DNA from: an uncultured Verrucomicrobia subdivision 3 bacterium
GTDB taxonomy: Bacteria; Verrucomicrobiota; Verrucomicrobiia; Limisphaerales; UBA11358
Direction: 5' to 3'
DNA: 64,000 bases
Assembly (NCBI GenBank): GCA_903922735.1
Contig: CAIXUZ010000049.1
Coordinates: forward strand, 19,439-83,438
A program made the position numbers and the translations under genes. Below, piece by piece: positions 1-64,000 of this stretch; within the stretch, counting starts at the first letter, position 1; every line of letters begins with the position of its first letter. A model generated the notes under the pieces. That model did no database searches and was not told where the DNA came from. It saw only the letters and a list, made by a program, of their open reading frames with translations.

Positions 1-531
1 GCTGTTGTCTTTGCGTCCGATATAGCGCGGGTCGTTCTCCAGATTTTGCGAGAGGTAAACATGACGGATTTCCTGGCCAAAACCGTTGCGGCGGAAAAAC
101 GCGACTGCGCTGTGGTTTTTCGCCGCCGTGTCCACCAGCATGATCCGGGCGTCGCGCTCAATGAAGAGCCCTTTCATTTGTTTCATCAGCCGCGTCGCCA
201 CACCGCTGCGCTTGAAGCGCCGATCCACTCCCAGCCAAAGCAGCCAGCCATAACGCCAGGCGCTGCGCGGTTTTTCCATCATACGCCCCAGTGCAAAGCC
301 TACTACCTGGCCTTCCGCTTCCGCGACGAGGCAGGTGTCCGCATCGCTGCTGAACAAAAGTGCCAGCTCGTGGTCGTTCCAGGAACGATAGAGCGAGGGC
401 CATTCTTCCGCGGTGAAGAGTTTCTGCCCCAGTTCAAACACCTCCGGCACATCGTTCAATTCCATCTCGCGGATTTCCACGGACGGCAAAGGCTTTGAGC
501 GCTGGCGGCGGATTGGCGAAGGAGTTTCCAT
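1..531 (-). CDS. GNAT family N-acetyltransferase (3' end outside window)
   Basis: Reading the minus strand from ATG at 531 gives METPSPIRRQRSKPLPSVEIREMELNDVPEVFELGQKLF...LGVDRRFKRSGVATRLMKQMKGLFIERDARIMLVDTAAKNHSAVAFFRRNGFGQEIRHVYLSQ, a GNAT fold pattern. It is absent from the ORF track because no stop lies in the window. Confidence 0.85.
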   Translation of the reverse strand, partial: METPSPIRRQRSKPLPSVEIREMELNDVPEVFELGQKLFTAEEWPSLYRSWNDHELALLFSSDADTCLVAEAEGQVVGFALGRMMEKPRSAWRYGWLLWLGVDRRFKRSGVATRLMKQMKGLFIERDARIMLVDTAAKNHSAVAFFRRNGFGQEIRHVYLSQNLENDPRYIGRKDNS

Positions 532-532
532 T

Positions 533-3502
533 TCAACCGATCAGGCTCTTCGCCTTGGCCAGCGCTTCATCCAATTTGCCCGCGTCCTTGCCACCGCCGC
601 GCGCGTTGTCCGGCTTGCCGCCGCCTTTGCCGCCGACGATTGGCGCAATCTGCTGGATGATTTTCCCTGCCTGAACTTTCGCGGTGAATTCCGGCGAGAC
701 GTTTGCAATGAGCGTCACGCTGCCGTTCGCTGCGCCACCGACGACGATGACGCCTTTGAATCGGCCTTTCACCGCGTCCACGATGGCTTGTAAATATTCG
801 CCGTCGGCGTCGGGGAACGCTTGCGTGATGAGCGGGATGCCGTTTACTTCCGTCGTGCGCGTGAGCAACCAACTCGCGGTCTGCGCAGCGTTGCGCTGGA
901 TTGCCGACTTGAGCAACTTTTCCAATTCTTTTTGGTGCGCGAGCAAGGCTTCAACTTTCTTTTCCAGTTCCCCAACGGGCGAATTGATTTTGCCGGCGAT
1001 GCTGCGGATGAGTTGCAACTGCTCGTTCGCCAAGCCGTAAGCGGTCAATCCCGCGACCGCTTCGATGCGCCGAACACCGGCAGCCACAGCGGCTTCACTG
1101 ACGATGCGGAACAAACCAATCTCGCCGGTCGCCCGCGTATGCGTACCGCCGCATAGTTCCATCGAATAGCCATCCAGTTTGCCGGCGCCGCCACCGATTT
1201 GGACGACGCGGACGGTGTCGCCGTATTTGTCGCCGAAGAATTGCATCACGTCCTTGCGCGATTTCACGTCGGCGTGCGCGACTTCCGCCCACGAGACGCC
1301 CGCGTTTTCGAGGATGCGTTCGTTGACGAGCTTTTCAATATCAGCGACCTGCCGGGGTGTGAGCGGCGCACTGTTGAAGTCGAAGGTCAATTTGTCCGGC
1401 CCGACGAAGGAACCTTTCTGCGAAGCCTCCTTGCTAGCGACTTCGTGCAAGGCCCAGTGCAGCAAATGTGTGACGGTGTGGTGGCGTTGGATCGCGTTGC
1501 GCCGAGACAAATCAACTGAAAGTGAAACGGTGCTGCCGACGACCGGCGCAGTTTCAAGTTTCAAGTTTTCAGTTTCAAGGAAATGCAAGAACGTGTTGCC
1601 GCTCTTCTGCGTGTTGGAAATCCGCCACAATTTTCCGCTGCCGGTCAACTCGCCGGTGTCGCCGACCTGTCCGCCCATCTCGGCGTAGCACGCGCTGGTG
1701 TCGAGGATGACGGCGGTTTTGTCCTTCAAAGAGACGACTTCGAGAACTTTGGCCGGCACGGCCAGTGCCTCGTAGCCGACGAACTTCGTGGGCGTGGTGG
1801 TCTCGATTTGCGAGAGGGAAATGACTTCCTTCTTCTGCGCGGCGCGGGCGCGGGCGCGCTGCTCTTCCATCAACCAATCAAATTCGGCCTTATCCACACT
1901 GAACCCATGCTCACGCGCCATCAACTCTGTCAAATCGAGCGGAAACCCATACGTGTCGTAAAGAGTGAAAGCAAAACTGCCAAGAAATTCCACCGGCTTT
2001 TTTGGTGGTGAAGGAATGCCATTAACCAAGACTGGATTTTCTTTTCCCTGTTTCACAGCCGACATCATTCCATCGAACCGCTCAATTCCGTTGTCCAACG
2101 TCTTGTTAAACGCCTCTTCCTCGCGCTGGATGGTTTCCTGCACCTGCTTCTTGCGGGCACGGATTTCGGGGAAGACGTCGCCCATCGTGTCGGCGAGGAC
2201 GTCCACGAGTTTGTAGAAGAACGGTTCCTTGAATCCGAGGGTGCGTCCGTAGCGCACGGCGCGGCGCAGGATGCGGCGCAATACGTAGTTCCGGTCCGTG
2301 TTCCCGGGCTGGATGCCGTCGGCAATGGCAAAACTGAGGGTGCGGATATGGTCGGCGATGACGCGAAAAGCGATGTCCTCGGCAATTTGGGCGGCATTAT
2401 CGGCGCGACCGGCAGGGTTATCGGTTGAGCCGATAGGCTTATCGGTCGAACCGGCACGGTTATCGGCGGAACCGATAGCCCTATCGGCTGAACCGACAGA
2501 CGTGCCGGAACCGGCGACAGGCTTATCGGCGGAACCGGCAGGCTTACCGGTTGAACCGGTCGCCTTATCGGTCGAGCCGATAGGGTTGTCGGCTGTTCCG
2601 ATAATGCGATTGGCGTCGCCGGGCAGCGTGCTTTTATAGGTTTTCCCGCTCATTTTCTCCAAAGCGTCAAAAATGGGGCGGAAAATGTCGGTTTCGTAGT
2701 TGGAAATCTTGGCGTGGGCAAAATCCGTCAGGTTTTTAGTGCCTTGGATGATGCTGGTGACGCGCTCGAAACCCATGCCGGTGTCCACCGCTTTTGCCGG
2801 CAGCGGCGAAAAGGTGCCATCCGGATTGGCGTTGAACTGCATGAAGACGAGGTTCCAGATTTCAATGCAGCGGGCGTCGCCTTTGTTCACCAGACTGCCT
2901 TTGGTATCGCCGGCGGGCGTCAAATCCACATGGAGTTCGGAGCAGGGGCCGCACGGGCCGGTTTCGCCCATCATCCAGAAATTATCTTTCTTGTTGCCGT
3001 TGACGATGTGGACGGCGGGGTCGAGGCCGACGGAACGGAATTTCTCGGCCCAGAAGTTCCACGCTTCCTGATCGAATTCGCTGGGGTCGTTTTTGGATTT
3101 GTCCGGATTGTAAACGGTGGCGTAAAGGCGTTGCGGCGGGAACTTCCAGATGTTCACGACCAACTCCCACGCCCATTCGATGGCTTCCTGCTTGAAATAG
3201 TCGCCGAAGGACCAGTTGCCGAGCATCTCAAAGAACGTGTGGTGATAGGTGTCGAGGCCGACGTCGTCAAGGTCGTTGTGCTTGCCGCCGGCGCGAATGC
3301 ATTTCTGGGTGTCGGCGGCGCGACCGGGTGTGTAAGGACATTGGCTCTGGCCGAGGAAGATGGGCACGAACTGGTTCATGCCGGCGTTGGTGAACAGCAG
3401 GTTCGGGCTGTCCGGCATCAGGCTGGACGAGGGAACGATGGTGTGCTGCTTCGATTTGAAAAAATCGAGGAACGATTGGCGGATTTGCGTGCTGGTCATC
3501 AT
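533..3502 (-). CDS. alaS: Alanine--tRNA ligase
   Basis: MTSTQIRQSFLDFFKSKQHTIVPSSSLMP, WNLVFMQFN, VTHLLHWALHEV, CGGTHTRATGEIGLFRIVSE; full-length AlaRS. Likely start at 3502/3499 rather than the ORF start at 3607. Confidence 0.97.
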   Translation of the reverse strand: MMTSTQIRQSFLDFFKSKQHTIVPSSSLMPDSPNLLFTNAGMNQFVPIFLGQSQCPYTPGRAADTQKCIRAGGKHNDLDDVGLDTYHHTFFEMLGNWSFGDYFKQEAIEWAWELVVNIWKFPPQRLYATVYNPDKSKNDPSEFDQEAWNFWAEKFRSVGLDPAVHIVNGNKKDNFWMMGETGPCGPCSELHVDLTPAGDTKGSLVNKGDARCIEIWNLVFMQFNANPDGTFSPLPAKAVDTGMGFERVTSIIQGTKNLTDFAHAKISNYETDIFRPIFDALEKMSGKTYKSTLPGDANRIIGTADNPIGSTDKATGSTGKPAGSADKPVAGSGTSVGSADRAIGSADNRAGSTDKPIGSTDNPAGRADNAAQIAEDIAFRVIADHIRTLSFAIADGIQPGNTDRNYVLRRILRRAVRYGRTLGFKEPFFYKLVDVLADTMGDVFPEIRARKKQVQETIQREEEAFNKTLDNGIERFDGMMSAVKQGKENPVLVNGIPSPPKKPVEFLGSFAFTLYDTYGFPLDLTELMAREHGFSVDKAEFDWLMEEQRARARAAQKKEVISLSQIETTTPTKFVGYEALAVPAKVLEVVSLKDKTAVILDTSACYAEMGGQVGDTGELTGSGKLWRISNTQKSGNTFLHFLETENLKLETAPVVGSTVSLSVDLSRRNAIQRHHTVTHLLHWALHEVASKEASQKGSFVGPDKLTFDFNSAPLTPRQVADIEKLVNERILENAGVSWAEVAHADVKSRKDVMQFFGDKYGDTVRVVQIGGGAGKLDGYSMELCGGTHTRATGEIGLFRIVSEAAVAAGVRRIEAVAGLTAYGLANEQLQLIRSIAGKINSPVGELEKKVEALLAHQKELEKLLKSAIQRNAAQTASWLLTRTTEVNGIPLITQAFPDADGEYLQAIVDAVKGRFKGVIVVGGAANGSVTLIANVSPEFTAKVQAGKIIQQIAPIVGGKGGGKPDNARGGGKDAGKLDEALAKAKSLIG
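1551..1580. repeat. Heptanucleotide repeat (GTTTCAA)n inside alaS
   Basis: GTTTCAA GTTTCAA GTTTTCA GTTTCAA GG; encodes LETENLKLE on the minus strand. Confidence 0.85.
2397..2606. repeat. 21-bp tandem repeat array (about 10 units) inside alaS, consensus TTATCGGTCGAACCGATAGGC
   Basis: Consecutive phased 21-mers, e.g. TTATCGGTTGAGCCGATAGGC, TTATCGGTCGAACCGGCACGG, TTATCGGCGGAACCGATAGCC, TTATCGGCGGAACCGGCAGGC, TTATCGGTCGAGCCGATAGGG; each has near dyad symmetry TATCGG...CCGATA. Confidence 0.95.
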
Positions 3503-3619
3503 GCGAAATTGAGCGTTGAGCCTAGCGCAAGGAGAGCAGACAGGCGAGTGGAAGTTTTGCATTGAGCCGGTTGCAAAACGGCGGCGATGGACGCATAATC
3601 TGACCACCTTGATATTTTC

Positions 3620-6600
3620 ATGAGCCAGAAACCCAGCATGGTGGCGCTACGGGCAGGTTTGATCTACGGCCTGATCGCAGGCTTGTGGATTTTATTTTCC
3701 GACAAACTACTGGCGAAATTCGTCCAGGACCGGGATCAATATACCCGGCTGGAAATTTACAAGGGCTGGTTCTTCGTGGGTTTCACAGGCGTGATCCTTT
3801 TCATCATCATGCGGCAATTGCTGGAGCGGGAATCCCAAAAAGTCAAGGCCCTGAAGAAAGCGGATTCATTGAATCAGCTACAAAATCTGGCGTTGCAGAT
3901 GATCGCCAGCGGCAAACCGCTGCCCGACACACTGGAGGAGTTGCTGCGCGGTGTTGAGGCGCAATCGCCGGGAATGCTGGCTTCGATTCTGCTGCTGGAT
4001 GGAACGCATTTGCACCACGGGGCGGCGCCGTCACTGCCGAAGAAATTTTCGATGGCGATTGACGGCGCAACCATCGGGCCGAGGGTCGGCAGTTGCGGGA
4101 CGGCGGCGTATCGCGGTTCGCCGGTGTTCGTCAGCGACATTGCGAACGATCCACTGTGGGCGGATTACAAACATCTGGCACTGCCACATGGATTGCGCTC
4201 CTGCTGGTCCACGCCCATTTTGGATGAGCAGAAGAAGGTGCTTGGCACGTTTGGCATTTACCACCGCAAGACGGGTTTGCCGAGCGACGACGACGTCGGC
4301 TTAATTGAATTGGTAACGCATACGGCAACCACAGCCATTGAAAAGCATCGCGCAGAAAAATCGCTGCGGGAAAGCGAAGAACGATTCCGGATGCTGGTGG
4401 AACATGCGTCCGATGCCATTTTTGTTCACGATATCAACGGCAAAGTGCTGGATGTCAATCGAAGCGCATGCGAAACCCTTGGCTATTCGCGGAAGGAATT
4501 GCTGCAAATGTCGGTGGCAGATATCGCGGCGGACGTCCAGTTAAGCGCGGCGCAAGAAATTTGGCGAAAACTGCAGGCAGGCGGTTCACAAATAGTGCGC
4601 GACCAGCACCGGCGTAAGAACGGAACTATTTTTCCAGTGGAGGTGAGCTTGACCACCTATGAGGTTTCAGGCCAGAAAGTCATAGCAGCAATGGCTCGCA
4701 ACTTGAGCGGACGCAAAGAATATGAAGACCAGCTGGCGCAGTCGGTTTCACTGCTTCGCGCCACCATTGAATCCAGCGCCAACGGATTGCTGGTGGTAGG
4801 TCTCGATGGCAAGGTGACCGTTTATAACAGCCGATTTCTTGAAATGTGGCGGCTCCCCGCCGAACTCGTTGCCCGCAACGATGACGCAGCCATGCTGGAA
4901 GCGGTGTTGGATCAACTCTCACAGCCAGACGAGTTTTTGCATCGCGTCCAAGAACTTTACCAGCAGCTGGAGCAGGAATCATTCGAGACGATTGGATTCA
5001 AAGACGGTCGGGTCTTTGAGCGGGTATCGAGGCCACAGCGTCTTGGCGACAGGATTATCGGGCGCGTCTGGAGCTTCCGCGATGTAACCGAACAGAAGAG
5101 AACGCACGAAGCCTTGGAACGTGAACGTGAGTTGCTGCGCCTGATGGAATCCAATACTTCCGACAGGATTTATTTCAAAGACTTGGAAAGCCGATTCATC
5201 CGAGTCAACAAAACGATGGCAAAGTTGTACGGTTGTGACAACCCGGCTGACCTCATCGGGAAAACCGATTTCGACGTTTTTGGCAAAGAACACGCAGGCG
5301 AAGCCTTTGTCGATGAACAGCGGATCATCAAAACCGGTGTGCCGATGATCGGCTATGAAGAAAAGGAGGTCTGGGCCAACGGCAAAGTAACCTGGGTCTC
5401 ATCCAGCAAAGCATGCCTGCGTGACAGCGAAGGACATATCACAGGAACATTTGGCATCTCCCGCGACATAACCAAACAAAAAGAAATCGAATTGACGTTG
5501 CGGGAAAACGAATTACGAATGCGCACGCTTTTCGATCTCTCGCCGGATGCCATATTTGTGGAAGATTTGGAGGGCCGAGTGCTCGACGTTAATGCCGCCG
5601 CCTGCCATCTGCACGAAATGACCAAGGAAGAATTGATCGGCAAATCTGTGTTTGATCTCACGCCCGCCGACACCCACCCGACCGTCAAAATTGATTTTGC
5701 CAAACTCGTCTCAGGCCTGACCAGCAACATCGAAGAGGAGAGTCTTACGGCTAAAGGCCGCCGAATCCCTGTGGATATCAACGCCCGGCGTATCACCTAC
5801 GATGGACAACCCGCGCTCCAGATCAATGTCCGGGACATTTCGGAGCGCCGCCGCGCCACCGAAACGCTGCACACCACCCAGGCGCTTTATTCCTCACTGG
5901 TCGAACAGATGCCAGTGTGTGTGTTCCGCAAGGATGCGGCGGGCCGGTTCGAATTTGTCAACTCACGGTTCAGTGAATTAAAACAGCTCAAGCGGGAGGA
6001 AATACTCGGACGCACGGCTGCAGAAATGGCGGAATACAAATTAAAGCAAAACCTCTCAGACGCGAATGATTACAATTTTTCAGTGGTCGGTGTTAACCAT
6101 CACAACACCATCATAAAAACTGGAAAGACAATTGAAGTAGATGAAGAGTACATCGCTCCGGATGGCGAGGTTCGGTTCTTCCACGTTTTCAAGACCCCGG
6201 TGTTTGATAGCAACCGAAAGATTGTCGGCACCCAGGGCATCATGTTTGATCTCACTGACCGCAAACGGATTGATGAAAAACTTAGGCTGGCCAACGAACG
6301 GACGAAGTTTTACATGAGCCGGTTGCCGCTGGCATTCATTGCGTGGGACCAGGATTTTTGTGTGACCGAATGGAACCCTGCCGCCGAAAGAATTTTTGGC
6401 TGGCCTGCCGCTGAAGCCATTGGACGTCACGCCTACGAGTTGATCGTCCCCGCCGACATTCAGCCGCTGGTCAGCAAACTCTGGCAAGATATCATCGCCG
6501 GTGGAAATCTTGCCAGCCATTCCATCAACGACAACATCACTAAAGATGGAAGCCGCCTGAACTGTGAATGGCGCAATATGGCTATCCGCGATGCCCATAG

Positions 6601-7825
6601 TCGTATTTGTGGCTGCCTCTCGATTGTCGAAGATATCACTGAGCGGGTTCGCAATGAAAAACAACGCGGTGAACTGGAGTCCCAGTTGCGCCAGTCGCAG
6701 AAAATGGAAGCGGTCGGCCAGTTATCCGGTGGCATCGCACATGATTTCAACAACATTCTGACGATTATCCAAGGCAACGCCGCACTGCTCCAAAACCTCG
6801 ACCTCCACCCGGAAGAAATCCGCGACGCCTCCAACCAGATTTCACATGCCGCCGAACGCGCCGCCAGCCTTACCCGCCAATTGCTGCTGTTTGCCCGCAA
6901 ACAGCAGATGCAGCTCATCAATCTGGACCTCAACGAAACCGTGGCACACATCACCAGAATGCTTCAGCGTATCCTCGGCGAAGATCTCGCGCTGCACACT
7001 GAATACGGCTCCGCTCTGCCTTTGATTCAGGCGGACACCGGAATGATTGAGCAAATCCTGTTGAACCTCGCTGTCAACGCCCGTGACGCCATGAGCAATG
7101 GCGGCAAACTCACAATCCGCACCTTCACCGAAAAACGAGCCGGTAAAACTGAAAGTTCGGAGGATTTATGGGTTTGCCTGCAATTCAGCGACAATGGTAG
7201 CGGCATCCCCCCGGAAATTTTACCCCGCATCTTTGAACCATTTTTTACCACCAAGGAAGTTGGCAAAGGCACCGGCCTCGGCCTGGCTACCGTTTATGGA
7301 ATCGTGCAGCAGCATCGCGGAAGCATCAATGTTCAAAGCGAACCGGGCAAAGGCACAACCTTCACCGTCGCCTTTCCCGCCATCCGCAACACTGAAGCCA
7401 GCCAAGCCACGCTCAAGCCTCAACCAACCCTGCCATGGGGAACGGAAACCATTTTACTGGTGGAAGATGAAATTTCACTGCGCGCCTTTGTAGCCGACCT
7501 GCTGAACCGCTGTGGCTACAGCGTGCTAGAAGCCGATTCGGGCCCGGCCGCATTAAAAATCTGGTCGGCCAACCGGGATAAAATTGATTTATTATTTACC
7601 GACGTCATCATGCCGGAAAACATGAACGGCATCGAACTAGGCCAGCGCTTGCTTGCAGAAAAACCCACCCTTAAAGTTATCTACACCAGTGGTTATACCG
7701 GCAACCTCGAAAGCCGTCGCGCCACCCTCGTTGAAGGCGCAAATTTTATCCGTAAACCTTTTAAACCCGACGCCCTCGCTAACATTATCCGCCATCGGCT
7801 CGATGGAAAAACTTCCGCGAAGTAA
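3620..7825 (+). CDS. Multi-PAS/GAF hybrid sensor histidine kinase with C-terminal receiver domain
   Basis: N-terminal TM segments, GAF-like region, several PAS blocks, His[23 protein letters not shown], HATPase N/G boxes, receiver [19 protein letters not shown]...[10 protein letters not shown]. Confidence 0.93.
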
Positions 7826-7985
7826 AAGTAAAAAATCGACGCAGCTTTAAATCTACTCCCGATCGAATACCGGGCGCAAGCGTTTGCGGAAAAATTCGGA
7901 AAATATTTATTGTGATTTCACTTGAGAATACGAGCGCCTGAGGCGAGTTTAAACCCAGTTAAAGTTGATCTTTTAAAAACCAGAT

Positions 7986-8163
7986 TTCCCTGCCCTGTTT
8001 GTGATTGGCAACAGTCCTTGAACCGTAATTAAAACGATCACGGGATGAGCCGCAGACGGTGGCCAACATGTCGGCCTGCCCGAAAATTGAAAGCCGCCGG
8101 GCAAGTCCCACAAGTAGCAATACTTGTTCAAAGGATCGAGTTCCACACGGCAATGGCGGGGGA
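7986..8163 (+). ncRNA. ssrS: Candidate 6S RNA (SsrS-like)
   Basis: Manually paired closing helix: UUCCCUGCC(7986-7994)/GGCGGGGGA(8155-8163), UUGUG(7999-8003)/CACGG(8146-8150), UGG(8006-8008)/CCA(8143-8145), AAC(8010-8012)/GUU(8140-8142), UCCUU(8015-8019)/AAGGA(8131-8135). Then a bubble, a small hairpin ACAAGTA-GCAA-TACTTGT (8110-8127) in the 3' bubble strand, and an apical stem. Located upstream of rarA and the ygfA/fau homolog; 6S is adjacent to ygfA in E. coli. Confidence 0.7.
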
Positions 8164-8203
8164 TTAATTAAGATTGCCGGTTTGCTCGCGCACAACGGCA
8201 ATC

Positions 8204-8233
8204 AAAGCCCGCCACGCGTGCGGGCTTTTTTAT
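8204..8233 (+). terminator. Rho-independent terminator
   Basis: AAAGCCCGCcacgcGTGCGGGCTTTTTTAT: GC stem followed by a T tract. Confidence 0.75.
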
Positions 8234-8267
8234 TTTGCCGTTCTCAACCCGATGCTACCTTGTCTGA

Positions 8268-9641
8268 ATGGCGCGCAACGACCTTTTTACCAACCCGGGA
8301 GAAAACATGCCGGAAGTAAATTCTACGCCCTCGGATGACAGTTTTCGCAGTCAACCGCTGGCCGCCCGGATGCGCCCGCGCAACCTCGATGAATACGCAG
8401 GCCAAACCCACATCCTGGCACCCGGGCAGCTGCTTCGGCGGGCAATTGAGGCAGACCGCATCCAGTCGCTGCTGTTTTATGGCCCGCCAGGCACTGGCAA
8501 AACCTCGCTCGCTCAAATTATCGCCCGCCAGACGAAAAGTAAATTTGAGCGCCTCAGCGGTGTGGAATCGAACGTCGCCGATATGCGCCGGGTCCTGTCC
8601 GCCGCCGCCAACCGACTGGAAAACACCGGTGCCTCCACGATTCTCTTTATTGACGAAATCCATCGGTTCAACAAAGCGCAACAAGACGTTTTGTTGCCCG
8701 ACGTGGAAAGCGGTGTCATCAGACTCATCGGCGCAACCACTCACAACCCGTTTTTCTTCGTCAATTCACCGCTCGTCTCACGCTCGCAGATTTTCGAACT
8801 GCGCCCGCTGACCGAGGAGGAATTGTTCACCCTGCTCCAGCGGGCGGTGCAAGATGAAGCGAGAGGACTCGGCTACCTGAAAATTTCTGCAGATGAAATC
8901 GCCCTACGCCACCTTGCGAAAATCGCCGATGGCGACGCCCGCAAGGTCTTGAACTCGATTGAAATAGCCGCCCTCACGACCGCACCGGATATACATGGCG
9001 TGGTCCGCATCACGCTGGCAGTCGCCGAGCAAAGCATCCAGAAGAAAGCCGTGGTCTATGACGGCGAAGGTGATGCGCACCACGACACGATTTCCGCCTT
9101 CATCAAATCCATGCGCGGCAGCGATCCCGACGCAGCGCTATACTGGCTCGCAAAAATGATCCACGCCGGAGAAGACCCGCGTTTCATCGCGCGGCGCATC
9201 GTGATTTGCGCGGCGGAAGATGTGGGCCTCGCCGATCCGATGGCTTTGGTTTTGGCAAATGCCTGTTTGTCTGCCTCGGAATTTGTCGGCTGGCCCGAAG
9301 CGCGGATTCCGCTGGCCGAGGCGACGATTTACATCGCGACCGCCAACAAGAGCAATTCCGCTTACAAGGCCATTGATGCCGCACTGGAAGACGTGCGTTC
9401 CGGCCGCACCATTCCCGTGCCGGAGCACTTGCGCAGCGCGGCTTACCCAGGCGCGGAGCGGCTCGACCACGGCCAGGGCTACCAATATGCCCACGATGGC
9501 AAGAATCATTTTGTGATCCAGGAATATCTGGGTGTGGATAAAACATTTTATGAACCGACGGAACAGGGCGTGGAAAAGAAAATCAAGGAGCGGTTGGAAA
9601 ACTGGCGGAGGCAATCTACGGAGAAAAAGAAAAGTCGATGA
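8268..9641 (+). CDS. rarA: Replication-associated recombination protein A (AAA+ ATPase, RarA/MgsA)
   Basis: PLAARMRPRNLDEYAGQTHIL, GPPGTGKTSLAQIIA, LFIDEIHRFNKAQQDVLLP, IGATTHNPFF, SAFIKSMRGSDPDAALYWLAKM. Confidence 0.95.
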   Translation: MARNDLFTNPGENMPEVNSTPSDDSFRSQPLAARMRPRNLDEYAGQTHILAPGQLLRRAIEADRIQSLLFYGPPGTGKTSLAQIIARQTKSKFERLSGVESNVADMRRVLSAAANRLENTGASTILFIDEIHRFNKAQQDVLLPDVESGVIRLIGATTHNPFFFVNSPLVSRSQIFELRPLTEEELFTLLQRAVQDEARGLGYLKISADEIALRHLAKIADGDARKVLNSIEIAALTTAPDIHGVVRITLAVAEQSIQKKAVVYDGEGDAHHDTISAFIKSMRGSDPDAALYWLAKMIHAGEDPRFIARRIVICAAEDVGLADPMALVLANACLSASEFVGWPEARIPLAEATIYIATANKSNSAYKAIDAALEDVRSGRTIPVPEHLRSAAYPGAERLDHGQGYQYAHDGKNHFVIQEYLGVDKTFYEPTEQGVEKKIKERLENWRRQSTEKKKSR

Positions 9642-10216
9642 GCACGGATAAACAAAGATTTAAATCCGAACTGCGCCAGCATATCCGCGCTCGACTGGAA
9701 AAGATTTCCCCCGCGGTGAGGGCAGTGGAATCCATTGATTTGAACGATCGGCTGAAACCTCAGATAGCAAGCGCCCGCACGATCTTATTTTTCGCGCCGA
9801 TGCCGGATGAATTGGACATCTGGCCACTGCTGGAACTTTCGCTGGCGCTGGGTACCAATTGCGCCCTGCCCTTTTTTGACGCGGGGGAAAAAAACTACGG
9901 TGCGCGGCTCCTCAAATCGCTGGACAACGACATCGTCACCGGAAAGTTCGAGGTACGCGAACCGGCGGCAACTTGTGAGCAGATTGCACTAAATCAATTC
10001 GATCTGGTACTGGTGCCGGGCATGGCGTTTGACTTGAATGGAAACCGGCTTGGTCGAGGCCAAGGCTTCTATGACCGGATTCTGTCGGCAGCGAGCGGAA
10101 TTAAATGTGGCGTAACCTACGATTTTCAACTGCTGGAAACCATCCCGGCGGAACCTCACGATGCGAAGGTAAACTTTATTTTCACGCCATCACGCTGCGT
10201 GCGACGAAAAACTTAA
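9638..10216 (+). CDS. fau: 5-formyltetrahydrofolate cyclo-ligase
   Basis: ILFFAPMPDELDIWPLLE, LVLVPGMAFDLNGNRLGRGQGFYDRIL; 4-bp ATGA overlap with rarA. Confidence 0.9.
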   Translation: MSTDKQRFKSELRQHIRARLEKISPAVRAVESIDLNDRLKPQIASARTILFFAPMPDELDIWPLLELSLALGTNCALPFFDAGEKNYGARLLKSLDNDIVTGKFEVREPAATCEQIALNQFDLVLVPGMAFDLNGNRLGRGQGFYDRILSAASGIKCGVTYDFQLLETIPAEPHDAKVNFIFTPSRCVRRKT

Positions 10217-10383
10217 CGGTGCTGATAATTCATTCCACCAAGAACACCGCCCTGCCACCCTTCGGGAGAGTTCCAAGGACGGACAGAAGCATTATCCGGA
10301 TCGGTCGAGGCGCACCCGACCGATAGTACCACCAAGGCTGTAATAACAGCAAACAGAACCACGTGGGTGGCGCAAACCTTCAT
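10213..10383 (-). CDS. Small lipoprotein, 56 aa (below ORF-track cutoff)
   Basis: Minus-strand translation MKVCATHVVLFAVITALVVLSVGCASTDPDNASVRPWNSPEGWQGGVLGGMNYQHR*; lipobox LSVGC; begins directly after the upstream gene's stop at 10385. Confidence 0.75.
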   Translation of the reverse strand: MKVCATHVVLFAVITALVVLSVGCASTDPDNASVRPWNSPEGWQGGVLGGMNYQHR

Positions 10384-10384
10384 T

Positions 10385-11152
10385 TTATGTGGCCGGATGA
10401 GCCGGAGTGACTTCGTCGCCTTCGATCATCTCACCCAATTTCCAACCCGGGATGATATTGGCAATGCTGCGATCTTTTTGGACGTTGCGGATAATAATTT
10501 TGGCAACCAGCTTGCCTTCACGGCTGACCAGCAATTCGCCGTCCTGAATCGCACCCTGATTTTCGCCGATGTCAAGAACCACAAATTCCCATTTAGGATC
10601 CACCACAATAACTTTACCCTTCAAATCGGCGCGCAATTTAATATCGGTATCCGGGCCAATAAATTTTGCCAACTGAGCTTTGGTGCTGATAAACTGGCGA
10701 GTTAATATCGCTTTTTCCTCGATAATGGCGGCAATCTGAACTTCCGTGTCCTTAAGTTTTTTGGCAATATTCAAAACTTGTTCGGGCGTCAGGTTTGAGG
10801 TTTTGTAGCTTGCCAGCTGGGATTGAACATCATCACGTTCCTGGGTGATTTTGGCAAGTTTGTCGGACAGCTCATCCGCACGCTTCGACTGAGCCACGGC
10901 CCGGGCATTGGCCTGATCAAGCTCAGACTTGGTAGTGGCCAATTCCGTCCGAACCTTGGCCAGATCGCCTTTGGTCTTGGTCAGTTCCGTCTTGGTCTTT
11001 TTATGAGCATCCTGCTCAGTGACCTTGGCGGATTTCTCGTCATCGCGTTGTTTTGTCAACGCGGGAATTTTGTCGGTTACGGCAAAATAACTTACGGTGC
11101 CGGCAGCCAGCGCGGCGACAATGGCCAGAATTAAACTGATGCGAAGTAACAT
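10385..11152 (-). CDS. Membrane-anchored coiled-coil protein of unknown function
   Basis: Single N-terminal TM (LLRISLILAIVAALAAGTVSYFAV), then a long K/E/Q-rich heptad region and a small beta-rich C-terminus. Confidence 0.75.
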   Translation of the reverse strand: MLLRISLILAIVAALAAGTVSYFAVTDKIPALTKQRDDEKSAKVTEQDAHKKTKTELTKTKGDLAKVRTELATTKSELDQANARAVAQSKRADELSDKLAKITQERDDVQSQLASYKTSNLTPEQVLNIAKKLKDTEVQIAAIIEEKAILTRQFISTKAQLAKFIGPDTDIKLRADLKGKVIVVDPKWEFVVLDIGENQGAIQDGELLVSREGKLVAKIIIRNVQKDRSIANIIPGWKLGEMIEGDEVTPAHPAT

Positions 11153-11412
11153 GATTGGTAGCAATTTTTTTGAGACTAAACCGCTTCACTCTAAGTGTCA
11201 ATGCCGTTTCTATTTTCTTAAAAACCGGCCGACCATGAAATTTTCAACGCGATCAGATAGCACAACCATTAGGAGTACTCCAACACAAATTGCCTGCTTT
11301 CACACCATTTTCCGCCACCCGCGCCGGCCAATGCCGAATAGCGCTTTAAAAATCATCAATTCTTCTTTCCCCCGATTTTTATTTTTCCATATCATTGCTT
11401 TCTCGATTAACA

Positions 11413-12279
11413 ATGCATTTCACCCCGCAACTGCGCACGCTCCTCGTCCTTGGCCGCGTGGCAAATTTGCCGACGGCATGGTCAAACTGCCTGGCCGGCT
11501 GGTGGCTCGGCGGAGGGGGGAATTATTGGAAACTACCATTTTTACTTCTGGGCGTCAGTCTGCTGCACACCGGCGGAATGTTTTTAAATGATGCTTTTGA
11601 TGCCGACTCGGACCACCAGCGGCGTCCGGAACGGCCAATTCCATCAGGAAAAATTTCGATCCACCTCGCCTGGCGTCTTGGCTTCAGCCTTCTGGTCGCG
11701 GGCATATTCCTGTTGCTATTCTGTAGTCAGCTCTCGGCCGGTGCGGCAATTGTCCTCGCGCTGTGCATCCTGCTTTACAACTTCTCTCACAAATTTTTCA
11801 CTGCGGCGCCATGGTTGCTCGGCACCTGCCGCTTTTGGATTTACATCATCGCCGGAGCATCGGGTGCAACGGGCTTGAATGGTTGGCCAATCCTGTGCGG
11901 CCTGGCCATGGCACTCTATGTCGTAGGCTCAAACTTCGTTGTGCGACGCGAAAGCCATCGGGGTGCCATCCCCTTCTGGCCGCTGCTCCCGCTCGCGGTG
12001 CCAATCCTGCTGGCGGTCGCGATGAACACCGGCGGTTTCCGGCTCCGTGCCCTCGGGCTTGCCGCCGGTTTAATCGGGTGGACCGGCTGGTGCGTGCGGA
12101 AGCTTTTCACCGGTGGTGCGGGCAGCGTTGCCATCATCGCCGCAAACCTCATGGCCGGTATTGTCTTCGTAGATTGGCTCGCCGTTGCGCCGCAATTATC
12201 ATTCTGGCCGGGCGCTGCCGTCTTCCTTTCGCTCTTCGGCTTGACGAAATGGCTGCAAAAAATCGCACCGGTAAGCTGA
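11413..12279 (+). CDS. UbiA family prenyltransferase
   Basis: GGMFLNDAFDADSDHQRRPERPIPSGKIS, the UbiA NDxxDxxxD-type motif, plus multiple TM helices. Confidence 0.85.
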   Translation: MHFTPQLRTLLVLGRVANLPTAWSNCLAGWWLGGGGNYWKLPFLLLGVSLLHTGGMFLNDAFDADSDHQRRPERPIPSGKISIHLAWRLGFSLLVAGIFLLLFCSQLSAGAAIVLALCILLYNFSHKFFTAAPWLLGTCRFWIYIIAGASGATGLNGWPILCGLAMALYVVGSNFVVRRESHRGAIPFWPLLPLAVPILLAVAMNTGGFRLRALGLAAGLIGWTGWCVRKLFTGGAGSVAIIAANLMAGIVFVDWLAVAPQLSFWPGAAVFLSLFGLTKWLQKIAPVS

Positions 12280-12417
12280 TTCCACGGAAACAAAGCGTCG
12301 GGCCGATATATTTGACGAACCGGAGGAAATTTGTTCCCCGCCCTTGCCTCCGGCGCGCGACTCCAGCAAACCACGCTTGAACAGTAGGCTACATCAAGCT
12401 ATGCTTGTCGTTCGCTT

Positions 12418-14088
12418 ATGAGCGCTGAAGGAACTGTCAAATTGACCCACAACGAGGAAATCAAGGCCGCCATTCCAACCTTGGCCGGCACCATTGCCGC
12501 GACCATTGCTGATCCGTCGACCGACCATTTCTCCGAGGACGACAACCAATTCCTGAAATTCCACGGCAGCTATCAACAGGACGACCGCGACCTGCGCAAG
12601 ACGGGCAAGAAATACATCATGATGATCCGCGGCCGCATCCCCGGCGGTGTCATGACCACCAGGCAATACGCTGTCTTCGACCAGCTCGCTTCGGATTACG
12701 GCAATACCACGCTGCGCATCACCACCCGCCAGAGCATCCAGTTCCACGGCGTGGTCAAAAATAATTTCCGGCCGGTGGTCAAGGCCATCAACGAATGCCT
12801 GCTCTCCACGCTCGCCGCCTGCGGCGATGTGAACCGCAACGTGCTCGCGCCGCCCACGCCCGCCTACACCAAGGCACGGGAACAGGTTGTTGCCGACGCA
12901 CACAAGGTCGCGCTGGCGCTCGCGCCAAAGACGCCGGCGTATCACGCCATCTGGATTGACGGCGTGCAGCTCGACAATGACGCGCCGGAGAATAAAAACT
13001 TCGTGGATCCGCTTTATGGCAAGACCTATTTGCCACGCAAGTTTAAGATCGCCTTTGTCATCCCGCCGGTGAATGACCTGGACGTTTACACGAACTGCCT
13101 CGGCCTCATCGCCATCGTCGAGAACGACCAACTCATTGGATATAACCTCTGCGTTGGCGGCGGCATGGGCCGCAGCCATGGCAACGAGGCGACCTATCCG
13201 CGCCTGGCGGATGTCATCGGCTTTTTCACACCGGACAAGATTGTGGACGTGACGAAAGCCGTACTGACCATCCATCGCGATTTCGGCGACCGCACCGACC
13301 GCAAGCATGCGCGCTTAAAATACGTCGTCGCCGAACGCGGCGTGAAGTTCATGCAGGACGAGGTGAACCAGCGCGCCGGCATCACGCTCGCCCCGGCGAA
13401 GCATTATCAATTCACCACGACGAGCGATCTGCTCGGCTGGCGCAAGGCAGTGGATGGAAGCTGGTTTCTCGGCGTGTTTGTCGAATCCGGCCGCGTGAAA
13501 GGCGCGCAGAAAAAAGCGTTGCGCGACGTCGCGGACAAATTTCCGAAGATCGAATTCCGGCTGACGGCGAATCAAAATGTTATTCTGGCCAACGTCAGTG
13601 ATGCCGACAAAGCAGGCATCAACGCGGCCTTCAGCGCCCATGGCTTGAAAACGGAAAATCAGACGACCCTTTTGCATGCCGCAGCCATGGCCTGTCCATC
13701 GTTGCCGACCTGCGGCCTCGGCCTGGCGGAATCCGAACGCATGCTGCCGGGCTTCATTGACCGCATCGAAAAACTTTTGACCGAAGTTGGTTTGGATGGC
13801 GAAGAAATCATCATCCGCTCGACCGGCTGCCCGAACGGCTGTGCGCGCCCCTACATGGCGGAGATTGCGTTCGTCGGCAAGGCGCCCGGACGTTATCAAG
13901 TCTGGCTTGGCGGCGACGTCGCGGGCACGCGGCTCAACCAAATCTGGAAAGACGTCATCAAGGAATCCGATTTGGAAACGGAGTTCCGCCCCGTATTCAC
14001 GCGCTTCGCGAAAGAACGCACCGCCGGCGAACGCTTCGGCGACTGGTGCGCGCGCGTTTTGCTGAAAGAACAACCGACCACCAATTGA
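12418..14088 (+). CDS. cysI: Assimilatory sulfite/nitrite reductase, ferredoxin-type hemoprotein
   Basis: TRQSIQFHGVVK, CGDVNRNVLAPP, MACPSLPTCGLGLAESERMLPG, STGCPNGCARPYMAEIAFVGKAPG (siroheme/4Fe-4S motifs). Confidence 0.9.
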   Translation: MSAEGTVKLTHNEEIKAAIPTLAGTIAATIADPSTDHFSEDDNQFLKFHGSYQQDDRDLRKTGKKYIMMIRGRIPGGVMTTRQYAVFDQLASDYGNTTLRITTRQSIQFHGVVKNNFRPVVKAINECLLSTLAACGDVNRNVLAPPTPAYTKAREQVVADAHKVALALAPKTPAYHAIWIDGVQLDNDAPENKNFVDPLYGKTYLPRKFKIAFVIPPVNDLDVYTNCLGLIAIVENDQLIGYNLCVGGGMGRSHGNEATYPRLADVIGFFTPDKIVDVTKAVLTIHRDFGDRTDRKHARLKYVVAERGVKFMQDEVNQRAGITLAPAKHYQFTTTSDLLGWRKAVDGSWFLGVFVESGRVKGAQKKALRDVADKFPKIEFRLTANQNVILANVSDADKAGINAAFSAHGLKTENQTTLLHAAAMACPSLPTCGLGLAESERMLPGFIDRIEKLLTEVGLDGEEIIIRSTGCPNGCARPYMAEIAFVGKAPGRYQVWLGGDVAGTRLNQIWKDVIKESDLETEFRPVFTRFAKERTAGERFGDWCARVLLKEQPTTN

Positions 14089-14096
14089 TCTGACCC

Positions 14097-14762
14097 ATGA
14101 CCCCTGAAAAAATTTCCCGGGCCAACATCGAACTGCGTCACCATACGCCGCTGGAAATCATCCGTTGGGCCATCGCGCAGTCGAATGGTCACGCGATCGT
14201 CTCGACCAATTTTCGCCCCTACGAAGCGGTGATCCTCCATCTTGTCACGCAAGTGCAGCCGGACATTCCAGTGCTCTGGGTGGACCACGGCTACAATCGC
14301 CCGGCGACTTATGTCCACGCCGAGCAGGTGACGAAATTACTCAAGCTAAACCTCAAGGCCTACCTTCCCAAGGTGACCGCCGCGCATTACGACGCCGCGT
14401 TCGGCGGCATGCCGGAACCGACACCGGAAAACGAGGAGCGCATCAAGGCGTTCAGCACCGCGATGAAACTGGAGCCATTCCAGCGCGGCATGAAAGAGCT
14501 AGCGCCAACCGTCTGGCTCACGGCGCTGCGCCAGGTGCAGAACCCGAACCGCGCCGGCCTCGACATCGTGACTGAGGACAAGAATTTTAATTCGCTGAAA
14601 GTCAGCCCGCTCTTTTACTGGAGCGACGCCGACCTGGAAAATTATCTGCGGCAGCACCACCTTCCGAACGAGTGGGATTATTTCGATCCCGCCAAAGCCG
14701 ACGACAAGCGCGAGTGCGGCTTGCACGCAAGCTGGGGCGGCAAAGCCATGGAAAAAACCTAA
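14097..14762 (+). CDS. cysH: Phosphoadenylyl-sulfate (PAPS/APS) reductase family protein
   Basis: PAPS reductase/ATP-pyrophosphatase-like fold (AIVSTNFRPYEAVILHLV...PVLWVDHGYNRPATYVHAEQVTKLL), ECGLH near the C-terminus, between cysI and cysD. Confidence 0.85.
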   Translation: MTPEKISRANIELRHHTPLEIIRWAIAQSNGHAIVSTNFRPYEAVILHLVTQVQPDIPVLWVDHGYNRPATYVHAEQVTKLLKLNLKAYLPKVTAAHYDAAFGGMPEPTPENEERIKAFSTAMKLEPFQRGMKELAPTVWLTALRQVQNPNRAGLDIVTEDKNFNSLKVSPLFYWSDADLENYLRQHHLPNEWDYFDPAKADDKRECGLHASWGGKAMEKT

Positions 14763-14844
14763 ACTTCCCGCAGAGGCGGCCGATTTCCGCAGATTGGTTT
14801 TTTATTTTATCTGCGTCCATCTGCGTTAATCTGCGGGCGACAAA

Positions 14845-15783
14845 ATGAGCTCATACCATCTTGACCATTTGCAGTATCTGGAAACGGAAGCGATCCACAT
14901 CATGCGTGAAGTCGCCGCCGAATTTGAACGCCCCGCCCTGCTCTTCTCCGGCGGCAAAGATTCCATCTGTCTGCTGCGCCTCGCGGAAAAAGCCTTCCGC
15001 CCTTCCGACATCCCGATGCCGTTCCTGAATGTCGAGACCGGTCACGAGTTTCCCGAGCTCCTCGAGTTCCGCGACCGCCGCGCCAAGGAACTTGGCGCCA
15101 AGCTCATCGTTCGCACCGTGGATGAAGCCATCGCCAAGGGGCTCGCCCATCCCGCGCCCGGCGAGATCAGCCGCAATAAGCTCCAGATTCCCGTGCTGCT
15201 CGGCGCAATCGAGGAATTTCAATTTGACTGCGCCATCGGCGGCGCGCGACGCGACGAGGAAAAAGCCCGCGCCAAGGAACGCTTCTTCAGCTTCCGGGAT
15301 TCCTTCGGCCAGTGGGATCCGAAAAATCAGCGGCCCGAGATCTGGAACCTTTATAATGCCAAGTTGAATCCGGGCGAGAATATGCGCGTCTTTCCGCTTT
15401 CCAACTGGACGGAGATGGATGTCTGGGAATACATCAAAACAGAGAAGCTCGAGGTGCCGAACATCTATTTCAGTCACGAGCGCGAATGTTATCGCAAGGG
15501 CGGCCAATGGCTGCCAGTCCCGCCGCCGCACACCGATGCGAGCAAGCCCGATCCTTATGCCGGTGCGCGTCCGAAACCGAATGAGCCGATCAAGAAAATG
15601 ATCTGCCGCGTCCGCACGATTGCCGACATGATCAGCACCGGCATGATCGAATCAAAAACGGAAACGATTGACGACATCATCGGCGAAGTTTCCGCCGCGC
15701 GCGTGACCGAACGCGGCACCCGCGCTGACGACAAGGCCAGTGAAGCCGCCATGGAAGATCGTAAAAAAGCCGGTTACTTTTGA
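14845..15783 (+). CDS. cysD: Sulfate adenylyltransferase subunit 2
   Basis: LLFSGGKDSICLLRLAEKAF, FPLSNWTEMDVWEYI, KPDPYAGARPKPNEPIKKMICRVRTIADMISTGMIES. Confidence 0.95.
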   Translation: MSSYHLDHLQYLETEAIHIMREVAAEFERPALLFSGGKDSICLLRLAEKAFRPSDIPMPFLNVETGHEFPELLEFRDRRAKELGAKLIVRTVDEAIAKGLAHPAPGEISRNKLQIPVLLGAIEEFQFDCAIGGARRDEEKARAKERFFSFRDSFGQWDPKNQRPEIWNLYNAKLNPGENMRVFPLSNWTEMDVWEYIKTEKLEVPNIYFSHERECYRKGGQWLPVPPPHTDASKPDPYAGARPKPNEPIKKMICRVRTIADMISTGMIESKTETIDDIIGEVSAARVTERGTRADDKASEAAMEDRKKAGYF

Positions 15784-15788
15784 TTGAT

Positions 15789-17105
15789 ATGCCCCACTCG
15801 CATCCCATCGAACTTTTGCGCTTCAACACCTGCGGGTCCGTTGACGACGGCAAATCCACGCTTATCGGCCGGCTGCTTTACGATTCCAAGTCGCTGATGG
15901 AAGACCAGGTCGAGGCGCTCGAGCGCAGCGCCGACATCACCGGCGGCGGCCAGATCAATCTCGCCAATCTCACCGACGGTCTCCGCGCCGAACGCGAACA
16001 GGGGATCACGATTGATGTGGCCTATCGCTATTTCGCCACGCCCAAGCGCAAGTTCATCGTCGCCGACACGCCGGGCCATGTGCAATACACCCGCAACATG
16101 GTCACGGGCGCGAGCACGGCGAATCTTTCCATCGTCCTCGTGGATGCGCGGCAGGGCGTGATCGAGCAGACGCGCCGGCACACTTACATCGCGGCGCTGC
16201 TGGGCATTCCGCACCTGGTCATCGCGGTGAACAAGATGGACCTGGTGGATTGGAGCGAGGCGCGCTTCACGGAAATCCGCGACGAGATTGAAGGGTTTCT
16301 GCCGAAGTTCGGCTCCTTCCGCGACGTGAAATTCATTCCCATGAGCGCCTTGTCCGGCGACAACGTGGTGGATGCCTCCGCGAAAACGCCGTGGTATGAA
16401 GGCCCGGCGCTGCTGCATCATCTCGAAACCGTTTACATCGCGAGCGACCGCAATTTCAGCACGTTCCGCTTCCCCGTGCAATGGGTCAACCGCCCGAATA
16501 ACCCGACGAACAAGGAACTGCACGACTTCCGCGGCTTGAGCGGACAGATCGCCAGCGGCATTGTTGCCCAAGGGCAGGAAGTGGTCATCTTCCCCGCCGG
16601 CATCAAGACCAAGGTGAAGGAGATCTGGAGCTATGACGGTTCGCTCGCCGAGGCGTTTTGCCCGCAATCCGTGACCATTTGTTTGCAGGACGACATCGAC
16701 GTGAGCCGGGGCGACATGATTGTGGGCCTGCAAAACCTGCCCGGGCGCAGCACCGAGCTGCAGGCGCGCGTCTGCTGGATGAGCCAGCGGCCGCTGGCGG
16801 CGGGCAAAAAGTTTTATCTCAAGCACACCACGCAAATCGTGCAGGCGGCCGTCACGCAGATAGAAAACCGCATCAACTTCACCACCTTCGAGCCGGAGCC
16901 CCAGCCGGCCGGACTCGGCCTGAACGACATCGGCACCATCCGCCTCCGCACGGCCAAGCCGCTGCTGTTCGACGGCTATGAAACCAACCGGCTCACCGGC
17001 TCATTCATCCTCGTCGAACAAGGCTCGAACGCCACCGTTGCCGCCGGCATGCTGTTTCCGCCCCTGGAAGCCGCCAGGCCGGAATACGACGACTTCGCGA
17101 TTTGA
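15789..17105 (+). CDS. cysN: Sulfate adenylyltransferase subunit 1 (GTPase)
   Basis: FNTCGSVDDGKSTLIGRLLYDSK, EREQGITIDVAYRYF, ADTPGHVQYTRNM, VNKMDLV; no CysC kinase fusion. Confidence 0.95.
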   Translation: MPHSHPIELLRFNTCGSVDDGKSTLIGRLLYDSKSLMEDQVEALERSADITGGGQINLANLTDGLRAEREQGITIDVAYRYFATPKRKFIVADTPGHVQYTRNMVTGASTANLSIVLVDARQGVIEQTRRHTYIAALLGIPHLVIAVNKMDLVDWSEARFTEIRDEIEGFLPKFGSFRDVKFIPMSALSGDNVVDASAKTPWYEGPALLHHLETVYIASDRNFSTFRFPVQWVNRPNNPTNKELHDFRGLSGQIASGIVAQGQEVVIFPAGIKTKVKEIWSYDGSLAEAFCPQSVTICLQDDIDVSRGDMIVGLQNLPGRSTELQARVCWMSQRPLAAGKKFYLKHTTQIVQAAVTQIENRINFTTFEPEPQPAGLGLNDIGTIRLRTAKPLLFDGYETNRLTGSFILVEQGSNATVAAGMLFPPLEAARPEYDDFAI

Positions 17106-17192
17106 AGAAAACTCAACTTGTCGCAGTCGCGCGGAAGATGGGTTCGTTGCTTGGAAAGAATCGCCCGGTCAATGCAATAAATCCGTAAATTG

Positions 17193-17320
17193 CTACTTGG
17201 TCAGCCCGGTTTCGCGAATCAAGGCGTGCAACGTGCCTTTGGCCAGTTCGCGGTGATTCGGTACGGTCAGATACCGATGGGAAGAATGGCGTAAAATGAA
17301 CCTATTGTCCGCAATTGAAG
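17193..17320 (-). pseudogene. HicA-like toxin remnant (C-terminal fragment)
   Basis: Minus-strand reading ...IADNRFILRHSSHRYLTVPNHRELAKGTLHALIRETGLTK*, resembling HicA GSH..Y..P.H.ELK.GTL..I.R..GL; no start or 5' half is recognisable. Confidence 0.5.
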
Positions 17321-17749
17321 TGGTGTTCAAAGGGTGAATGAGTGAATAAAATTGGGGGCAATGAGCATCTATCCATCACTGGTTTCGATTCACCTGGCGG
17401 GTGAAGGGAAGGATGAGATATCCTTGGACACGCTGCAACTTAACCCACCGCCCGCGGCCACCCACCGTCACCGGCGTCCACTTCCGGCCACCAGAATTTG
17501 AAATTTCACGTTTAATGGTACACGGCGAAACCGGAAACCGGATTTAATCCGCCAAAGACAACAAAGCCAGGGGCAGAAATTTGAAACTGACGACCGGAAC
17601 CCGAGGCGTGGATTTTAATTCAATATTCACCGAAAAATGGAAGACGGACTTAAGTAGGTGTTTTCCCTATACATGTAGTCTATTTTGAGTATATACGACT
17701 AGTGTTTAGTCTAATTGTGAGCAACTCGCTGTTAGCTTAATTTGTCAAC

Positions 17750-18727
17750 GTGCAAACAATATTTGCAAAATCAGATGATGCGACCAATGGCGTCGCCGAC
17801 CATTCCCAGCCCCATAATTTCACCACCGCTGCCCCCGGAGAAAATGGCCTGGGCAACCGCGCTCTGGTTGACGCATTGACCAACTCCCGCATCTATCGTG
17901 ATTACGAACGCGCGTTCAGCGATTTAACCGGCCTGCCGGTCGCCTTGCAGCCGATTGAGACCTGGCAACTACCGCATCATGGCAAACGCAACGAGAACGC
18001 CTTCTGCTCCCTGATCTCCAAAAAAAGCCGCGCTTGCGCCGCCTGCCTACAGGTGCAGGAACACCTGTGCCAGCAGGCGACAAACGAACCGGAGACGGTG
18101 GTTTGCCCCGTCGGTTTGAGCGATAGCGCCGTGCCGGTGCGCATGAGCGACCGGTTGGTAGGCTTCCTGCAAATCGGCCAGGTATTCCGCAAGAAACCGA
18201 CCGCCGCCCAGTTTGAAAAAGTCGTCAAATTGACCGCCAAATGGGGATTGGACGCCGACCGAGAAACGTTGCGCAACGCCTACTTTTCCGGCAAGGTCAT
18301 TTCACAAAAAGAACACGATTCCGCCATCAAGCTCCTAACCATTTTTGCCCAGCATCTGGCAATGCTGAGCAATCAGGTCTTCATCCAGCAGGAAAACTCC
18401 GAGCCGCCCGCCATCACCAAAGCGCGCGCCTACATCCACGAACACCAGACCGAGGAATTGTCGCTGGGGCAGGTGGCGAAATCCATCAACATGAGCAGTT
18501 ATTACTTCTGCAAAATGTTCAAGAAGGTCACCGGCATCAACTTCACCGATTACGTCGCCCGCGTGCGGATTGAGAAGTCCAAAAATCTGCTCCTCAACCC
18601 CAACCTGCGCGTCAGCGAAATCGCCTTTGAAGTCGGATTCCAGTCGCTCACCCATTTCAACCGCGTGTTCAAAAAGATTCTGGGCCAGTCCCCCACCGAC
18701 TACCGCGCCCAGCTGCTGGCGCACTAA
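17750..18727 (+). CDS. AraC family regulator with N-terminal PocR sensory domain
   Basis: PocR-like FSDLTGLPVALQPIETW...FCSLISKKSRACAACLQVQ...CPVGLSDSAVPV and C-terminal AraC HTH (MSSYYFCKMFKKVTGINFTDYVARVRIEKSKNLLLNPNLRVSEIAFEVGFQSLTHFNRVFKKILGQSPTDYR). Confidence 0.9.
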   Translation: MQTIFAKSDDATNGVADHSQPHNFTTAAPGENGLGNRALVDALTNSRIYRDYERAFSDLTGLPVALQPIETWQLPHHGKRNENAFCSLISKKSRACAACLQVQEHLCQQATNEPETVVCPVGLSDSAVPVRMSDRLVGFLQIGQVFRKKPTAAQFEKVVKLTAKWGLDADRETLRNAYFSGKVISQKEHDSAIKLLTIFAQHLAMLSNQVFIQQENSEPPAITKARAYIHEHQTEELSLGQVAKSINMSSYYFCKMFKKVTGINFTDYVARVRIEKSKNLLLNPNLRVSEIAFEVGFQSLTHFNRVFKKILGQSPTDYRAQLLAH

Positions 18728-18825
18728 CCCTCGCGCCCAAGTCCCGCCCCGGCGCCACTGGGGCAGTCGTTATTGATTCTGCAATTGGCATTGGCAGGGG
18801 CCGATTAATTTCCGATATTCCCGCG

Positions 18826-19881
18826 ATGCAAGGGATGAGGAAAAAATCAACAAACTCCCGCGCCCGCGTGGCGTCCGCCGTGCGCGACCGGGATGAGCGG
18901 CTGCGGGCCATCCTCGAAACCGCCGTCGAAGGCATCATCACGATTGACGAGCGCGGCATCATCGAATCCTTCAATCCCGCCGCAGAAAAGATCTTCGGCT
19001 ACCCGGCGGCTGAAATCATCGGCAAAAACGTCAGCCGGTTAATGCCAACGCCGCACCAACAAAAGCACGACGGCTATATCGAAAATTACCGGCGCACCGG
19101 CCACGCCAAAATCATCGGCATCGGCCGCGAAACCCTGGCGCAAAAGAAAGACGGCACGATTTTCCCCATCGACCTGTCCATCAGCGAGGTCAAGCTGAGC
19201 GACCGGCGCCGGTTTACCGGCTTCATCCGCGACATCACCGAACGAAAGCGGCTGGAAAAAGAGATCCTTGAAATCAGCGAACGCGAACAACGCCGGATCG
19301 GCCAGGATCTCCACGATGGTCTCTGCCAGCATCTCGCGGGAATTGAAATGTTGAGCCAGGTGCTCGCCCAAAAGCTGGCCGCCCAATCACGGCCCGCCGC
19401 CGCCCGCGCCCGTGAAATCGCCAAAGCTGTTCGCCAAGCCATCCGTGAAACCCGGCGACTGGCACGCGGGCTTTCACCGGTCACGCTGGAGGCCGACGGC
19501 TTGATGTCCGCCCTGGCGGAACTGGCTTTAAACACCGAAAAAATGTTCCGCGTGCGGTGCGAGTTCAACTGTCCCGACCCGGTGAAATCCGACAACCACG
19601 CGACCGCCACGCATTTGTTTCGCATCGCGCAGGAAGCCGTTTCCAACGCCATCAAACATGGGCGAGCCAAGACCATCGCCATCGAACTGCGCGAGGAAAA
19701 CGAGCAAATCCATTTACGAATCAGCGACAACGGAAAGGGGTTCCCGAAAAAAAAATCCGGCCGCAACGGCATGGGATTGCGGATCATGCAGTCCCGCAGC
19801 AGCATGGTCAGCGGCACCCTGACCATCGAACCCAACCCCGGCGGCGGCACGATCGTCACCGGCAGCGCTCCCAAGCAATAA
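18826..19881 (+). CDS. PAS-domain sensor histidine kinase (NarX/DegS-type HisKA_3)
   Basis: PAS DERGIIESFNPAAEKIFGYPAAEIIGKNVSRLMP; EREQRRIGQDLHDGLCQHLAGIEML; HATPase DNGKGFPKKKSGRNGMGLRIM. Confidence 0.93.
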   Translation: MQGMRKKSTNSRARVASAVRDRDERLRAILETAVEGIITIDERGIIESFNPAAEKIFGYPAAEIIGKNVSRLMPTPHQQKHDGYIENYRRTGHAKIIGIGRETLAQKKDGTIFPIDLSISEVKLSDRRRFTGFIRDITERKRLEKEILEISEREQRRIGQDLHDGLCQHLAGIEMLSQVLAQKLAAQSRPAAARAREIAKAVRQAIRETRRLARGLSPVTLEADGLMSALAELALNTEKMFRVRCEFNCPDPVKSDNHATATHLFRIAQEAVSNAIKHGRAKTIAIELREENEQIHLRISDNGKGFPKKKSGRNGMGLRIMQSRSSMVSGTLTIEPNPGGGTIVTGSAPKQ

Positions 19882-19887
19882 CTCTAT

Positions 19888-20565
19888 ATGCCCGCAAAAA
19901 CGAAACCGACCGCCAAGCGCATTCTGATCGTGGACGATCATCCGATGATGCGCAATGGGCTGGCCCAGTTGATCGACAATGAACCCGACTTGAAGGCCAT
20001 CGCCGAAGCCGACACCGCCCGACAGGCGATCGAAGCGGCGACCCGCCAGAAATTCGACCTCGCCCTGCTCGACCTGTCCCTGCCCGATAAAAACGGATTG
20101 GAACTCATCAAAGACCTCCGCGTGCTGCAGCCGGAACTGCCGCTGCTGGTGGTCTCGATGCACGATGAAATGATTTATGCCGAACGCGTGCTGCGCGCCG
20201 GCGCCCGCGGCTACATCATGAAGCAGGAGGGCGGACAGAAATTTTTACGAGCCATCCGGCAAGTGCTCAGCGGACAAGTCTATGTCAGTGAAAAAATGGC
20301 GGCCCGAATCCTGGAAACCTTCTCCGGCCGGAGCGCCGCCGGATCCACCTCGCCAGTCAGCCAGCTGTCCGACCGCGAATTTGAAGTGTATCAACTCATC
20401 GGCCAGGGCGTCAGCACGCGGGATATTGCCGAGCGCCTGCATATAAGCGCCAAGACGGTGGAAGTGCACCGGGCGAACATCAAACACAAGCTGCACTTAA
20501 AGACCGCCTCCGAACTAGTGCGCCATGCCGTGCGCTGGGTGGACGCCCAAGCCCAAAAATCATAA
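19888..20565 (+). CDS. LuxR/NarL-family response regulator
   Basis: Receiver RILIVDDHPMMRNGLAQLI and HTH LSDREFEVYQLIGQGVSTRDIAERLHISAKTVEVHRANIKHKL; directly downstream of the kinase. Confidence 0.95.
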   Translation: MPAKTKPTAKRILIVDDHPMMRNGLAQLIDNEPDLKAIAEADTARQAIEAATRQKFDLALLDLSLPDKNGLELIKDLRVLQPELPLLVVSMHDEMIYAERVLRAGARGYIMKQEGGQKFLRAIRQVLSGQVYVSEKMAARILETFSGRSAAGSTSPVSQLSDREFEVYQLIGQGVSTRDIAERLHISAKTVEVHRANIKHKLHLKTASELVRHAVRWVDAQAQKS

Positions 20566-20710
20566 CGGACGAACCCGCTCCGCACCCAGGCAGGCATGGG
20601 TTGCCGAAAAAATCACAATTATTGGTGATGATTTGCCAAAAGTAGAGAAGTTTGAAGTTTCTACTACTGCCACCTTCTTTGTTGAACGAATTATTTAAGC
20701 CAACTTTATT

Positions 20711-23464
20711 ATGACTCCCATTTCAACCACCCCGCAAAAGCTCGAATCCGCCCACGACATCCTGCACCACACCACCCGGCGTCCGCTCGACCCGATTTTC
20801 TCGCCCAAGTCCGTGGCGGTCATCGGCGCGACGGAAACCATCGGGAGCGTGGGGCGGACGATTCTTGACAACCTGATCAAGGGCGGATTCGCCGGCACGA
20901 TTTACCCGGTGAATCCCAAACGCCCGACGGTCCTCGGTCTCCCGGCCTACACGAGCATCACCGCCGTTCCGCAAGCGCCCGACCTCGCCGTCATCATCAC
21001 GCCGCCGGCGACCGTGCCGGGCATCATCAAGGATTGCGGCGCCAAAGGCGTCAAAGGCGTCATCATTATTTCCGCCGGCTTCAAAGAAATCGGCCCCGTG
21101 GGCGTGGAACTGGAACGCCAGGTCCTCGAAGAAGCGACCAAGGCCGGCATCCGCATTGTCGGACCGAATTGTTTGGGCGTGATGGTTCCCGGCTCAAAAC
21201 TTAACGCCACCTTCGCCGCCGACATGGCGAAGGCGGGCAGCGTCGGATTCATCAGCCAGAGCGGCGCCCTCTGCACGGCGATTCTCGACTGGAGCTTGAA
21301 AGAAAACGTCGGCTTCAGCGCCTTCGTTTCGCTCGGCTCCATGCTCGACGTCGGCTGGGGCGATTTGATTTCGCACCTCGGCGATGATCCGGCCACCAAG
21401 AGCATCGTCATCTACATGGAAAGCATCGGCGACGCGCGCTCCTTCCTATCCGCCGCGCGCGAAGTCGCCCTGACCAAGCCCATCATTGTCATCAAGCCCG
21501 GCCGCACCGACGCCGCCGCCAAAGCCGCCGCGTCCCATACCGGCTCGCTCACCGGCAGCGATGAAGTCTTGCAGGCCGCCTTCCAGCGCGTCGGCGTCTT
21601 GCGCGTGGATTCCATCTCCGAACTGTTCGACATGGCGGAAGTGCTCGCCAAACAACCGCGCCCGAAAGGCCCGCGCCTGACCATCGTCACCAATGCCGGC
21701 GGCCCCAGCGTCATCGCCACCGACATGCTGATCGGCAGCGGCGCGCAGCTCGCCGAGCTTTCGGCGGAAACCATGGAAGCGTTCAACAAAATCCTCCCGC
21801 CCACCTGGAGCCACAACAATCCCGTGGACATCATCGGCGACGCCAAGCCGGAGCTTTACGCCAAGTCCCTCGAAATCGCCGCCAAGGATCCCAACACCGA
21901 CGGCATGCTCGTCATCCTCACCCCGCAGGCGATGACCGACCCGACCGCCACGGCCGAATGTCTCAAGGCCTACGCGCACATCCCCAACAAGCCCGTCATC
22001 GCGAGTTGGATGGGCGCCGACATCGTCGCCAAGGGCGAGGACATCCTCAACGCCGCGAACATCCCCACCTTCAAGTATCCCGACCGCGCCGCCAAGGCGT
22101 TCTACTACATGTGGAACTCCAGCGAAAATCTCCGCCAGCTTTACGAAACCCCGGCCGCGGCGCCCGATGATGAACGCGGCGAAATCGACCGCGAGAAAGC
22201 CTCCGCCATCATCAACGAAGTCCGCAAATCCGGCCGCACCCTGCTCACGGAATTCGAATCCAAGAAGCTCCTCGCCGCCTACGGCATCCCGACCGTCGAG
22301 ACGCACATCGCCACCACCGAGAGCGACGCCGTCAAACAAGCCGCGCGCCTCGGCTTCCCCGTGGTGCTGAAGCTGCACTCCGAAACCATCACGCACAAGA
22401 CCGACGTCGGCGGCGTGCAATTGAATCTCCGCACCGCCTCCGCCGTGCGCCAGGCCTACAAGTCCATCGAAAGCTCCTGCGCCAAGAAGGTCGGCAAGGA
22501 ACATTTCCAAGGCGTCACCGTGCAGCCCATGATCAAGCTGGACGGCTACGAAATCATCATCGGCAGCAGCATTGACCCGCAGTTCGGACCCGTATTGCTT
22601 TTCGGCACCGGCGGCCAGCTGGTGGAAGTGTTCAAGGACCGCGCGCTCGGCCTGCCGCCGCTCAACGCCACGCTCGCCCGCCGCATGATGGAGCGCACCA
22701 AGATCTACACCGCGCTCAAGGGCGTGCGCGGCCGCAAGGCGACCAACCTCGCCGCCATCGAGCAGCTCCTCGTGCGCTTCAGCCAGCTCGTCGTCGAACA
22801 GCCGTGGATCGCGGAAATCGACATCAATCCCCTGCTCGTCTCCGCCGAACGCATCTTCGCGCTCGACGGCCGCGTCGTCCTGCATCCGCTGAACACGCCG
22901 GAAGACAAGCTGCCCAAGTCCGCCATCCGCCCGTATCCGAACCAATACGCCACGCCGTGGAAATTGAAGAACAAGGCGCCGCTCTTCATCCGCCCCATCA
23001 AGCCCGAAGACGAACCGATGATGGTAAAATTCCACGAAACGCTGTCCGAAGAGAGCGTTTACAACCGCTATTTTAGCGCGCTGAAACTCTCGCAGCGCAT
23101 CACCCACGAACGGCTCCAGCGCATCTGCTTCAACGATTACGACCGGGAAATCGCGCTCGTCGCGGAATTGAAAGCCCCGAAAGGCGAGGAGAAGAAAATC
23201 CTCGGCGTGGGCCGCCTGAGCAAACAGCACGGCCGCAGCGAGGCGGAATTCGCCGTCCTCGTCAACGACCACTGGCACGATCAAGGCCTCGGCAGCGAAC
23301 TCCTCCGCCGCCTCATCGAAATCGGCCGGGTGGAAAAGCTCACGAAGATCTCCGGCCAGATCCTCGCGGAAAATCACGCCATGCAGCACATCTGCCGCAA
23401 GACCGGATTCAAAGTCGTCCACGACTCTGAAAGCAACATCTTCAACGCCAGCTACACCTACTGA
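20711..23464 (+). CDS. ADP-forming acyl/acetyl-CoA synthetase (alpha+beta) fused to GNAT acetyltransferase
   Basis: CoA-binding [41 protein letters not shown], beta ATP-grasp [26 protein letters not shown]-terminal GNAT ([43 protein letters not shown]). Confidence 0.93.
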
Positions 23465-23490
23465 GCCGGCGATCCATCGGACTACACCAA

Positions 23491-23522
23491 AGCCCGCGAC
23501 CTTGTGTCGCGGGTTTTGTTTT
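23491..23522 (+). terminator. Rho-independent terminator
   Basis: CCCGCGAC-cttgt-GTCGCGGG followed by TTTTGTTTT. Confidence 0.75.
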
Positions 23523-23662
23523 ACCTGCCCCGATTGTGAACATTCACCACGACCAAGTGCCATCAGACATTAGCTCCGGCAGCGGACTGTTTGCAATATT
23601 TGGTGGCGACGAAGACACGAAGTGTCGTCACGAAGAAGTTAAGGGGTTTTTAACAGATTACG

Positions 23663-24937
23663 TCAGTGGGCGTTGATGCGGTAAAACTTCCTGCCGCCGG
23701 CGCCGCCGGTCTGGCTGCCATCATCCGACCAGGTGGCCATGCCGTCTTTGATGCTGAATAGCGGATTAGTCACGGTCAGCCAACTGATCAGGTTGGTGGA
23801 ATAATCAATCCCGTTGGTGATCCCGGTTTCAGCGCCAAACACCACGCTGAACACCTGATTGCTCACGGATTGGCTCACGACGATGGGCGGCGTGGCCACG
23901 ACTTGTGGCAGCCTGATGGAATAATCCGTGTCGTAGGCAAACCCGCTGTTGTCCGATCCGCCAGTCGAAAATATGGATGTCTCGGTTACTGCGACACCAT
24001 TTTGGAATTGAATCTGCGGTAGGAGTGGACCCGTGATCCAAGTGCCCAATGTCCCATCCGCCTGCACAGGAGCATAGAAATAAGACCTCGTTGGGCCGGA
24101 GCCATTAAAGCCACCAATCGAAAAAACATGGCCTCCAGAGGCAACCACACCGTGCATAGATTCCGGCTGCGGGAGCGGTGTGGTGGAATGCCAAGCAGAA
24201 AGAGTCCCATTTGCGTTGATCTTGGCATAGTAAACATTGCTCGTAACCTGAGATGCGATGTTGAACGCACCACTGACCAGATACAAGTAGCCGTTGGCAG
24301 CGGATGCATGATAAACCGTGGCGGCTGGAAGAGGCGTCAGGGCCGTCCAAGCAGAAAGGCTTCCGTCGGCAAGGACTCTTGCCGAATAGACCGTGGCATA
24401 ATCTGTCGCATAACCGTTCGGTTCATCGTAGCCGCCGATGACAAAGATGATATTGTTCCAGACGGCGGCACTTGCATACACACGGGGGGATGGCAGGGAT
24501 CGGGCTGACTTCCAAGTGTCGAGACTCCCATCGGGCTTAATTTTGGCAACATAAACCACATTTGTGATGATGAGTCCGTTCGCATCAGTGTAATGATAGC
24601 CACCGAGAACATAGAGGTAGCTGCTTGTGGCCACCTCGCAATGGAAAGACACGGCTTCCGGGAGTGGAGACGTTGCAGTCCATACTCCAGCCGTGCCATT
24701 GTTGACGCGGGAGTAAAAGCAGTTGACGCCAGCATAAAATCCGTTTTGGTTGGCAGTGCCGCCGGTTTGATAGAGAAAGGGCGATGAATATGCGAGGGCG
24801 TGGCTATTATAGCCGTCGGGCAATGATGTCGTCGCCGTCCATGAAGTGGGACCAGCCGAGACGCGAGCCACCGCCAGCCAGAAAAAGAAGATAACGTATC
24901 TGCTACGTCGCAGACGATCTCGGAAATCAGACATCAT
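23663..24937 (-). CDS. Secreted Kelch-like beta-propeller protein
   Basis: N-terminal hydrophobic segment; repeated LYVLGGY/IFVIGGY...DGSLSAWTALTPLP blocks; C-terminal WSDDGSQTGGAGGRKFYRI tail. Confidence 0.75.
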   Translation of the reverse strand: MMSDFRDRLRRSRYVIFFFWLAVARVSAGPTSWTATTSLPDGYNSHALAYSSPFLYQTGGTANQNGFYAGVNCFYSRVNNGTAGVWTATSPLPEAVSFHCEVATSSYLYVLGGYHYTDANGLIITNVVYVAKIKPDGSLDTWKSARSLPSPRVYASAAVWNNIIFVIGGYDEPNGYATDYATVYSARVLADGSLSAWTALTPLPAATVYHASAANGYLYLVSGAFNIASQVTSNVYYAKINANGTLSAWHSTTPLPQPESMHGVVASGGHVFSIGGFNGSGPTRSYFYAPVQADGTLGTWITGPLLPQIQFQNGVAVTETSIFSTGGSDNSGFAYDTDYSIRLPQVVATPPIVVSQSVSNQVFSVVFGAETGITNGIDYSTNLISWLTVTNPLFSIKDGMATWSDDGSQTGGAGGRKFYRINAH

Positions 24938-24995
24938 GGATATGTCTCCATGAAATTGACGTCGTCAAAGTGACAGAACTTAATTTATCACATTC

Positions 24996-25010
24996 TAGCA
25001 TCGCATGCTA
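24996..25010. repeat. Perfect short inverted repeat TAGCATcgcATGCTA
   Basis: Direct reading, upstream of the Kelch gene start. Confidence 0.6.
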
Positions 25011-25239
25011 ACCTACCAAAACGAACCGGGTCGTCAACCGGCAAGCGAGTTTCCGGTTTTGTGAGAGTCGAGAGGCCGATGGCCTTTCGCGGCGGGGGTT
25101 GGGATGACGCAAATGAATGTCCATCCACTTCAGCGCCCATTACTCCCAGAAGTGGAAACCGATTCTCCTTGCTTGGGGAGAAGGCCGGGATGAGGGAGGA
25201 TAAAAACATTTCCTGTCAGACTTGATGCTTCACCGGAAG

Positions 25240-25268
25240 TTGGAGCAGCCGACGTCTGTCGGCTCCAA
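25240..25268. repeat. Extragenic hairpin TTGGAGcaGCCGACgtctGTCGGCTCCAA
   Basis: Long near-perfect stem in intergenic DNA. Confidence 0.65.
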
Positions 25269-25398
25269 TTAATTCCCCCGCATCAATATTTAGAATGTGC
25301 GGACTCACATTCGCTGCAAAACCCCACAACCCCATCGGGCAGTGGCCTGATTCGCGCGAAGGGCGCGAAGAAGATAAAGGTAAAACTTTCCGCCATGG

Positions 25399-25429
25399 TG
25401 CCCCACCGGAAGGTGTGGCCGTGCGCAAG
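25399..25429. repeat. 31-bp direct repeat, copy A
   Basis: TGCCCCACCGGAAGGTGTGGCCGTGCGCAAG; 4 mismatches to copy B; just past the stop of the 25435-25890 gene. Confidence 0.85.
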
Positions 25430-25434
25430 CACCT

Positions 25435-25890
25435 TCACGTCTCCGACATCACCCAGGCGGAGAACGGGCTCCACTGGCCGCCCACCCGGTAACGCATGGC
25501 CATCAGCGGAGCGACCCCGCCGTTACCGCCATGCTTCGTCCAAACTGTGCCGCCGTCCGTGCTGCCGGACAATACGGGGAGCAACGTGCAGTTGGACAAA
25601 TCCTGATTGGGGTCGATGCCGCTGCTGACGGTGACGACACATTGCCACGCCTCCGGCGCGGCGGACACCAGGCTTTTGTCGATGCTCCCATCGGCGGAGG
25701 AACTCAGGTCGCTGCTGATCTCCGGCACCGACAGCGGGAAATGCGCCTGCAAACCGGCGATCTGGATTTGCTGGTCCGCGACTTGGGTTTGGAGCGCATC
25801 GATGAGCGCTTTGAGGCCGTTGAACTGGTTGCGCAATTCCGCCGCCACGATGGGCGCATGATTCACGGGTAATGTCGGGTCGTATGGCAT
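25435..25890 (-). CDS. Hypothetical protein (coiled-coil N-terminus)
   Basis: MPYDPTLPVNHAPIVAAELRNQFNGLKALIDALQTQVADQQIQIAGLQ...; isolated open frame with convincing codon composition. Confidence 0.65.
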   Translation of the reverse strand: MPYDPTLPVNHAPIVAAELRNQFNGLKALIDALQTQVADQQIQIAGLQAHFPLSVPEISSDLSSSADGSIDKSLVSAAPEAWQCVVTVSSGIDPNQDLSNCTLLPVLSGSTDGGTVWTKHGGNGGVAPLMAMRYRVGGQWSPFSAWVMSET

Positions 25891-25910
25891 AAATAATTAG
25901 TTATTGATTG

Positions 25911-25998
25911 GTAGGGCGGGCAGTCCCCTGCCCGCCGCTGTTGTCAACAAACACGTTCTGGTTCACCACGACGGCGCGCAGGGGACTGCGCGCCCTAC
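25911..25998. repeat. REP-like inverted pair, 27-bp arms
   Basis: Arm 1 GTAGGGCGGGCAGTCCCCTGCCCGCCG (25911-25937); arm 2 CGGCGCGCAGGGGACTGCGCGCCCTAC (25972-25998), reverse complement with a few mismatches. Confidence 0.85.
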
Positions 25999-26003
25999 TC
26001 TGA

Positions 26004-26034
26004 TGCCGCACCGGAAGGTATGGCCCTACGCAAG
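26004..26034. repeat. 31-bp direct repeat, copy B
   Basis: TGCCGCACCGGAAGGTATGGCCCTACGCAAG; ends 3 bp past the stop of the FN3 gene at 26038. Confidence 0.85.
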
Positions 26035-26037
26035 TAG

Positions 26038-26667
26038 TCAGGGCACGATCTTCGTGGCCGGGTCGCTCCAGGCGCCATCATTCACCGGTTTCGGTGCCCG
26101 CGCTTTCACGCGGAACCACAGCTTCTGTCCGCTCGTCAGGTCCGTGAGGCTATACTTGCTGCCGCTGCACGAATCCACCAGCTTCCATTTGCTTGCATCG
26201 TTCGGGTCGGTGCTCATCTGCACCTGGTAATTCTTCGTGCCGCGCACCGGATCCCATTGCAAATCCAGCCGCCCCTCGGCGTCGCCCGCCGTGATGGAGA
26301 GATTCTGCACCTGCGCCAGCGGCCCGATGGGCGCGGCGGACGCCTTGACGCTCATGCCTGCACTTTCAATCTTCACCTTGTTGCCCTGGGTCACGTTGGA
26401 CACATAATCCCCCAGCGAGGTGACGAGTCCACTCAACGTCGTGATGGCCGCGTCGCGGTCATCCGTCGCCTGTTTGGCGGCTTGCGCCGCCGCTTTTTGC
26501 GCCGCCACTTTCGTCGTGGCCGTGGCCAAGGCCGTGCTGACTGAGGCCAGCGTCGGGTTCGGCGTGGTGAAATTCGCATTCCCCGTCATCGCCGTGATGA
26601 TCTGGTCGGTCAGCGACAGGATTTCATCCGGCGTCATGCCGCCGAGTCCTAATTTGACTTTTGCCAT
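26038..26667 (-). CDS. Helical N-domain + fibronectin type III protein (FN3 paralog 1)
   Basis: MAKVKLGLGGMTPDEILSLTDQIITAMTGNANFTTPNPTLASVSTALATATTKVA...IGPLAQVQNLSITAGDAEGRLDLQWDPVRGTKNYQVQMSTDPNDASKWKLVDSCSGSKYSLTDLTSGQKLWFRVKARA. SD-like GGAG before ATG at 26667; the frame extends in-frame to 26754. Confidence 0.85.
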   Translation of the reverse strand: MAKVKLGLGGMTPDEILSLTDQIITAMTGNANFTTPNPTLASVSTALATATTKVAAQKAAAQAAKQATDDRDAAITTLSGLVTSLGDYVSNVTQGNKVKIESAGMSVKASAAPIGPLAQVQNLSITAGDAEGRLDLQWDPVRGTKNYQVQMSTDPNDASKWKLVDSCSGSKYSLTDLTSGQKLWFRVKARAPKPVNDGAWSDPATKIVP

Positions 26668-26879
26668 TTTTTTTATCTCCAGTTGCGGCACGACCGGTTC
26701 ATCATAATTAACGGATCCGTCATAAACGGATGCACTGTCATCATAATCAGCCATATCATGCCTCGTTTATTTTTGTTGCTGCTCCCGCCCGCCGGCCGCC
26801 AGGCCGACCAAGCCGGAAGAACTGATGACGGTTTTACCACAAGCCGACCCGGCCCAAATACGATACTTTCCAAATCTTT

Positions 26880-27173
26880 TTATCGGGCTTGGGAAAATGA
26901 TTTTTCAAGGCGGAAACGCGGCCCCCCCAGCTTCCCGCCGGCTTTCCCGGAACTGGAAACCGGTTTCCCGAGCTTGGAATACGACTTTCCTAAACTGGGA
27001 AACGGTTTCCCAAGATTGGGAAATGACTTCCCAAGACTGGGAAATGACTTCCCAAGACTGGGAAATGACTTCCCAAGACTGGGAAACGACTTCCCAAGAC
27101 TGGGAAACGACTTCCCAAGACTGGGAAACGACTTCCCAAGACTGGGAAATGACTTCCCAAGACTGGGAAACGA
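26880..27173. repeat. 21-bp tandem array 1 (about 14 units), consensus CTTCCCAAGACTGGGAAAYGA
   Basis: Seven near-identical units at 27027-27173 (only ATGA/ACGA differences), four diverged but phased units at 26943-27026, and three barely recognisable phased units at 26880-26942. Each core is a dyad TTCCCA-AGAC-TGGGAA. Confidence 0.97.
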
Positions 27174-27308
27174 TTTCCAAAAAGCAAAAAACCGTCGAAT
27201 CAGACTGAAAACCAGCACTTTAGGCTAAAAAAGCGAAAAACGGGTGTTTTGGACGCATTTCCAACCCTCCGCCAGACGCCACGCGCGGGTTGGATGGGAA
27301 AGCCATCG

Positions 27309-28415
27309 TCACGCCGGCTGGGGCGCTGCCGGAGGCGGGCGATTTTCGAAGTTGAGGATGAAATGGTCGCGTTGGTCAAATATATCGTCCCAATTCGGGT
27401 CCGGATCGACATTCTTGTGAACCTGCCGTTCGTCCACGCGCGGCTCCGGCACGGTGGGCAGATAATCCACCACATACGGGCCGGGAATATGGTCGAGAAA
27501 GGAAAATTTTGTGCCCGGCCCGTGGCCCTTGGCCGTTTCCGAATCCCGGATCAGATGCGCCACCCGATGCCACGTCAGGCGGGAGGACATTTCCGGCTGG
27601 GGCGGCGGCAGCGGCACCTTGCGCTCCCATTTCTCATACGCCTCAAACATCCATTTGGCCGGCAGCCAGTGGCGGATGCGGGGAACGGCACAGGTTGGTC
27701 CGTAATGCACGTTGAAGGCCAGCGGCGGCAACTGCCGCTCGAGCGAATTCATCTCGTGGATGGTCAGGCAGGTGGTCAGGACGATTTCGTTGTCCTCCAG
27801 TTCGAACGGAAAGGCGAGAATGGATTCATTATACGGCAGGATGAACGCCAGGCCCGGCCCGACCGGCAGCGCGATGATGGGCGAACCGAAGATGACCAGC
27901 AGCAGCCACGAGAGGTGCTCCCCCACCCGGTTCGGCACCCGCGCCGTGAACCGCTGGAGCAGATGGTCCGTGAAGGCAATCTGCCGCCCCGAGATGCGGA
28001 CTTCCTCAAAAAAATCCCCGCCGCCGTAAAACTTGAACCGGTGCAGCGCCCCGCGCCGCGTTTCCCGCGTGAGCTGCTGCACGATCGCCGGCCGCGTCAC
28101 CAGATCGTAATCCGGCAGCGCCTGCAAGTGCAGGCCGTCCGTGCGGGCGGCGTTGAACAGGTTGCAATACAACAGCGCCGCGTGCCGGAGCATCTGCTTG
28201 TGAAAACCGTCCCCGCGCCGATCCGTGCGGGCGATGTAATCCGGCAGCGCATTGCGGAACTCCAGGTTCAGCGCCCGGTACAGCAGCGGCAGTTGCTCCG
28301 TGTGCGGAAAGAGGGAAACCTTGCCGTGCCGTTCCTCCACCACCTCGAAATTCGGGCGGAACGCAGACGCAAAAGGCACATGCTTGGGCGACGGGTTCAC
28401 GGGACGCCCCAGCAT
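27309..28415 (-). CDS. Hypothetical protein
   Basis: Long minus frame MLGRPVNPSPKHVPFASAFRPNFEVVEERHGKVSLFPHTEQLPLLYRALNLEFRNALPDYIARTDRRGDGFHKQML...; start uncertain (ORF opens at 28592). Confidence 0.65.
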   Translation of the reverse strand: MLGRPVNPSPKHVPFASAFRPNFEVVEERHGKVSLFPHTEQLPLLYRALNLEFRNALPDYIARTDRRGDGFHKQMLRHAALLYCNLFNAARTDGLHLQALPDYDLVTRPAIVQQLTRETRRGALHRFKFYGGGDFFEEVRISGRQIAFTDHLLQRFTARVPNRVGEHLSWLLLVIFGSPIIALPVGPGLAFILPYNESILAFPFELEDNEIVLTTCLTIHEMNSLERQLPPLAFNVHYGPTCAVPRIRHWLPAKWMFEAYEKWERKVPLPPPQPEMSSRLTWHRVAHLIRDSETAKGHGPGTKFSFLDHIPGPYVVDYLPTVPEPRVDERQVHKNVDPDPNWDDIFDQRDHFILNFENRPPPAAPQPA

Positions 28416-28859
28416 AAGACGGAACCGGCGAAAATGACAAGCGCGGGCGAAAGCGGTTCTATTTTCCGCCAGCCGCCGCGCCGGGGGGAAAGTTGGTGGG
28501 ACGACCGTCCTCACCCCGGCCCTCTCCTCCGAGGAGAGGGGGAAACGGTTGCCGCCTCTGGACGATACCCGCGACGGGATTGACGATAACAACTTCCGAA
28601 TGAGGCCAAACGTGAAACGTGAAATCCTCTCCTGGGGGAGAGACTTTTGTTGGTTGGGAAAGCAACAAAAGGAATTCGGCAGATCGGATCAAGGTTTTTC
28701 GGCGTTGAATGTTTCCCCGTTTCCCAGTCGGCAGCGGCCGGTGGGGAGTCAAATATCACCCGAAAACTATTTTGAGGGTTGGACCGCCATTGTCCCACCC
28801 CCTCCGCCATGATGGAGGCGTTAATGACCGTTTAAACTATCATTGAGAAAGGATTAATC

Positions 28860-29297
28860 ATGAAAGCCAACGAGGTGTTGCGGAAGTTCTTCAAGAAGCA
28901 TGGCACCAAAAAGCTCGCGGGGACGCTGGGGCTCTCGGAGCCGTTCCTCTACAAGTGGTGTCAGCCGGACGGCGGCAAGGCGTCGGGCGGCTGGAATCCG
29001 CTGGAGCGCGTGGCGGCGCTGACGGCGGCGACGGGCGATGAGGCGTTGCTGGATCATCTCTGCGAACAGGCGGGCGGGCGCTTTGTGCGGTCGGCGGAAA
29101 TGCCCACGCTCCTGCGCCGCTGGTGGACGCAACTGAAGGCGGAAATGGAAGCGCTGCTAAAAACGGAAGGCGGAAAACGGAAAGCGGAAGCTGCCTTGGA
29201 ACCGGCGGGAGATTTACAATGCCAACCGGGAGGTTTTAGGTGCCGGCATCGTTTGCCCGGCGGGCGGTGCGGTTTCAGGGAGGCGCAACGGAATTAA
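28860..29297 (+). CDS. Phage CII-like HTH regulatory protein
   Basis: MKANEVLRKFFKKHGTKKLAGTLGLSEPFLYKWCQPDGGKASGGWNPLERVAALTAATGDEALLDHLCEQAGGRFV. Confidence 0.65.
   Translation: MKANEVLRKFFKKHGTKKLAGTLGLSEPFLYKWCQPDGGKASGGWNPLERVAALTAATGDEALLDHLCEQAGGRFVRSAEMPTLLRRWWTQLKAEMEALLKTEGGKRKAEAALEPAGDLQCQPGGFRCRHRLPGGRCGFREAQRN
29161..29191. repeat. Heptanucleotide repeat (NNNCGGA)n in the CII-like gene
   Basis: AAACGGA AGGCGGA AAACGGA AAGCGGA AGC. Confidence 0.8.
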
Positions 29298-29371
29298 TCG
29301 CCAAGGCCGGCCGGAAGCCGAGCGGACATGGTGGGCGGGTCAAATGCCCGCCGGAGATTTGGGGCGGGTGG

Positions 29372-30844
29372 TCAGGCTTGGCGCCACTCAGCCAGTTGTT
29401 TTTCCCAGCGATGATTAAGGGCGACGAGCTGCGCGTGAAAACTACTGGCCGAGGAGATCGGTTTCATGGGCAACAACCAGCGGAAGCCAATCTCAGCAAG
29501 CCGGGCGCAAAGGTCCGGTGCCAATTGTCGGTATTTATGCCGGCGGCGCTGCGTATAAACCCAGTGGCCCAGGGAAGGATCTGGCGGATAATCGTAGGGG
29601 ACATGACAGTGGCCGTGAGCGGCTTTGAAGGCGATGAGTTTGGCCCAGTTCACTTCCCATCGTTCCCGGCCGATGAGTTGAATATCCCAGTCAAAGCCGA
29701 TTGCTTCCAGACGCTGGCGGCGATCCGGGCGGAGGCGCTGGAGCCGGGCGTCGCGTCGCTGCCGGATAACCCAGGCCCCCAACTGTTGCAAAGGGATATG
29801 ATGGCGCGGAACCCGGCAATGGCCGTGCTGTTTTTTGTATTCGACCAACTCCGCCAGTTTTGCGTCCCACTGCCGGTCCAGCGCAGCCAGGTGTTGCTGG
29901 AAGGAGGCGATGAGGGCGTCGCGCCGGTAGCGGTTGTCCCACTTGAAGCCGATTTGTTCCAAGCGAGCGATGCGGTCCGGCTTGAGTTTGCCGTGATTGC
30001 GAAAGCTGCGCTGATTGGACACCCAGTGGGCGAAGAGCGGGTCTTCGGGCCAATGGCCGTGAACATCGCAGTGGCCGAAGCGGGCCTTGAAGTCAACGAG
30101 CTGGGCAAAGCGCTTCTCCCAACCAGAAAACTGCAACTGGTGTCCCGTCCAGTCAAAGCCGATTTCATCCAAACGCTGGCGCTGTTCCGGCGAGAGCTGG
30201 TGGTGCCGGGATTTTACCCGCTGGCGAATCATCCATTTGTGCAGGCGGCCAGCGTAGCCATCCTTTTTTCCAACCCGGCAATGCCCCTGTTGATTTTTGA
30301 AAGCGACGAGGTTGGCAAACTGGGCGTTCCACAGGGCATCACGAGCGGTGATCCGGCCTCGAAGGGATGGCATCGGAGCCGCCTGACCAAGGAGAGGATG
30401 CCAGCGGAAACCCAGTTGATCGAGCCGGTCAACGCGGTCCTGAAGAAGCCGTTTCTGATTGCGAAAACTGCGCTGGTTGGAAACCCAATGGGCGAAGCAT
30501 CGGTCTTCGGGCCAATGGCTGGGAACATCGCAGTGAGCATACTTTTTTTTGAAAGCCACGAGCTGGGTAAAGCGCTTCTCCCAACGCTGTTCGTTGGACA
30601 TAATAGGACTGGACGGAGAGCGGGGTTGGACCTGAGCGAATACGCCCAAAACATCAAGCCGGCGGATTTGTTCAGGACTCAATCGGCCGACCACCCAGGC
30701 AAGACGCTGCTGCATCAGCCAATACGAGAGGCTGTCCGGGCGCGGATTGTGCGGGACGTCACAATGATGGTGAAAACGGAAAAAAATGCACAGCCTTCTA
30801 AACATCTTTTTCCATGACAGTGGAATCGACCGGTTCGCTTGCAT
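29372..30844 (-). CDS. Tandem helicase-associated (HA) domain protein without a helicase core
   Basis: About six repeats of the type RWEKRFTQLVAFKKKYAHCDVPSHWPEDRCFAHWVSNQRSFRNQKRLLQDRVDRLDQLGFRW. Confidence 0.85.
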   Translation of the reverse strand: MQANRSIPLSWKKMFRRLCIFFRFHHHCDVPHNPRPDSLSYWLMQQRLAWVVGRLSPEQIRRLDVLGVFAQVQPRSPSSPIMSNEQRWEKRFTQLVAFKKKYAHCDVPSHWPEDRCFAHWVSNQRSFRNQKRLLQDRVDRLDQLGFRWHPLLGQAAPMPSLRGRITARDALWNAQFANLVAFKNQQGHCRVGKKDGYAGRLHKWMIRQRVKSRHHQLSPEQRQRLDEIGFDWTGHQLQFSGWEKRFAQLVDFKARFGHCDVHGHWPEDPLFAHWVSNQRSFRNHGKLKPDRIARLEQIGFKWDNRYRRDALIASFQQHLAALDRQWDAKLAELVEYKKQHGHCRVPRHHIPLQQLGAWVIRQRRDARLQRLRPDRRQRLEAIGFDWDIQLIGRERWEVNWAKLIAFKAAHGHCHVPYDYPPDPSLGHWVYTQRRRHKYRQLAPDLCARLAEIGFRWLLPMKPISSASSFHAQLVALNHRWEKQLAEWRQA

Positions 30845-31155
30845 ACGATAGCGCGGGAGACTGAAAATCAGCTTAACGCCGGCAGTATGACTAAGAATGA
30901 CTAAAATTGCGAAATGAACAACGGAAATTGCCCAGCCGTCCGCACCGGTTGCATCCGCCTCAAACGGCGGTCAGCCCATTGCCAACCAGTACGACCCGCA
31001 GATTTAACCCAGATCGGGTTTTCCACAACCAACGCTGCACCTTTGCCAAAATAGGGCAAGTCTCACCCCCTTTGGGCGGCTAGATTGTCTCCGCAATGAC
31101 CGCGCCGGACAATCCGGCCGGACATTCAAGCCAACCAACCACCAACGACATTTTT

Positions 31156-34764
<3,609 letters not shown>

Positions 34765-34787
34765 TCAACACTTAACGAAATAAAATT

Positions 34788-35786
34788 ATGGATCTCACCA
34801 CCAATTATCTCGGCCTGAAACTGCGTACGCCGCTGGTTGTCTCAGCCTCGCCGCTGTCGGAAGACATTGACAACCTCAAGCGCATGGAAGATGCCGGCGC
34901 GTCGGCCGTGGTCCTGTATTCGCTGTTCGAAGAACAGTTGCGCCAGGACCGGCTGGAGATGCATCAACGACTGGAGCACGGCACGGAAAGTTTTGCCGAA
35001 GCGCTCTCGTATTTCCCGGAGCCGGACGAATTCAAACTCGGCCCGGAGGAATATCTGAAGCACATCGCCGCCGCCAAAAAAGCGACGCGCCTGCCCATCA
35101 TCGCGAGCCTCAACGGCTCGTCCGTCGGCGGCTGGACAGAATACGCCAAGAAAATTCAGCAAGCCGGTGCGGATGCGCTGGAGCTGAACATCTATTACAT
35201 CCCGACGGACATGAACCTCACCGGCACGGAAGTGGAGATGACCTATCTCGACATCCTGAAATCCGTGAAGGCGAATGTCTCCATTCCCGTGGCGGTCAAG
35301 CTGAGTCCGTTCTTCAGCAACTTTGCCAACATGGCGAAGCGGCTGGACCAGGCGGGCGCGAATGGACTGGTGCTGTTCAACCGATTTTACCAGCCGGACA
35401 TCGAACTGGAATCGCTGGAGGTGAAGCCGAACATCCTGTTGAGCACGCCGATGGCCATGCGCCTGCCGTTGCGCTGGATCGCGCTGCTGCATGGCCGGGT
35501 GAACGCCAGCCTGGCCGCCACCAGCGGCATCCATCGCGCGTCGGATGCGCTGAAAATGCTGATGGTGGGCGCGGATGTGACCATGCTTTGCTCCACCCTG
35601 CTCCGCCACGGCATCCCGCAAATCACCGCCATCGAACGCGAACTGACGGCGTGGCTGACCGAGCATGAATACGAATCGGTCAGCCAGCTGAAAGGCAGTT
35701 TGAGCCAGAAGAAATGCCCTGAACCGGCGGCTTTTGAACGGGCGCAATACATGAAAGCGCTGACCGGCTACACCGCGGAGCGTTGA
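34788..35786 (+). CDS. Dihydroorotate dehydrogenase-like protein
   Basis: [51 protein letters not shown]...; TIM-barrel PyrD-like. Confidence 0.88.
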
Positions 35787-35810
35787 AAAGAAGGCATATT
35801 TACCAAACAA

Positions 35811-35844
35811 AAAACCAGACTCCCAGCGGAGTCTGGTTTTTTAT
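35811..35844. terminator. Bidirectional rho-independent terminator
   Basis: AAAACCAGACTCccagcgGAGTCTGGTTTTTTATT between convergent genes. Confidence 0.85.
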
Positions 35845-35856
35845 TGAAAATATTTT

Positions 35857-36771
35857 TTAGAACACTTCCGTGCGGAGACCGGTCACTTGACGGACGGTTT
35901 GCGCGATTTGAGAAAGCACCCGTAACGGCAGATGACCGCATTCGGCATTGATGCCAGGCCGGGCGGCGGAATAGATTTGCACCAGTGAAATCTGGGCGCC
36001 GCCGGCTTTGAGTTCTTTCAAGCGCAACGCATATTCATTGATTTCTTCAAACGGCGGCTCTTCCCCGTGGATGGCGGGAAACAAACTTTGGATGACCACC
36101 GGGCGCAGACGGCCGACGAGCAAAATATTGGCCAGAATTTTTTCCAACGGCACGTTGGGACTGTTGACCAAATCGATAAAGCCCTGCGTCCCGCCGTCGA
36201 GCTTGATCCAGATTTCATCCGACTTGGTCAGATGTTCGAGCCCGCGCAGAATCAGCGGCTGGTCCAGACCGGTTCCGTTCGTGATCAAAACAATTTTAAA
36301 AAATCCGCCCAAGGCGCGCACCCGCACCACCGCTTCGACGGCTTCAACAAAATCCGGCGCCAGCGTCGGCTCGCCATCGCCACTCAAGGCCACCTGGCGC
36401 AGCCGGAGCAATTCGGACGGCAGGGAATGAAACCACGGACGCTCGACCAGATGCCCCGTCTGAACGCAGGCAAGGGTTTTGCGCAACTCCATGGCCATGA
36501 CATCGACATCCAGTTTACTTTCACGGGATGGCGGGCGACGGTCCACCTCACAGTAGTTGCATTTGAAGTTGCAATATTTGTCGGGGTTCATGTTAACCCC
36601 CACCGACAAGCCGCCAGCCCGGGAAGAAATCACGGCATAAACAAACCGGTTCCCAAGAAAATCCCGGGGGCGATCAAAGGCAGTTTCCCGCGACGCAACA
36701 TGAAAAGAACCATTGGTCTTTTTCCGGTCGGCCGTTTCAACATTCAAGGCATGCGTTGATAACTGCGTCAT
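35857..36771 (-). CDS. Radical SAM protein
   Basis: RFVYAVISSRAGGLSVGVNMNPDKYCNFKCNYCEVDRR (CxxxCxxC), SGDGEPTLAPDF; resembles the COG0731 type. Confidence 0.88.
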   Translation of the reverse strand: MTQLSTHALNVETADRKKTNGSFHVASRETAFDRPRDFLGNRFVYAVISSRAGGLSVGVNMNPDKYCNFKCNYCEVDRRPPSRESKLDVDVMAMELRKTLACVQTGHLVERPWFHSLPSELLRLRQVALSGDGEPTLAPDFVEAVEAVVRVRALGGFFKIVLITNGTGLDQPLILRGLEHLTKSDEIWIKLDGGTQGFIDLVNSPNVPLEKILANILLVGRLRPVVIQSLFPAIHGEEPPFEEINEYALRLKELKAGGAQISLVQIYSAARPGINAECGHLPLRVLSQIAQTVRQVTGLRTEVF

Positions 36772-36902
36772 AAATCCGCCCTAAAACTAAGCCCGAAACC
36801 CGCATCAAACCACACCCTGATTGCTCAACTTGAGACAATTTTTGCGGCCGTTAAAAGACATTTTACTGACGACAATAAGCGATCGCCGACCCGAAATAAA
36901 AA

Positions 36903-37946
36903 TCAGCAAATGCGCGGCAACTGCTCGCCGCTCGGCATATCGAGGATCCGGCTCACGCCCAGCTCGCTCTTGAGCGTCACCAGCGGCGCGGATTTTTCCA
37001 CGACGCGGCCAATGAGCGATGCCTGCGCGGCAACCTCGGTGCCGCGCAATATTTGCAGCGCGCGCGCCGCATCCGGCGCGGCAACAAACGCCACGAACCG
37101 GCCTTCGTTGGCAACGTGCAACGGATCCAGGCCCAGCAGCTCGCAAGCGGCGTGAACATCTTCACGCACCGGGATGAGTTTCGATTCAACGGCAATTTTC
37201 ACCCCGGCCGACTCAGCAATTTCGTTCAATGCGCTGGCCAACCCACCACGGGTCAAATCACGCAAACAGTGGATTTCAATGCCGCTTTGCAGCAGCTCAA
37301 GGACCGGCACGTGAACCGGCGCGGAATCGCTTTCAATGGTCGTGTCAAATTGCAGACCTTCGCGCACGGCCATGATCGCCATGCCATGCCGACCGAGATC
37401 ACCGCTCACGATCACCGCGTCGCCCGGCCGGACATTTTGCGGGGAAATATTTTGTTCGTGTTCAATGACGCCGATTCCCGTCGTATTGATGAACAGTCCG
37501 TCGCCCTTGCCCTTGTCCACGACTTTCGTGTCACCCGTGACGATTTGCACCCGGCATTGATTCGCCGCGTCGCGCATCGAACACACCACGCGCCACAGCG
37601 TTTCCATCGGCAGCCCTTCCTCGATGATGAAGCCGCAACTCAAATACAGGGGGCGCGCGCCGCTCATCGCCAGATCGTTCACGGTGCCGTGAATGGCCAT
37701 GGAACCAATATCGCCGCCAGGGAAAAAGATGGGGCGCACAACGTAAGAATCCGTTGTCATCGCCAGCCGCCCCGGCGGCACGGTGAACTGCGCCGAATCA
37801 TGCCGCGTATCGAGAATCGGATTGCTGAACGCCCGGCCGAAAACTTCTTCGAGCAACCGGTGCATCAGCGTGCCGCCACCGCCGTGCGCCATCAGGACGT
37901 GCGGATACCGGGAGATGGGAATTGGACAAATGGGATTGAACTCCAT
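36903..37946 (-). CDS. hypE: Hydrogenase maturation protein HypE
   Basis: [53 protein letters not shown]; ends LPRIC. Confidence 0.95.
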
Positions 37947-37962
37947 AAAAGTCAAAAATGAA

Positions 37963-38047
37963 AACATTCAACATTCAACGCCCAACACCCAACAACCTGG
38001 CGATATGCAGCTTTTGATCGATCGAAGTTGAATGCTGAATGTTGAGT
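37963..38047. repeat. Inverted heptamer arrays between hypD and hypE
   Basis: AACATTC AACATTC AACGCCC AACACCC AACAACC (37963-37997) and GTTGAAT GCTGAAT GTTGAGT (38027-38047). 37963-37979 and 38027-38043 are reverse complements with one mismatch. Confidence 0.9.
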
Positions 38048-38063
38048 GTTTTTCACAGTTGGA

Positions 38064-39152
38064 TCAGTTATGCCGGCGATACCGGTAATACGCCGCGCAC
38101 GCGCCTTCGCTGGAAACCATCGTCGCGCCGAGCGGATGTTCCGGCGTGCATTTCGCGCCGAACGCCGGGCATTCATGCGGCTTCAGCAAACCTTGTAAAA
38201 TCAAGCCGGACTTGCACTCCGCCGGTTCATCCACGTGCCGATCAGCCAGGCCAAATCGCTGCTCCGCGTCAAACGCCGCATACTCGCCAGCCAAGCCGAG
38301 GCCGCTCTGGGGAATTTCGCCGACGCCGCGCCATTTACGAGGAACGACCTGAAAAACTTTTTTCATCAACGCCTGCGCGGGCAGGTTGCCGGCGCGGCAG
38401 ACGGAGCGGGAGTATTGATTCTCCACTTCCGCCTGACCGGATTCCAGTTGCTGCACGACCATCAGGATCCCATGCAGAATGTCCAGCGGCTCGAAACCGG
38501 CGACAACGATCGGCACGCGATATTTTTTCACGAGGGGGAAATACTCCTCGTAGCCCATCACCGTGCAGACGTGGCCGGCAGCGAGAAACGCCTGCACCCG
38601 GCAGTCCGGCGACGACATCAAGGCTTCAATTGCGGGCGGCACCAGGACGTGCGAAATCAGCATCGAAAAATTCTTCAGCTTTTTCTGCGCCGCCTGATAC
38701 CCCGCCATCGCGGTCGCCGGAGCGGTGGTTTCAAAGCCAACACCGAAGAAAACGACTTCGCGCGCCGGATTTTCCTCCGCCAGTTTTACGGCATCCAGCG
38801 GCGAATAAACAATGCGCACGTCACCGCCCCGGGCTTTTACGGAAAGCAAATCCGTGGTGCTGCCCGGCACGCGCAGCATGTCGCCGAACGACGTAAATAT
38901 CACCTGGGGCCGGGCGGCGATTTCCAGCGCCTTGTCAATCATCTCCAGCGGCGTCACGCAGACCGGACACCCCGGCCCGTGAATCAGTTCGATTTGCTTC
39001 GGCAGCAGCTCATCGATGCCAAATTTGACGATGGCGTGCGTCTGCCCACCACAAACTTCCATGATCGTCCACGGCTTGGTCGTAAGGCGACGGATTTCCA
39101 GCGCGAACTTCTGCGCTAGATCCGCGTCGCGGTATTCGTCGAGAAATTTCAC
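38064..39152 (-). CDS. hypD: Hydrogenase maturation protein HypD
   Basis: [67 protein letters not shown]. Confidence 0.97.
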
Positions 39153-39154
39153 GA

Positions 39155-39406
39155 CTAAACTCGCTCCTCCAGTTCGCCGAGCTCGCCGATCTGTTTCAAA
39201 TATTCAAAAACTTTTTGCGCCTCAGCCTCATCCACCTTGCTCAAGGCGAAACCGACGTGAACGATGACGTAATCGCCGATCCGCACCTCCGGCACGTAGG
39301 CAAGGCTCGCCAATTTGATGACGCCGGAGAAATCAATCTTGCCCATGCGCGTCAGCGCGTCGTCACCGCTGATGCTCACGACTTTTCCAGGAATGGCCAG
39401 GCACAT
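39155..39406 (-). CDS. hypC: Hydrogenase maturation chaperone HypC
   Basis: [12 protein letters not shown]...[20 protein letters not shown]. Confidence 0.97.
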
Positions 39407-39411
39407 ATAAT

Positions 39412-41931
39412 TTAGGATTCTCGATTGCCGATTTCAGCCCGGGCTCGCAGCGCGGCCAGCACTTGTCCCAAGGCGATGCCGCCGTCGTTGGGCGGAACAC
39501 GCTGGTGCCAGTGCGGCTGGAAATTTTCGGCGCGCAGCCGGGTCACCGTCCGCTCCACCAAATAACGATTCTGGAAGCAGCCACCGCTTAACACGACGCG
39601 AGTTTCCCCGATTTTTTTGGCGACGGCAACCACCGACTCAGCGAGCGCATTGTGAAATTTTGCAGAAATTTCCCCAATCGCAACGCCGCCGGCGGTGTCG
39701 CTCAAGACCGATTGCACCAGGGGCGACCAATCCAAAACCAATGGCGGTTTTCGGTTTTCGATTTCAAATTTGGATGAGACGACACGCGCGGGAGCCAGCG
39801 ACAAGGAATACGCTTCAGCCAGCTTGATGTCACCAATCGCAAACTCCAGTTCCATCGCCGCCTGTCCTTCAAAGCGAAGGTGCTGCCGCAAATTGGTCAG
39901 CGAAGCCACCGCGTCGAATATCCGGCCCAGGCTCGAAGTCAGCGGCGAATTGAAACGGCGCTGTAACATTCCGCGCAGCGTCATCATCTCCACCGGCGGG
40001 ATCGCCCGCAGCGGGGCCAGATGCTCCATCTCAAACGCGGACTCGCCATACAACTCATACAGCAGCCCCAACGCGACGCGACGCGGTTCCTTCATCGCCT
40101 TGTCGCCGCCGGGCAGCGGGAACAGGCGCAGGTGCGCGACGCGCTCGACGTTTTTTTCCGTGACCAAAAAAAATTCACCGCCCCAAATGGTGCCATCCGT
40201 GCCATAGCCCGTCCCGTCCCACGCGACCCCAAGCGCGGGCAACGGCACTTCGTTTTCCGCAATGCACGACAGAACGTGCGCGATGTGATGTTGGACTTGG
40301 ATGACGTGCGGAGCGCCGAGCACCGTCTCGGCGAGTTTGCTGCTTTTACGGGCTGAGTCGTGTCGGGACGATGCCCGGCGCTCCAGTGCAAATTTCGTCG
40401 AAAGGTAATCCGGGTGCAGATCGGCGGCGATGATGTCCGGCTGAACCGCGTAAAGCCTGGGCAAATCGGCGGCGACGCGGCGGAAGGCTTGATGGGACGC
40501 CTCCGTTTCCAAATCGCCGATGTGCTGGCTGATGAAAACATTTCCACCAACGGCCAGTGCGACGGAATTTTTCAGATGCGCACCCACCGCCAAAATTGTT
40601 TTAGGTTCAAGCTTCAGCGTTCCGGGTTTATCGGCAGCTTGCAGTTTTGAACCCTGAACTCGGAACCCTAAACTTTGAACGCCCATGTCAATTGGCAGCG
40701 GCGCATATCCCCTCGCCCGGCGCAAAACCATTTCGCGTCCCAGCATCACGCGGACGATCGAATCATCCATATGCCGGACAATCGGGCGGTTGTGGACGAG
40801 GAATACGTCGGCAATACCGCGCAACCGATTGAGCGCTTCAACCTCATCGGTGCAAATCGGCTCATCACTCAAGTTGCCGCTGGTGGCGATGACGGGAAAG
40901 TCCAGTTCCCCCATGAGCAGATGATGCAGCGGATTGGAGGGCAGCATGACGCCGAGGTTGGGATTTCCGGGGGCAATTTCATTTCCGATTTCCGATTTCC
41001 GACCTCCGCTTTTTTTCAGCAGGACAATCGGCGCCTCCGGCGATCGCAGCAATCGTTCTTCCAACGGCGAAACTTCGCAAACTGTCATCACGCTGGCGAG
41101 TGAGGGAAACATCAACGCGAATGGCTTTTCTTCACGATGCTTCCGTTCCCGCAATCGCCGGACGACGTTTTCGTCACGCGCATCGGCCAGCAGATGAAAG
41201 CCGCCAACGCCTTTGACCGCGACGATTTTCCCGTCACGAACCGCGTTGACGGCGGCTTTCAACGCCGCATCTTGGTGGCAGAGGACTAGCCCGGCGCCAT
41301 CCCAGAATTGCAATTGCGGGCCACAGGCGGGACAGGCGTTGGGCTGCGCGTGAAAGCGGCGGTCGCGGGGATTTTTGTATTCCGCCTGACATTGCGGACA
41401 CATTTTGAAACCGCGCATCGAAGTGTTGGCGCGATCGTAGGGCAATGCCTCGATGAGGCTAAAACGCGGACCGCAGTTCGTGCAATTGGTGAACGGATAG
41501 CGGAAACGACGGTTGGCCGGGTCAAGAATTTCGCGCAAACAATCCGGGCAAGTGGCGATGTCCGGCAAAACCAGCACGGATTTGCCACCGGAAGTTTCGC
41601 TCGCGCGGATTTCAAACTGGTCATAGCCGATGGCATCCAGCCAAGAGGATTCGAGGCTTTGGATGGAACTGCGCGGCGGTTTTTCGGTCTCCAGTCGGAG
41701 CAGAAATTTTTCCAACGCGGAATGGCTGCCTTCCGCCTCGATGAAAACGCCCTGCGGCGAATTGCTGACCCAGCCGGCAAGTTTCAATTCTTCCGCCAGC
41801 CGGAAGACAAAGGGACGGAAGCCCACGCCCTGCACCGCGCCGCGCAACGCGATTTTCAGGCGCGCCGTCGTTGTCTTTAACTGATGGGATGGAATCATTA
41901 CTGCTGACTGAGGCTCGGAAGCTGGTTCCAA
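39412..41931 (-). CDS. hypF: Carbamoyltransferase HypF
   Basis: Acylphosphatase GAVQGVGFRPFVFRLAEEL; zinc fingers CPDCLREI...CTNCGPRFSLI, CPQCQAEY...CPACGP; YrdC-like; ILAVGAHLKNSVAL; VLSGGCFQNRYL. Confidence 0.97.
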   Translation of the reverse strand: MEPASEPQSAVMIPSHQLKTTTARLKIALRGAVQGVGFRPFVFRLAEELKLAGWVSNSPQGVFIEAEGSHSALEKFLLRLETEKPPRSSIQSLESSWLDAIGYDQFEIRASETSGGKSVLVLPDIATCPDCLREILDPANRRFRYPFTNCTNCGPRFSLIEALPYDRANTSMRGFKMCPQCQAEYKNPRDRRFHAQPNACPACGPQLQFWDGAGLVLCHQDAALKAAVNAVRDGKIVAVKGVGGFHLLADARDENVVRRLRERKHREEKPFALMFPSLASVMTVCEVSPLEERLLRSPEAPIVLLKKSGGRKSEIGNEIAPGNPNLGVMLPSNPLHHLLMGELDFPVIATSGNLSDEPICTDEVEALNRLRGIADVFLVHNRPIVRHMDDSIVRVMLGREMVLRRARGYAPLPIDMGVQSLGFRVQGSKLQAADKPGTLKLEPKTILAVGAHLKNSVALAVGGNVFISQHIGDLETEASHQAFRRVAADLPRLYAVQPDIIAADLHPDYLSTKFALERRASSRHDSARKSSKLAETVLGAPHVIQVQHHIAHVLSCIAENEVPLPALGVAWDGTGYGTDGTIWGGEFFLVTEKNVERVAHLRLFPLPGGDKAMKEPRRVALGLLYELYGESAFEMEHLAPLRAIPPVEMMTLRGMLQRRFNSPLTSSLGRIFDAVASLTNLRQHLRFEGQAAMELEFAIGDIKLAEAYSLSLAPARVVSSKFEIENRKPPLVLDWSPLVQSVLSDTAGGVAIGEISAKFHNALAESVVAVAKKIGETRVVLSGGCFQNRYLVERTVTRLRAENFQPHWHQRVPPNDGGIALGQVLAALRARAEIGNRES
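39415..39435. repeat. Heptamer-like repeat at hypF 3' end (GGATTCT CGATTGC CGATTTC)
   Basis: Direct reading; encodes the C-terminal EIGNRES. Confidence 0.55.
39746..39773. repeat. Heptamer repeat in hypF (GGTTTTC GGTTTTC GATTTCA AATTTGG)
   Basis: Direct reading; encodes SKFEIENRKP on the minus strand. Confidence 0.7.
40645..40679. repeat. Heptamer repeat in hypF (TTTTGAA CCCTGAA CTCGGAA CCCTAAA CTTTGAA)
   Basis: Direct reading; encodes SLGFRVQGSKL on the minus strand. Confidence 0.8.
40974..41008. repeat. Heptamer repeat in hypF (CAATTTC ATTTCCG x3 ACCTCCG)
   Basis: Direct reading; encodes GGRKSEIGNEI on the minus strand. Confidence 0.85.
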
Positions 41932-42030
41932 ATGTCAGTAGGAGCCGGGGTGACGAGGGTCCAACTAAACTGATTTAGAGACTTTTCACGTCGCCTCCTG
42001 CAATTTTGAAATAGCTTCTCAACGGCAAAT

Positions 42031-42525
42031 TTACCCGACGACCGGAAGCGTGTCTTTACGGAAATTGGCGGCCACCAACTTTTTTATTTCCGCAACGGCG
42101 GCGTGAAATCCGGCTTCGGCTGCGGGTGAATAGTCCGTGCCAAAACCCAGATGAATCGCGGGAATTGTGAGCCACCATGCTTCCGGCGCGTGGCCAAAAA
42201 CGTCGCGGGCGAGCGCAAGCATCGTACGCGGATCCGCAGCGTGGGCCATGAGCTGCGAGGTTGCGCCGGGTTCCAGCTTGCGGAATTGCACGCCGTCGGT
42301 TTTGTCCACGGCGGCATCCACGAAAATCACGCGGCGGACACGGGCAATCGGGTCGGCATGTTCAGGCGTGAGCAACTGGCAGGTAAGCGTACGAACACCG
42401 GGAAACTGTAATTCTTCAATCGCCTCAGCCACCCGCGGGCCGACGCCGTCGTCACGACGCAGACTATTGCCATAGCCGATGACAAGGAGTTCGGCTTCGA
42501 TCTCAGGCTGTACCACCGTGTTCAT
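42031..42525 (-). CDS. hoxW: [NiFe]-hydrogenase maturation protease (HoxW/HyaD family)
   Basis: AELLVIGYGNSLRRDDGVGPRVAEAIEEL; VIFVDAAVD; adjacent to hoxH. Confidence 0.88.
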   Translation of the reverse strand: MNTVVQPEIEAELLVIGYGNSLRRDDGVGPRVAEAIEELQFPGVRTLTCQLLTPEHADPIARVRRVIFVDAAVDKTDGVQFRKLEPGATSQLMAHAADPRTMLALARDVFGHAPEAWWLTIPAIHLGFGTDYSPAAEAGFHAAVAEIKKLVAANFRKDTLPVVG

Positions 42526-42668
42526 ATAAAAAAATCGCCGACGGGGAAGGACCAACCGACCTTCCCCGCCGGCATTGCTTTGCCCAAACCAACCAAGGAC
42601 AAATTGTTAGTGATGGGGGCGGCGCGCTGCGCCGGCCGGACACCGCAACGCGGCGTCCCGACCATAAA

Positions 42669-44099
42669 TCAGCCGCGCATTTTTTCGTCCAGCACCCGGC
42701 CGTCCGGCGCAATCATTTGGACATGCAGCGGCATCTGGCCAACGGCGTGCGTGGAACAGCTCAGGCACGGATCGTAGCAGCGGATGCCATGTTCGACGCG
42801 GTTGAGCATGGCCTCGGGAATCTGGCCGTTGGCCCCTTTGATGTAATGCCGCGCGATTTGCGCCACAGTCTGGTTCATGGCCAGATTATTCTGGCCGGTG
42901 GCGACGATGAGATTGACCTTTTGCAGCAGGCCGTTGCGATCCACGGTGTAGTCGTGGAAGAGCGTGCCGCGCGGGGCTTCGCTCGCGCCCACGCCGCGCA
43001 GGCTGTTGATGCCGGCATCAGCGCACAGGTAATCGCTGGAGAGTTCGGGATCGTCCATGTAGCGCTCGATGAATTCAAGCGACGCGAGGATTTCGATCAG
43101 CCGCGCGTAGTGATACAGGAACGACGACGTGACCGCACCGCGTCCGAGCTTCTTAAACTTTTTCAGCTCCTCGTCCGCCTTCGGCACGCCCATCTGTTCG
43201 GCGACATTGAGCCGCGCGAGCGGGCCGACGCGGTAGATGCCTTCGGGAAAACCGAGCGGCAAATAATACGGCGACTTGAGATAAGAGGTGTTTTGCACGG
43301 CCTCGCCGATGTAATCCTTGTAATTCACCACCTCCACCTGGTCCGCGATGATGCTGCCGCTGCTGTCAGTGAAACGCAGCTTACCGCCGTGGTGCTCCCA
43401 CGAACCGTCCGGCGTGACCAGGCCCATGAAGAGCGACGGGAAGTTGCCGAAAATCTGGATTTCGCGACCGTGCGTCTTCATCGTTTTCTTCCAGATCTCC
43501 AGCGCGACGTCTGTCGTGGCGTAGGCTTCCGGCAGCCACGCCTTGATCCGGGCGCGGCCTTCGGCAGACAAATTGGAGCGCACGCCGCCGGGGACGGCCC
43601 ACGCGGGATGCACTTTTTTGGCTCCGAGGATCTCGATGATTTCCTGGCCGAACTGGCGCAGACGGATGCCGGCGCGGGCGAGACCGGCATTGGAGGCGAT
43701 GATGCCGAAAACATTCCGGGTAGCGGGCGGCGTATCCCAACCGAGCAAAAAGTCCGGCGCGCTCAAATGGAAAAAGCTCAACGCGTGGCTTTGCACGAAC
43801 TGGCCGAGGTTCATCAAGCGGCGCAGCTTGTCGGCGGCGGGCGGGATGCTGACGGCCATGATGGCGTCACCGGCTTTGGCGGACGCAAGCGTATGACTGA
43901 CGGGGCAGATGCCGCAGATGCGCTGGGTGATGCCGGGCATTTCGGGATACGGACGGCCTTCGCAGAATTTTTCAAAGCCGCGAAACTCGACGACATGGAA
44001 CTCGGCGTCGGCGACATTGCCGGCGTCGTCCATGAAGATGCTGATTTTGGCGTGTCCTTCGATGCGGGTCACGGGATCAATGACAATGCGTTTTGCCAT
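42669..44099 (-). CDS. hoxH: NAD-reducing [NiFe]-hydrogenase large subunit
   Basis: [20 protein letters not shown]-terminal DPCLSCSTH followed by a 25-aa cleavable extension. Confidence 0.95.
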
Positions 44100-44109
44100 A
44101 AAAATTATT

Positions 44110-44658
44110 TCAACCGAATTTTAATTGAGTGCCTTCGAGTTTCGGGGCCTGGCCGGCGAGCACCTGTCCGAGCAACGCCTTGATGCGATCCGCCGGCGGC
44201 GGACAGCCGGGCATGTAATATTCCACCTGCACCGTCTCGTGGACGGGCAGCACGCGGTCCAGCAGCTTCGGCACGATGCCATCGGCTTTCGGAATGACAG
44301 GATTGTATTGGGCGTTCTCAATGTAGGCGCGCTGCAACACGCTTTCGGTATTGCCGAGGCCGAATTGATTGCGCATGGCGGGCACATTGGCCGTCACGGC
44401 GCAGTCGCCGAACGACACCAGCACCTTCGTCCGCGCGCGGATTTTGTGGATGAGTTCAAGATTATCCTCGTTGCAGACGGCACCTTCGATGAGGCACACG
44501 TCCACGCCTTCAGGATATTCCTTCACATCCGCGATGGGGCTGTAGACCACCTGGATTTTGTCCGCGATATCAACGAGAAACTCGTCGAGATCGAGAAAGG
44601 ACATGTGACAGCCGGCGCAACCGCCGAGCCAGACCGTGGCAATTTTTATGCGTTCCAT
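44110..44658 (-). CDS. hoxY: NAD-reducing hydrogenase small subunit
   Basis: [51 protein letters not shown]. Confidence 0.95.
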
Positions 44659-45362
44659 TGTTTTTTCTCCCGTGCGTTGACGATGAATTCAAGTTTGTTG
44701 CGGTCGCGTTCCGATTCCCCAACGGTCGAGCCTTTTTGGAACAGCGCGCCGGTGGGACAGGACATGACACATTTGCCGCACTCGGTGCAGCTTTCAGAAT
44801 CACCCCACTTTTGGTTGAGGTCGGTGATGATCCTGGATTTGCCGCCGCGGCCGGAAACATTCTTCGTTCCCGCGCCCTCGATGTGCCAGCAAACCCGCAC
44901 ACAGCGCGTGCAAAGAATGCAGCGGTTGTGATCCATGCCGAACAGGCGGTGCGTGTTGTCCACATTCCATTTCGGAAAGGTGTATTCGTAGCGGACGTGC
45001 TCCATGCCCTGGCTGTAGGCGAGCGTCTGCAATTCGCAGTGGCCGTTCGCCACGCAGACGGCGCAGACATGGTTGCGCTCGGCGAACAATAGCTCCAGCG
45101 TCATGCGGCGATACTTACGAAGCCGCTCGGTGTCGGTGGCAACTTCCATGCCTTCGGCGACTTTAAGCGTGCAAGCCGGCAGCAGTTTCGGCGTGCCGGC
45201 CACCTCGACGAGGCACAGGCGGCACGCGCCGATGTCGTAAACGCCTTCGAGATGGCAGAGCGTGGGGATCTTGATGCCCGCCTCGGTGGCGGCCTGCAAA
45301 ATAGTTTCGCCTTCCTCGGCGGTGATCTGTTTTCCGTCAATAGTCAGTGTCTTGGCGGCCAT
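44646..45362 (-). CDS. hoxU: Hydrogenase diaphorase subunit HoxU
   Basis: 2Fe-2[24 protein letters not shown]; 4Fe-4[12 protein letters not shown] and [12 protein letters not shown]. Confidence 0.93.
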
Positions 45363-45366
45363 AAAA

Positions 45367-47001
45367 TTATTTCGTTACGGTTGGAGAATGGGTTGCGCCC
45401 GCGCCGAACGTATCCGGCTGGAGCAGTTCCTCGTATTCGTTGCGGAAAAACCGCAACGTGCTCATCGTCGGATTCGGCGCCGTCTGGCCGAGACCGCACA
45501 AACTGGTGTTGCGCACCATGTCGCAAAGTTCTTCGAGCTTCGCGAGGTCGCGCGCGGTGGCTTTGCGTTTAAGAATCTTGTCCAGAATATTGTGCATCTG
45601 CACCGTGCCCGCGCGGCAGGGAATGCACTTGCCGCAGGATTCGTCCATGCAAAATTCCATGAAGAACCGAGCCACGTCCACCATCCGGGTGGTTTCATCC
45701 ATCACAATCATGCCGCCGGAACCCATGATGGAGCCGAGTTTGCCCAGCGATTCGTAGTCCACCGGCGTATCGAGATGCTGTGAAGGGATGCAACCACCGG
45801 ACGGACCGCCGGTCTGCACAGCCTTGATCTTGCCGCCGTCGGGGGCGCCGCCTCCCATTTCTTCGACTATGGTGCGGAGCAGCGTGCCCATTGGCACTTC
45901 AATGAGGCCCGTGTTTTTGATCTTGCCGGCGAGCGCGAACACTTTCGTGCCCTTGCTCTTTTCCGTGCCGATACCAGCGAACCATTCCGCGCCGTTACGA
46001 TAAATGGCCGGGACATTGGCAAAAGTTTCCACGTTATTCAGCAGGGTGGGGCAGCCGAACAAGCCGCTTTCCGCGGGGAATGGCGGGCGCGGTCGTGGCG
46101 TGCCGCGCTTGCCCTCGACGGACATCATCAACGCGGTTTCTTCACCGCAGACAAAGGCGCCCGCGCCGATGCGGATTTCGACATTGAAGTTGAACGGCGA
46201 TTCGAAAATGCCCGCGCCGAGCAGGCTCATCGCCTTGGCCTGCTTGATGGCCAGTTGCAGCCGCGCTATGGCCAGCGGATATTCAGCGCGCACATATAGA
46301 TAGCCTTGATCCGCGCCGACGGCGTAGGCCGCGATGGCCATGCCTTCAAGCACGCTGTGCGGATCGCTTTCGAGCACGCTGCGATCCATGAACGCACCGG
46401 GGTCGCCTTCGTCGGCGTTGCAAATCACATATTTTTTTGCGCCGGGAGATTTGGCCACCGTGCCCCATTTGAGGCCGGTCGGAAAACCCGCCCCGCCGCG
46501 GCCGCGCAAGCCGCTTTTGGTCATGGCTTCAACCACTTCCTTGGGCGACATTTCATTCAGAACTTCATGCAACGCAAGATAGCCGTCCGCCGCGATGTAG
46601 CTTTCGATCCGTTCGGGATTCACCATGCCACTGTTGGCCAGAACGATGGAAAACTGTTTCTTGAAAAAGGCGGCATCCGGATCGGTCTGCTCCACGTTCG
46701 CCTTGCCGCCTTTGAGCGCGGAGATGATGGACGGCGCATTTTCCGCCGTGACTTTGACGTAAAGCTCATTCTTCGGGTCAACCGCGACCAGCGGTCCTTC
46801 GCAGCACAGTTTCATGCAGCCGACGCCGCGAACTTCCACATCATTTTGCAACCCAGCCTCGGCGACGGCTTTTTCCAGCTGCTCTTTCACTCCCTTCGAG
46901 TCGGAGGACATGCACCCGGCCGCCATGCAGCAGCGCAGCACGATTTTCTTCTGCCCGGCCAGCTCCCGTTCTTTTATCTGAATAAGATCGTTAAGAATCA
47001 T
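45367..47001 (-). CDS. hoxF: Hydrogenase diaphorase subunit HoxF (NuoF-like)
   Basis: [52 protein letters not shown]. Confidence 0.95.
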
Positions 47002-47525
47002 GATTTCACCCACTGGTTGATATGTTCCATTGTGGACTCTGCCGTCTGACGCGGCGTGACTGTGCCGTCATAAACCACCGCCGGCGCGATCCCGCAGGCG
47101 CCAATACAGCGCGCGGTGAGGAGGGAAACCTTGTTGTCCGCAGTCGTTTCGCCCGCTTTGATCTTGAGTTGGTTTTGGACGGCCTCGACCACCTTGTCAG
47201 CGCCCTTGACATAGCAGGCGGTGCCCATGCAGACCACGCAGGTATGCTGCCCTTGGGGCTTGAGTGTGAAGAAATGATAAAAGGTTGCCACCCCATATAC
47301 CCGGCTCGGCGGCAGTTTGAGATGATGCGCGACAAATAGCAGCACGTCGTCTTCAAGGTAGCCGAATAGTTCTTGCGCCTTGTGGAGCACTTCAATCAAA
47401 GCATCCTGCTTGAATTGAAGCTTCTTCATGTGAACTTCCAGTATTTTAAACCGTTTATCGCCACTGGGATGGCTGGCTGGCGCTTTGGCCAGTGGCTGTT
47501 TAAGTTCGGGTGCAGTAGTGACCAT
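46998..47525 (-). CDS. hoxE: Hydrogenase diaphorase subunit HoxE (NuoE-like)
   Basis: SRVYGVATFYHFFTLKPQGQHTCVVCMGTACYVKGADKVVE; ARCIGACGIAPAVVYDG. Confidence 0.93.
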   Translation of the reverse strand: MVTTAPELKQPLAKAPASHPSGDKRFKILEVHMKKLQFKQDALIEVLHKAQELFGYLEDDVLLFVAHHLKLPPSRVYGVATFYHFFTLKPQGQHTCVVCMGTACYVKGADKVVEAVQNQLKIKAGETTADNKVSLLTARCIGACGIAPAVVYDGTVTPRQTAESTMEHINQWVKS

Positions 47526-47999
47526 AAATTTTGCCGCTATTGGTTACAATTAGTTTTCAAACGGAAAACTAAATTAAAATTAGTCTATTTGATTATCGTG
47601 TCAGCACATTATTTGGCAAAAATTGGCTCTGTTTTGTCAAATCTCCTACCCTAAACTCCTCTCGCCCCATGCAACTACAAGGAATAGTGGCATTCAAAAC
47701 GATCTAACTAGGCCTTGGGGGTTAAGCAATATCTGCAAAGACAAAGTCAATATCTGGAAAGAACTTCCCCGATAATTTCATCAGATTCATGATGCGGAAC
47801 GCGTTACCTTTTAAGTTGCGTTTATGCATTTTCAGATGAATGACAAATACAAACAAGTGGCAGCGGGCTCGGACCATCAGATGATACTGATAAGTCTGAC
47901 CGCGCCATTTCAACTGGTCATTCTGCTGACCCGCGACCGCGACCGCCATCCATCATCATCCCACCGCCAACAACCAATCAGGAAATCATCATAATTTAT

Positions 48000-50468
48000 A
48001 TGCACCCCCATAAACTCCTCCGGGCGACCGTTGCTACGGTTGCATTTTTCGCCACCGCCACCGCGCTGCACGCCAGCGAGGCCGACTTGAAAATCCCCCC
48101 CCTCGGCGCCGTCAAGTTTGACGGGCTGTTTGGCATCTCCGGCATCCAGTTGATGTATATGGGCATTTTGATGTGCGCCATCGGTGCGACGTTCGGCTTG
48201 GTGCAATACTGGCAGACCAAATCCCTGCCCGTTCACAAATCCATGGCGGCGGTTTCACAGACGATTTGGGAGACTTGCAAAACCTACCTGTTTCAACAGG
48301 GAAAATTTTTAGCCATCCTCTGGCTGCTCATCGGCGGTTGCATCTTTTTCTACTTCAAAGTGCTGGAAGAAAAAAGCTATGGCGACGTCATCGTCATTCT
48401 GCTGGCCTCCATCCTTGGCATTCTCGGCAGCTACGGGGTGGCATGGTTCGGAATTCGCATCAATACCACCGCCAACAGCCGCACTTCGTTCGCGGCGCTG
48501 AAGGGCACGCCGGTCACCGTCGTTGGCATCCCGCTCCGCTCGGGCATGAGCGTCGGATTGTTGCTCGTCTCGGTGGAATTGTTCTTCATGATCTGCATCT
48601 TGATTTTCCTGCCAAACAAGCTGGTCGGCCCCTGCTTCATCGGCTTTGCCATCGGTGAATCGCTCGGCGCCAGCGTGCTGCGCATCTGCGGCGGCATCTT
48701 CACCAAGATTGCCGACATCGGTTCCGACCTGATGAAAATCGTCTTCAAACTTCCTGAAGATGATCCGAAGAATCCCGGTGTCATTGCGGATTGCACCGGC
48801 GACAACGCCGGCGACAGCGTCGGACCGACGGCGGACGGTTTTGAAACCTACGGCGTCACCGGCGTCGCACTCATCGCCTTTCTCTCGCTGGCCCTGGCGG
48901 CCCCCGAATCACAATCCACTTGCGCCACGCTCATCATCTGGCTGTTCGTCATGCGGGCTTTGATGATCGTCACTTCGTTGGTTTCCTATTTTCTGAACGA
49001 AGGCATCACCCAGGCAAAATTCGGCGGCAAAAAAGATTTTGACTTTGAAGCCCCGCTCACGCATTTGGTTTGGATCACCTCAGCCGTGTCCATCGTCATC
49101 ACGTTCATTGCCAGTTTTCTGCTGCTATCCAAACAAACTGGCATTGATTCAAATCTGTGGTGGGTGCTGTCGGCCATCATTTCGTGCGGCACCGTGGCGG
49201 GCGCGGTGATCCCTGAATTCACCAAGGTTTTCACCAGCACCAACTCGCAGCACGTCAAAGAAGTGACCACCTGCTCCAAACACGGCGGCGCGTCGCTGAA
49301 CATCCTGTCCGGCTTTGTCGCGGGCAATTTCTCCGCGTTCTGGATGGGACTCTGCATCCTTTTCCTGATGTTTTGCGCCAGCCTGCTGTCAAATTACACC
49401 GACTCGCCGATCATCGCGCTGATGCCGGAGAAATTCAAGTTTGCCGCGCCCATCTTCGCTTTCGGCCTGGTCGCCTTCGGTTTCCTGGGCATGGGGCCGG
49501 TGACGATTGCCGTGGACAGCTACGGACCGGTGACCGACAACGCCCAATCCGTCTATGAATTGAGCCGCATCGAAGCGCAGCCAAACATCGCTGCTGAAAT
49601 TGAAAAAGATTTCGGCTTCAAGCCGGATTTTGAAAACGCCAAGCATCTGCTCGAAAAAAACGACGGCGCCGGCAACACCTTCAAGGCCACCGCCAAGCCG
49701 GTGCTCATCGGCACCGCCGTCGTCGGCGCAACCACGATGGTTTTCGGCATCATTATTTTGCTGGAAAATATGTTCGGTAACGTCATTGCGCATTTGAGCC
49801 TGGTGCAGCCGGAAATCATTCTCGGCCTGCTTATGGGCGGCGCGGTGATTTATTGGTTCACCGGCGCGAGCACGCAAGCCGTCGTCACCGGCTCCTATCG
49901 GGCCGTGGTTTATATCCAGGACCACATGAAACTCGACGCCACCACCGCTTCGGAAGCCGACAGCAAGGAAGTCGTCCGCATCTGCACCGTCTATGCGCAG
50001 AAAGGCATGTGGAACATCTTCATCGTCATCTTCTGCCTCGCACTGTCGCTGGCGTTTTTTAACCCGTATTTCTTCATCGGCTACCTCGTCGGCATTGCCT
50101 TCTTCGGCTTGTATCAAGCCATCTTCATGGCCAATGCCGGCGGCGCGTGGGACAACGCCAAGAAAATCGTCGAAGTGGATCTCCGCCAAAAAGGCACGCC
50201 GCTGCACGCCGCCACCGTCGTCGGCGACACCGTGGGCGATCCGTTCAAAGACACGTCGTCCGTGGCGCTGAATCCCGTGATCAAATTCACTACGCTCTTC
50301 GGCCTACTCGCGGTGGAAATCGCCGTGACCATCCAGCAACAAAGCGTCAAAACCCTCATCGGCGGCTTTTTCTTCCTCATCGCCCTGGTGTTCATCTATC
50401 GCTCGTTCTACAGCATGCGGATCCCGGAAGAAGATTTGCAGGCGGATGCGGCGCCCAAGAATCACTGA
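48000..50468 (+). CDS. hppA: Membrane-bound ion-translocating inorganic pyrophosphatase
   Basis: GGIFTKIADIGSDLMKIVFKLPEDDPKNPGVIADCTGDNAGDSVGPTADGFETYG; C-terminal NAGGAWDNAKKIVE...HAATVVGDTVGDPFKDTSSVALNPVIKF. Confidence 0.95.
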   Translation: MHPHKLLRATVATVAFFATATALHASEADLKIPPLGAVKFDGLFGISGIQLMYMGILMCAIGATFGLVQYWQTKSLPVHKSMAAVSQTIWETCKTYLFQQGKFLAILWLLIGGCIFFYFKVLEEKSYGDVIVILLASILGILGSYGVAWFGIRINTTANSRTSFAALKGTPVTVVGIPLRSGMSVGLLLVSVELFFMICILIFLPNKLVGPCFIGFAIGESLGASVLRICGGIFTKIADIGSDLMKIVFKLPEDDPKNPGVIADCTGDNAGDSVGPTADGFETYGVTGVALIAFLSLALAAPESQSTCATLIIWLFVMRALMIVTSLVSYFLNEGITQAKFGGKKDFDFEAPLTHLVWITSAVSIVITFIASFLLLSKQTGIDSNLWWVLSAIISCGTVAGAVIPEFTKVFTSTNSQHVKEVTTCSKHGGASLNILSGFVAGNFSAFWMGLCILFLMFCASLLSNYTDSPIIALMPEKFKFAAPIFAFGLVAFGFLGMGPVTIAVDSYGPVTDNAQSVYELSRIEAQPNIAAEIEKDFGFKPDFENAKHLLEKNDGAGNTFKATAKPVLIGTAVVGATTMVFGIIILLENMFGNVIAHLSLVQPEIILGLLMGGAVIYWFTGASTQAVVTGSYRAVVYIQDHMKLDATTASEADSKEVVRICTVYAQKGMWNIFIVIFCLALSLAFFNPYFFIGYLVGIAFFGLYQAIFMANAGGAWDNAKKIVEVDLRQKGTPLHAATVVGDTVGDPFKDTSSVALNPVIKFTTLFGLLAVEIAVTIQQQSVKTLIGGFFFLIALVFIYRSFYSMRIPEEDLQADAAPKNH

Positions 50469-50484
50469 TCATATTCCAGCCCCG

Positions 50485-50518
50485 AACGGCAGGGTCATCT
50501 GACCCTGCCGTTTTTTAT
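50485..50518 (+). terminator. Rho-independent terminator
   Basis: AACGGCAGGGTCAtcTGACCCTGCCGTTTTTT. Confidence 0.9.
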
Positions 50519-50825
50519 TTTTGCCACGAAATTTTGAAAGTTGACGTCCATTGCCAATGGGGCCGGACCGAATTTATTCAGAAAACTCTATAAAAATTGC
50601 GCGGAGCACGGTGTGGTCTCCGGCCGGGGAATCATGTCAGGGTCAATTAGAGTCACGGTCTCGACGTTTCATCTTTTGCAGAGATTCCTGTCAGGGTTCA
50701 CATTTCGCGCACAATTCGCTTTCAAAAACTTGACGCCCACCGTCAATTTGCGAGTCTTGACCCTCGCATCCCAACGACTGAACAACCACTGACGCGCTCA
50801 TTTTGGAGATGCCTGTCCTACATCT

Positions 50826-53246
50826 ATGAAGACGACAATGACTATAAAAACCTCCAGACTCAGGATGCTATTGGCGCTGTTAATCGGCATCCCTGCCTCT
50901 GGCCTGCTATCAGGCACCGTTCCAGCAAACGGACAAATTCAGCTTTGGTATCAACAACCGGCCAGACGCTGGTCTGAAGCCTTGCCGCTCGGCAACGGTC
51001 GGCTGGGCGCGATGGTCTTTGGCGGTGTGAGCGATGAACACATTCAGTTTAACGAAAGCACACTCTGGACCGGTTATCCGCACGAGTATCAGCACGAGGG
51101 AGCGGTGAAATTTCTGCCGCAAATACGTGCGCTGTTGAACGAAGGTCGCGCTCTTGACCGCGAAGCTGCCGCGCTGGAAAAGGCCGGCCAGAAAGTCAAC
51201 GCGACTGAAAAAGCCAAAGCCGCGCGCGCCAAACAAAAAGAGGCGGAAGACATTGCCGGCAAAGAATTTATGGGCGTACCGATACGTCAAAAAGCGTATC
51301 AGGCGTTTGGTGATTTGCGGATTGCGTTCCCCGCATCGACAAACTTCGCTGATTATCGCCGCGACCTTGACCTCGATTCCGCCGTGGCGCATGTGACCTA
51401 TCGCATCGGCGACACGACGTTCACCCGCGAATGTTTCGCGACGTTTCCAGATCAAGTCATCATCTGGCGCGTGGCGGCGAACAAGAAGGGCGCGGTAAAT
51501 TTTACCGCCAAACTCGACAGTCTGCACAAATCCGCGCAGATCGCCATGCGCGGCGGCCAGCAACTCGCATTGTCCGGCCAGGTTGAAGAAGGCGGCGTAA
51601 AATTTGAAGCCCGCATCGAAGTCCGCGCCGATGGCGGCAAGGTGATGGCGAATGATCAGAGCATCACGGTTGAGAACGCAAACTCCGCAATGCTGATCCT
51701 GGCGGCGGCGACCAGCCACAAGAATTTCACCGACATCACCGCCGACCCGACGGCACGTTGCCAAGCGGCGCTGGCGGGCGCAGCGAAAAAAGATTTTGCC
51801 ACGCTGCTCAAGGCCCACACCGCGGATCATCAGGCAATGTTCCGGCGCGTGTCCCTCAACCTCGGCCAATCCGACGCGGCGAAATTACCCACCGACCAGC
51901 GGCTCAAGGACTTCGCCACCGGCAACGATCCCGACCTCGCCGCGCTGACATTTCAATACGGCCGCTACCTGCTTATCGCCAGCAGCCGCCCCGGCGGTCA
52001 GCCGGCGAATTTGCAGGGCATTTGGAATGATTCACTCAAGCCGGCCTGGGACAGCAAATGGACGGTGAACATCAACACCGAGATGAATTACTGGCCCGCC
52101 GAGGTGGCCAATCTTTCCGAATGCACCGCGCCGCTCTTCGATATGATCGCCGACTGTGCCGTAACCGGGGCCAAGACCGCACAGGCTCATTACGGTGCGC
52201 GCGGCTGGGTGTTACACCACAATACCGACCTCTGGCGCGGCACGGCGCCGATCAACGCCAGCAACCACGGCATTTGGGTCACCGGCGGCTCGTGGCTTTG
52301 CCAGCATCTGTGGGAACACTATCTCTTTACCGGCGACAAACAATTTCTCGCTGGGCGCGCCTATCCGTTGATGCACGATGCGGCGCTGTTCTTCACCGAA
52401 TACATCACGCGCGACCCGATCACCGGCAAGCTTGTCAGCGGGCCGTCGAATTCACCCGAACAAGGCGGTCTCGTAATGGGACCGACGATGGATCACGAAA
52501 TCATCCGTGCGTTGTTCGCCAACACGGCGGCAGCGGCAAGAATTCTTGAGCGTGACGAAAAATTTGCCGCGCGGCTCGACGCGATGAGCCGGGAAATCGT
52601 GCCGTTGCAGATTGGCCAATATGGCCAGCTTCAGGAATGGGTCGAGGACAAGGACGACCCAAAGAATCATCATCGTCATGTCTCGCACCTTTGGGCGGTT
52701 TATCCCGGCAATGAAATCACGCCGGCACAGACGAATTTATTTGCTGCCGCGCGGCAGTCGCTGCTTTTTCGCGGCGACGAGGCCACCGGCTGGAGCATGG
52801 GCTGGAAAATCAATCTCTGGGCACGCTTTCTTGACGGCGACCATGCCAACCAGATGCTGAAGTTGCTGATCAAACCGCTCGCGGACAAAGGCACGATGGG
52901 CGGCGGTGGAATGTATCCAAATTTGTTTGATGCGCATCCGCCGTTCCAGATTGATGGCAATTTCGGTGCGGCTTCCGGCATCGCGGAAATGCTGCTGCAA
53001 AGCCAGAACGACGAAATCGTCTTGCTTCCGGCGCTGCCGAAAGACTGGCCGGCGGGCAATGTGAATGGCTTGCGCGCGCGCGGCGGTTTTGAAGTGAATA
53101 TCACCTGGGCAAACGGCCGGTTGGATAAGGCTGAAGTCAAATCCCTGCTCGGCCACCCGCTCCGGGTTCGCTATGGCAAACAAACGACGGAGTTAAAAAC
53201 CAAGCCCAACCAAATCATCAGATTCGATGAACAACTCCACCACTGA
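50826..53246 (+). CDS. Glycoside hydrolase family 95-type protein (alpha-L-fucosidase-like)
   Basis: Signal peptide; [119 protein letters not shown]. Confidence 0.93.
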
Positions 53247-53272
53247 CGGACCATCATCCCGTGGCATAACCA

Positions 53273-54019
53273 ATGACTGCAACGCCCGCCGCCAGAATCT
53301 CTAGTTGGCTGGAAGCCGCCATTGGTCTGGTTTTTCCGGAAACCTGCCAGTTGTGCAAGAATGGCCGCGCCCAACCCCGCGATGGTTATGTGTGCGGCAC
53401 CTGCTGGTCGCAAGTCCGCTTCATCCGCCCGCCGTTTTGCGAGCGTTGCGGCCTGCCCTATCCCGGCGACCTCACCACTTCATTTGTCTGCTCGAATTGC
53501 AGCGGGCTGGAATTGCATTTCTCCGCCGCGCGCTCGGCCGTCGTCGCCAAAAGTGTCGTGCTGGAGGCCATCCACCGGTACAAATATCAACACGCTCTCT
53601 GGTTTGAAAAATTTCTCGCCGACCTGCTCGTGCGCGCGGCCACGACGGAGTTGAAAAGGGAATGCTGGGATTTTATCATTCCCGTCCCGCTCCATCCGCT
53701 CAAGTTGCGCGAACGCGAATTCAACCAAGCTGGACGCCTCGCCCGGCATTTGAGCCGGGCCGTGAACCTTCCGCTGGATGAAATATCACTCCGCCGCATC
53801 ACGCCCACGGCGACCCAGACGCTGCTCACCCGCGAACAACGCGCCGCCAACATGAAAAACGCCTTTGCCGTTCTGCCCGGCGTGCGGCTGGACGGAAAAC
53901 GAATTGTCCTGGTGGACGATGTTTTCACCACCGGAGCCACCACCGGCGCCTGCGCACGGGCTTTGCGGCAGGCGGGCGCAACGGATGTTTGCGTCTGGAC
54001 AGTTGCCCGCGGACTTTGA
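53273..54019 (+). CDS. comF: ComF family protein (phosphoribosyltransferase)
   Basis: CQLCKNGR...CGTCWSQVRFIRPPFCERCGLPYPG; PVPLHPLKLREREFNQAGRLA; VLVDDVFTTGATTGACARALRQAGA. Confidence 0.9.
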   Translation: MTATPAARISSWLEAAIGLVFPETCQLCKNGRAQPRDGYVCGTCWSQVRFIRPPFCERCGLPYPGDLTTSFVCSNCSGLELHFSAARSAVVAKSVVLEAIHRYKYQHALWFEKFLADLLVRAATTELKRECWDFIIPVPLHPLKLREREFNQAGRLARHLSRAVNLPLDEISLRRITPTATQTLLTREQRAANMKNAFAVLPGVRLDGKRIVLVDDVFTTGATTGACARALRQAGATDVCVWTVARGL

Positions 54020-54034
54020 ATAATCTGGCCAATC

Positions 54035-54964
54035 ATGGCGACTAAATTTCTTACCAAAGAAAAGATGGGCGTGGAACAGGTGGAACCGGCATTGACGCCA
54101 CCCCTGGAAAGACCGACGCTGCCCCAAAAGCCCAAGCTGGGCACCTCGAAATCCCGCAAACGGGATATTCCCGAAGGTCTGTGGACGAAATGCCCGACCT
54201 GCAGCACGATGATTTTCGACAAGGAACTGGACGAAAACCTCAAGGTTTGCCTGAAATGCGGCCATCATTTCCCCATCGGCTCCCGTGAACGCATCCATTC
54301 CCTGGTCGAAACCTGTTCCTTTGAAGAAATGGACGCCAACATGGCCAGCGTGGACGTGCTCGGCTTTAAAGGGGTCGCCACCTATAAATCCAAGCTCGAA
54401 GCCTATCGGAAATCCACCACGCTCAAAGACGCTGTCGTCACCGGCATCTGTAAAATCGGCCCGCACCGCGTGGCGCTCGGCGTGATGGATTTCGGTTTTC
54501 TCGGCGGCTCCATGGGTTCCGTCGTCGGTGAAAAGCTCACCCGGCTCATTGAACGCGGCACGGAAGGCCGGTTGCCGGTCATCATTATTTCCACCAGCGG
54601 CGGTGCGCGGATGTATGAAGGCATGTTCAGCCTCATGCAGATGGCCAAGACCAGCGCCGCCCTCGCCTACCACGCCCAGCAACGCCTGCCTTACCTCAGC
54701 GTGCTGACCCATCCGACCACCGCCGGCGTCATGGCCAGCTATGCCACCCTGGGCGATTTGATTCTGGCGGAACCCAAGGCCATGATTGGCTTTGCCGGTC
54801 CGCGCGTGATCAAGGACACCACGCAGGCAGAACTGCCGCCGGGCTTTCAAACGGCGGAATTCCTCCTCGACCACGGCCTGATTGACGCCATCGTGCCGCG
54901 CAAGGAAATGAAGGAACGCCTCATCGAGTATCTCCACTACGTCACCGCCGGGAAAAAAGACTGA
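54035..54964 (+). CDS. accD: Acetyl-CoA carboxylase carboxyltransferase subunit beta
   Basis: GLWTKCPTCSTMIFDKELDENLKVCLKCGHHFPI; ISTSGGARMYEGMFSLMQMAKTSAAL; GFAGPRVIKDTTQAELPPGFQTAEFLLDHGLIDAIVPR. Confidence 0.96.
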   Translation: MATKFLTKEKMGVEQVEPALTPPLERPTLPQKPKLGTSKSRKRDIPEGLWTKCPTCSTMIFDKELDENLKVCLKCGHHFPIGSRERIHSLVETCSFEEMDANMASVDVLGFKGVATYKSKLEAYRKSTTLKDAVVTGICKIGPHRVALGVMDFGFLGGSMGSVVGEKLTRLIERGTEGRLPVIIISTSGGARMYEGMFSLMQMAKTSAALAYHAQQRLPYLSVLTHPTTAGVMASYATLGDLILAEPKAMIGFAGPRVIKDTTQAELPPGFQTAEFLLDHGLIDAIVPRKEMKERLIEYLHYVTAGKKD

Positions 54965-55063
54965 AGCGCTCACGCTTCGCCACCCAGGGTTGCCAGCTAC
55001 CACTCTTTACCACTCTTAGGCCGGCACAAAACCAACCCCCGCCGGCGAACTGGTGTTTGACTA

Positions 55064-57871
55064 TTGACCAACGTTGACAAAGAATCGGCCTGTATGCGTC
55101 ACGGACGAAGCAATTTTTTTCTGCTGCCGGTTATCTTCGTGATTACGATCGCCGAGTTTCTTTTTGACATGGCGACGCCCGTGGGAATATCTGATTGGGT
55201 TCTGTATTTCATTCCCCTGACGCTGACGGTCTTTGTCGGCACCCGTTATTTCCCGTATCTGCTGGCCGGACTATTTACTGTGCTGATGTTTTCCGGGCTC
55301 TATTTGTCTCCCGCCGGTGCTCCCACCAGCCTCGCGTTGACCGGACGGTCAATTGGCATGATTGGTTTGTGGGTGATGGCCCTGATTATTGCCGAGCGAA
55401 AAGCCATTGAAGGCGCTCTTCGCCACACCCAACGCACCTTGAAGACCATCAGCGAATGCAATCAGGTGCTCGTGCGCGCCTCCAGCGAATCGGAACTGCT
55501 TCACGAAGTTTGCCGCATCATCGTGGAAGACGGCGGCTATCGGCTGGCCTGGGTCGGCTTCCCGGTAAATAACGAGGAAAAATCGGTGACTATCGCGGCC
55601 TTCGCCGGTTGCGATGAAGGCTATTTGGATAGCCTGCAAATCACCTGGGCCGATCAGGAACGCGGGCGCGGACCCGTCGGCACCTGCCTCCGCGAAGGTC
55701 AAATGGTCATTTGTCGCAATTTCCTGGCCGACCCTAAAACCGCCCCCTGGCATGAGGCCGCATCCAAACGCGGCTTCGCCTCCATGATCTCCCTGCCCTT
55801 GTTGAATGAGAAAAAAGTCTTCGCCGTGCTTTCCATATACGCCAAGGAAGCGAACGCATTTGCCGACGAAGAAGTTCGCCTGCTCAACGAACTGGCGGGG
55901 GATTTGACCTTCGGCATCATCACCCAGCGCGCGCACCTCGAACAGCAGCAGGCGGAAACGGCCCTGGAGAATGAACGCAACCTGTTGCGCACCCTGATCG
56001 ACAATATTCCCGACTCCGTCTATGTGCGGGATCTGGCCAACCGCTATGTGCTCGCCAACAAGACCCTCGCCCGGCGATTGGGAGTGGCCGACCCCGCCGC
56101 GGTGATTGGCAAGACCGACGCGGATTTTTTCGACGCGACCCACGCGGCCAACGGCGCCCTAATCGACCGCGAAATTTTCGCCGGGAAACTTTATCTTAAC
56201 TTCGAGCAAACCCATCCGTTCCCCGACGGCAAACTGCGCACCATTCTTGCCAACAAAGTGCCCCTGTATGATGCGCGGGGGGCGGTGACCGGCCTGGTCG
56301 GCATCGGGCGCGACATCACCGAGCGCAAGCTGGCGGACGAAAAAATCCGCGAACAGGCCGAGTTGCTCAACCTCGCCCACGATGCCATCACCATCCGCGA
56401 CCTCGACCATCGCATCACTTATTGGAACCGCAGCGCTGAACGCATCTACGGGTGGACGGACGCCGAAGCCCTCGGCCAACCCATCCATCAGCTATTGAAG
56501 CTGGAACCAACCAAAATGGCCGAAGCCCGGCAGTTTTTGCTGGAGAACGGCTATTGGGTCGGCGAATTAACCGCCCGGACCAAAGACCGGCGCGAAGTGC
56601 TGGTGGAATCCAGTTGGACCCTCGTGCGCAACGCCGATGGTCAGCCCCAGTCGGTGCTCGCCTTCAGCGTCGATATCACCGAACAGCGGAAATTGGAACA
56701 TCAGGTTGCCCGCAACCAGCGGATTGAAAGCCTCGGCACCCTTTCCAGCGGCATCGCCCACGACCTCAACAACGTCCTGACCCCGATCATGATGTCCATC
56801 GGTCTGCTCAAAGATCAGGCCCATGATCCAACCGTTTCCAAGCTCGTCGCCGGCCTTGAATCCAGCACCCAGCGCGGCGCCCAGCTCGTGAAGCAAATTC
56901 TCACTTTCGGACGCGGCGTCAAAGGCGAGCGCATCCCGGTCAGCCTGCGCACCGTCGCCCGTGAAATACAACTGCTCATCCAGGAAACCTTCCCCAAGTC
57001 CATCCAGTTGGAATGCAACCTGCCTGACAGTCTTTGGATCGTCATCGGCGACCCCACGCAAATCGACCAGATTTTGCTAAACCTCGCCATCAACGCCCGC
57101 GACGCCATGCCCAACGGCGGCAAACTCACCTTCACCTTTGAGAATACGGTTGTGGATCAAGCCACGGCGGCAATTAATTCAGAAATCCGCCCCGGTTCCT
57201 ACGTCTGCATCCACATCACGGACACCGGCATTGGGATGACGAAAGAGATCATTGCGCGGATATTTGACCCGTTCTTTACCACCAAGCCGACCGGTCAGGG
57301 CACCGGCCTCGGCCTTTCCACCACTTTGGGCATCGTCAAAAGTCATGGCGGCTTCATCAATGTTTACAGCGAACCCGGCAAAGGCAGTATTTTCAAAGTT
57401 TACCTCCCCGCCCAAGCCTCCGGCGAATTCACCGAAGCGGAACCTCAAAGAGAACAAAAGTTAGCGAGTGGCCGCGGTGAACTCGTCCTGCTGGTGGACG
57501 ATGAGGAAGCCATTTGCTCCACCGTCAAAAAGATTCTTGAACGGTTCGGCTACCGGGTGCTCACCGCCGCCAACGGCGCGGAAGCCATCTCGCTCTATGC
57601 CACCCATGGCAAGGACATCGCCGTCGTCATCACCGACATGCACATGCCCATCATGGACGGCCCGGCCACCATCATCGCCCTCCAAGCCATAAACCCCCGC
57701 GTCAAGATCATCGGCTCCAGCGGCCTGGCTGCCAACGGCGGCGTCGCCAAAGCCGCCAGTTCCGGCGTGCGCCATTTTGTGCCCAAACCCTATTCCACGG
57801 AAAAAATCCTCCGCACCCTGCGCGATATCCTGGAAAATCGCCTTGAGGAAGAAAACAACCCGAGCATCTGA
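55064..57871 (+). CDS. GAF/PAS hybrid sensor histidine kinase with C-terminal receiver
   Basis: N-terminal TM region, GAF, two PAS blocks, LGTLSSGIAHDLNNVLTPIMMSIGLL, HATPase, receiver ELVLLVDDEEAICSTVKKILERFG. Confidence 0.93.
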   Translation: MTNVDKESACMRHGRSNFFLLPVIFVITIAEFLFDMATPVGISDWVLYFIPLTLTVFVGTRYFPYLLAGLFTVLMFSGLYLSPAGAPTSLALTGRSIGMIGLWVMALIIAERKAIEGALRHTQRTLKTISECNQVLVRASSESELLHEVCRIIVEDGGYRLAWVGFPVNNEEKSVTIAAFAGCDEGYLDSLQITWADQERGRGPVGTCLREGQMVICRNFLADPKTAPWHEAASKRGFASMISLPLLNEKKVFAVLSIYAKEANAFADEEVRLLNELAGDLTFGIITQRAHLEQQQAETALENERNLLRTLIDNIPDSVYVRDLANRYVLANKTLARRLGVADPAAVIGKTDADFFDATHAANGALIDREIFAGKLYLNFEQTHPFPDGKLRTILANKVPLYDARGAVTGLVGIGRDITERKLADEKIREQAELLNLAHDAITIRDLDHRITYWNRSAERIYGWTDAEALGQPIHQLLKLEPTKMAEARQFLLENGYWVGELTARTKDRREVLVESSWTLVRNADGQPQSVLAFSVDITEQRKLEHQVARNQRIESLGTLSSGIAHDLNNVLTPIMMSIGLLKDQAHDPTVSKLVAGLESSTQRGAQLVKQILTFGRGVKGERIPVSLRTVAREIQLLIQETFPKSIQLECNLPDSLWIVIGDPTQIDQILLNLAINARDAMPNGGKLTFTFENTVVDQATAAINSEIRPGSYVCIHITDTGIGMTKEIIARIFDPFFTTKPTGQGTGLGLSTTLGIVKSHGGFINVYSEPGKGSIFKVYLPAQASGEFTEAEPQREQKLASGRGELVLLVDDEEAICSTVKKILERFGYRVLTAANGAEAISLYATHGKDIAVVITDMHMPIMDGPATIIALQAINPRVKIIGSSGLAANGGVAKAASSGVRHFVPKPYSTEKILRTLRDILENRLEEENNPSI

Positions 57872-57997
57872 TCTTACACCAGACCGAACGGACCGATCCG
57901 CGCGGAAACGGAATTGAATCTCAGATAGTCATCAACCTAGTCCCAGCTCCACCCACCGGCCGTGTTCCCTGACCGAATGCCTTGATTCCGTCACAAA

Positions 57998-58249
57998 ATA
58001 CCTTGGAAATGACCCAAAACGACACGGGAATGCCAAAAAGGAAGGTTCGGATACCAAAAAGGAAGGTTCCAAAATCAAAAAGGAAGGTTCGGATGCGGCA
58101 AAAGAACCTTCCGATGGAACAAAAGAAGGTTCCTAAATGAAAAAGGAAAGTTTGAATGCGACAAAAGAACCTTCCGAAATCAAAAAAGAACCTTCCGAAA
58201 TCAAAAAGGAAGGTTCCCAAACGACCAAGGAACCCGCATTCAATATCTA
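57998..58249. repeat. 21-bp tandem array 2 (about 12 units), core GGAAGGTTC or its complement GAACCTTCC plus an A-rich tail
   Basis: Phased 21-mers from 57998, e.g. GGAAGGTTCGGATACCAAAAA (58040), GGAAGGTTCCAAAATCAAAAA (58061), AGAACCTTCCGATGGAACAAA (58103), AGAACCTTCCGAAATCAAAAA (58166 and 58187), GGAAGGTTCCCAAACGACCAA (58208). Confidence 0.95.
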
Positions 58250-58524
58250 CGGTCAAAATCCCCTGCCCTGACCATCTCCGGCAGACAAAAATCGAACGCC
58301 TTTCACAACCCATTCAGAATGAATTAAATATACTGATGAGTATTTCTTGAAGATTAGCCGGACTATTGTATGATAAAAACCGTCAGACAGGCCTGAAGTT
58401 TGACCTTGCCTGAAACGGTAAACATCAAAGTAAATAAAAAATTATGGATGCTGTCTGGGGCTCCGGCCAAACGTGGGGTTCAAAAGGGTTGGCTTGGGGA
58501 TCAGGCACAAGAAAGGACCTCAAT

Positions 58525-59145
58525 ATGCCACTCATTCATGTTTCATTGGGCTTCATGGAATACAAGGACTACGAACTGGACGACTTTGCCACCAAAGTGG
58601 TCATCGACTGCACCGCCAATGCGGGCACCTTGGGCACTCTGCCAGTGTCGATGACGGTGTTGGACGGCGCGCAAAAGAGTTTCCACACCGCCCTTTCTCT
58701 GGTCAAAGGCGGCGGCACTGACACCACCGCGGATAAAACCGCCAAACGCCTCACCCTGCTGGGCCTCCTGCGCCAAAATGCGCTAGCCCTCCAAGCCAAA
58801 CCCGGTTTGACCGAAACCGACGTGAATTTGAGCGGCTACAAACCCGTCGTGTCCGGTTCCCATGCGCCCGTGGCCGTGAACGTGCCGGCCATCCTCGATG
58901 TCATCAACGTGGCCTCCACCAAGCTGGGCTTTAAGATCACGCCGGTGGCGGGCGCGGTTTTTTACGAATTTCAAGGCAAGGTGGGGAACAATCCGGCGCA
59001 ACTGCTGGGCACCGTCAAGAGCACCCGGAACATTGTCATGGAGAACCTGATATCCGGCACGACGTATGTCCTGCAAGTGCGCGCCGGTTATGGCGGCAAC
59101 CGCTTCAGCGAGTGGAGCGAGCCGGTCACCCACATGTGCACCTAG
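58525..59145 (+). CDS. Helical N-domain + fibronectin type III protein (FN3 paralog 2)
   Basis: MPLIHVSLGFMEYKDYELDDFATKVVIDCTANAGTLGTLPVSMTVLDGAQKSFHTALSLV...VPAILDVINVASTKLGFKITPVAGAVFYEFQGKVGNNPAQLLGTVKSTRNIVMENLISGTTYVLQVRAGYGGNRFSEWSEPV; same layout as 26038-26667. SD-like AAGGA before the ATG; frame extends in-frame to 58444. Confidence 0.82.
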   Translation: MPLIHVSLGFMEYKDYELDDFATKVVIDCTANAGTLGTLPVSMTVLDGAQKSFHTALSLVKGGGTDTTADKTAKRLTLLGLLRQNALALQAKPGLTETDVNLSGYKPVVSGSHAPVAVNVPAILDVINVASTKLGFKITPVAGAVFYEFQGKVGNNPAQLLGTVKSTRNIVMENLISGTTYVLQVRAGYGGNRFSEWSEPVTHMCT

Positions 59146-59154
59146 GGAGAATTT

Positions 59155-59232
59155 CCCCGCGAGATTCGTTTTAGGCAAGAGAGTTCCTTCTTTCCTCTCT
59201 TGCGGTTGCCGGGTCTCGCGGGGTTTTTATTT
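59155..59232 (+). terminator. Nested-stem terminator after FN3 paralog 2
   Basis: Outer CCCCGCGAGA/TCTCGCGGGG followed by TTTTTATTTT; inner GCAAGAGAG/CTCTCTTGC. Confidence 0.75.
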
Positions 59233-59509
59233 TCCCGCGCCAAGGAGACGGACTGAAGATCTTCAGGTTAGTTCGGCAACCGCCCTCATCCCGGCCTTCT
59301 TGTATCTGAATTTCCGTCTAACCTTGTCTGTGAGTAATGGCTCCCCCGGGGAGAAGGAGAAACGTTCACCGCGTCGGCGGACAACCTTGCGCTGGATTGG
59401 CCGGACCATCAACCGAACTCCAAAAAACTTGAATGGTGATCCCCTCTCCTTGGGGAGAGGGCCAGGGTGAGGGAGGACGTGAAAACAATGTTTGCCATCG
59501 CCCCGCCCA

Positions 59510-59577
59510 GCACCAGCGGCGCGGCATCTTTGTAGAACCAAGATTCCGTTTTGCCCAAGCTCCGTCAGGAGCGGCAT
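59510..59577. repeat. 68-bp dispersed repeat, copy 1
   Basis: gcaccagcggcgcggcatctttgtagaaccaagattccgttttgcccaagctccgtcaggagcggcat. Confidence 0.85.
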
Positions 59578-59782
59578 GATGAAAATAGCCCAGCCATTCA
59601 TGGCTGGGTGGTGAATCCCAAAGCAGATTGAGTCCCGCAAGGGACGGCAGAAATAGGGGTGGCCGTCCGCAAGGACCTTTCGTCCCTGACGGGACTTTTC
59701 ATCATCGGAAACCGGCAACCCAGCACTAAAGTGCTGGGCTATTTTCAAGGGACTGGCTGGAATGGATTTAAAATAAGCTCCA

Positions 59783-59850
59783 GCGCCAGCGGCGCGGCAT
59801 CTTTGTAGAACCAAGATTCCAATTTGGAAAAGCTCCGTCAGGAGCGGCAT
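59783..59850. repeat. 68-bp dispersed repeat, copy 2
   Basis: gcgccagcggcgcggcatctttgtagaaccaagattccaatttggaaaagctccgtcaggagcggcat; same length and largely identical to copy 1. Confidence 0.85.
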
Positions 59851-59961
59851 CAGATTATGTCGCTCCTACGGAGCTAAAATTATCGGGACATTGAGCCTAC
59901 CAAGATTTCGCGCCTACGGCGCTGGGGTTGAGAACTGGTTCCGGGGTGATGGCAAAAGGTT

Positions 59962-60771
59962 TCAGGGGCTTTCCCAAAATCCCTGTTCCTTCAGATTCTT
60001 CTTCGCCGCCGCATGGGCTTCGGGCGTCTCGATAAGCAACAGGATCGATGGTTCGGGAAGATATTTGAACACGCTCGCGGAACGCCATTCCCCGGTTTGT
60101 TCATTCGGCCCGCTGGGAACCATGATGCTCCACAAATGGACTTTGGTAATATCAACAAATGCAGAGCTGACCGGGTCCATGTCCACACGAATCTTGTTCT
60201 GCGCCTTCAAATCCTCTGCCAGTTGCTTTAGTTTTTGGGGGATTTTGTAGGCCCGACATTCAAGCTGGCTGGGATTTCTGGACAAATGAATGGCATCAGG
60301 CTTCTCATCATAGTCCATTCCCACAGTTTCGGACAGGAACATAAACTCGCAGCTCAATGAATGGCGCGCCATGAATTTTCCCGTGTAGGGAAAGGTTTCA
60401 AATCCACTCGCGCCTTTTTTGAGCCAGTTGGTATCATCCTGACGGTAATTGGCGATCAAGACATTCATCACGTCCTTGAACGGCGAGTCCGGTGGCAGGG
60501 CAACAATTTTTACCGGGGTCGTGTCCAGATACACCGCTTGCGTCACGGAACCATTGCTGACCTTGGCAACCAGTGCGTTGACTTTGGCAACCACCTCGCT
60601 GACTGTCGCGTTGGAAAAAACTTGTTCAGGCAAAATACAGGAGTCCCAACGATAAGGACGTTGATGCGAAACGTGCGTGGCCGAGATCCGGGTGAAAAAC
60701 GTAAAAAGGACTGATAGCAGAAAAATCATTCCAGCAATCGAGGCAAGAATGATTTTTGTTCTGCGTTTCAT
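59962..60771 (-). CDS. Hypothetical membrane-anchored protein
   Basis: MKRRTKIILASIAGMIFLLSVLFTFFTRI N-terminal TM, then 240 aa soluble region; SD-like context. Confidence 0.75.
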   Translation of the reverse strand: MKRRTKIILASIAGMIFLLSVLFTFFTRISATHVSHQRPYRWDSCILPEQVFSNATVSEVVAKVNALVAKVSNGSVTQAVYLDTTPVKIVALPPDSPFKDVMNVLIANYRQDDTNWLKKGASGFETFPYTGKFMARHSLSCEFMFLSETVGMDYDEKPDAIHLSRNPSQLECRAYKIPQKLKQLAEDLKAQNKIRVDMDPVSSAFVDITKVHLWSIMVPSGPNEQTGEWRSASVFKYLPEPSILLLIETPEAHAAAKKNLKEQGFWESP

Positions 60772-60783
60772 GACAAAGAAAAT

Positions 60784-62559
60784 TTATTTTTCAACCACTT
60801 CCGGCTCCACCCATTTGCCATGTTCCTTGATGAGGTCCACGAGCCGTTCCACGGCTTCGGCTTCGGGGATGTTGAACTTGATGGCCTGCTTGCCGACGTA
60901 GAGGTTGATCTTGTTCGGGGCACCGCCCACGTAGCCAAAGTCCGCATCCGCCATCTCACCGGGGCCGTTTACAATGCAACCCATGATGGCGATCTTCACA
61001 CCCTTGAGATGTTCCGTCCGCGCCTTGATGCGCGCCGTGACGGTCTGGAGATTGAACAGCGTCCGGCCACAGCTCGGGCACGCCACGTAGTCCGTCTTGA
61101 AGGAACGGCAGCCCGCCGCCTGCAAAACATTGAACGCCAGCCGCAGGGAAAGCCCCGCGCCGCTCTCGCCGCGAATGAGAATCGCGTCGCCGATGCCATC
61201 CGCCAGCAGCGCGCCAATGACCACGCCCGCCTGCAACAAGGCGATGTTCGGCGCGAGCGGCACCGGTTCGAAATTGATGCAGTCTTTCAGCAGAATGGGG
61301 TTGTTGCGCCCCAGCCGCTTGAGCTTCGCCGCCAGCAGTCGGAAGGCCGTGATGGCCGGTAATTTCACGCCGTCCTTCACGGTGACAAGCTGCGTGTCGC
61401 AGTTGATCTCAAAATCCTGCGTCGGGTCGATCTCGAAGACGTTCAAGTCCTCATAGACCGCCTCGGGCCGCACGTCGTCCTTCGGGCGGACCTTCGGCGC
61501 AACCTTGTCCCAGGTAGCCCGGGTGACGACGACGCGGATGAGCTGTTCGCCACCGCACTTGATGTTGTCATTGAGCGGAATCTCGGGCGTCTCGCGCTTC
61601 TCAAAATGGAAGGGGTCAAAGGGAAATTCGGAGTTCGGCAGGCGGAACACGGAATTGGACAGCTTGGGAATCAAGGACAACAGATCGCGGCACACCGGAA
61701 TCTCGTGCGGTGAATCTTCCGTGAGCGAAACGCGAATCGTGTCGCCCAACCCGTCGCAGAGCAACGAACCGATGCCAATAGCTGACTTGATGCGACCGTC
61801 TTCACCCTCACCGGCCTCGGTGACGCCGAGGTGGATGGGATAATTCCAATCCGCGCCCAGTTCATTCAGTCGCGCCACGAGCAGGCGGTAGCATTCGATC
61901 ATCACCTTCGGGTTGCTCGACTTCATGGAAAACTTGAAGTTGTGGAAGTCGTGCTTGCGGCAGATGTGGGCAAACTCCAGCGCGCTCTCGATCATGCCCA
62001 GCGGCGAATCGCCAAAACGGTTCATGATGCGGTCAGACAGCGAGCCGTGGTTGGTGCCGATGCGGATGGCGCGCTTGAGCCGCTTGCATTCCAGCACGAG
62101 CGGCGTGAACTTCTCCTCGATGCGCGTCAGCTCCTCGGCATATTGCGCGTCGGAGTATTCCTTGATGGCAAACTTCTTGGTGTCGGCGTAATTGCCGGGA
62201 TTCACCCGGATGACTTCCACCCACTTCACCGCTTCCATCGCGGCTTCGGGCTTGAAATGGATGTCCGCCACAATCGGCACCGTCACGCCATGCTGGCGCA
62301 GCCCGGCGACGATGTTCTGCAAATTGGCCGCATCTTTCACCGTCGGCGCCGTGATGCGCACGATCTGGCAGCCGACTTTGACGAGGTCCAGCGTCTGCTG
62401 CACGCTGGCGGCGGTGTCCATCGTGTCGCAGGTGATCATGGACTGCACAACGACGGGATGATCGCCACCGATGATGACGCCGCCCTGCGCCGGATCGCCA
62501 ATGACGATCTCGCGCGTTTTACGACGTTGGAAAAAATACGGAGATTCGCAGTAACGCAT
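60784..62559 (-). CDS. ispG: 4-hydroxy-3-methylbut-2-en-1-yl diphosphate synthase, long form
   Basis: MRYCESPYFFQRRKTREIVIGDPAQGGVIIGGDHPVVVQSMITCDTMDTAASVQQTLDLV; HLGVTEAGEGEDGRIKSAIGIGSLL; CPSCGRTLFNLQ; MGCIVNGPGEMADADFGYVGG. Confidence 0.95.
   Translation of the reverse strand: MRYCESPYFFQRRKTREIVIGDPAQGGVIIGGDHPVVVQSMITCDTMDTAASVQQTLDLVKVGCQIVRITAPTVKDAANLQNIVAGLRQHGVTVPIVADIHFKPEAAMEAVKWVEVIRVNPGNYADTKKFAIKEYSDAQYAEELTRIEEKFTPLVLECKRLKRAIRIGTNHGSLSDRIMNRFGDSPLGMIESALEFAHICRKHDFHNFKFSMKSSNPKVMIECYRLLVARLNELGADWNYPIHLGVTEAGEGEDGRIKSAIGIGSLLCDGLGDTIRVSLTEDSPHEIPVCRDLLSLIPKLSNSVFRLPNSEFPFDPFHFEKRETPEIPLNDNIKCGGEQLIRVVVTRATWDKVAPKVRPKDDVRPEAVYEDLNVFEIDPTQDFEINCDTQLVTVKDGVKLPAITAFRLLAAKLKRLGRNNPILLKDCINFEPVPLAPNIALLQAGVVIGALLADGIGDAILIRGESGAGLSLRLAFNVLQAAGCRSFKTDYVACPSCGRTLFNLQTVTARIKARTEHLKGVKIAIMGCIVNGPGEMADADFGYVGGAPNKINLYVGKQAIKFNIPEAEAVERLVDLIKEHGKWVEPEVVEK
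61624..61658. repeat. Heptamer repeat in ispG (AAATTCG GAGTTCG GCAGGCG GAACACG GAATTGG)
   Basis: Direct reading; encodes SNSVFRLPNSEF on the minus strand. Confidence 0.75.
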
Positions 62560-62682
62560 GGCTAGAGTTTCGAATTGGAGATTAAAAGTTGCAAGTGCAT
62601 TTCGCGCGACGCCCAAACAGAGACGCTAGGGAAACCACTGGCCATGCGCCTTCGCCGCCGGCGCATCCTGCGCGCGAGCGGC

Positions 62683-64000
62683 TCACTTTTGAGGGGCGGC
62701 AAAGATGACCTTCACCTCGCGTTCGGCCCGGGAACTGCGGAACCAGTCACCGGCGTCAAAGAACGCGATGTAAATCATGAAGGCGATCAGCAACGCAGCG
62801 AAACCGGACTGGATTTTTTCCAGAATTTTCCCGCTCACCGGACGGCGGCGGACGGCTTCAATCAACGACAGCGTGATGTGACCGCCATCCAGCACCGGCA
62901 GCGGCAGCAGATTAAGCAGCGCCAGATTCACATTCAGGATGACGCTGAACCACAGCACGCGGCGCCAGCCGTCCTCGTCTTCAAACAGATTGCTATAGAC
63001 GCGGATAATCATCACCGCACCGCCGAGCTGCTGGACGCCGATCTCGCCTTTTTTGGAGAACAACGCGCCAAAGGTGTTGAAAATCTGTCCGGCACTGGCC
63101 GATATTTGCTCCAGCGGACCGGGGTGCACCAGCACCGTGCCGTTGCCGCTCTGCCAGGAAATGATGCCCAGCATCGGCGTCGCATTCGTCGGCTGCAACG
63201 GTTTCACCGGCAGGATGGTGCGGTCGAATTTTTCGGTGCCGCGCAGCACCGTGAGCGTCATGGGCTTGACGACGCCGTTGCTCATCGCCGCCTCGGCATC
63301 CACCACCGGCCAGCAGCTGAATAGCTTTTCCCCGTTCAAAGCCACCACCTGATCCCCCTGCTTCAGACCGGCCAAGGCCGCCGGACTATTGCTGCCCACT
63401 TCATAAATCCCCGCCTTGCTGGCGGGAGAAATCAACACCTGCCGGAGCGCGCGGCGTTCGTACCATTTCGTCGTGCGATGAAACGGCACGGCGTAGGCCA
63501 TCGCCTCTTTTCCATTGCGAAGATATTTGATGGCGATGTTTGTGCCCGTGCTGGTAACGATCCGCCACGTCACGCTGTCGGCGGAAGTCGGGGCGAAATG
63601 TTTTACCGGCTGCCCGTCCACTTCCAGAATGGTGTCGCCCGGACGCAGGCCCGCCGACCACGCCGGTCCCGGCAAACCATTCGCATCCGTCTGCGCCACC
63701 CAGCCGATGGTCGTGGTGTTGTCAGCCTCGTTGCTGGGCTTGCCCACTTGCCAGACAACGATGGCAAACACCACCGCCAGCAGAAAACTGAAGAGCGGTC
63801 CGGCGAACGCCACGATGATTTTGTCGAGCGGCGTGACATTCGGCAGCGTTTCCGCTTTTTCATCCGTCTTGCCTTCGATGGTTTCCATCGTGGCCATTTG
63901 CGGCAGCGAGACGTAGCCGCCGGCGGGAATCCAGCCGAGGGCGTATTCGATGTCGCCGATTTTCTTCTTCCAGATGGGCTTGCCGAACCAGATGGCGAAG
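62683..64000 (-). CDS. rseP: RseP-type site-2 (M50) membrane metalloprotease with PDZ domain, 5' end outside window
   Basis: Frame continues to the window edge: FAIWFGKPIWKKKIGDIEYALGWIPAGGYVSLPQMATM...; PDZ PAALAGLKQGDQVVALNG; NLALLNLLPLPVLDGGHI. Confidence 0.9.
   Translation of the reverse strand, partial: FAIWFGKPIWKKKIGDIEYALGWIPAGGYVSLPQMATMETIEGKTDEKAETLPNVTPLDKIIVAFAGPLFSFLLAVVFAIVVWQVGKPSNEADNTTTIGWVAQTDANGLPGPAWSAGLRPGDTILEVDGQPVKHFAPTSADSVTWRIVTSTGTNIAIKYLRNGKEAMAYAVPFHRTTKWYERRALRQVLISPASKAGIYEVGSNSPAALAGLKQGDQVVALNGEKLFSCWPVVDAEAAMSNGVVKPMTLTVLRGTEKFDRTILPVKPLQPTNATPMLGIISWQSGNGTVLVHPGPLEQISASAGQIFNTFGALFSKKGEIGVQQLGGAVMIIRVYSNLFEDEDGWRRVLWFSVILNVNLALLNLLPLPVLDGGHITLSLIEAVRRRPVSGKILEKIQSGFAALLIAFMIYIAFFDAGDWFRSSRAEREVKVIFAAPQK

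Follow-up and report, generated by a model that had tools for sequence, protein, structure and literature searches.

What keeps a row of short DNA units in strict 21-bp register while the core of each unit appears to flip from one strand to the other? The row that raises this question, array 2, lies at positions 57986-58256 (core 58037-58234) of the window, by which we mean the whole stretch of 64,000 nucleotides analysed here. The window belongs to a 4.48-Mb metagenome-assembled genome in 82 contigs, whose alaS-based relatives are Verrucomicrobiota of subdivision 3 / Limisphaerales. An initial annotation described phased units with flipped 9-nt cores, and offered core inversion, a symmetric protein target and intrinsic curvature as their possible meaning; its main miss is the association of the array with the FN3-type gene that lies downstream. 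With moderate confidence, we read array 2 as one of the two parts of an accessory locus, the part that acts in cis, and it would be a helically phased, multi-site cis-regulatory array.

Period and symmetry of array 2

Array 2 is made of 21-bp units, of which about 10 are clear and 3-4 decayed, with decay increasing toward either end. Lag-21 identity rose as high as 0.75 over 63 bp and the TRF score as high as 219, which bears out the strict tandem period first described. When lags 6 to 69 were scanned across the whole 64-kb window, lags 21, 42 and 63 alone gave more than 0.54 identity over 84 bp. The constant part of the unit reads AAA-RGAA-SS-TTCC and contains a 10-bp hyphenated palindrome, GGAA-NN-TTCC, with a fixed dyad axis in the middle of GGAANNTTCC; the dyad symmetry was significant when compared with column-permuted arrays (p=0.003). 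The unit at 58142, GGAAAGTTTG, is degenerate, and no second copy of the array 2 sequence was detected in its own genome. Several reading frames of the array are interrupted by stops.

The 9-nt core, GGAAGGTTC, was present on the plus strand at 58040, 58061, 58082 and 58208, exactly as first noted, and its complement at 58104, 58167 and 58188, each one base beyond the positions originally given (58103, 58166 and 58187). The window contained 8 matches to this core where 0.5 were expected, and 0 of 100 shuffles reached as many. The complementary 9-mers are therefore shifted by one base relative to the phase of the direct copies, contrary to the claim that the cores always keep the same phase, and what stays in phase is the dyad axis of RGAA-SS-TTCC. 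The two unit forms, GGAAGGTTCC and AGAACCTTCC, share this one axis and differ at three positions (the first base and the central GG, which becomes CC), so the view that point mutation does not easily convert one form into the other was overstated. In array 2, the central dinucleotide (GG or CC), often with one outer base, accounts for the difference between the "orientations". Flipped cores would be tolerated by a symmetric site, for which central GG and central CC are the same site viewed from either strand.

The FN3-family gene, its locus and its relatives

The gene downstream of array 2 (58444-59145, plus strand) encodes a protein with three predicted helices (residues 15-35, 40-61 and 68-90, in a structure model of low confidence, pLDDT 55) followed by an FN3 domain that matches solved FN3 domains; no signal peptide was apparent. 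The body of the protein likely starts at the ATG at 58525, and the stretch before it (58444-58524, plus strand) encodes a leader rich in W, G, S and N (MDAVWGSGQTWGSKGLAWGSG...). A leader of this type precedes the protein body in many members of the family, either fused to it or as an overlapping short ORF. Between array and gene there is a sigma70-like promoter, TTGAAG-N16-TATGAT (58347-58374, plus strand), which is a weak consensus match only, and since 2 sigma70-like sites were found in this region with 0.8 expected, a single site of this kind exceeds chance by little. The gene is followed by a strong hairpin and a T run that resemble a rho-independent terminator (59155-59223, plus strand; -41.7 kcal/mol, z -7.7).

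Array 2 and the FN3 gene share an accessory segment (57972-60790) with further sequence that includes a 269-aa minus-strand ORF, and the segment is flanked by an imperfect direct repeat of about 40 bp from the end of ispG. The left copy (57932-57971, plus strand) resembles the ispG 3' end, and the right copy (60791-60830, plus strand) lies within the ispG 3' end itself. At the orthologous site of two relatives, G003 and G013, array and FN3 gene were both absent, and the gap between the kinase gene and ispG measured about 210 bp in G003 and about 60 bp in G013.

We built a family profile from 12 members, found further members by their protein alone, and retrieved the flanks of the loci irrespective of arrays. 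The genomes are mostly draft MAGs, with several loci cut by contig ends, some of them inside arrays, and with uncertain start codons. An array with a period of about 21 bp lay at most 800 bp upstream of the gene at 50 of 68 loci, compared with 2 of 68 downstream (Fisher p 4e-19, about 0.7 being expected from the background density), the loci being drawn from a few dozen genomes and hence not independent. The control lags 18, 19, 20, 22, 23 and 24 were each found upstream at 0-2 of these 68 loci. Once period variants of 20, 22 and 40-44 bp were allowed, an array was present at 71 of 82 usable loci, and when lags from 15 to 59 were compared over the 82 loci, only 21 and 42 were common (61 loci each), followed by 41 (7) and 22 (5). 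The variant periods of homologous arrays (20, 22, 41 and 44) correspond closely to whole helical turns, and none is divisible by three; those of 20, 22 and 41 indicate that the period follows helical turns rather than codons and, together with the stops in several frames of array 2, led us to reject a heptapeptide coding repeat.

All six full-length family members of the array 2 genome have an upstream array, and genomes carry up to about 20 copies of the gene-plus-array module. Few genomes in the rest of the phylum (5 of 295, the present one included) or in Bacteroidota (5 of 399) gave matches to the family, and the arrays of these members are at the same place, two of the six Bacteroidota loci being weak. 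Across loci, the FN3-family gene is the only constant neighbour of the arrays. Pfam and PDB matched the protein to FN3 only, and PHROGs gave weak matches to FN3-containing tail families; there was no NCBIfam match, and no recognisable DNA-binding domain appeared in any of the four. The protein is near neutral in charge, and our searches of viral, phage and plasmid collections found no relatives.

The window contains a second FN3-family gene (26038-26754, minus strand), a paralogue of 238 aa, with array 1 upstream of it (locus L186; 26937-27217, about 170 bp from the gene; unit TTCCCAAGACTGGGAAAYGAC; dyad symmetry p=0.013). The segment around array 1 is largely missing from G003. Downstream of this gene is one for a coiled-coil-containing protein of 151 aa (25435-25890, minus strand). 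Homologues of this short protein (MxxDPTxPxxxxPxxxxxLRxQFNGLKxL) are encoded after the FN3 gene at about 14 loci, L184, L187 and L201 among them.

Strict 21-bp periodicity was also seen elsewhere in the same genome, with different unit sequences, and in sampled stretches of this genome and of relatives in the same genus, tandem periods of 21 (and 42) were conspicuous. In the window, an in-frame 21-bp array interrupts alaS (533-3607, minus strand) at 2369-2621, in the loop that follows STLPG (p=0.002), away from any FN3 gene. In this lineage, the same loop of alanyl-tRNA synthetase is a hot spot for insertions (the window, L034, L059/L085 and L165): at least four genomes carry unrelated in-frame 21-bp arrays there, and others have REP-like stretches or an in-frame RAYT-like (Y1 transposase) domain. 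The tail of a DEAD-box helicase-like ORF (L015, 9717-11678) contains another in-frame 21-bp array (11193-11424). Among arrays of this period without an FN3 gene, which occur in alaS and at a few other sites, several were not significantly symmetric. A perfect 21-bp array (ACATCGATGTTCCCGCGAATT) is cut off by the contig end at the right of L006 and L007 (contigs C5 and C6 of the same assembly) and at the left of L187 (C41), indicating that these arrays break the draft assembly.

Symmetry, turnover and promoters of the homologous arrays

Dyad symmetry was scored in 58 homologous arrays against column-permuted versions of each, and 40 were symmetric at p<0.05 (Fisher combined p 1e-55). Palindromic columns were also better conserved, with 19% mismatch compared with 28.5% in other columns, and many homologous units are unhyphenated palindromes. 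Interior units showed neither compensatory covariation (1067 observed, 1062 expected, z 0.28) nor a bias between G.T and A.C (105 to 96), suggesting that the symmetry belongs to sites in duplex DNA and not to RNA stems; a covariation signal (z 3.6) obtained when decayed edge units were included was gone for the interior units. The symmetric protein target proposed for array 2 thus gains support at the level of the whole family.

The median array has 13 units, and the median unit has 8 conserved and 3 hypervariable columns, which are interleaved. Blocks of 42 bp are frequent, and unit identity by fifths of the array was 55%, 78%, 79%, 75% and 55%, so that homologous arrays decay at both ends. 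Unit similarity tracked protein identity, averaging 0.69 for proteins at least 80% identical and about 0.3 below 50%. Accordingly, unit sequences are private to each gene and common to close homologues only (the array of locus L221, for instance, has the unit AACCAGCTGGTT), and some related proteins, 63-64% identical, carry unrelated units, the motif having been replaced. The loci compared thus conserve the geometry while the sequence turns over. Because each gene has a motif of its own, the putative binder would either be encoded by the locus or respond to geometry instead of sequence.

Sigma54-like (-24/-12) sites were located between array and gene at many loci, most often 50-150 bp ahead of the gene, and they favored the gene strand (30, compared with 5 on the other strand), with a mean score z of 1.45 against 0.01. 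The rpoN gene was present in all six genomes tested. No convincing sigma54 site was found at the six loci of the array 2 genome, that of array 2 included, and sigma70 promoters were slightly enriched in the gap between array and gene. We rejected the idea of one dedicated sigma54 activator per FN3 gene, because the counts do not fit: G018 has about 7 strong activator matches for about 21 FN3 genes and G000 has 3 for its 6, and several activators occur in G003 and G001, which have zero FN3 genes.

These comparisons bear on three other readings of array 2. That the array is transcribed and functions as RNA, whether as a hairpin array, a small RNA or a leader, is favored by the better-than-shuffled folding of array 2 RNA (z -5.9), which comes from pairing between units of opposite orientation. 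Against this, homologous arrays lack within-unit covariation and G.U strand bias, promoter sites sit between array and gene, the many unhyphenated palindromes would make poor hairpins, and no Rfam match was found. We rejected the hairpin array on the lack of covariation and strand bias in interior units, and consider an RNA role in general improbable. Intrinsically curved DNA, in which 21-bp-periodic sequence would bend in phase and form a curved upstream element, could account for conservation of the period alone. Array 2 is indeed predicted to be curved, as the initial annotation anticipated (8.3 deg/turn compared with 2.4 for base shuffles), and the arrays together gave 5.9 deg/turn against 2.4 for shuffles, slightly above column-permuted arrays (z 0.65, SE 0.16), all by an approximate wedge model. 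However, several homologous arrays are almost uncurved by the same prediction (0.7-3 deg/turn), an A4/T4 tract occurs in the consensus of only 26 of the 58, and curvature would leave the strongly conserved palindromes unexplained. Most 21-periodic DNA is predicted to be curved, and by this model curvature is not the conserved property; we regard it as a doubtful basis for the array, about on a par with RNA. Site-specific inversion of the 9-bp core would produce the complementary core seen in three of about ten units, but what distinguishes those units is a central dinucleotide that flips on a fixed axis, often with one outer base. Reverse-complement changes at mirror positions were only slightly in excess (84, compared with 70 expected, z 2.2, in some 50 arrays), and close homologous arrays hold one orientation, every listed pair with a unit similarity of at least 0.70 aligning one way. 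Inversion is accordingly the least credible of the readings considered.

Possible function of the module and its likeness to known systems

In the reading that we favor, array 2 would be a row of about 10-15 copies of a gene-specific symmetric site upstream of the FN3 gene promoter. Placed two helical turns apart (20-22 bp, mostly 21), all copies would be on the same face of the DNA, where a putative symmetric (dimeric) protein may bind them cooperatively, and this binding would control transcription of the FN3 gene, with the array as enhancer or operator. The array would grow and shrink by slippage of one- or two-unit blocks, with selection keeping spacing and symmetry.

The array could instead be a functionless minisatellite driven by slippage and travelling with the FN3 gene, its period and symmetry being mutational by-products (of duplication or hairpin-templated repair, for example). 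Homogenised units in mid-array, decay at both ends and the frequent 42-bp blocks are all consistent with this, and the arrays in alaS and elsewhere indicate that the array-forming process is not confined to the module, which keeps the neutral reading alive. However, in two phyla the arrays are consistently found ahead of the gene and not behind it, the period is retained while the sequence is replaced and symmetric columns are conserved, all of which argues against it, and the mirror covariation expected of hairpin-templated repair is absent; we judge it unlikely, though better placed than RNA or curvature. Slightly stronger, but still tentative, is the proposal that each array is bound by the product of its own FN3-family gene, probably by way of the helical N-terminal region, in the manner of iterons and Rep or of an autoregulated operator. 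No other gene is constant at all loci, the array sequence is inherited together with the protein, and private motifs require a private reader. Against this, the protein has no detectable DNA-binding fold and a near-neutral charge, no segment of it follows the motif better than the whole protein, and some similar proteins are found beside unrelated arrays.

Several known systems resemble the module in part. Plasmid iterons are direct repeats of about 19-22 bp beside a Rep gene, with a sequence that is specific to the replicon and inherited along with the protein, and the likeness extends to repeats of about two turns beside a co-inherited gene. The present module differs in being chromosomal, with many loci per genome, an FN3 neighbour and no Rep-family protein, Pfam and PDB giving FN3 only where a replication initiator would be expected. 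At sigma54 promoters, enhancer-binding proteins occupy two or three upstream activator sites; these systems share with the module palindromic, phased sites at enhancer distance and, in many homologues, a -24/-12-like site. The module differs from them in having 10-18 sites, a gene-private motif and too few activators, and the -24/-12 site was not seen at array 2. CRISPR arrays combine repeats of about 21-48 bp with unique spacers of about 20 bp or more and adjacent cas genes, and are alike in having short repeats with variable stretches; however, the whole 21-bp period of the module leaves no room for a spacer, and its conserved and variable columns are interleaved. No cas genes were found near array 2, and cas9 and cas1 adjoin only a handful of about 81 loci. 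A cas9-like gene (1073-1216 aa) with cas1 lies divergently beside an FN3 array in L272 (6000-12681), L273 (593-5147), L274 (1814-6347), L228, L241 and L195; L272 has a genuine CRISPR array beside cas9-cas1, and several 5' fragments of cas9 adjoin FN3 paralogues in one genome. Since so few loci are involved, we treated the link to the divergent cas9 gene as incidental.

Arrays of palindromic repeats also characterize REP/BIME elements with their RAYT genes, and RAYT-like genes and REP-like stretches do exist in this lineage, even fused into alaS. REPs, however, share one sequence genome-wide (PMC2817692, PMC3733652), whereas the array 2 sequence occurs once in its genome. Borg tandem repeats evolve rapidly and are both intergenic and in-frame in genes, but only 14-38% of their intergenic unit lengths are divisible by three, so that there is no fixed 21-bp period, no link to a single gene family is described and palindromes are unmentioned (PMC9879509). 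Instead of many unit lengths on Borg elements, we found a period fixed near 21 bp and imperfect units in a bacterial MAG.

Gene and array look like one unrecognised module, which recurs across many species in two phyla and has seemingly gone unremarked in the literature searched, where we found no published description (21-bp repeats in Verrucomicrobia; FN3 genes with upstream repeats). It is unusual for a regulatory element to keep its geometry, here two helical turns and dyad symmetry, while its sequence changes from one gene to the next. A more speculative possibility is that each locus is a self-contained private pair whose FN3 protein recognises its own palindromic array, phased at 21 bp, and builds a one-sided nucleoprotein filament. 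If so, up to about 20 mutually specific pairs might exist in one genome, with recognition codes that diverge together; the proteins would form a new class of DNA-binding proteins, and the pairs a modular genetic element of a new kind in at least two phyla. Either a privately matched DNA-binding protein, perhaps the FN3 protein, would read each array, or the cell would read the geometry of the array rather than its sequence, and both alternatives would matter for the understanding of DNA recognition and of what these uncharacterised FN3 proteins do.
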